Shown here: piece by piece, positions 1 through 37,877 of the stretch
Layout: each line of letters starts with the position of its first letter
Position numbering within the stretch: position 1 is the stretch's first letter
From: Bacteroides sp. SM23_62_1
GTDB lineage: Bacteria > Bacteroidota > Bacteroidia > Bacteroidales > SM23-62
Direction: 5' to 3'
DNA length: 37,877 nucleotides
Assembly (NCBI GenBank): GCA_001304505.1
Contig: LJUQ01000022.1
Coordinates: forward strand, 1-37,877
The notes under the pieces: generated by a model
What the model was told of the DNA's origin: nothing
What the model saw: the letters and a program-made list of their open reading frames with translations, nothing else
Databases searched by the model: none
Made by a program: the position numbers and the translations under genes

Positions 1-1354
1 GTCTGAGCTCAGGCTGAATAAGGTAATGTGCAATCATGGTGTCAAAGAATTTTCCACCAAGATGTATGTCATAGTTCGCCAGTACCTGAAGGTCGTATTT
101 AATATTCTGACCAATCTTCAGAATTCTTTCATCTTCAAATAATTGTTTAAAATGCTGTAAACGATTCCATACATTCGTTTCACCTTCCAGAAAAGGTATA
201 TAAAATGCTTCTGTTGAATTAAATGAAAAAGCGATACCAACCAGCTCAGCATTTAGCGGATCGATGCTGGTTGTTTCTGTATCAAAACAGAAAGCTTGCT
301 GGCTGGAAAGCCTGGAAACCAATTCATGTATCTTTTCTGTTGTGTTATACAGATAATAGTGATGCTCTCTGGTTTCAATTGTATCATAGGCGAGTATCGT
401 TCCTTGTTTCCCATCCTCACCCTCTGCATCAAATAACGAAGCCTGATGTGTAATTGCAGGGATTGGTCCCGCAAAATCATAATTTAAAATCCTTTTAGCC
501 ACTGTCCGGAATTCAAGTTCATCGAATAATATTTTTAATTTGTCCTTGTCAACAGGTTTAAGCATAAAGGCGTAATCTTCGATGTTTACAGGAACTTGCT
601 GGTTAATTGTTACAAGTTCCCGCGAAAGTATTATCTGCTCTTTATTGTTTTTAATTATTTCCTGCTGTTTGCTTTTCAATTTCTCCAGATTAAGGAATAC
701 ATTTTCAATATTCTGGAATTCCGATATAAGTTTCTTTGCTGTTTTCTCGCCAATGCCGGGAGCTCCCGGTATATTGTCAGAACTGTCTCCCCAAAGGGCA
801 AGGATATCAATCACCTGTTCTGGTTTCTTTACCTGGAATATTTCATTTATCTCATTTACACCTAATATCTCCGCCTCTTCTCCAGATTTTTTGGGCTTAA
901 AAATATAGATATGTTCACTTACAAGCTGTGAGAAATCTTTATCTGGCGTCATCATAAACACATCAAATCCTTTATTTTCAGCTTGTTTTGCAAGGGTGCC
1001 AATGACATCATCCGCTTCAAAGCCTTCAACTTCAATGATCGGAATGTTGAACCCTTCTATAATCTTTTTTATGTAGGGTACCGATTTTTTAATATCCTCC
1101 GGAGTTTCTTCCCTGTTAGCTTTGTATTCTGGATAAATTTTATGTCTGAATGTTGGTGATGGTGGATCAAAAACAACTGCAATATGGGTTGGTTTCTGGT
1201 TGCGTATTATATCATCAAGTGTTACTGTAAAGCCAAAAATAGCGGAGGTATTGAGACCCTGGGAATTAAACATCTGACGGTTGATAAACGCATAATATGC
1301 TCTGAATATCAGTGCATAAGCGTCAAGTAAAAACAACTTCTTTTCTTTACTCAT
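1..1354 (-). CDS. polA: DNA polymerase I, N-terminal part (5'-3' exonuclease and start of 3'-5' exonuclease domain); runs off the window start
   Basis: Reverse-strand translation from ATG at 1354 gives MSKEKKLFLLDAYALIFRAYYAFINRQMFNSQGLNTSAIFGF... with GDSSDNIPGAPGIGEKTA and FCFDTETTSIDPLNAELVGIAFSF; open frame to base 1 (absent from the ORF track because it has no stop in the window). Confidence 0.93.
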   Translation of the reverse strand, partial: MSKEKKLFLLDAYALIFRAYYAFINRQMFNSQGLNTSAIFGFTVTLDDIIRNQKPTHIAVVFDPPSPTFRHKIYPEYKANREETPEDIKKSVPYIKKIIEGFNIPIIEVEGFEADDVIGTLAKQAENKGFDVFMMTPDKDFSQLVSEHIYIFKPKKSGEEAEILGVNEINEIFQVKKPEQVIDILALWGDSSDNIPGAPGIGEKTAKKLISEFQNIENVFLNLEKLKSKQQEIIKNNKEQIILSRELVTINQQVPVNIEDYAFMLKPVDKDKLKILFDELEFRTVAKRILNYDFAGPIPAITHQASLFDAEGEDGKQGTILAYDTIETREHHYYLYNTTEKIHELVSRLSSQQAFCFDTETTSIDPLNAELVGIAFSFNSTEAFYIPFLEGETNVWNRLQHFKQLFEDERILKIGQNIKYDLQVLANYDIHLGGKFFDTMIAHYLIQPELR

Positions 1355-1375
1355 CGGTATAACAGGGGGAATTAT

Positions 1376-1825
1376 TTATTGATTATCTTCAGCATACCAT
1401 TCAGCATATGAGGTTGCTGTTTCACATAATTTCAAAGAAAATAACTCTACATGTGCCGGTAGTTTTTGTATCAGTACATTAGCCATATGTGTGACAAGGT
1501 TTTCACACGTTGGCTGATAGTCAACAATGTAAAACTTATCGAACATTTTTTTTACATGGCTGATTTCAGGATTTCCTGCCTTTGAACTGATAATAACAGA
1601 ATGATCAAAATAATCAACGATGTTTTTATTGACAATTTCTTTAAGATCTGTAAAATCAATCACCATTCCCATTTTTGTGCTTCCTGAATTTTCCAGTGTC
1701 TGACCCCTTACAGTAACATATAACTTGTATGAGTGTCCATGAATATTTCTGCACGGACCATCATAATTCCATAATGCATGAGCCATTTCGAAAGTAAATT
1801 CTTTCGTAACCCTAATTTTCGTCAT
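1376..1825 (-). CDS. queD: 6-carboxytetrahydropterin synthase (QueD/PTPS family)
   Basis: FEMAHALWNYDGPCRNIHGHSYKLYVTV and PTCENLVTHMANVL motifs of the PTPS/QueD fold. Confidence 0.9.
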   Translation of the reverse strand: MTKIRVTKEFTFEMAHALWNYDGPCRNIHGHSYKLYVTVRGQTLENSGSTKMGMVIDFTDLKEIVNKNIVDYFDHSVIISSKAGNPEISHVKKMFDKFYIVDYQPTCENLVTHMANVLIQKLPAHVELFSLKLCETATSYAEWYAEDNQ

Positions 1826-1846
1826 TTATTTGATCAGTCGTTGGAA

Positions 1847-2146
1847 TTAAATACAAGCACACCTGCTTACACAATCGATGATGCTGCTCAGATCTTTATG
1901 TTTAAGGTAATAATATGTGTTTTTCCCGTCTCTTTTTGAAGCAAGCACTCCCTTATCCTTGAGGATCCCAAGATGGTGTGAGGTGGTAGATTGTTCTATC
2001 TGTAAAAGCTCATGAATTTCTGTTACAGTTAGCTTCTTTTCGTTTTCGAGATGATTTAAAATTGCAATTCTTACAGGATGTGCAATAGCCTTCAACATAT
2101 TTGATGCTTTTTCTAATTGTTCCGGATTTAATTTGTCAAATTTCAT
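1847..2146 (-). CDS. ArsR-family winged-helix transcriptional regulator with C-terminal Cys cluster
   Basis: KAIAHPVRIAILNHLENEKKLTVTEIHELLQIEQSTTSHHLGILKDKGVLASKRDGKNTYYYL; ends DCVSRCACI. Confidence 0.9.
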   Translation of the reverse strand: MKFDKLNPEQLEKASNMLKAIAHPVRIAILNHLENEKKLTVTEIHELLQIEQSTTSHHLGILKDKGVLASKRDGKNTYYYLKHKDLSSIIDCVSRCACI

Positions 2147-2432
2147 GCTTTCTTATCATTTACGCTGTACAAATACAAATATATAAATATCTAAAATTTA
2201 AATTATGACAATAATCAGATTAAAGTGTAATGATTCCCAGGTTAAATTCCTTCTTAATACTCATGTTTATATAGTTTCCTGCGGCAGGATATTTCAGATA
2301 GTTCAATAACACATTAAATATATTGATATTGATTTGTTTGTGCAGATTTTTTGATCGGAATTATTTTCTAACTATCTATATATCAATTATTTGATAATTT
2401 TAATTGCACAATATTTTATTCATTTATATTTT

Positions 2433-2440
2433 TACCTTTG
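2433..2440 (+). promoter_or_regulatory. putative Bacteroidota -7 element TACCTTTG upstream of the polyprenyl synthetase gene
   Basis: Matches TAnnTTTG about 23 nt before the GTG start; no convincing -33 TTG at standard spacing. Confidence 0.35.
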
Positions 2441-2462
2441 CTAATTAACGAATATCCACCGG

Positions 2463-3437
2463 GTGTTACCATTAAATGAAATACGTCAGCCTGTTGATGA
2501 AGAAATGAGGATGTTTGAAAAACATTTCAGATCATCAATGAAAAGCAATGTCCCATTGCTTAACCTGATAACGCATTATATTTTACGTAGAAAAGGTAAG
2601 CAAATACGACCTTTATTTGTATTCCTGACAGCTAAAATGCTTGGTAAGGTAGATGAATCTACTTATCATGCAGCAAGTCTTATTGAATTACTTCATACAG
2701 CCACCCTTATCCATGATGATGTTGTTGATGAGAGCTATGAAAGGAGAGGATATTTTTCCATTAATGCACTTTGGCAATCAAAAGTTGCTGTTCTTCTGGG
2801 AGATTATTTACTCTCAAAAGGATTACTTCTTGCTGTTGATCATCATGAATATGATCTTTTAAATATTGTCACAGAGGCAGTTCGTGAGATTATTGAAGGT
2901 GAATTGTTACAGATTCAGAAATCCAGAAAGTTAAATATCAACAAAGATGAGTATTTTGAAATTATCAGGATGAAAACTGCCACTTTGATTTCGGCATGTA
3001 CAGCTTCGGGTGCTCATTCAGTAGGCGCTGATAAACTTACCGTCCAAAATATGAAGAAATTTGGAGAAAATGTTGGTATGGCATTTCAAATAAAAGATGA
3101 TCTGTTTGATTACCAAAAACAAGGGATTATTGGTAAACCTACCGGCAATGATATTAAGGAAAAGAAATTTACGCTGCCTCTTATTCATGCATTGGAAAAT
3201 GGTGATCCTGATACTAAACGACAGATTATCAGATCAATAAAAAGACACAATAACAACGCGCATAAGATTCAGGAAGTTATTGCTTATGCTGTCAGGAACA
3301 AGGGTATTGAATATTCAATCATGAAAATGAACGAATATAGGGATACAGCGCTTGAACTATTGAAAGGCTATCCTGATAATGATGCAAAAAAATCTTTAAT
3401 TTCCCTTGTTAATTATGTAGTCACCCGAGAGAAATGA
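2463..3437 (+). CDS. polyprenyl (isoprenyl) diphosphate synthase, GTG start
   Basis: LIHDDVVDE and FQIKDDLFDY aspartate-rich motifs, KGKQIRPLFVFLTAKM. Confidence 0.92.
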   Translation: MLPLNEIRQPVDEEMRMFEKHFRSSMKSNVPLLNLITHYILRRKGKQIRPLFVFLTAKMLGKVDESTYHAASLIELLHTATLIHDDVVDESYERRGYFSINALWQSKVAVLLGDYLLSKGLLLAVDHHEYDLLNIVTEAVREIIEGELLQIQKSRKLNINKDEYFEIIRMKTATLISACTASGAHSVGADKLTVQNMKKFGENVGMAFQIKDDLFDYQKQGIIGKPTGNDIKEKKFTLPLIHALENGDPDTKRQIIRSIKRHNNNAHKIQEVIAYAVRNKGIEYSIMKMNEYRDTALELLKGYPDNDAKKSLISLVNYVVTREK

Positions 3438-3441
3438 ATTG

Positions 3442-5265
3442 TTATTTGTTTCTGAGCCCCTGAAGAAGTATATGTGTTTTTCTTTCTCCGATCAGATCAA
3501 TAATCTCCTGTTTGTCAGCATTTTTTATAGCTTTAACAGATCCAAAACTTAATAATAATTTTTCACGGGTTTTTTCTCCAATACCTTCAATGTGATCCAG
3601 CTCTGAAACTATCATATCTTTTGATCTTTTATTTCTATGAAATTTTACACCAAACCTGTGAGCTTCATTTCTTATCTGTTGAATAATCTTTAGTGTTTCT
3701 GAATTTTTATCAATATACAGTGGTACCGAATCACCGGGAAAACATATTTCCTCCAGTCTTTTTGCAATTCCAATAACAGCTATTTTACCTCTGAGTCCTA
3801 ATTTTTCAATACTTTTTAATGCCGCATTTAATTGTCCTTTTCCCCCATCTATGATGATCAGCTTTGGCAAAGAACCATTTTCATTTAATATTCTCTGATA
3901 CCTTCTGAAAATAACTTCTTCCATTGACTCATAATCATTTGGTCCTGTCACTGTCTTGATATTGAAATGCCGGTAATCTTTTCTGCTTGGTTTAAGTTTT
4001 TTAAACACCACGCAGGCTGCAACAGGATTTTTTCCCTGGATATTGGAGTTATCAAAACATTCTATATGATCGGGTTGATCAGCCAGGTATAGATCCTTCA
4101 TAATTGTTGCGTATTTTCTCGATATCTTCATTTCCGGTTTCATTAACTCCATCTGCTTTCTTTTTTCCAGCTGGTAAAACTTAGCGTTTCTTTCGGACAG
4201 ATTAAGTAAATGTTTTTTATCTCCTCTTAGCGGCACTGTGAAGTTTGCTCCTTGAATAGCCAGGTCAATTTTTTGTGGTACAATAATTTCCTTTGTCTGG
4301 CTTCCAGTTCGTTGCCGGATCTCAATAATTGCCATTGAAAGGAGGTCAGGAACAGATTCATCAAGTCTTTTCTTCAATTCGAGTGTCTGTGTCTGGACCA
4401 CAGAGCCATTTATAACTTTTAAGTAATTTATATATGCAGAATGCTTCTCATCTGCTATAGAATATACTTCGGCATCCTTTATTTTAGGATTTACAATGGT
4501 TGATTTACTTCTATATTTTTCCAGTATTTCTATTTTTTGTTTCACCAGTTGTGCCTGTTCAAACTCCATTGTTTTTGCATAAGAGTCCATAAGTTTTTTC
4601 AAATATTCAACTACCTGAAAGATGTTTCCTTTTAATATTTCGTGAATCTGGGTAAGGGCTTCTTCATAATCCTGCCTTGTTTGCAATCCCTCGCAGGGTG
4701 CTTTACAATTTCCCATATGGTATTCAAGGCATGCCTTGAATTTTTTCTGTTTAATATTTTCTTCTGAAAGATTAAGCTTGCAATTTCTGATAGGAAATAG
4801 CTGCCTGATTAGATCGAGTAATGTTTTAACCATCGTCACCGATGTATAGGGTCCATAATATATTGATCCATCCCTGATAACATTCCTGGTGATAAATACT
4901 CTTGGGAAAAGTTCATTTTTTACGCATATCCAGGGAAAGGTCTTATCATCCTTTAGCAACACGTTATACCTTGGTTGATGCTTTTTTATCAGGTTATTTT
5001 CCAGCAGTAATGCATCCGATTCGTCAGAAACAACAAAATGTTTAATTTCTGCGGTCTTTTTAATAAGTATCCTCAGTTTATTATTTTCAGGTTTATTTCT
5101 TGTAAAATATGAAGAGACTCTTTTTTTTAAATTCCTGGCTTTACCGACATAAAGAATTTCTCCCTGATTGCTAATAAACTGATATATACCGGGCTTGTCA
5201 GGTATTACTTCAATTAATGATTTTAAATAATCGATATGCGGGTATTCAACATTCATTTGATTCAA
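3442..5265 (-). CDS. uvrC: excinuclease ABC subunit C
   Basis: GIY-YIG start PDKPGIYQFISNQGEILYVGKARNLKKRVSSYF, UVR region, IECFDNSNIQG and C-terminal HhH. Confidence 0.97.
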   Translation of the reverse strand: MNQMNVEYPHIDYLKSLIEVIPDKPGIYQFISNQGEILYVGKARNLKKRVSSYFTRNKPENNKLRILIKKTAEIKHFVVSDESDALLLENNLIKKHQPRYNVLLKDDKTFPWICVKNELFPRVFITRNVIRDGSIYYGPYTSVTMVKTLLDLIRQLFPIRNCKLNLSEENIKQKKFKACLEYHMGNCKAPCEGLQTRQDYEEALTQIHEILKGNIFQVVEYLKKLMDSYAKTMEFEQAQLVKQKIEILEKYRSKSTIVNPKIKDAEVYSIADEKHSAYINYLKVINGSVVQTQTLELKKRLDESVPDLLSMAIIEIRQRTGSQTKEIIVPQKIDLAIQGANFTVPLRGDKKHLLNLSERNAKFYQLEKRKQMELMKPEMKISRKYATIMKDLYLADQPDHIECFDNSNIQGKNPVAACVVFKKLKPSRKDYRHFNIKTVTGPNDYESMEEVIFRRYQRILNENGSLPKLIIIDGGKGQLNAALKSIEKLGLRGKIAVIGIAKRLEEICFPGDSVPLYIDKNSETLKIIQQIRNEAHRFGVKFHRNKRSKDMIVSELDHIEGIGEKTREKLLLSFGSVKAIKNADKQEIIDLIGERKTHILLQGLRNK

Positions 5266-6892
5266 TATCCGGAAATAATGTTACCGGTGAAAATTTTTCC
5301 ACATCAAATAATCCCTTGTCGCTAATTTTTATTTTCGGGATAACAAGCAATGCCATAAAAGATAATGTCATGAATGGTGCATTCAGATGAGATCCCATTT
5401 TTTTAACCTGTTCATTCAATTGTTGATATTTCCTGGCAATATCATCACCATCATTATCTGTCATTAAACCGCCAATTGGAAGAGCCAATTCGTTATATCC
5501 CTTATCATTTAATACAACAATACCTCCCTTTATTTCTATTAATCTGTTTATAGCCTTTATTATTTCTTTATCCTCCACACCAATTGCAATAATATTGTGA
5601 CTGTCGTGTGCTACTGAAGTTGCTATCGCCCCCTTTTTTAAACCAAATCCATTAATAAATCCAACAGCGGGATGAGCCTTATGGTATCTATTGTATACAA
5701 CGATTTTCAAAACATCCTGTTTAATATCGGAATGTACGAATCCATTCTTAGTCTTCATTACCATTTTCAACTCATCAGTAAATAACTGCCCGTCATATGC
5801 TTTTATTACCCTGATATTATTTGATGATGCTTTCACAAGAATATCTTCAATGGATAAAGGTGTACAATTAAAAATATTGATTTTCTTTTCTTCAATTTTA
5901 TTAATGATTGTATTACCATTCTCAAAAACCTTTATACCATTTATGAAGGTTTCTTTAACTTTCATTTCTTTTAATGCATCCAGAACTATAAAATCTGCTT
6001 TATCTCCTTCGCGTAACAAGCCTATGTCCAGATCATAATGCAAAACCGGATTTAAGGACGATGCTTTAATCAGATCGAAAAGATCATAACCTTCCTTTAA
6101 TCCTTTTCTAATTAATAAATTGATATTCCCCCTGATAAGATCATCCGGATGGAGATCATCGGAACAAAACATAATATTATCAGGATGATCTTTGATTAAC
6201 GGGATTAACTCATTAAAATTTTTCGCTGCACTTCCTTCTCTGATTAATATTTTTATTCCAAGGCCGATTTTTTCCCGGGCTTCATCTATGTTTGCACATT
6301 CGTGATCTGTTGTTATACCTTCAAGAGCATATTTTATCAGATTCTTTCCTCTCAAACCGGGCGCATGTCCATCTATTTTCTTACCAAGACTCTTTGCCAG
6401 AAGAATTTTGTCCATTATTTTCTTATCATCATGAATAACACCTGGGAAGTTCATCACTTCTGACAGATATTTCAACTTGTAATTTCTAAAAAGTTCATCA
6501 ATGTCCTGTAATTCTAATTTTGCGCCGGATGTTTCATAATCTGTTGCCGGAACACACGAAGGTGCACCAAAGTAAAATTTGAATGGTACTTTTTCCCCAT
6601 TTCCTATCATGAATTTCACACCTTCTTTACCCAGCACGTTTGCTATTTCGTGTGGATCTGAGAGGACTGCAACTGTGCCGTGTCGAACTGCTATTCTGGC
6701 AAACTCGGAAGGTATCAGCATTGAGCTTTCAATATGCACGTGCGCATCAACTAATCCGGGTATTATAAATCTTTTCTCCCCGGTATTTTTTTTTATTACT
6801 TTTTTTATTTGCCCATCTGCTATGTGGAGTGTTCCCGGATAAATACTTCTGTTAAAAATATCTACAATATTCCCTGCTATCGTGAATTTCAT
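5246..6892 (-). CDS. ade: adenine deaminase
   Basis: GLVDAHVHIESSMLIPSEFARIAVRHGTVAVLSDPHEIANVLG amidohydrolase signature; GFGLKKGAIATSVAHDSHNIIAIG C-terminal domain. Confidence 0.94.
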   Translation of the reverse strand: MKFTIAGNIVDIFNRSIYPGTLHIADGQIKKVIKKNTGEKRFIIPGLVDAHVHIESSMLIPSEFARIAVRHGTVAVLSDPHEIANVLGKEGVKFMIGNGEKVPFKFYFGAPSCVPATDYETSGAKLELQDIDELFRNYKLKYLSEVMNFPGVIHDDKKIMDKILLAKSLGKKIDGHAPGLRGKNLIKYALEGITTDHECANIDEAREKIGLGIKILIREGSAAKNFNELIPLIKDHPDNIMFCSDDLHPDDLIRGNINLLIRKGLKEGYDLFDLIKASSLNPVLHYDLDIGLLREGDKADFIVLDALKEMKVKETFINGIKVFENGNTIINKIEEKKINIFNCTPLSIEDILVKASSNNIRVIKAYDGQLFTDELKMVMKTKNGFVHSDIKQDVLKIVVYNRYHKAHPAVGFINGFGLKKGAIATSVAHDSHNIIAIGVEDKEIIKAINRLIEIKGGIVVLNDKGYNELALPIGGLMTDNDGDDIARKYQQLNEQVKKMGSHLNAPFMTLSFMALLVIPKIKISDKGLFDVEKFSPVTLFPDIESNEC

Positions 6893-6940
6893 TTATACTA
6901 TCTTGGTTTTTATCTTTCTGGTTGAAACTATACCGTTGTA

Positions 6941-6956
6941 TGTTCCACGTGGAACA
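6941..6956. promoter_or_regulatory. parS: parS-like ParB/Spo0J binding site (centromere-like)
   Basis: Perfect 16-bp palindrome TGTTCCACGTGGAACA, intergenic between the ade start and the mnmG stop; matches the known parS consensus TGTTYCACGTGRAACA. Confidence 0.85.
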
Positions 6957-8834
6957 TTACCTTCCCATATAAACCAGGAGAACGCTTATGTCAGCAGGTG
7001 ATACGCCACTTATTCTGCTTGCCTGTCCTATTGTCAACGGCTTTATTTTCTTTAATTTTTGCCTTCCTTCTGTTGATATTGACATTATTTTATTATAATC
7101 TATCTTTTCATCAATCTTTATATTTTCAAGTCTTTTAAGTTTCTCTGCCATCTTTTTTTCCCTTTCTATATATCCCTTGTATTTAATATTAATTTCAGCA
7201 GATTCCAGTATTTCTTCTCTTCTTCTTCCCATTTTGATGATGTATTCATTAAGGTCATCAAATTCCGTATATATATCATCTATTCTTATTTGAGGTCTTG
7301 CTATTAAATCAATACTTTTAACTTTTTGCTTTAAAGTGCTGGTATTCAGCTTTTTTAATTTATCATTTATTTTTCCAGGTTCAATGCTTTTCCTGCTTAA
7401 TTCCATAATTATTCTCTTTCTATATCTTGCTTTCTCATGTACGAGTTTCAATCTTTCTTTTTTTGCCAGTCCAATTGAATGAGATAATTCTGTTAATCTT
7501 TCATCCGCATCATCCTGCCTTAAAATTATTCTGTATTCCGCTCTTGATGTAAACATCCTGTAAGGTTCATCAACACCTTTTGTAACCAAATCATCAATGA
7601 GTACACCTATATAGGCCTGATCTCTGCTTAAAATAAATTCTGTACCTTTTTTCAATTTTAAATGTGCATTTATTCCGGCGATCATACCCTGTGCAGCTGC
7701 CTCTTCATACCCAGTAGTTCCGTTAATTTGCCCGGCGAAGTACAAGTTCTTGATTTTCTTTGTTTCCAGTGTGTGATTTAATTGAGTTGGAGGGAAATAA
7801 TCATATTCAATAGCATACCCTGGTCTGTATATTTTAACTTTTTCCAGACCTTTAATTTTTCTTAATGCTTCTTTTTGAATTGTTAATGGTAACGAGCTTG
7901 AAAATCCGTTGATATAATATTCTTCCGTGTTAAGTCCTTCCGGTTCAATAAAAAGCATATGTTGTTCTTTTTCTGCAAATGTTACTATCTTATCCTCTAT
8001 ACTTGGACAATAACGCGGTCCTATACTTTTTATAATTCCTGTATATAATGGTGAATCCTTAAAACCTTTTTCCAAAATCCTGTGTACTTCTTTATTTGTA
8101 TATATAATCCAGCAGCTTTTATGTTTTGAATAATCGACATCATAATCCAGAAATGAAAACTTTTTTCCTTCATTATCTCCTTTTTGTTCGGTCATTTTTG
8201 TAAAATTTATACTCCTCCCATCCAATCTTGCAGGGGTTCCGGTTTTCATTCTACCTACCTCAAAATCATATTTTTTTAATTGTTCACTCAATCCATATGC
8301 ATATGGTTCTCCCGCTCTGCCTCCATGAATCTGTTTTCTACCAATATGCATAAGACCGTTTAAAAAGGTACCATTTGTTAATATGACAGCTTTTGATAAT
8401 ATCTTTTCGCCCATTCTTGTAATTACACCTTTTATGTTATTCTTCTCAATAATGAGTTCCGTTACCATATCCTGCCAGAACTCCAAATTTTTTGTTTTTT
8501 CGAGCATTTCCCGCCATTTTATTGAAAATTGCATCCTGTCACATTGTGCCCTTGGACTCCACATTGCAGGTCCTTTTGATTTATTTAACATTCTGAATTG
8601 TATCATTGTCTGATCAGTCACTATTCCACTGTATCCACCCATTGCATCAATCTCCCTTATAATCTGCCCTTTTGCAATCCCACCCATAGCTGGATTACAT
8701 GACATCTGTGCAATCTTTGTCATATCCATGGTAATTAACAAAACCCTAGATCCAAGATTTGCTGCTGCTGCTGCTGCTTCACTTCCAGCATGACCCGCAC
8801 CAACAACGATGATATCATATATCTCATCGTTCAT
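6957..8834 (-). CDS. mnmG: tRNA uridine-5-carboxymethylaminomethyl(34) synthesis enzyme MnmG (GidA)
   Basis: VVGAGHAGSEAAAAAANLGSRVLLIT, SCNPAMGGIAKGQIIREIDAMGG, GTTGYEEAAAQGMIAGINA. Confidence 0.97.
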   Translation of the reverse strand: MNDEIYDIIVVGAGHAGSEAAAAAANLGSRVLLITMDMTKIAQMSCNPAMGGIAKGQIIREIDAMGGYSGIVTDQTMIQFRMLNKSKGPAMWSPRAQCDRMQFSIKWREMLEKTKNLEFWQDMVTELIIEKNNIKGVITRMGEKILSKAVILTNGTFLNGLMHIGRKQIHGGRAGEPYAYGLSEQLKKYDFEVGRMKTGTPARLDGRSINFTKMTEQKGDNEGKKFSFLDYDVDYSKHKSCWIIYTNKEVHRILEKGFKDSPLYTGIIKSIGPRYCPSIEDKIVTFAEKEQHMLFIEPEGLNTEEYYINGFSSSLPLTIQKEALRKIKGLEKVKIYRPGYAIEYDYFPPTQLNHTLETKKIKNLYFAGQINGTTGYEEAAAQGMIAGINAHLKLKKGTEFILSRDQAYIGVLIDDLVTKGVDEPYRMFTSRAEYRIILRQDDADERLTELSHSIGLAKKERLKLVHEKARYRKRIIMELSRKSIEPGKINDKLKKLNTSTLKQKVKSIDLIARPQIRIDDIYTEFDDLNEYIIKMGRRREEILESAEINIKYKGYIEREKKMAEKLKRLENIKIDEKIDYNKIMSISTEGRQKLKKIKPLTIGQASRISGVSPADISVLLVYMGR

Positions 8835-8860
8835 TTTTTTTAAAATAGATTGGTCAGACC

Positions 8861-9289
8861 TTATTCTTCTTTTTTATTTATCTTTTTTAATAATTCGTTT
8901 TCTTTTTTTCTCATTTTATACTTGTCTTTTTCCTTCTCGTCTTTATAACCAAGTAAATGTAATATTCCATGGATAATTACCCTTTTTAGTTCATCTTCTT
9001 CATTTACTTTATATTCCTTTGCATTTTCTTTTATTCTCTCAATGCTTACATATAAATCTCCCGATATTCGCTCTTTTTCAGAATAATCAAAGGTGATAAT
9101 ATCTGTGTAGTAATCCCTGTTCAGGTATTTTTTATTCAGATCCAGCAGTTTTTCATCGCACGTGAGAATTATATTTATTTCTCCCGTTTTTTTATTGTGC
9201 AGGTTGATGATCTTCTTTATCAGATCTTTTAGTTCTATTTTTCCGGATAGTTTATATTCAATATCCTGAACATAAAAGAGGATGGCCAA
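8861..9289 (-). CDS. ybeY: rRNA maturation endoribonuclease YbeY
   Basis: HGILHLLGYKDEKEKDKYKM metal-binding motif; LNKKYLNRDYYTDIITFDY. Confidence 0.94.
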   Translation of the reverse strand: MAILFYVQDIEYKLSGKIELKDLIKKIINLHNKKTGEINIILTCDEKLLDLNKKYLNRDYYTDIITFDYSEKERISGDLYVSIERIKENAKEYKVNEEDELKRVIIHGILHLLGYKDEKEKDKYKMRKKENELLKKINKKEE

Positions 9290-9292
9290 GTC

Positions 9293-9691
9293 TTAAAGGT
9301 TAAAAGTTAAATTTACAACTCTTCCTTTTTTATTAAATACGATTTTATCTGCAAGCTTTACCATAAGAAATATGCCCCTTCCATTTACCTTTTCAACATT
9401 TTCAGGAGCAGTCGGATCAGGTATGTTCTTATAATCAAATCCTTTCCCCTGGTCTATTATTGTAAGGTTTAGTTCTTTTTCAGACCAGGAGAATTTTATA
9501 TTCACATCTTTATTTTCATCCAGTTTATTACCATGAAGGATTGCGTTATTAGCAGCTTCCAGTGTTGCTATAAATACATTCCCATATTTCTCTGAACTAA
9601 GCTTACACTCATTTGTAACTTCATCTATAAGCTTTTCAACCTCTCTTAAATTTTCAATTTTTGAAGGAATATTAATTTCTCTTTTCATCAC
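9293..9691 (-). CDS. ATP-binding protein / anti-sigma regulatory factor-like HATPase
   Basis: ATLEAANNAILHGNK (N box), IIDQGKGFDYKNIPDP (G1 box), GRGIFLMVKLAD. Confidence 0.88.
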   Translation of the reverse strand: MMKREINIPSKIENLREVEKLIDEVTNECKLSSEKYGNVFIATLEAANNAILHGNKLDENKDVNIKFSWSEKELNLTIIDQGKGFDYKNIPDPTAPENVEKVNGRGIFLMVKLADKIVFNKKGRVVNLTFNL

Positions 9692-9779
9692 TTGTTATAG
9701 CAGACAATGCCCTTATACTGAAAATAATTAAAAAGGTTACCTTTTTTATTAAATTTTTAGATATTTTTTTTTTATCTAA

Positions 9780-10988
9780 CTAATTTTTGCTTAACCAATC
9801 AGCTGGATTTTGTTTTTCAAGTTCCTTCCATATCTCTATATGCAAAACTGTTGTATGTGTTTCTTTGTCTGTGTAAACCGTACCAATAGCCTGTTTTACC
9901 TTAACATTATCCCCTTTTTTAACCTTAACATTTATTAGATTCTGATAAACTGTAAGGAAATTCCCATGTCTTATGATAACCGTATAATTAGCACCAAGAA
10001 TGGCAATTACTTTGCTGACTACCCCATCAAATAATGCTCTTGCTTCTGCACCTTCAACTGTCGCAATATCGATACCATTATTTTGAATCATAATTCCTGG
10101 AATAACAGGATGAGGATGGTGACCAAAACTTTCAGTTATTATTCCTCTTTCTGTCGGCCATGGTAATCTTCCTTTATTATCAAGGAAATTATCCGAAATA
10201 ATCCTTTCTTCCGGGGTTAACTGTCTATATAACCCGCTTTCCCTCATTCTTCTTGCCTCCTCTTCAATAATGGCAGCAATTTCCTTTTCTATTCTTTCAT
10301 TTATTCTTCTTTTTTCTTCCAGCTCTTTTCTTAAATCATTTTCCTTTCTTCTTAATCTCGTTACCACCTGGTTTTTTTGATTTCTTTCTCTTTCCAGTAC
10401 AATATTTTCCGCAATTCTTTCATTCACCAGGCTTTCTTTTTCTTCTTTTATATTCTCAATGAGTACAATTTCATTTGCAATTTCCTTCTGCACATCTGAG
10501 ATCATCTGAGCTTGTTTTCTTCTGAATTTTGTCAATTGCTGAATATATCTCATTCTTTTATATGCCTGGTTGAAATTTTCTGCAGAAAAAATAAACATTA
10601 GTTTATCATATTTACTCCTATTCCTGTACGCAAAAAGAATTAGTCTTTCATATTCCTTTCTTATTTTCTGCAGATCATTCTCCATTTCCGTTATTAGTTG
10701 ATTCTTTTCATCAATTTCCCTATCTGATAGTTCAATCTCCTGCTGAATAGAATTAATAATCTGATTTCTTAATTGAATTCTTTTGTTTATTATTCTTATC
10801 TGACCTATATTTTCTTTCCTCGTGTCCTGGGTTTCCTGTAACAGCTTATTTGCATAATCAATTTCTTCAAGATTCTTTTGCTTTTCTATTTCCAGCTCTT
10901 CCTTAGTCTGAGAAAAGCTACTCTGATTTACTAAAATCTGCAATATCAAATACAATAAAATCCCATATTTCAAGAATTCCCTGTGCAT
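9780..10988 (-). CDS. EnvC-like murein hydrolase activator: coiled coil plus degenerate LytM/M23 domain
   Basis: Signal-like N-terminus, long coiled coil, C-terminal M23 fold (GIDIATVEGAEARALFDGVVSKV...VIIRHGNFLTVYQNL...LHIEIWKELEKQNPADWL). Confidence 0.88.
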   Translation of the reverse strand: MHREFLKYGILLYLILQILVNQSSFSQTKEELEIEKQKNLEEIDYANKLLQETQDTRKENIGQIRIINKRIQLRNQIINSIQQEIELSDREIDEKNQLITEMENDLQKIRKEYERLILFAYRNRSKYDKLMFIFSAENFNQAYKRMRYIQQLTKFRRKQAQMISDVQKEIANEIVLIENIKEEKESLVNERIAENIVLERERNQKNQVVTRLRRKENDLRKELEEKRRINERIEKEIAAIIEEEARRMRESGLYRQLTPEERIISDNFLDNKGRLPWPTERGIITESFGHHPHPVIPGIMIQNNGIDIATVEGAEARALFDGVVSKVIAILGANYTVIIRHGNFLTVYQNLINVKVKKGDNVKVKQAIGTVYTDKETHTTVLHIEIWKELEKQNPADWLSKN

Positions 10989-10996
10989 ATTTACTT

Positions 10997-11803
10997 TCAG
11001 ATCGGTATTAGATTATAATTATCCGGTAAATTAATGCCGGCATTAATCTTTCCATTTATTTCAATATCTCCGACATTTAATTTAATTTGTATTGAATCTT
11101 TAGTATCCGTTATGATCATTTCAATTTCCATCGGGTAATCATATTGTTTTATACTTTTAAATTCCTTGTAGTTTGTTATAAGCCTCCTGTTAGAAGAGTA
11201 ATCTATAACCATAAGATATTCATTCTGTAAATTATCCGTTTTTATTTTATATATTTCCCTTGAATAGATATTATTCCCTTTATAATGGTCAATAGTATAA
11301 TAATAATAATCCCCTTCTTTCCTGACATTTTTAACCGTTTCTTCATCTATATCATACATGTCATATAAAACAACCTGATTCATTAAAATTGCCTGTAAAA
11401 TAGTATAATCAATGCGTATATTATCATCACCCAAATGTTCATTAATTTTCGAATAATATATTGTTTTATTTTGCCTGTCAATAATAAATACACTATCGAT
11501 TGTACAATAGACCCTTGCTATTTCATATCCCAGCAACGGTACCAGTGAAATAACAATCACGCTATCCTTTATTATACCAATTGTCCCATTAAGTTGATGT
11601 AATTCATTTTTTAACTGTACCGCAAGGGTTACTTTTTCCAACTTTATTGCTTTTATCCCCTCTGTATTTTGTAATAGTGATTTTTCAAGACGTGTAATAT
11701 CCAGATTGGCCTTAACTTCTTTTTTAATAATACTTTCTTTCGCTTTGCACCCGTAAAACAGAGATATTATTATAATGATTTTTATAATAAATTTTTCATT
11801 CAT
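10997..11803 (-). CDS. DUF4292-like lipoprotein
   Basis: Lipobox-like SLFYGC; position and pattern consistent with the DUF4292 family next to EnvC and TPR genes. Confidence 0.7.
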   Translation of the reverse strand: MNEKFIIKIIIIISLFYGCKAKESIIKKEVKANLDITRLEKSLLQNTEGIKAIKLEKVTLAVQLKNELHQLNGTIGIIKDSVIVISLVPLLGYEIARVYCTIDSVFIIDRQNKTIYYSKINEHLGDDNIRIDYTILQAILMNQVVLYDMYDIDEETVKNVRKEGDYYYYTIDHYKGNNIYSREIYKIKTDNLQNEYLMVIDYSSNRRLITNYKEFKSIKQYDYPMEIEMIITDTKDSIQIKLNVGDIEINGKINAGINLPDNYNLIPI

Positions 11804-13547
11804 CTTTTTCTGCTTTCAGGATTTTTTCATGGATATTTTCACTTGTATTTCCTTTCTCAATTGATAATTTCCAATACTTCAACGCATCTGTTGCTTGTCC
11901 CATTTTTTCAAGTATATCTCCGTAATGTTCAAGTATTTCCGGATCTTCTTTCCCACCATATTTCATAGCTCGTTCAATATATTCCTTGGCTTTTCTTAAA
12001 TTCCCACTTTTAAACATGATCCATGCATAAGTGTCAAGATATGTTGAATTTTCCGGTTCAGCCTCTATTGTCTTTCTGCTCATTTTTTCAGCATATTCAA
12101 GCCTTTCTGCTCTTAACGAAAGGAAATAACCATAATTATTCATCAGCAGTAAATTATTCGGATCCATTGTCAGAGCAAGTTCAAAATATTCATCTGATTT
12201 TTTGTTATCCCCTGTGGATTGATAACTCTCTGCAAGAAAAGTATAGAATTGTAATTTTAATGCATTATTATTCACCACTTTAGCCAATCCTTTTTCCAGT
12301 ACATTATTGGCTTCTTCATATTTATTCAGCCTCATGGCAGCATTTCCTCTAAATAAATATAATACAGGTTTATCAGGAAAATATCTTATTGCTTCTCCGC
12401 TTTTTGTATACAAGCTCTCTAGATTTCCCAGAATATTTTCAATATATAACGATTGTTCCCAGATAAAATAATTACCCTTTTCAATTGAAAGTACATAATC
12501 ATACTCCTCCAGGGCTTTTTTGTATTCGTCAATTTTTACCAGGTAGTCAGCATGAGCGGTCCTGACTTTATAATCATCAGTGTAATTTTCAAGCAGAATA
12601 TCAATCAGTTCTTTAATTTCACTTTTCTGGGAATCAAATTTGTTTTGATCCGTGAGATAGTCTATTAAAACCTGTAATTTCTGGTCAAGCGAAACATCTG
12701 ATTTATTAAATACTTCTTTAAGTATTTCAAATTGCTTATCTTCATCTCCAGTTTCCCTGAGAAATTCAGAATATGATAATAATGCAAGTGTGTTCTCGGG
12801 ATCTATATTGAAAATCTGTTCATATACTACTTTTGCTTTATCATTTTCATCCATTGAATTATATAACTCTGCCAGTATACCTAAATATCTTATTTCACCT
12901 GGCTGAAGTTTAATAAGTTTCTGAATTTCTTCAACAGCCATATTATTTTTACCCGATCTAACAAAAATCTGTTCTTTTAATAATGATACCGGTTCCGATA
13001 TCCCGTTTTCGTCTTCTATTTTATTTAAAATTTTCAAAGCTTTTTCATATTGTCCTTCTTCAGAATAAATACGTGCAAGGTCATAACTAATTTCAATTTT
13101 TTCAGGCCAGTACTGAATCATTTTCTGATAGACATATTTCAGACTATCATATTTATTCTGATAATTATAAATCTGCGCAAGTTGCATCAAATACCAGTAA
13201 TTCTCTTGATTTATTTCTAAAGCTTCCCTTGTATGTATCCTAGCATTTTCAATATTTCCCATTATCATATTGATGGCACCAAGCTGATAATGTGCAACAT
13301 CACTTAACGGATTAACCTGCAAACATTTCTCATAAAGCGCTGTTGCCTGTTTTAAATTTCCGAATATTTTATATTTTGTTGCTTCTGTCAGTGCATACTG
13401 GTATTCTTTATTCTCAGCCTCAGTTAATTTTAATCTATCACTTTCAGTTTTCGTGATTTCTTTCCCGGTGTGGCATCCAGCTGTGAATAACCAATAACAA
13501 ATAATTATTAATATATTTTTATATAAGATCTTTTTCATGGATGACAT
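11796..13547 (-). CDS. TPR-repeat lipoprotein
   Basis: Lipobox FTAGC, many TPR units (e.g. ALTMDPNNLLLMNNYGYFLSLRAERLEYAEKMSRKTIEAEPENSTYLDTYAWIMFKSG). Confidence 0.9.
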   Translation of the reverse strand: MSSMKKILYKNILIIICYWLFTAGCHTGKEITKTESDRLKLTEAENKEYQYALTEATKYKIFGNLKQATALYEKCLQVNPLSDVAHYQLGAINMIMGNIENARIHTREALEINQENYWYLMQLAQIYNYQNKYDSLKYVYQKMIQYWPEKIEISYDLARIYSEEGQYEKALKILNKIEDENGISEPVSLLKEQIFVRSGKNNMAVEEIQKLIKLQPGEIRYLGILAELYNSMDENDKAKVVYEQIFNIDPENTLALLSYSEFLRETGDEDKQFEILKEVFNKSDVSLDQKLQVLIDYLTDQNKFDSQKSEIKELIDILLENYTDDYKVRTAHADYLVKIDEYKKALEEYDYVLSIEKGNYFIWEQSLYIENILGNLESLYTKSGEAIRYFPDKPVLYLFRGNAAMRLNKYEEANNVLEKGLAKVVNNNALKLQFYTFLAESYQSTGDNKKSDEYFELALTMDPNNLLLMNNYGYFLSLRAERLEYAEKMSRKTIEAEPENSTYLDTYAWIMFKSGNLRKAKEYIERAMKYGGKEDPEILEHYGDILEKMGQATDALKYWKLSIEKGNTSENIHEKILKAEKDE

Positions 13548-13558
13548 TTTCTCCTTAT

Positions 13559-13993
13559 TTATTTTATTCCTGTATGGCCAAAACCTCCTTTGCCGCGTCC
13601 CGTTTCCTGTAACATCTCTACCTCATTCCATTCTACTCTTTCATACCTGCTAATAATCATCTGGCTAATTCGTTCTCCATCAGTAATTTTGTATGTTTCA
13701 TCTGATAAATTTATCATAATGACTTTTATTTCACCCCTGTAATCTGAATCAATTGTCCCAGGTGTATTTAATACGGTTACTCCATGATTTATAGCCAGTC
13801 CACTTCTGGGTCGTATCTGTGCCTCAATGCCTTCCGGTAATTCTATATACAGGCCAGTTGGTATGAGAGCCCTTTCCAGTGGTTTTAATATAATCGCCTG
13901 ATCAAGATTGGCAACAAGATCAACTCCTGCTGAATATTTTGTTCTGTATTCTGGTAGATGATGTTTGGACTTATTTACAATTTTTACGACCAT
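13559..13993 (-). CDS. dut: dUTP diphosphatase
   Basis: [35 protein letters not shown] and [11 protein letters not shown] motifs. Confidence 0.97.
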
Positions 13994-13994
13994 T

Positions 13995-15476
13995 TTATTC
14001 TGAATTTATGAAAATACTCTTTATGTTTCTTTTCTCAATAATCACTACCATCATAACAAAAACCAATAATAATACTGTATGTAAAATAATTTTTATACCC
14101 CCCGCTTCAATATTTAACCAGTTTGCGAATTTATAAATCAATACCGGTACTAATGCATATATCACTATTGATTTAAGCTTATATGGTACGTCATAATATT
14201 TCTTTCCAATGAAGTATGAGATTACGACCATTGTCAAATAACATATTAAGTGAGCCCATGCGGATGCTATATAACCATACCTAGGAATAAACAACCAGTT
14301 AATAATAAATGTAATAAACGCACCTGTAATGGTTATCATGGCACCATATTTAGTGAGATTGGTTAGTTTATACCATATTGATAAATTGAAAAATACGCCA
14401 AGGAGAAAAATTGCATATAAAATGATTGGTACAATATTCAATCCCTCATGAAAATTTTTACCTATAAAATATCTGAAAAAATCAATATATAAAGTAACGA
14501 CGAGAAATATCAGCATACAGGATATAATAAAATACTTCATAACATCCGCAAAAAGCTCTTTAGCCTTGCTTTCAGATGCTTTTGAGAAATAAAATGGTTC
14601 TGCCGCAAAACGAAACATCTGGATAAACAATTGCATGAGGACAGCAATTTTATAATTTGCTCCATAAATACCAAGTTGTTCAAGTGGATTTACATTTCCT
14701 TCAATTAAATGTTTTAATAAAACACGGTCCAGTGTTTCATTTACAGTTCCTGCAAGCCCTGCCACAAGCAATGGCAACGAATACAATATCATTTCTTTCC
14801 ACAGTATCCTATCGAATCTCAGGTTTGTCTTAAAAATTTCTCCAGCCAACATTAGCAGGGTGAAAATACTTGCGATCAGATTTGAAATAAATACATATCC
14901 AACACCGATTTCTGGTCTGTATAAATATGATATAAATACATATTTTGTATGTAATTCATATTTTGGAATGAAAAAAAGCAGAAGGAAATTAAGGCAAATA
15001 TTTATGAGCACCCCTGCGATTTTTATAATTGCAAACTTCATTGCCTTGTTTTTTTGTCTCAGTCTGGCAAACGGAATTGCACTAAAGGCGTCAATACCAA
15101 CAATCAGTCCTATTTGAATAATATATTCCTTATGATCTGTGTAACCAAGGATATCTGCAATATTTTTAGCAAAAAGCCATACGGCCATAATAAAAATTGT
15201 TGATGTGGCAAATAGTGATATAAGAGATGTACTGAATACCTGATCTTTATTTCTATACTTTTCAGCATACCTGAAAAATCCTGTTTCCATTCCATATGTC
15301 AGGATCACCAACAGAAAGACAACGTAAGCATAAAGTTCGGTTACAATTCCATACTCGCCAAGTTTAAAAATTCTCGTAAAAAAAGGTGTAAGGAGAATAT
15401 AATTTAATAATCTCGGGACCACGGTTCCCATACCATATATCGCTGTCTGTCCAAATAACTGTTTTATCTGATTCAT
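13995..15476 (-). CDS. oligosaccharide flippase / polysaccharide biosynthesis (Wzx/MATE-like) membrane protein
   Basis: Polytopic, [35 protein letters not shown]-terminal signature. Confidence 0.88.
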
Positions 15477-15605
15477 AATTGTAGCTGGTCCATATTCTGT
15501 TTACAATAACAAAATTTATTGATAATCAGTCATCTCAACTCCCCTGGATCTTTATCAACTAAATATAAACTGTGATATGATACCTTTATTATTTTATTTT
15601 AAAAA

Positions 15606-16460
15606 TTAATCAACACTGATGGCTTTTAATGTGGATTCAATATCGGGGTATTTAAATTTAAATCCTTCAGTTATTAATCTTTCCGGGATTACATTCTGCC
15701 CTGAATAAATTACACTTGCTCCTTCACCAAACACTATTTTTAGTGCCATAACAGGTAAAGGTATTATCGCAGGCTTTTTAAATATTCTTGCAATCACTTG
15801 TGTAAATTCTTTATTTGTAACAGGATTTGGTGCTGTGAGGTTAAAGATACCATCCAGTTCTTTTTCAATTATAAATCTTACAGCATTTACCAGATCATCG
15901 ATGTGTATAAATGACATCCACTGTTTTCCATTCCCAATTTTTCCCCCAAGTCCAATTTTAAAAATTGGCTTTACTCGTCTATAAAATCCACCATTTCCAG
16001 CAAGTACTATTCCAATTCTTAGAATTGTCCATTTCAAGTTCTTTAACCTGGTTTTTCTTATTAACATTTCCCAATTCTCAATTACTTCATACAGGAATCC
16101 TTCCGAGTATTGACAGCTTTGTTCGTTGTGTATACCTTTGTCATTATAAATGCCTATCGCAGAGGCAGATAGTAAATGAATATTTTTGCCGGTTAATTGA
16201 ATTCCTTTCAGAATTTTCGTGGTTGTATCGATCCTGCTATTCATTATTGCCTGTTTATTATTTTTATTCCACCTTTTAATTATCGGTTCACCCGCAAGAT
16301 TAATTAAAACATCAGCTTTTATAATCTTTTCAAACAATATGTCGGATTTACCTTTGAAATCTTCCCTTGTTATCAGAATGGTTTTATATTCCTTAAAAGC
16401 ATTTATTAAGTGTTCTGCAATAAAACCTGTTGCTCCCGATATGGCAATAATTTTACTTTC
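15606..16460 (-). CDS. TIGR01777-like NAD-dependent epimerase; start trimmed to MESKIIAISGATG
   Basis: ISGATGFIAEHLINAF Rossmann motif, LLSASAIGIYNDKG, WMSFIHIDDLVNAVRFIIE; the longer ORF start (16523) lacks support. Confidence 0.88.
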   Translation of the reverse strand, partial: ESKIIAISGATGFIAEHLINAFKEYKTILITREDFKGKSDILFEKIIKADVLINLAGEPIIKRWNKNNKQAIMNSRIDTTTKILKGIQLTGKNIHLLSASAIGIYNDKGIHNEQSCQYSEGFLYEVIENWEMLIRKTRLKNLKWTILRIGIVLAGNGGFYRRVKPIFKIGLGGKIGNGKQWMSFIHIDDLVNAVRFIIEKELDGIFNLTAPNPVTNKEFTQVIARIFKKPAIIPLPVMALKIVFGEGASVIYSGQNVIPERLITEGFKFKYPDIESTLKAISVD

Positions 16461-16586
16461 CATTTGATAATATTTCTTAAATTCTTCGACAAATCTAATT
16501 TTTCTTAGCTTTGCTGCTGGCAATTATAAAGAAATGAATTTTTGCATTTTACTTATTTATCAATTAATGCATTATTTTACAACCAT

Positions 16587-17261
16587 ATGAAGCATTTTAA
16601 GTTTTTTTTCATTTTTATTTTGCTTTTATTTTTTTTATTTCCAAAATATCAGGCTAATTGTCAGACACCTGCTCATACTTTATTAATAAGCACAAGCCTG
16701 GGTGATATTAAAATAGCCCTGTACGAAGAATCTCCTTTGCACACAGAAAATTTTCTTAATCTTGTTAAAGATGGATACTTTAATGGCCAGTTATTTCACC
16801 GTGTTATCAACGATTTTATGATTCAGGCAGGTGATCCTTCTTCCAGGGACGCAAAGCCTGGTGAGATAATTGGTCTTGGCAGTCCAGGATATACGATACC
16901 GGCGGAATTTCATCCAAGTTTGTATCATAAAAAAGGGGCAGTTGGCGCTGCCAGGCAGGGTGATGACATAAATCCACAGCGTGCTTCTTCCGGCTCCCAA
17001 TTTTATATCGTGCAAGGCACTTTGTTTACTGATAATCAGCTTGACATAATGGAGCAAAGAAATTTACACATCCGATTTACCCAGGAGCAAAGGAATGTAT
17101 ACAAAACCATCGGAGGAACACCGCATCTTGATTATGGGTACACTGTATTTGGTGAAGTTATCTCAGGTCTTGATGTTGTAGATCGTATTGCAGCAGTTTC
17201 TACTGATAGTAATAACCGACCTCTTAAAGATATCAGAATAAAAATTCAAGTTATTGATTAA
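16587..17261 (+). CDS. secreted cyclophilin-type peptidylprolyl isomerase; start trimmed to MKHFKFFF
   Basis: Signal peptide; GDIKIALYEESPLHTENFLNLVKDGYFNGQLFHRVINDFMIQAGDP; GSQFYIVQG. Confidence 0.93.
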   Translation: MKHFKFFFIFILLLFFLFPKYQANCQTPAHTLLISTSLGDIKIALYEESPLHTENFLNLVKDGYFNGQLFHRVINDFMIQAGDPSSRDAKPGEIIGLGSPGYTIPAEFHPSLYHKKGAVGAARQGDDINPQRASSGSQFYIVQGTLFTDNQLDIMEQRNLHIRFTQEQRNVYKTIGGTPHLDYGYTVFGEVISGLDVVDRIAAVSTDSNNRPLKDIRIKIQVID

Positions 17262-17294
17262 TAGGAAATTATTGCCCGGAATAAATAGAAGATA

Positions 17295-18314
17295 ATGATT
17301 GACCGTATTAAACAGCTTGCTGAAGAAATTAAAACTTACAAAGCATCTTCAAAGGATGATTCTGAGGCTTTCAGGCTAAAATACCTCAGTAAAAGGGGAA
17401 TTATCTCCCAGTTATTTAACGAATTTAAACTTGTTCCTCCTGACCAGAAGAAAGCGATCGGGAAGCAGCTTAATGAAATTAAGATACTTGCAACCAATAA
17501 ATTATCCGAACTTGAAATAAAATTTCATGTTGAAGATACAATTATCGGTGAATATGACCTTACCCTGCCTGGTGAATCTATTCCTCTCGGTTCAAGGCAT
17601 CCTGTATCCATTATCAGGAATGAAATTATTGAGATTTTTTCCAGGCTGGGTTTTACTGTTTCCGAAGGTCCTGAAATTGAAGATGACTGGCATAATTTCA
17701 GCGCTTTAAATTTTCCCAAAGACCATCCTGCCAGAGATATGCAGGATACTTTGTTCATCCAGAAAAATCCGGACATCCTTCTACGAACACATACTTCTCC
17801 TGTACAGGTAAGGGTAATGGAAAATCAGAAACCCCCAATTCGCACTATATCTCCCGGAAGGGTTTTCAGAAATGAAGCGATCTCTGCACGTGCACATTGT
17901 ATTTTCCACCAGGTTGAAGGTTTATATATTAATGAGGGTGTTTCTTTTGCACACATGAAACAGGCACTTTACTTCTTCACACGTGAAATGTTCGGACATA
18001 ATACTAAAATACGCCTCCGCCCTTCTTTTTTCCCATTTACTGAACCCTCTGCAGAAATGGATATATCGTGCAGCATTTGCAATGGTAAAGGATGTAACGT
18101 TTGTAAACATACAGGATGGCTTGAAATAATGGGCTGTGGAATGGTTGACCCGAATGTTCTTGAATTTTGTGGCATTGACCCTGTCAAATATACAGGTTAT
18201 GCGTTTGGTATGGGCATTGAAAGGGTAGCAATGTTAAAATATCAGATTAATGATCTGCGTATTTATTTTGAAAATGACAAACGGTTTTTAGATCAGTTTA
18301 CTGGCCTATATTAA
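17295..18314 (+). CDS. pheS: phenylalanine--tRNA ligase subunit alpha
   Basis: HPARDMQDTLFI, RTHTSPVQVR, PGRVFRNEAISARAHCIFHQVEG, GFGMGIERVAMLKY-type motif 3. Confidence 0.97.
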   Translation: MIDRIKQLAEEIKTYKASSKDDSEAFRLKYLSKRGIISQLFNEFKLVPPDQKKAIGKQLNEIKILATNKLSELEIKFHVEDTIIGEYDLTLPGESIPLGSRHPVSIIRNEIIEIFSRLGFTVSEGPEIEDDWHNFSALNFPKDHPARDMQDTLFIQKNPDILLRTHTSPVQVRVMENQKPPIRTISPGRVFRNEAISARAHCIFHQVEGLYINEGVSFAHMKQALYFFTREMFGHNTKIRLRPSFFPFTEPSAEMDISCSICNGKGCNVCKHTGWLEIMGCGMVDPNVLEFCGIDPVKYTGYAFGMGIERVAMLKYQINDLRIYFENDKRFLDQFTGLY

Positions 18315-18380
18315 GTCGGAATTAATTTATATACTTGCCTTTTGCCTTTTGGTTTAATTCTAAGACATTAAAAGTGTTAT

Positions 18381-18416
18381 ATTTATAGAGCCGCGTTGAG
18401 ACGCGGCTCTATAAAT
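18381..18416. terminator. perfect 16-bp-stem hairpin between convergent pheS and OsmC genes (bidirectional terminator or dispersed palindrome)
   Basis: ATTTATAGAGCCGCGT-TGAG-ACGCGGCTCTATAAAT; GC-rich core in AT-rich intergenic DNA. Confidence 0.7.
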
Positions 18417-18461
18417 TATAGCCTGTAAATTAAAAACCCGGTTTTTAAAATCGCTCATCAC

Positions 18462-18878
18462 TTATTCCATTATTTCTATCCTGTAATCGATGTCCATAGA
18501 TGCTTTATATGAAGCAGCGACACCACAATATTTTTCTTTGCTGAGTTCAACAGCTTTTTCAACCTTGTTTTTATCAATATTCATACCTTTTAACCGATAT
18601 ATTACAATCATTCTCGTAAATCTTTTCGGATGCTCATCCGTTGTTGTCCCTTCAACTGAAACATTCAGGGAATCAAATTCAACACGCATTTTTTTCAATA
18701 GTGAAACCAGATCCATTCCAGTACATCCTGCAAGAGCTACAAGCATTAGTGGTTTAGGCTTTGGTCCCCTGTATTGTCCTCCAAATTCAGGATCGGCATC
18801 TATCATCATTTTATAACCCATCACATCCGCCTCAAATGCCATATTATCAACCCATGTAAGATTTATCGATTCGGTCAT
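18462..18878 (-). CDS. OsmC family protein
   Basis: KPLMLVALAGCTGMDLVSLLKKMR ... KYCGVAASYKASMDIDYRIE. Confidence 0.9.
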   Translation of the reverse strand: MTESINLTWVDNMAFEADVMGYKMMIDADPEFGGQYRGPKPKPLMLVALAGCTGMDLVSLLKKMRVEFDSLNVSVEGTTTDEHPKRFTRMIVIYRLKGMNIDKNKVEKAVELSKEKYCGVAASYKASMDIDYRIEIME

Positions 18879-18911
18879 ATCTATAGATATTTAAATATTT
18901 GATTATTTTTA

Positions 18912-18919
18912 CAAAATTA
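18912..18919 (-). promoter_or_regulatory. putative -7 element TAATTTTG for the OsmC gene
   Basis: TAnnTTTG match on the minus strand, about 33 nt from the ATG. Confidence 0.3.
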
Positions 18920-18981
18920 GGTATTAAATATAATTGATTCCTTAATTTTAAAGTTTGTTTTGTTTGTTTTGTTCACAGATT

Positions 18982-19689
18982 ATGTCAGCTAATATCCAGT
19001 ATAATTGTGGTGAGGATTGTCATATCAGATCTTCTTCTATTTTTAAGCATCTTACCAACGAAGATCTTGATAAACTCAACTTTGATAAAAAATCAGAGAG
19101 TTATAAAAGAGGCACAGTTCTTTATCATGAAGGAAGTCGTATAAATGGTTGTTATTGTATTCAGAAAGGTATTATTAAAGTTTATAAAACAGGAGTTGAT
19201 GGGAAGGAGCAGATTATCAGGTTTGCAAAACATGGTGATTTAATCGGCTTTCGTTCAGTTCTCAGCAAAGAACTTGCCTGTACAACAGCTAAGGTTTTAG
19301 AAGATGCATTTGTTTGTCATATCCCTGCCCAAACTTTCATTGAATTAATTAAAAATAATGGTACTTTCTCCCTTGAGTTGTTACAGCTTGCCTGCCGGGA
19401 ACTTGGTGAAGCCAATGCATATATCACTGATATAGCGCAAAAAACTGTACGTGAAAGGCTTGCAGAGATTCTAATCCATTTAAAAAATGAGTTTGGCCTC
19501 GATGACCATAAAATACTTCAAATATCACTTACCCGCGAAGAGCTTGCTAATATTGTCGGAACTGCAACGGAATCAGTGATTCGCCTGTTATCCGAGTTTA
19601 AACATGATAAATTAATTGATCTCAATGGCAGAAAAATAGCCGTTTTGAATGAAGCTGCATTAATAAGAATTGCCAATCTTTATGAATAA
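18982..19689 (+). CDS. Crp/Fnr family transcriptional regulator; start trimmed to MSANIQYNC
   Basis: cNMP-binding fold (GTVLYHEGSRINGCYCIQKGIIKVYKTG) and HTH (LTREELANIVGTATESVIRLLSEFKHDKLI); N-terminal CGEDCHIRSSSIF. Confidence 0.9.
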   Translation: MSANIQYNCGEDCHIRSSSIFKHLTNEDLDKLNFDKKSESYKRGTVLYHEGSRINGCYCIQKGIIKVYKTGVDGKEQIIRFAKHGDLIGFRSVLSKELACTTAKVLEDAFVCHIPAQTFIELIKNNGTFSLELLQLACRELGEANAYITDIAQKTVRERLAEILIHLKNEFGLDDHKILQISLTREELANIVGTATESVIRLLSEFKHDKLIDLNGRKIAVLNEAALIRIANLYE

Positions 19690-19721
19690 AACCGTTGCCT
19701 TTTTTATTAAAACACGTTTTC

Positions 19722-19892
19722 TTATGAAAAGTATTTATTTAGGAATATGTAGGCAAAAAGCCCCAGTAAAATCAAAATTGTACTTATAATCAACCAAACA
19801 TTATTAGTTTGCCCTTTAAGCAACGAATATGCCAGCAAACATATGCCAAGAAGAATTAAAATGATTCCGGATGATTTTATTAATTCCTTCAC
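19722..19892 (-). CDS. small membrane protein of 56 aa, GTG start (not in the ORF track)
   Basis: Reverse-strand GTGAAGGAATTAATAAAA... translates to (V/M)KELIKSSGIILILLGICLLAYSLLKGQTNNVWLIISTILILLGLFAYIFLNKYFS*; two predicted TM helices, resembles small membrane proteins common in Bacteroidota. Confidence 0.75.
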   Translation of the reverse strand: MKELIKSSGIILILLGICLLAYSLLKGQTNNVWLIISTILILLGLFAYIFLNKYFS

Positions 19893-20082
19893 GATTTAAT
19901 ATTTTTATATTTCTACTCTTTTAGATTTTGTTTTTTAAATCTCTTACCTATCAATCTAATATACTGTTTTACAACACTTTAATTGTCAAATCCTGAATAT
20001 TATCTCTCAATCATATTTTTCTTTTCATACATCTGGTATCAGGTCCCCAACAAATTAGTAATTAATAAATTATAAATATAAA

Positions 20083-21105
20083 TTAAAATTTTAATTCTCC
20101 ATCTCCGAACATTTTTTTTCCGAGATGTTTATAAGCAATTTCAGTGACAAGTCTTCCTCTGGGTGTTCTTTTTATGTATCCTTCTTTAATTAAAAATGGT
20201 TCATACACTTCCTCTATTGTCCCACCTTCTTCACCAACTGCCGTTGCTATAGTTGTGAGTCCCACGGGGCCTCCTTTGAATTTTTCAATGATTGTAGTAA
20301 GTATTTTATTATCCATTTCATCAAGGCCATGTTTATCAATATTCATTGCATCCAGCGCAAACTCAGTTATTTCAATATTAATATTTCCATCACCTTTGAC
20401 CTGGGCAAAGTCCCGTACTCTTCTTAACAATGCATTTGCTATTCTTGGAGTTCCTCTGCTTCTCGAAGCAAGTTCCTGTGAAGCATCCTGTGTTATAGGA
20501 ATTTCAAGGATCCCTGCTGATCTTTCTATAATGTTTTTTAAATTTTCTGTATCGTAATATTCAAGCAGGAATTTTATTCCAAATCTTGATCTCAACGGGC
20601 TGGTAAGTAGGCCTGACCTTGTGGTTGCGCCTATCAAAGTAAAAGGATTGATTTTTAGCTGTATCGATTTTGCCCCCGGGCCTTTGTCAATCATGATATC
20701 AATCCTGTAATCCTCCATGGCTGAATACAGATATTCTTCAATAACGGGAGCAAGTCTGTGTATCTCATCAATAAATAAAACATCATTTTCTTCAAGACCC
20801 GTTAACAGACCCGCAAGATCTCCTGGTTTATCAAGCACCGGACCGGATGTTGATTTCAGGTTAACGTTCAATTCATTAGCAATAATATGCGCCAGGGTTG
20901 TTTTTCCCAGACCCGGAGGGCCGTGTAATAAAACATGGTCGAGTGCGTCTTTGCGCTGTGTGGCTGCTGTCACAAATACTTTAAGGTTCTCAATAACCTT
21001 ATTTTGCCCCTTGAAATCTGTAAAATCAAGTGGTCTTAACTTCTTTTCAAACTCTTTATCCTGCTCAGTTATAAGTCCGGAAACAATATGAAAATTATTT
21101 TCCAT
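20083..21105 (-). CDS. ruvB: Holliday junction branch migration DNA helicase RuvB
   Basis: [66 protein letters not shown]. Confidence 0.98.
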
Positions 21106-21116
21106 GAAAGGAAAAG

Positions 21117-22688
21117 TTATTGGATTAATTTTATCTCTCGCTCCGGTAATTCAACTTTTATACCATTTATTCTGGTTTCAGAGTCATTTTGATAAGTTAT
21201 TGTCATGGTAAGGTTTCCTTCTTCATCATATCTCTTCCAGTTCTTCTCGCGAATGCCCATTATATAGTACCTTTCTTCCTTAACAACACCGTTTTCATAG
21301 TAAAGTTTATGTTTTCCATCTGGATTTCCCTGCAAATATTTACCTTCAAATTTCAAGGTGCTGTCATTATAAAAATATCTCCATAATCCATCCCTTAATC
21401 CAGTAATATAATATCCTGTTTCAATATGATCACCAACCCTGTAATACCATTCACCTTCTTTCTCCCCTTCAACATAATCTCCTCTGGTCAGAATTCTGCC
21501 ATCCGTTGAATATTCAATCATTATTCCATCTTCCTTACCATTAAAATATGATTCTTCTCTCGACATAATACCATTTTCATAATACCAGGTCCATATTCCC
21601 GTTGTTCTACCTCTAATAAAATCTCCTGTTTGTTCAACTTTTCCATTCTTATAGTAAAATACCCACTTGCCTGATCTTTCATTATTCTGATAATTCCCTG
21701 TTGCCCTTATTTTTCCATCCTGATAATACTCCTTCCAGGGTCCCTCCCTGTTTCCTTCAACATCAATAATACCTTCTGCAACAACATTTCCTGATTCATT
21801 ATATATTTTTGAATTTATTACATTTCCTTCCTTGTCATATGTCCTGTGAATTCCAACAGGAATATTATTTCTAAATGCCCCACTGGCAATAAGTCTGTTC
21901 TGATCATCATATTCATTTCTTATATCAACATCCATCTGTTCCTGTTCCACTTCTTCGACCAACTTCCCACTGCTGTAATTTAAAACCAGCAATAGATTTC
22001 CGCTTTCATTAAAAGTTTTATAAAGCCCATCCAGCAAATTATCTTTATAAACCTCTTCTTTCTTGACCTTGCCATCCGGGTAAAATTCTTTCCAGGTACC
22101 CTGCTTGTTTCTATATGCATCCCTTCTGTTAATTTCCTCTCTGTCAGTCATATAACCATTATGATAATAAACAAGTGTAATAATAATACCATTTTCGTCA
22201 TATTCTTTTGACAGTCCCTGTTTTTTACCGTTTACATATGGTACTTCACTTTTTAAATTACCATCAGGATAATAATAATATGATATTCCTTCTTTTTTGT
22301 CATTGATGTAAAGTTCTTTGGCTATTACCACGCCAGTATCAACACCTTCCCATAAATTCTCATATCCATATGTTATACTATATCCATTTTTCTTTCCGTA
22401 CATATAACTTATTTTCTGAGTAGTATCACCTTTCTGATTGTAAAAGACCCATATGCTATCAAGCATATAATTTGTCCTCTTACCTTCAGATTTTATCACA
22501 CCTGTAACATAGTAGGTTTTCCAGTAGCCATCTGGTTTACCATCTTTCATCATACCTTCACTGGAAACCTGTCCATTCGGATAATAGAATTTCACATATC
22601 CATCACTTACCTCTTCCTGCTGACCATTTGTTGTCTTGAAAAAGGATAAAAATAAAATAGGAATAATTATTATTCTTAACAATTTCAT
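21117..22688 (-). CDS. secreted MORN/YwqK-like repeat protein
   Basis: Signal peptide then about 18 imperfect units of the form ..yYpnGkvk.eg.y.nGk.dG.wk.Y... Confidence 0.85.
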
Positions 22689-22691
22689 TTA

Positions 22692-23690
22692 TTATAAACC
22701 TAATCTATCAGATATTTCAAGCATTCTCCTTATTGATTTAACAGCTTTATTTCTTATTTCTTTTTCAACAATAACTTCAGGTATTTCAAACCTCAGCGTA
22801 TTATATATTTTTTTCATTGTTATAAGTTTCATAAAATTACAATCATTACATGCGCATGTTGCATTTTCCGGTGGAGCGGGAATAAACAATTTTTCAGGGT
22901 TTACTTTCTTCATCTGGTGTATTATTCCGGATTCTGTTGCAACAATATATTTCTTATTCTCATCTGACTTTGTATACTTTAAAAGAGCATTTGTTGAACC
23001 AATATAATCTGCAACAAGTAATATTGGTTGTTCACATTCAGGATGTGCGATGATTTTAGCATCCATATTTTTATTTTTTATCTCTAAAATTTTTTCAAGT
23101 GAAAATTCTTCATGTACGTGACAGGCACCCTGCCATATCCTCATTTCCCTTCCTGTTATGCTTTTAATATAATTCCCCAAATTTTTATCCGGTGCAAATA
23201 TGATTTTTTCTTTTTCCGGAATACTATTTATGATCTGTACAGCATTTGATGATGTGCAGATTATATCTGAAAGAGCTTTAATTTCAGCTGATGTGTTAAC
23301 ATATGATACAACTATATGACCTGGATTTAAACCTATAAATTTTCTGAATTCTTCAGGATCACATGATTCAGATAATGAGCATCCGGCATTAAGATCAGGA
23401 ATTAACACTTTTTTTTCTGGTGATAAAATTTTTGCTGTTTCTGCCATGAAATAAACACCTGCAAATAAAATAATCTCCGCTTTTGTTTTCGCAGCCTGCT
23501 GTGATAATTGAAGACTATCACCTACAAAATCCGCAATGTCCTGTATTTCACCAATTTGATAAAAATGAGCAAGTATGATTGCATTTTTTTCTCTTCTCAT
23601 CCTGCCGATCTCTTCTACCATATTTACAGAATCTTCAACAGCAATATCGACATAGCCTTTCATTATTAAATCAGATTTATCTACTGCCAT
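22692..23690 (-). CDS. nadA: quinolinate synthase NadA
   Basis: AIILAHFYQIGEIQDIADFVGDSLQLSQQAA, CTSSNAVQII, HPECEQPIL, ENATCACNDCNFMKLITM. Confidence 0.97.
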   Translation of the reverse strand: MAVDKSDLIMKGYVDIAVEDSVNMVEEIGRMRREKNAIILAHFYQIGEIQDIADFVGDSLQLSQQAAKTKAEIILFAGVYFMAETAKILSPEKKVLIPDLNAGCSLSESCDPEEFRKFIGLNPGHIVVSYVNTSAEIKALSDIICTSSNAVQIINSIPEKEKIIFAPDKNLGNYIKSITGREMRIWQGACHVHEEFSLEKILEIKNKNMDAKIIAHPECEQPILLVADYIGSTNALLKYTKSDENKKYIVATESGIIHQMKKVNPEKLFIPAPPENATCACNDCNFMKLITMKKIYNTLRFEIPEVIVEKEIRNKAVKSIRRMLEISDRLGL

Positions 23691-24107
23691 TATATATTAA
23701 ATATTTTATCAAAATTATTATGATAATGTTTATGTTATGTTAGAATTGTTATTAAATATTTAAAATAAATTTTTAAATCAATATTAAGCTGGAAGTAACA
23801 AATAATGAACAAATAGATAAAAAAAAAATTATTGAAAAAGAAATAATTAAAAAAAATTTAACAAGCTGTTGATTAAGATAATTTCACGTATGCACAAATT
23901 CTATTACTGTACAGATTGTTAATTTTTTGTTTATCTAAAAGTATAAATTATAAGAATTAAATTTTGAATACTCATAAAAAACAATAATAACATTCAAAAT
24001 TAAGGCCAAAAAAAAATATTTAATAAATAATCCAATAAGTATTAACTATGTTTTAACAGGCTATTGAATTCCCAACTCATTTAATTATTAAACACAAGAA
24101 TAAAATA

Positions 24108-24123
24108 AATACTTTTAAGTATT
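24108..24123. promoter_or_regulatory. inverted repeat AATACTT-TT-AAGTATT, candidate Rrf2 operator
   Basis: Perfect 7-bp arms, 16 nt upstream of a TAAATTTG -7-like element (24140-24147), in front of the Rrf2 gene. Confidence 0.4.
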
Positions 24124-24139
24124 AAATAAATAATTTGTA

Positions 24140-24147
24140 TAAATTTG
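24140..24147 (+). promoter_or_regulatory. putative -7 element TAAATTTG for the Rrf2 gene
   Basis: TAnnTTTG match about 60 nt upstream of the ATG. Confidence 0.35.
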
Positions 24148-24206
24148 AGTTACAGGTAAAAATAATTTTAATAAAAACACCAATAATAGATTAAAAAGTA
24201 ATTAAA

Positions 24207-24638
24207 ATGTTATCCAATACATCAAAATATGCAATAAGGGCGGTAATATACCTGGCATTGAATGCAGGAGAGGAAAAAAAGATAGGTATAAAAATTATAT
24301 CAAAAGATCTTGGAATACCCACACCTTTTCTGGGCAAAATTCTTCAGACATTAGCAAAACAAAAATTATTATCATCAACCAAGGGGCCACATGGTGGATT
24401 TGGATTGGGAAAGAATGCACAGGATATTAAATTAATAGACATTGTCGACATTATTGATGGACAGGATATTTTTAATCAATGTCTTATTAAACTTGATAAT
24501 TGTAATGAGTTTGAACCCTGCTCTATGCACTATAAATATTCAGAAATAAGAAAAAATTTACTTAGTCTTTTCCGTAACCAGAGCATAGGTAATCTTGTTA
24601 ATGAAATAGTGAATGGAAAGAATAAATTTAATCTTTAA
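24207..24638 (+). CDS. Rrf2 family transcriptional regulator, probably Fe-S binding
   Basis: MLSNTSKYAIRAVIYLAL, KDLGIPTPFLGKILQTLAKQKLLSSTKGPHGGFGL; Cys triad CLIKLDNCNEFEPC. Confidence 0.93.
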   Translation: MLSNTSKYAIRAVIYLALNAGEEKKIGIKIISKDLGIPTPFLGKILQTLAKQKLLSSTKGPHGGFGLGKNAQDIKLIDIVDIIDGQDIFNQCLIKLDNCNEFEPCSMHYKYSEIRKNLLSLFRNQSIGNLVNEIVNGKNKFNL

Positions 24639-24753
24639 TGCGTTGTGGGATTTGAAAGATTGTATTGAAAGAAAAGAATTTAAAAAATTGCACCCTGATA
24701 CAGCTCTAAAAAATCATAATTCAAATACTTTCTTATTATAATTATGCAACACA

Positions 24754-25161
24754 TTAATTTTTAATTCTTTTATTATAGTGTCTGATAAAGCCATAAAGAT
24801 ATAATGAGAGAAAAGCAAGAACAAATCCAAAAATATCAAATAAAAGATCCATTAATTCTCCATTTCTTGATCGAACGAACTTTTCCTGTATAATTTCCAG
24901 GATTGTTCCAAAAGCAATAATAAAGACAAAGGAGATTGCAAATATTACTGAATTTAATTCAGGTCTCCTGGAATGTTTCTGATATTCCCTGATGAATAGG
25001 ATACTAAGGATACTATAAAAGAGGAAATGCAATATTTTATCCTGATGAGGAAGAATATTCCATTTTTGAGATTCGATATGATCATCGGGTAAACAACTAA
25101 GGATAATAATTATTACAGCCCAGACTATCGTCTTCCAGAAATCCTTAATAAACTGACCCAT
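24754..25161 (-). CDS. VanZ family membrane protein
   Basis: LSCLPDDHI...QDKILHFLFYSILSILFIREY; AFGTILEIIQEKFVRSRNGELMDLLFDIFGFVLAF. Confidence 0.85.
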   Translation of the reverse strand: MGQFIKDFWKTIVWAVIIIILSCLPDDHIESQKWNILPHQDKILHFLFYSILSILFIREYQKHSRRPELNSVIFAISFVFIIAFGTILEIIQEKFVRSRNGELMDLLFDIFGFVLAFLSLYLYGFIRHYNKRIKN

Positions 25162-25344
25162 TTACCTATTAAAATTTTTACAGCCGCAAGCAACACATAT
25201 TACTTATAAGATAAAAGCGAAGATATAAATAAAAGCCTTTTAAGAAAAAATAGAAACTGTATACATTAACTTTAATTTTATAGAAGTGAATTGATCTGTG
25301 GCATGGTCTGTTGATAGTTATAATTGATTATTAATTATTTATCA

Positions 25345-25371
25345 TATTCCCTCGTTTACAGCGAGGGAATA
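25345..25371. other. hairpin TATTCCCTCG-TTTACAG-CGAGGGAATA upstream of hemW
   Basis: Perfect 10-bp stem, 7-nt loop, ending 28 nt before the hemW start, in a divergent intergenic region. Confidence 0.6.
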
Positions 25372-25399
25372 AAAATAAACATCTAGATTATATTACGTT

Positions 25400-26527
25400 T
25401 TGGCTGGGATATACATACATATACCATTTTGCAGAAATGCATGCTCTTACTGTGATTTCCACTTTACTACCTGCTTTTCTTATATGGATGAATTACTGAA
25501 TGCAATCAAGAAGGAACTGGAAATAAGAAAAGAATGTATTAACAGACAACCGGTTAGCACTATATATTTCGGAGGTGGTACGCCATCTTTATTAAAACAT
25601 TCACAACTTGCCGGCTTATTGGAAACAATCTCAATGCATTATCAAATCAATCCAAATCCTGAAATAACGTTAGAAGCAAATCCGGAAGATATATCTATAC
25701 AATACATAAAAGATATTGTAAAACTTGGAATTAACAGGCTGAGTATTGGGATTCAATCATTTTATAATGAGGATTTACATTTCATGAACAGGGTGCATAA
25801 TTCTTTACAGGCAGGCAAAAGTATAATGATAGCAAGAGAAGGAGGAATTAATAACATTAATATCGATTTAATCTATGGATTTCCTGGATTGACACTTGAG
25901 AAATGGCACAGTAATCTGGAGAAATTTAAGGATTTTGATCTGGAACATCTATCTGCTTATCATCTGGTATATGAACCGGGAACAATATTTTACCACAGGA
26001 AAAGAAAAGGAAGAATACAGGAACTGGAAGATGAATTAAGCCTGGATCAACTCAGGGTATTGATGAAAGTGATGAAATCAGCAGGGTATATTCATTACGA
26101 GATTTCAAATTTCGCAAAAGAAAAATTTATTTCCAGGCACAATCTGGGATATTGGACGCAAATGGAATACCTTGGTATAGGGCCATCTGCCCATTCTTTT
26201 GATGGACAGTCAAGGAGATGGAATATTTCGAGAAATATAAGTTATATAAGGGGAGTCAATACCGGAACAGGATATTATAAGAGTGAGGCTCTTGATACAC
26301 AAGCCAGGTATCATGAATATGTATTAACATCTCTGAGAACAATGTGGGGGACAGATCTTTCTTATCTGCTGTCTGCATTCGGAAGAAAATATTACAATCA
26401 TTTCCTTTTGAGTTCCGATAGTTATATAAAAAGAGGGGAATTAGCCAGGCGGGAGGAAAAAGTATTTTTAACTGAAACAGGGATCTTTATTTCAGATCAT
26501 ATTATCAGGGACCTTTTTATTGACTGA
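25400..26527 (+). CDS. hemW: radical SAM heme chaperone HemW (coproporphyrinogen III oxidase-like), TTG start
   Basis: MAGIYIHIPFCRNACSYCDFHF (CxxxCxxC), STIYFGGGTPSLL, ITLEANPED. Confidence 0.95.
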   Translation: MAGIYIHIPFCRNACSYCDFHFTTCFSYMDELLNAIKKELEIRKECINRQPVSTIYFGGGTPSLLKHSQLAGLLETISMHYQINPNPEITLEANPEDISIQYIKDIVKLGINRLSIGIQSFYNEDLHFMNRVHNSLQAGKSIMIAREGGINNINIDLIYGFPGLTLEKWHSNLEKFKDFDLEHLSAYHLVYEPGTIFYHRKRKGRIQELEDELSLDQLRVLMKVMKSAGYIHYEISNFAKEKFISRHNLGYWTQMEYLGIGPSAHSFDGQSRRWNISRNISYIRGVNTGTGYYKSEALDTQARYHEYVLTSLRTMWGTDLSYLLSAFGRKYYNHFLLSSDSYIKRGELARREEKVFLTETGIFISDHIIRDLFID

Positions 26528-26551
26528 ATCCGGGAATTGAGGTTCAAGAAT

Positions 26552-27463
26552 TTATTTCAAAGAAAATGTGGTCGATCCGATATCCTTTCCATCACAATAA
26601 AGATTCAGGCGATAGTTTCCCGGAATAAGTTGTCCGTCATTTGTCCAGAAAATACATAAATCCACATCCACATTCTCATATTGGACTTCACGGCTTGCTG
26701 TATATACAATCTGTTCTCCCTCAAATTCAAAAAGATTGACACCAGAAGTCAAAATAACATCATCCGGCCGTGCAATACGCAGATAAACAATTTTATTTCC
26801 AGGCGGAATTATTGCATTTTCACGGAGTGTAAGACATGTTTGCAGTTTTTCGACCCTATCAGCTTTAAGATTCTCCTTACTTCTTTTGTTAAGTGGTGTT
26901 ACAGTAATATTTTTTGCATTGATAACAGATGCTATTTCAACTTTTGTTTCCAACTCCTCTTTAACCTGGGTAAGATCTTCCTTTTCCTTTTCAACCCTTC
27001 TCAACTGTTGTCTCACCTCTATATTTTCAGTACGTAATGCAATATTTGCCTGATTTAATGAATCTATCTGGTAAATATAACTTCTCAATACTTTTCTGAT
27101 TGTTTCAAGCTCCTTCTCATACATGCGAATTTTATAAACATTATTGGCATTAATTTTTAGGAGCCGTTCAATCCGTTGCTGTTCAACCAACAGCTTCAGA
27201 TTCATCGTATCATTTTCCGATTTAAGAGAATCGTATTTGGAATATATGGATTTAAGTTCATCCTCCAGGTTAGTTTTTTGCCTCTCCAGTTCAGCTTTTT
27301 CAATTTCTGATTGTTTTTTTAGTTCGTTGTATGTATACCCGAGGTAGATAAGTGTCAGCGCAAGGATGATCAACAATATAATCAGGAAAACAGGCCTCTT
27401 CCTCATGGATTTTCTACCAGTTATACCTGATCCGGTTGTTGTAGTATTTTGATTCTGATTCAT
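26552..27463 (-). CDS. single-pass membrane-anchored coiled-coil protein
   Basis: TM segment PVFLIILLIILALTLIYLGYTYNEL, then extended coiled coil and a beta-rich C-terminus. Confidence 0.75.
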   Translation of the reverse strand: MNQNQNTTTTGSGITGRKSMRKRPVFLIILLIILALTLIYLGYTYNELKKQSEIEKAELERQKTNLEDELKSIYSKYDSLKSENDTMNLKLLVEQQRIERLLKINANNVYKIRMYEKELETIRKVLRSYIYQIDSLNQANIALRTENIEVRQQLRRVEKEKEDLTQVKEELETKVEIASVINAKNITVTPLNKRSKENLKADRVEKLQTCLTLRENAIIPPGNKIVYLRIARPDDVILTSGVNLFEFEGEQIVYTASREVQYENVDVDLCIFWTNDGQLIPGNYRLNLYCDGKDIGSTTFSLK

Positions 27464-27565
27464 TTGATTTTTCTGAAAAAATTTTATACAAAAATAAAGT
27501 ATTTTAATACAATTACTGACTGTACAAAATATTTATATGTCCGAATAGGTAAGAATCAGGATCGT

Positions 27566-28369
27566 TTACTTAACAATTATCTTTTTCGCATCTGATTGTT
27601 CCTGGTTTGCATTCAGGTTAATGATATATGTTCCCGGCAATAAGGTACCCGCAGGTATTTGTATTACTTCATCTGAATTTAAGACAGTTTTGCTTTCCAC
27701 AAGATTTCCATTCATATCATATAGATTTAATATACCCGGTGAATGGGATGAGGGGATTGAGACAGGTATTGAAGTCATTCCATTTGAAGGATTTGGAAAT
27801 GGATTACCAAGATTTACCAATGGAGAATATTCGATTAAGGATTTTGATGATGTTGACTGATCAGGAAGACTATAGACATTTGTATGAGTAACTGCCGGAA
27901 GCACAGAATAATCATAAATCCATACAAGGAATTTTTTGCCATAATCGCCAGCATCGATTATATTGGTATATCCCGCACCAGGAATTTTTAACAGCTCCGT
28001 ACCATTCTCATTTACGATCCTTGTTTCATAAGTATACCACCAGAATCCTGTTTCTATTTCATTATACTTGGAGTATGTATAGACCAACTCAACCAGATCA
28101 TCAGAATTAAATAAATGTTCTGACACGAATTGAATATTATAGAGATAATATCCATCCGGAACAATAAGGTCAAATACTTTAAAGATGGAATGGTCCATGT
28201 TATATATACGTGACTGTTTATTTACTATATCCATTGAATAGTACTTTAAACCTGATTTCTCAAGTTCAATAATATTTGCAGAAACTGAATAGACATTTTC
28301 CAGCGACAGCTGAGTATGACTGACAGTGAATGTTAAGGTTAAAATAAATAAGATTACTGTTTTTTTCAT
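27566..28369 (-). CDS. secreted protein with C-terminal T9SS sorting domain; start trimmed to MKKTVILF
   Basis: Signal peptide and C-terminal NPFPNPSNGMTSIPVSIPSSHSPGILNLYDMNGNLVESKTV...LPGTYIINLNANQEQSDAKKIIVK (type A sorting domain). Confidence 0.87.
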   Translation of the reverse strand: MKKTVILFILTLTFTVSHTQLSLENVYSVSANIIELEKSGLKYYSMDIVNKQSRIYNMDHSIFKVFDLIVPDGYYLYNIQFVSEHLFNSDDLVELVYTYSKYNEIETGFWWYTYETRIVNENGTELLKIPGAGYTNIIDAGDYGKKFLVWIYDYSVLPAVTHTNVYSLPDQSTSSKSLIEYSPLVNLGNPFPNPSNGMTSIPVSIPSSHSPGILNLYDMNGNLVESKTVLNSDEVIQIPAGTLLPGTYIINLNANQEQSDAKKIIVK

Positions 28370-28479
28370 TACATTGATATTTAAAGACATACAATAAGAA
28401 ATTTGCAATTTGAGAAAAAATTAATTGGATAATATAAATCAGAGAAAATTTTTATCTGGTTGAACAGAATGTATTTTGT

Positions 28480-29109
28480 CTACTTAAGTAAATCCAAACC
28501 CTCTGTTGCTGAACTGCCATTCGGGGTATTTAATAAGGCTTTCTGGAACAATACTTTTGCCTCTCTGTAATTTTTAAGTTTGAAATATGTCCACCCTAAC
28601 ATTGTTAATGCATCATAATCAAAGGGATACAGATTAACCACTTTTTCAAAGTATTTGAGAGCAGTCTCATAATCCTCTCTCCCGTAGTATATTAATCCAA
28701 GACGATGAAGCGCATAGGTATTATTAGGTGCGATTTCAATAATTTTCTCATATTGACCGATAGCAAATGTCCAGTTGCCCAATGCTGAAACAGGGTAAAT
28801 AATGCCGAACCGTGGTTCAATGGCAAAAGGCCTTAAAGTTATAGCTTTATTATAATAAGCTTGTGATTCAATGAAGTTACCGGAAAGGTATGTCAGCCAA
28901 CCAAGTCTGAGATTGATCTCGTATGATTTCTCATCATATACATTTTTAAGTGAAAGAGCTGCTGCTGAAAAATCTCCTGTAGCTTCCTGGATATAACTAT
29001 TCTGAAATGCATCCTTGACGGTGGTAAAATCCTGAGAAAAGATCTCCTGGTTATACCAGATTAATGCCGTCAGTAAAAAAATAATGCGGATTAATTTTAA
29101 AGTTTCCAT
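28480..29109 (-). CDS. secreted TPR-repeat protein
   Basis: Signal peptide, TPR units (YALHRLGLIYYGREDYETALKYFEKVVNLYPFDYDALTMLGWTYFKLKNYREAKVLFQKAL). Confidence 0.87.
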   Translation of the reverse strand: METLKLIRIIFLLTALIWYNQEIFSQDFTTVKDAFQNSYIQEATGDFSAAALSLKNVYDEKSYEINLRLGWLTYLSGNFIESQAYYNKAITLRPFAIEPRFGIIYPVSALGNWTFAIGQYEKIIEIAPNNTYALHRLGLIYYGREDYETALKYFEKVVNLYPFDYDALTMLGWTYFKLKNYREAKVLFQKALLNTPNGSSATEGLDLLK

Positions 29110-30329
29110 GATATACCTCCATATATTGAATAACTATCATATTGTATTAAGTTGCTTTGCGTGGCAACTGACTCAGAAATAGGGTATGGTTGACTTTCGT
29201 GGCGGGAAAATTTAGAACCCAGATAGACCACTGAACCTTTTCGGTCGAAAGGAATTAACACAGTCAAATTACCCTTCTGACGAATTGCATCAAGACTGTT
29301 ATAGATATAATATCCATTGGATTCGGTAAAGTTTTGTATTTCACCTATTGTACCGGAGAATTCCATCCATAATTTTTCAAACATGGAAAAACCAAGAAAT
29401 ACATGAAACACAGGCTGAATATTTTTTTCACTAATTAATTGAAAATTTGTGGCTATATCTCCTCCCAGATATAGGTTCAAATTACCTAGAGGAAAAATGG
29501 TAATTCCCATTAAATTCTGAAAATATTCTTTATCGTTCAGGAATGTATAGTGGGAAGCAAACCGGATATCTGCAATTCCTGCAGACTTAAGAACAGACAA
29601 GCCGGTTACGAGACCATAATCATTTACTGTATTGTAACTCACCTGTACTCCTTTTAGTCCACCTGTTGAGATCGAATTAATCAAAGGATAAGAATAAGTT
29701 AGTAGGTGTATGGAGGGACTGATAACCCAATTATTCCGGAATGTCGTACTCAGGGTGACATAATACTGATGCTGCCTGATGGCATAGTCGAGGTTGTTAA
29801 TAATGTAGATACCATCGTTGTAATGGTGAAAATCTGTTTTATTCAGATAGGTATATCCATGAAACAGGCTGAATCTATGTCCAATAGGATGTGAAGCTGA
29901 CAGACTGAAATTATGAAAATCTCTTGTTACAATCTGATAACCTGTCAGATCAGCGGGAAAATAATTACCTGCATTTGAGACAATATTATACCTTGCACAG
30001 TCATATTTTCCCAGGAGTAAACAGGCGTAGTAAAGATATTCAAGTGCCACCGGATCATTTTCATTGAAAGTGAGAGCTTTTTTAAAATGCCTGGATGCTT
30101 TGATATAATTATGTTTTTCATAGTATGCTATACCAAGCCTCATGCGTAAGTAATAATAATCAAACCCGCTTTTTATTGCCTGATTACCTTTTTCAATAAG
30201 CGTGGTCCATTCTTTATCTGAATAAAGCTGATAAGTTTCTTTATCAACAGTAATAAAATTGCTTTCCTGGGCGGAAATAATCCAGGAAGCAAACAACAAT
30301 ATATTTATAATAACTGATCTGGCTGACAT
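29097..30329 (-). CDS. TPR N-terminus plus probable outer-membrane beta-barrel
   Basis: N-terminal TPR (ALTFNENDPVALEYLYYACLLLGKYDCARY) then alternating amphipathic strands ending SIYGGISWKL. Confidence 0.72.
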   Translation of the reverse strand: MSARSVIINILLFASWIISAQESNFITVDKETYQLYSDKEWTTLIEKGNQAIKSGFDYYYLRMRLGIAYYEKHNYIKASRHFKKALTFNENDPVALEYLYYACLLLGKYDCARYNIVSNAGNYFPADLTGYQIVTRDFHNFSLSASHPIGHRFSLFHGYTYLNKTDFHHYNDGIYIINNLDYAIRQHQYYVTLSTTFRNNWVISPSIHLLTYSYPLINSISTGGLKGVQVSYNTVNDYGLVTGLSVLKSAGIADIRFASHYTFLNDKEYFQNLMGITIFPLGNLNLYLGGDIATNFQLISEKNIQPVFHVFLGFSMFEKLWMEFSGTIGEIQNFTESNGYYIYNSLDAIRQKGNLTVLIPFDRKGSVVYLGSKFSRHESQPYPISESVATQSNLIQYDSYSIYGGISWKL

Positions 30330-32506
30330 ATAGCATTAATTGATAATCCTTTTCCCTTCACAGAAAATTGTTTTAAACCATTGTTGTCCAATTCAATAGT
30401 ACTGAAAGATTCAGCTATACACTGACCAAAAATTTTGTTTCTGGCTTCCGATATAAGAACGATCTTTGATGGGGAGATCTCATTATCGATAAAATCGTAA
30501 GTAATAGCATATTCAGATTGCAGGAATTTCCAGAATGGGGCGACAAAATCCTGAAGACTGAGTAATGGCTGTTTATAAATCAGGTTTAATGGGAATTTAT
30601 CGTGAAGGACCAGGTTTGAATAAAATCCCTGCTGAATTTTAAAAGCTGAAATAAAGAAAAAGTATAATAAAGTATTTTTCCTGCCCTCATAATGTTTGAA
30701 ATAGAGAAGGTTACCGTCGTTGGTAAACCACGCTTTGGAATGATCCTGTTGACAGACGATATAAGTATTATTGTATGGATCGGTTTGAACTTCCCATGTT
30801 TCGGTAAATTCATCTTTATTATTATTCACCTGGAATGCGAGTTTATATCCAGGTATAAAATTGAATGCGTTGTGAATCAAATCGTTCACTTCTATGTTTG
30901 AAACCTTCTGATCCTGTTGTGGAATTTCAAATTGTTTTAATTCAAAATCTTTTTCAGAGAGAAGGATATAGTAGCTAAAGGGATAATGCATGGTTGGGGA
31001 TCCAATATAGGGAGTTGATTGGAACTGAATATGCAGATGCGGGTAGGGTGACCTGCCTGAATTCCCACAATTTCCGACAATATCTCCTTCCTTAACACGA
31101 TCTCCAGGTTTTACTTTGATGGATTCTGATTTAAGATGGCTAAGAGAGCTAAAAAGTGTATCACCGTGTTTGATTATCACCGTATTACCCCAGTTCTCAT
31201 GGATATTCACATCACCTATTTTGTTATCCGGAATATCATCCTCAACATGTTCAATAGTACCATCTGCCGGTGCCAGTACAGCTTTATCAAAACAGTAGTA
31301 ATCTGTTAAAAGTTCACCCTTATTTTTATATTGCTTTTTATCCGCATCAGTAATTACGAAATCCCATGCATGCCTCCATTCGGCTTTGTGGGTATGTTCT
31401 CCGTCATGTGCCTGGGTGATTGTCCAGGTACCATAAAAGGGTAATTTAACCGGTATCATATTATGCCTGAAACGGATCAGGTCATTATGAAATGAATACA
31501 GATTTTTTTCCGGCGAATTTTGTTGAATAAGTACTTCTGTGAGTTTTGGAGAAAAATTCACCCTGAATTTTAATGAATAGAGAAATAACAGTACAATAAT
31601 GTTAAAAGGCAGAGAATAGACAGGTAGGATAAATACCCCAAATATTGTGGATAAGCTTATTGTAAGGATTGCCACTATAGGTACCAGAACCAGAACCCAT
31701 AGATAGGATCTGGCAGAGGGAATGATAAAGAATCCCCCAAGGGCAATTGAGGTAAGAATATAATTGAAACCGATATAACTGTAACTCAGTTCAGATATGT
31801 CAGCACCAATTATTTCGTAAAAAAGATAAGCAGCATAAAATCCCAGCAGAGAAAGTGTAAAGGATATCCTGGAATACAATAACAATCCAATAGCGATTAA
31901 TATTCCTGAAAGAATGTTAAACTGGAAAAGTATAGCACCCAGGGAGATCAGGTATATTCTTATGGATCGTGCAACATGAAGATCGTTCCACCATTCATAA
32001 ATGCGGACCAGGAAATTTCCTCCAATTATATACAGATCATTAAAGGTATAAATACCCCGCTCACTGATACCCAGAACAGTAAAATCTCTTGTTGCGAGTG
32101 TAAAAATCCATATACTTAGAAGAAAAGGTATACTGAGATAAGGAAGAGCATATTTCCCAATAACACCCTGCATGGAAACGGCAATAAACAGGGTAAAAAG
32201 TGCTGCCAGTATAATGATCATCAAAAGGAAGAAATCGGGGCGGTAGTAAATACCCAGGGCCAATCCCACCAGCAGACTGTTAAAACCATAAATTCCTTTT
32301 GAGATTGTTTGTTTATGAAGACCGAAAAGATATCCTGCACTGTTTGTTATGATCACTGAAACCAATCCAAAGAGCCCTGCATAAAAATCCACGAAGGTGA
32401 CCAGAAGTATGATAACAGAAAATATTCTGTTATCTGAAAAAAAAACCTGGGAATAGCTATTCAGGATTCCTTTAAAGAAAAGAGATATGTCATCTTTTTT
32501 GATCAT
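30305..32506 (-). CDS. urea transporter (UT family) fused to a C-terminal M23 peptidase domain
   Basis: N-terminal polytopic region with SQVFFSDNRIFSVIILLVTF and KGIYGFNSLLVGLALGIYY (UT pattern); C-terminal LAPADGTIEHVEDD...NWGNTVIIKHGDTLFSSLSHLKSESIKVKPGDRVKEGDIVGNCGNSGRSPYPHLHIQF (M23). Confidence 0.87.
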   Translation of the reverse strand: MIKKDDISLFFKGILNSYSQVFFSDNRIFSVIILLVTFVDFYAGLFGLVSVIITNSAGYLFGLHKQTISKGIYGFNSLLVGLALGIYYRPDFFLLMIIILAALFTLFIAVSMQGVIGKYALPYLSIPFLLSIWIFTLATRDFTVLGISERGIYTFNDLYIIGGNFLVRIYEWWNDLHVARSIRIYLISLGAILFQFNILSGILIAIGLLLYSRISFTLSLLGFYAAYLFYEIIGADISELSYSYIGFNYILTSIALGGFFIIPSARSYLWVLVLVPIVAILTISLSTIFGVFILPVYSLPFNIIVLLFLYSLKFRVNFSPKLTEVLIQQNSPEKNLYSFHNDLIRFRHNMIPVKLPFYGTWTITQAHDGEHTHKAEWRHAWDFVITDADKKQYKNKGELLTDYYCFDKAVLAPADGTIEHVEDDIPDNKIGDVNIHENWGNTVIIKHGDTLFSSLSHLKSESIKVKPGDRVKEGDIVGNCGNSGRSPYPHLHIQFQSTPYIGSPTMHYPFSYYILLSEKDFELKQFEIPQQDQKVSNIEVNDLIHNAFNFIPGYKLAFQVNNNKDEFTETWEVQTDPYNNTYIVCQQDHSKAWFTNDGNLLYFKHYEGRKNTLLYFFFISAFKIQQGFYSNLVLHDKFPLNLIYKQPLLSLQDFVAPFWKFLQSEYAITYDFIDNEISPSKIVLISEARNKIFGQCIAESFSTIELDNNGLKQFSVKGKGLSINAICQPDQLL

Positions 32507-32523
32507 GCGGATAATTCGCCTGT

Positions 32524-33870
32524 TTAAGCCAGGTGATCTGGAATTTTTTCTGAAGCTATAATATCTTCCAGTTTCTCAGCTTTCCTGATAATATGATCAT
32601 TTCCATTGATATCAATGAGAACAACATTGGGTCTGAGTGTAATAAACTGCATCCATTGTGACATATTATATGCTCCAATACGTTTAATTACAAAATGGTC
32701 TCCTTTTTTCAAGATAGGAAAGGCAATCGCTTCCCTGAGTACATCGATGTTCATGCACAGAGGGCCGTAGATCGTTGACTCTTCAAGATGTTCAGAAGAT
32801 GATTTTGCAGGATGAATTTCATGTTCATACCAGAAGGATGTAAACATCAGATTAACGCCAATATCAACAATCGTTGCTCTTCTTCCATCGGACAGCCTTT
32901 TATTGGCAATGACAGTTCCTACCAAATACCCGGCATCATCGATCAATGCGCGTCCGGTCTCAAGGATAAGAACAGGGAGCTTTCTTGGATTGATCTCAGA
33001 ATTAAGAAGTGCGGAAGTAATGGCCTCGGCATATTCATCAAATGTAGGGACAGTATCTTTTCCCGGGAGATATGCTCCTTTAAGCGTATTTTTAGAAGCA
33101 AATCCACCTCCGATATCGATATACTTCAGATTAACACCAAATTTCTTCTCGAGCCTGAAAGCCAGGTCAGCCAGTTTGGCCATCGCTACCTTGTAAGCAT
33201 TTGCGGAAAGCATATATGTACCAATATGTGTATGTAAACCAGCAAGTTCAAGTTTTTCATTGATCATGATCCGGTTAATAGCATCCCACGCTTCTCCATT
33301 CTCATAATTAAATCCGAACCTGTCCCACATCGGAAAAACACCGGTATCCATGTTGACCCTGATCGCGACTTTTGGTTTTTTATTCAGCTTACCCGCAATA
33401 TCTATGATCGCGTACATTTCATCGAAATGATCAATATGGATAAATGAATCGTTATGGATTGCACATTCCAGGTCATCATCCGTTTTGTCCGGACCATTAA
33501 ATATGATCTGTGATCCATTAACACCATTATGCAACGCTTTATCATATTCAAAGCGGGAAACCACTTCAGCCCATGATCCTTCCTGATGAAATACCCTGCA
33601 AACTGCATTCAGATAATTGGTCTTATAAGACCAGGCAAATTGAACTTTAGGATAACGGGTTGCAAATGCCTGTTTTGCTCTTGCCATAGTCTCACGGATA
33701 TTTTTTTCGGAGATAACATACAAAGGAGATCCAAATTTTTCAATTAAATCTTCAACAGGATATTCGTCAATGCTGGATATGGCATCGATTCGCACAGGCA
33801 TACCAAATTTACTGGGCATACCGGCACTTAATTTTTTAATATATGGTCGTTCAAATGGTTTTTTTTCCAT
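32524..33870 (-). CDS. fold-type III PLP-dependent decarboxylase (diaminopimelate/ornithine decarboxylase-like)
   Basis: FAWSYKTNYL (PLP lysine region), LAGLHTHIGTYM, YIDIGGGFAS, ILETGRALIDDAGYLVG, YGPLCMNIDVL. Confidence 0.87.
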   Translation of the reverse strand: MEKKPFERPYIKKLSAGMPSKFGMPVRIDAISSIDEYPVEDLIEKFGSPLYVISEKNIRETMARAKQAFATRYPKVQFAWSYKTNYLNAVCRVFHQEGSWAEVVSRFEYDKALHNGVNGSQIIFNGPDKTDDDLECAIHNDSFIHIDHFDEMYAIIDIAGKLNKKPKVAIRVNMDTGVFPMWDRFGFNYENGEAWDAINRIMINEKLELAGLHTHIGTYMLSANAYKVAMAKLADLAFRLEKKFGVNLKYIDIGGGFASKNTLKGAYLPGKDTVPTFDEYAEAITSALLNSEINPRKLPVLILETGRALIDDAGYLVGTVIANKRLSDGRRATIVDIGVNLMFTSFWYEHEIHPAKSSSEHLEESTIYGPLCMNIDVLREAIAFPILKKGDHFVIKRIGAYNMSQWMQFITLRPNVVLIDINGNDHIIRKAEKLEDIIASEKIPDHLA

Positions 33871-33996
33871 CTTATTATCAATTTTCAGGTTTGTAGTCTG
33901 GTATGATTAGTTATGACAGCATAAATATTATGTCAGAATGTTATCTGCATCAGTTTGATTAATAGATATTCAAAACGTTTAATGTTTGACATATGA

Positions 33997-35043
33997 TTAT
34001 AATTCCCCCCGTGTAGATAGTTTTTCAAATTCATAGAGGTCAGTTATCAGATCATAGGAATATCTGATGAACATTTTGCCGATCTCATACGTCTCAAATG
34101 GTTTGACCTCCATACCGAGAGCCAGTTTAACAAGTGCTTCAGGAAGGTTTTGCCCGGCTCCAACAGCAAGGTATACCCAGGCAGGAATCCTTGGATTTAT
34201 TTCGATGACATGTAATTCATTCTTTTGGGACCTTATCAGTTCAAGTTCCATTCCTCCGCGCCACTTCATTGAATGGATAATTTTATGTGTGAGGTTAAGC
34301 ATTTTTTTATCATCAAGTGTAATACCTGCCCATGCTTTTCCCTTGTCCGTAATATATTGCTTTCTCATTGGGACAGCTCCAATTGTATTTCCCACACCAT
34401 CACCTAGGGCCACTACATTGACTTCTGTTCCCCGGATAAATTCCTGTATAATAATTGGCAATCCCCATTTTGCACTGATTTTATTGAAGTACATCCTGAC
34501 CTGTTCAGGATTATAAGCAAGATAAGCATCATAAAATTTTCCTTTTACCATAACCGGATATTCAAAATCATCTCTTATTTTTTCAATATCATTTTGATTA
34601 AGAATTGGTTTACTCTTTGGTACCAGGACGTCATATTTTTTACCAAAATCATTCAAATTAGCTTTATGGCGCTCTTCCAGGTGTTGCAACGAGGGCAGGA
34701 ATGTCTTGATTCCAATCTCTTTTAGGACTTTTTCTGATTTCATAAAGGCATAGAGTTCTGAATCGAAATTAGGGATCAGAACATCTATCGGATCTTTAAG
34801 GCTAATCTGCCTGATCCTCTCCATCAGCGCATCCGCCCCTTCTGTGGGATAGGGGATCTGGTATGCTTTGTCAACAATATTATGCATATAAATAGCCGGT
34901 TCAAGACTTTCATAGGCAAGGCCAATTATCCTTGGATCAAACAGTTCTGATTCTCTTATTGCCCTGATAACAGGAACACCCGGACCAGGATTATCTGTAT
35001 TGTTCAACCCCGTAGCGGCGATATTTACCTTAATCTTCTTCAT
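33997..35043 (-). CDS. ATP-grasp domain protein; start trimmed to ATG MKKIKVNIAATG
   Basis: N-terminal pre-ATP-grasp domain; DFEYPVMVKGKFYDAYLA, IIIQEFIRGTEVNVVALGDG, GGMELELIRSQKNELHVIEINPRIPAWVYLAVGAG. Confidence 0.87.
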   Translation of the reverse strand: MKKIKVNIAATGLNNTDNPGPGVPVIRAIRESELFDPRIIGLAYESLEPAIYMHNIVDKAYQIPYPTEGADALMERIRQISLKDPIDVLIPNFDSELYAFMKSEKVLKEIGIKTFLPSLQHLEERHKANLNDFGKKYDVLVPKSKPILNQNDIEKIRDDFEYPVMVKGKFYDAYLAYNPEQVRMYFNKISAKWGLPIIIQEFIRGTEVNVVALGDGVGNTIGAVPMRKQYITDKGKAWAGITLDDKKMLNLTHKIIHSMKWRGGMELELIRSQKNELHVIEINPRIPAWVYLAVGAGQNLPEALVKLALGMEVKPFETYEIGKMFIRYSYDLITDLYEFEKLSTRGEL

Positions 35044-35284
35044 CTTCGTCAATCAACTGATAATACTTTAACATTCCGACAAAATCGAAAAAATATTTCT
35101 CAAAGCTTACAGGATCAATTTCATATTGATTTGTGAAATGGGTGGTTATTTCCTCAGCAGATTTATCATCCCTTAAAAGTTCAAGAATTTCCAGTCCCAC
35201 CTCATTAAGACTAAAAGAATCACCGGATGTAGGGTCGAAAATAAATCCTGATTCACTGATCGCAATGTTCTTTCTTAATTTCAT
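35030..35284 (-). CDS. PqqD-like protein (RRE-type winged helix) with acidic tail
   Basis: GFIFDPTSGDSFSLNEVGLEILELLRDDKSAEEITTHFTNQYEIDPVSFEKYFFDFVGMLKYYQLIDEDEED matches the PqqD pattern. Confidence 0.82.
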   Translation of the reverse strand: MKLRKNIAISESGFIFDPTSGDSFSLNEVGLEILELLRDDKSAEEITTHFTNQYEIDPVSFEKYFFDFVGMLKYYQLIDEDEED

Positions 35285-35402
35285 AATTATCGGGAAATTT
35301 ATGTTATTACAAATATGAAACGAATAAAAAAATTAACTGTTATAAAATTCTGATAAAATGTTATGAAATTATGTATGTTATTTGGCAGTAATGAAATGAG
35401 GA

Positions 35403-35996
35403 TCAATACAATTTATCGAGAGGAATTTTAAGTGATTGTCTTTTCTCTTTAAAATCACTTACTGAAAAACCGGTGATCTTTTTAAATTGAGCAGACAGGT
35501 ATTGTACGCTGGAATAATCCATCATATAAGCTATTTCACTGAGTGTGAACTCACCGGAAAAAATCAGTTCTTTTATTCTCTCAATTTTTTGTAGGATAAT
35601 AAATCGTTCAAGTGTCAGAGGTTCGTGGGCAGAAAACAATCGTGATAAATACTGGTAATTATATCCAAGTTTTTCAACAAGGTAATCAGCTTTTCTGGCA
35701 ATTGAATCAACATTATTCATATAGTGAATCAATTCAATAATTGCTGTTTTTATTTGTTCAACAATTTGTTTTTCCCTGGTCTGAATTATATCAAGTCCAA
35801 TTGATTGGATAATTGAGTAAATCTTCTCCATTGTAATCCTTTCGGGGTCATGACTGATTGTTACTGATCCCAGACGAATCTCATGAACAATAATTCCTTC
35901 TTCCTGGAGTCTCTCCCTGAGCAGAATAATGCAACAGTTAGAGATCATGTTTTTAATAGCGAGGATTTCAGTAATGAGTCTGTTTTTTCCTGTCAT
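35403..35996 (-). CDS. AraC family regulator with HMA-like N-terminal domain
   Basis: C-terminal AraC HTH (FTLSEIAYMMDYSSVQYLSAQFKKITGFSVSDFKEKRQ); N-terminal ITEILAIKNMISNCCIILLRERLQEEGIIVHEIRLGSVTI resembles HMA ferredoxin-like fold. Confidence 0.87.
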   Translation of the reverse strand: MTGKNRLITEILAIKNMISNCCIILLRERLQEEGIIVHEIRLGSVTISHDPERITMEKIYSIIQSIGLDIIQTREKQIVEQIKTAIIELIHYMNNVDSIARKADYLVEKLGYNYQYLSRLFSAHEPLTLERFIILQKIERIKELIFSGEFTLSEIAYMMDYSSVQYLSAQFKKITGFSVSDFKEKRQSLKIPLDKLY

Positions 35997-36228
35997 TGCT
36001 TATATATTCTATTCACACTCTGTTCTTATTACTCACCTTTTCTGCCTTAACTACGATCACAAAAGCAGACTGCCCCTTTTCTGGAGGAAGAATATTCAAA
36101 TAAGGCGTGAGCGGGCAATATACTGCACCATAATTACCCGATAACCTCAGAATTTTCTGTTTTATAATTATATACCTGCCTGCATAAAGGGAGGTAAAAA
36201 TATTACCGTTTTAAGTTTATATTGCCAA

Positions 36229-37182
36229 TCAATTTGTTAAATCTGATTCCTTAACGCCGTATTTCTCTTCTTCTTCGCAGCTGCCTGCCGGTTCTATATG
36301 TATCATAATATCAAAAATATTATCCATATCATTCCGTATCGCTTTTTCTGTATTACAGGCGATTTTATGCGCTTCCTGGATTGTAATTGTACTGTCGACC
36401 TCAATATCAAGTGCGATCATAAAATAATTTCCGATTTTCCTGATCCTGAGACGATGAGGATTATAAGCACCTTCCACTTTTTCAATAGCTTTAAATACTT
36501 TCTGATACAATCCCTTATCTGATACACCATCCATCAAGTCACGGTTGGTCTGCATAAAGATCTGAATACCAACTTTAATGATCCATACACTTACAATCAA
36601 TGCTGTTACAGAATCAAGTACCGGCATTTTAAGGATGAAAGTGAAGAACAAACCAACCAGGACAGCCAGGGAAATCAGCACATCATTCTGCATGTTTCTT
36701 GCATTTGCTTTCAACATTTCACTGTTGGTCTGTTTACCTTTCCGGAACTGGTGTACTGATAGTAATATCTTACCAGCAACGGAGACCAGTGTTACATAGA
36801 TGGCCAGCATTTCAGGCATTTCCCGTACCTTTCCTTCAATAAATCCATGAACTGTTGTAATGGCCAGTTGAGCTCCGGCGAAAAATATGATGAAAGCAAG
36901 TGCTTTGGTAGCAATCGTATCGGCTTTAAGATATCCATAAGGATATTCCGGACTGGGAGGCCGTCGCATTACTCTAGCTGTGAAAAGTGTTATTAATGAT
37001 GTTACAATATCACTTGCAGAATCAATGCCATCTGCCAGAACAGCCAGACTGCCCGATATAACGCCTGCAATTATTTTAAGAACGGAAAGGAAAATATTTC
37101 CCGATACAGCAATCCACGAAGCCCTGATGATACTCTGGATATTTGTTAACACCGAGTTGGATCTTTTACGTGCTAATACCAA
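36229..37182 (-). CDS. cation diffusion facilitator (CDF) family transporter
   Basis: SLAVLADGIDSASDIVTSLITLFTARVMRRPPSPEYPYGY; NDVLISLAVLVGL; C-terminal cytoplasmic domain ALDIEVDSTITIQEAHKIA. Confidence 0.94.
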   Translation of the reverse strand: MVLARKRSNSVLTNIQSIIRASWIAVSGNIFLSVLKIIAGVISGSLAVLADGIDSASDIVTSLITLFTARVMRRPPSPEYPYGYLKADTIATKALAFIIFFAGAQLAITTVHGFIEGKVREMPEMLAIYVTLVSVAGKILLSVHQFRKGKQTNSEMLKANARNMQNDVLISLAVLVGLFFTFILKMPVLDSVTALIVSVWIIKVGIQIFMQTNRDLMDGVSDKGLYQKVFKAIEKVEGAYNPHRLRIRKIGNYFMIALDIEVDSTITIQEAHKIACNTEKAIRNDMDNIFDIMIHIEPAGSCEEEEKYGVKESDLTN

Positions 37183-37293
37183 AACTATAAAATAAAAAAT
37201 AAATGCTTTATGTTCTTTAATAGAGCTTGCTTGGACAGTGGTTAAAAAAACGTTAATATTCTTGAAAACTTAGATTTTAATCGATTGTTGCAC

Positions 37294-37301
37294 TACTTTT
37301 G
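37294..37301 (+). promoter_or_regulatory. putative -7 element TACTTTTG upstream of the Cys-rich protein gene
   Basis: TAnnTTTG match only 7 nt before the ATG, which would imply a very short leader or leaderless transcript. Confidence 0.3.
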
Positions 37302-37308
37302 ACTATCT

Positions 37309-37770
37309 ATGAAAATTTTCAGGAAAATATTAACATCTTTTATAACGATAGCATTCCTTATGCCAACAACAGGCTTTTATTATGTAAGGCATAATTGTTT
37401 ACAGTCGGGCAAGCAAGAAATCGTATTATTTTACAAGTCAGAATGTTGTAATACAGAATCGAAAAGTCAGAATTGTTGTGATAGAAATAAACGGCATAAA
37501 AGTACTACGGAAAAGCAGACGTGTTCATATAATCTGACAGCAAATCATGAGGATTGTTGTGTTAACCAGGTGAATTACCTCAAAGATGATTCTGAGTATG
37601 ATATTAAGGAAAAATGCAATAAATCCAATCCAGTTTATGAAACTTGTTCTTTAATATATCCGGTTAGATCACCTTTGTCAGATTTAGTTCATTCATTTAC
37701 TGAGATTACATTACCACCCCTGATAACTTCAATTGATATTCTGAATCAGACTTGCAAACTGATTTTATGA
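37309..37770 (+). CDS. Cys-rich secreted protein, HYC_CC_PP-like family
   Basis: Signal peptide, then RHNCL...SECCN...QNCCDRN...DCCVNQ and late LPPL; follows the His/Cys, CC, PP pattern. Confidence 0.65.
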   Translation: MKIFRKILTSFITIAFLMPTTGFYYVRHNCLQSGKQEIVLFYKSECCNTESKSQNCCDRNKRHKSTTEKQTCSYNLTANHEDCCVNQVNYLKDDSEYDIKEKCNKSNPVYETCSLIYPVRSPLSDLVHSFTEITLPPLITSIDILNQTCKLIL

Positions 37771-37844
37771 TCTATTCCTCCCGAAGGCATTAAAGATGCC
37801 TGATATATTATAATATTATTCACAAATAATTAAGGAGGAAAGTT

Positions 37845-37877
37845 ATGACCAGACAATTAATTATAATTATAAGCTTG
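37845..37877 (+). CDS. start of a further CDS running off the window (MTRQLIIIISL...)
   Basis: Strong Shine-Dalgarno-like AAGGAGGAAAG just upstream, ATG then hydrophobic signal-like residues. Confidence 0.5.
   Translation, partial: MTRQLIIIISL

Follow-up and report, generated by a model that had tools for sequence, protein, structure and literature searches.

A probable parS centromere site abutting mnmG in a Bacteroidales genome and its conserved position in Bacteroidota

Two described kinds of site come closest to the one analysed here: the parS sites of ParABS systems of the B. subtilis and Caulobacter type (consensus TGTTTCACGTGAAACA), and the Noc binding site NBS (TATTTCCCGGGAAATA), which is also a 16-bp palindrome and is read by a paralogue of ParB. 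The 2007 survey of Livny et al. is said to be the founding one for parS. That parS lies near the replication origin is textbook knowledge (PMC7333895), and residues R173 and G201 are absolutely conserved in ParB and altered in Noc (PMC7383237). The available portion of a Hi-C study describes how parS clusters and GC skew were used to locate ori in 12 gut strains, of which Bacteroides caecimuris and Muribaculum intestinale are the two Bacteroidetes. The placement was borne out by read coverage and Hi-C, and the study notes that the origin did not always coincide with dnaA and that B. caecimuris gave a secondary-diagonal (arm-alignment) signal with no recognisable condensin (PMC10197239). That portion reports neither a linkage of parS to mnmG nor a conserved position of parS across a phylum.

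The window, by which we mean the whole analysed stretch of 37,877 nucleotides from Bacteroides sp. SM23_62_1, carries at positions 6941–6956 a perfect 16-bp palindrome, TGTTCCACGTGGAACA, to which no strand is assigned and which extends to 18 bp when the A/T pair on its flanks is included. It matches the parS pattern TGTTYCACGTGRAACA exactly and is the same 16-bp palindrome as that of the ParABS type within accepted Y/R variation; it has the bases of parS (TGTT...CACGTG...AACA), not those of NBS. The site is non-coding and lies between two minus-strand genes. One is mnmG (gidA; 6957–8834; TIGR00136, 824 bits; PF01134), a conserved landmark whose TAA stop codon abuts the palindrome with zero spacing, and the other, behind the site, is the adenine deaminase gene ade (5246–6892; TIGR01178, 619 bits), which starts at 6892 and stands between mnmG and uvrC. 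The nearest named mnmG genes are 57–67% identical and nearly all labelled Bacteroidota, the best of them being from Bacteroidales MAGs. The first-pass annotation had described an exact parS palindrome, non-coding, directly at the mnmG stop codon and the sole one of its kind in the window, and each of these points is borne out: a search of the whole window for a second copy of TGTTCCACGTGGAACA gave no match at up to three mismatches. Elsewhere in the window, a 733-aa frame at 30305–32506 unexpectedly combines a urea-transporter domain (PF03253) with a peptidase M23 domain (PF01551).

Palindromy as such is not unusual in this DNA, as there are five perfect 16-bp palindromes in the window in all; what is unusual is the match to parS. 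Another of these palindromes, TGGTCTTATAAGACCA at 33618–33633, falls within a decarboxylase gene (32524–33870) and is likely due to chance. From base composition, TGTTYCACGTGRAACA would be expected about 3e-5 times per window and about 0.004 times per 4.74-Mb genome. The MAG to which the window belongs (4.74 Mb in 305 contigs, 92% complete, 7% contaminated) has exactly one exact parS site in the whole assembly, and the same motif read backwards, used as a control, has no match anywhere in it. The next best match in the MAG, TGTTTCACGTGATACA on contig C283, has one mismatch and by its coordinates is within a coding frame; it is plausibly a chance occurrence.

The position of the site beside mnmG is shared widely. 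For this comparison, 80 Bacteroidota loci were chosen by MnmG similarity alone, with parS disregarded; they were drawn from Bacteroidales, Flavobacteriales, Cytophagales and one Chitinophaga-labelled bin, and a site was counted as parS-like if it had at most one mismatch and lay no more than 300 bp before the mnmG start or after the mnmG stop. Such a site was present in 73 of the 80 loci (downstream in 57, upstream in 48, on both sides in 32). Site density near mnmG was 116 times that of the flanking DNA, with 137 sites in 48.8 kb vs 34 in 1.41 Mb, and the backwards-read motif did not occur in the 80 loci. Across the 137 sites, for which up to one mismatch had been allowed, positions 2–4, 6, 10, 11 and 13–15 never vary. 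In several of the loci compared in this work (L010, L011, L017, L075, L087, L090 and L095) the site is directly at the mnmG stop codon, like that of the window. In one locus, L037 from Flavobacterium sp. MC2016-06, about 10 parS-like sites lie upstream of mnmG, and four of them are TGTTCCACATGGAACA at intervals of about 117 bp, resembling a repeat array.

The converse approach gave a similar picture. Thirty loci of the same order were picked by the motif alone, and mnmG was within 1.5 kb in 27 of them; the three exceptions are L094, L097 and L102, the last of which has its site between an adenine-deaminase-like ORF and a uvrC-like ORF. The relatives compared were six genomes of the same family and 92 more of the same order. 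An exact parS occurs in 64 of 99 genomes, usually once or twice per genome, and the backwards motif has no match in any of the 99. Three of the six same-family genomes have no site at up to one mismatch, in assemblies that are 72–90% complete. Eight Bacteroidota isolates have one to three clustered sites per genome at up to one mismatch, and this, together with the single exact site of the MAG, fits the expectation of few copies rather than many scattered ones. The gene behind the site varies: the window and several relatives have ade there, two same-family genomes have an apt-like ORF, and others have uvrC. In those two genomes (G005 and G006; loci L275 and L273), the apt-like ORF occupies the slot of ade, so that one adenine-salvage gene is swapped for another while the gene order is otherwise conserved.

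The protein expected to read such a site is common in these lineages. ParB was found in 91 of the 99 genomes, including all six of the same family (best E about 1e-34 or lower). One same-family ParB (L129) adjoins ParA, aligns to ParB-parS proteins of known structure, with 3.6e-48 for Caulobacter ParB 6t1f, and retains the contacts GKxR (as GKKR), N and GHAR, with R173 and G201 (Caulobacter numbering) among them. Among 21 ParB loci, the GKxR...GHAR arrangement is present in all 17 that had an extractable segment. The presence of an exact parS shows no clear separation with that of ParB among the 99 genomes, in part because the exact pattern is strict. None of 20 ParB genes examined has a parS site within 1.5 kb.

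Two other readings of the palindrome concern its neighbouring genes. It could be the stem of an intrinsic terminator or 3′-end hairpin of mnmG, given that the RNA can fold into a 6-bp stem capped by an ACGU loop and that folding of the 98-nt region is somewhat more favourable than that of shuffled sequences (z −1.85); yet no terminator-like site was found in 6700–7200, no T-run follows the stem, and what is conserved is the sequence itself, not merely its pairing. Moreover, 48 of the 80 loci carry the sequence upstream of mnmG, a position from which it cannot terminate transcription of that gene. On the grounds of the missing T-run and these 48 loci we reject a terminator, which we regard as extremely unlikely. 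An operator for a transcription factor that controls a downstream purine gene (ade or apt) has about as little to recommend it. The palindrome does precede the ade start by 48 bp, and several relatives also have ade behind mnmG, but the site stays while the gene downstream changes among ade, an apt-like ORF and uvrC, it occurs on either side of mnmG, and TGTTCCACGTGGAACA is identical to the parS consensus that PMC7383237 uses, except at the Y/R position. Because the site outlives its neighbour, we do not take it to be the operator of that neighbour.

A different kind of objection is that the site is a relic, an orphan parS in a lineage that has lost ParB, kept by chance or read by some other protein. 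The first-pass annotation had held that a genome without parB would refute its proposal, and in the MAG no ParB was indeed found, either with PF02195 or with a same-family ParB as query. But the essential gene dnaA was not found in this incomplete assembly either, and a 92% complete genome in 305 contigs that lacks both genes suggests that the gaps are technical. A single weak DnaA-family match in the MAG was set aside as an IstB-type helper ATPase beside a transposase-like ORF, as judged by eye from the sequence. Given the missing dnaA and the ParB genes of all six family members, missing contigs are the most likely reason for the absence of ParB, and it would also be unexpected for an unused 16-mer to remain perfect for long. 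The relic reading, which can point to a second genome in the same state, is therefore very unlikely in our estimation. That second genome, G038 (L105), is 95% complete and has an exact parS at the mnmG stop codon and no ParB match; an assembly gap or loss of parB are both possible there.

We conclude that the palindrome is, with a probability of about 0.92, the chromosomal parS of this SM23-62 Bacteroidales organism. This assignment from sequence rests on the exact match to the consensus, the single exact site in the MAG, the conservation beside mnmG, the location near the origin in B. fragilis and three Flavobacteriales (see below), and a same-family ParB with the residues that read parS. Like parS of the ParABS type, the site is present in few copies, is proximal to the origin in relatives, and is accompanied in its family by a ParB that keeps the parS-contacting residues; unlike that type, parS in Bacteroidota is found beside mnmG and not beside parAB.

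The proximity to the origin was first proposed from the clustering of parS sites near oriC and the frequent nearness of gidA to parAB and oriC; comparison supports it, but nearness to parAB as a reason needs correction. In the complete chromosome of B. fragilis, the only two sites at up to one mismatch (4,587,252 and 4,597,162) are both near mnmG. GC skew was sampled there in 60 windows of 20 kb, after which the region was read contiguously, and it has a clean pattern that reaches its minimum at 4,492,976 and switches in the opposite sense near 1.9 Mb. The distances from this minimum to the two sites are thus 94 and 104 kb, or about 2% of the chromosome length. In Winogradskyella, Bizionia and Dokdonia, the sign of the skew flips no more than about 50 kb from the parS/mnmG site, in contigs that are large partial chromosomes with some skew noise elsewhere. 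Few sites close to the skew origin, as had been anticipated, is accordingly the pattern of B. fragilis and of these three Flavobacteriales. The location of parAB is another matter: in B. fragilis, the skew minimum is separated by 0.85 Mb from dnaA (3,644,263) and by 0.88 Mb from parB (178,637), and about 0.78 Mb lies between parB and parS. The locus therefore appears to be origin-proximal though parAB is not near, and closeness to parAB does not explain this in B. fragilis.

For the MAG itself, proximity to an origin is indicated indirectly, through a switch in composition at about 24 kb of the window. The skew minimum of B. fragilis is about 40 bp before a nadA ORF (4,491,946–4,492,938, minus strand), and the window has an orthologue of this gene (22692–23690, minus strand; PF02445). 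Directly upstream of it is an intergenic region of 516 bp with 16% GC (23691–24206, no strand assigned), located 16.8 kb from parS, where strand composition switches; we propose it as a candidate oriC. Among the skew curves of the window, only the minimum of cumulative AT skew (at 23,753) and the end of a steep negative slope of GC skew (about 24 kb) point to this position, the overall GC-skew minimum being at 36,846, slightly below a plateau that begins at 24 kb. By composition at third codon positions, the minus-strand genes to the left of 24 kb resemble leading-strand genes, and several genes to the right resemble lagging-strand ones. DnaA boxes upstream of nadA are enriched in L010 and L014, and they show no significant enrichment in the window, B. 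fragilis or L011. Because the boxes are not significantly enriched in the window, the proposal is based on composition and synteny, and it is with moderate confidence that we suggest that the window may contain oriC upstream of nadA.

If the site functions as known ParABS systems do, ParB dimers encoded by a parAB operon at another chromosomal location would bind the 16-mer as a nucleation site. Bound ParB would then close into CTP-dependent clamps and slide onto the adjacent DNA, and ParA would carry the ParB-parS complex, along with the newly replicated origin region, into the daughter cell. The parS-mnmG pair may be an old landmark of the origin, retained there as parAB and dnaA came to occupy other positions. 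Somewhat better than even, in our judgement, are the chances of a wider picture in which the centromere of Bacteroidota goes with mnmG and the origin, not with parAB or dnaA, selection on the distance between parS and the origin keeps the parS-mnmG block in the origin region as a fixed landmark, with the genes of the machinery far away, and the origin of the window lies upstream of nadA. In the literature covered, which is partial, we did not find a parS-mnmG linkage across Bacteroidota, and we make no claim that it is unreported.

Finally, we note that the site in the window is an ordinary, well-supported chromosomal parS, and that the useful part of the finding is its conserved address. The origin in Bacteroidota is not necessarily close to dnaA or parAB. 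If parS-mnmG marks the origin throughout the phylum, then a one-line search would place the origin in isolates as well as in fragmented metagenome assemblies, and the mnmG-adjacent parS offers a precise site for work on ParB in gut Bacteroidota. For research on chromosome segregation, we suggest that these bacteria provide a natural example of a centromere whose position is retained with the genes of its own system located elsewhere.
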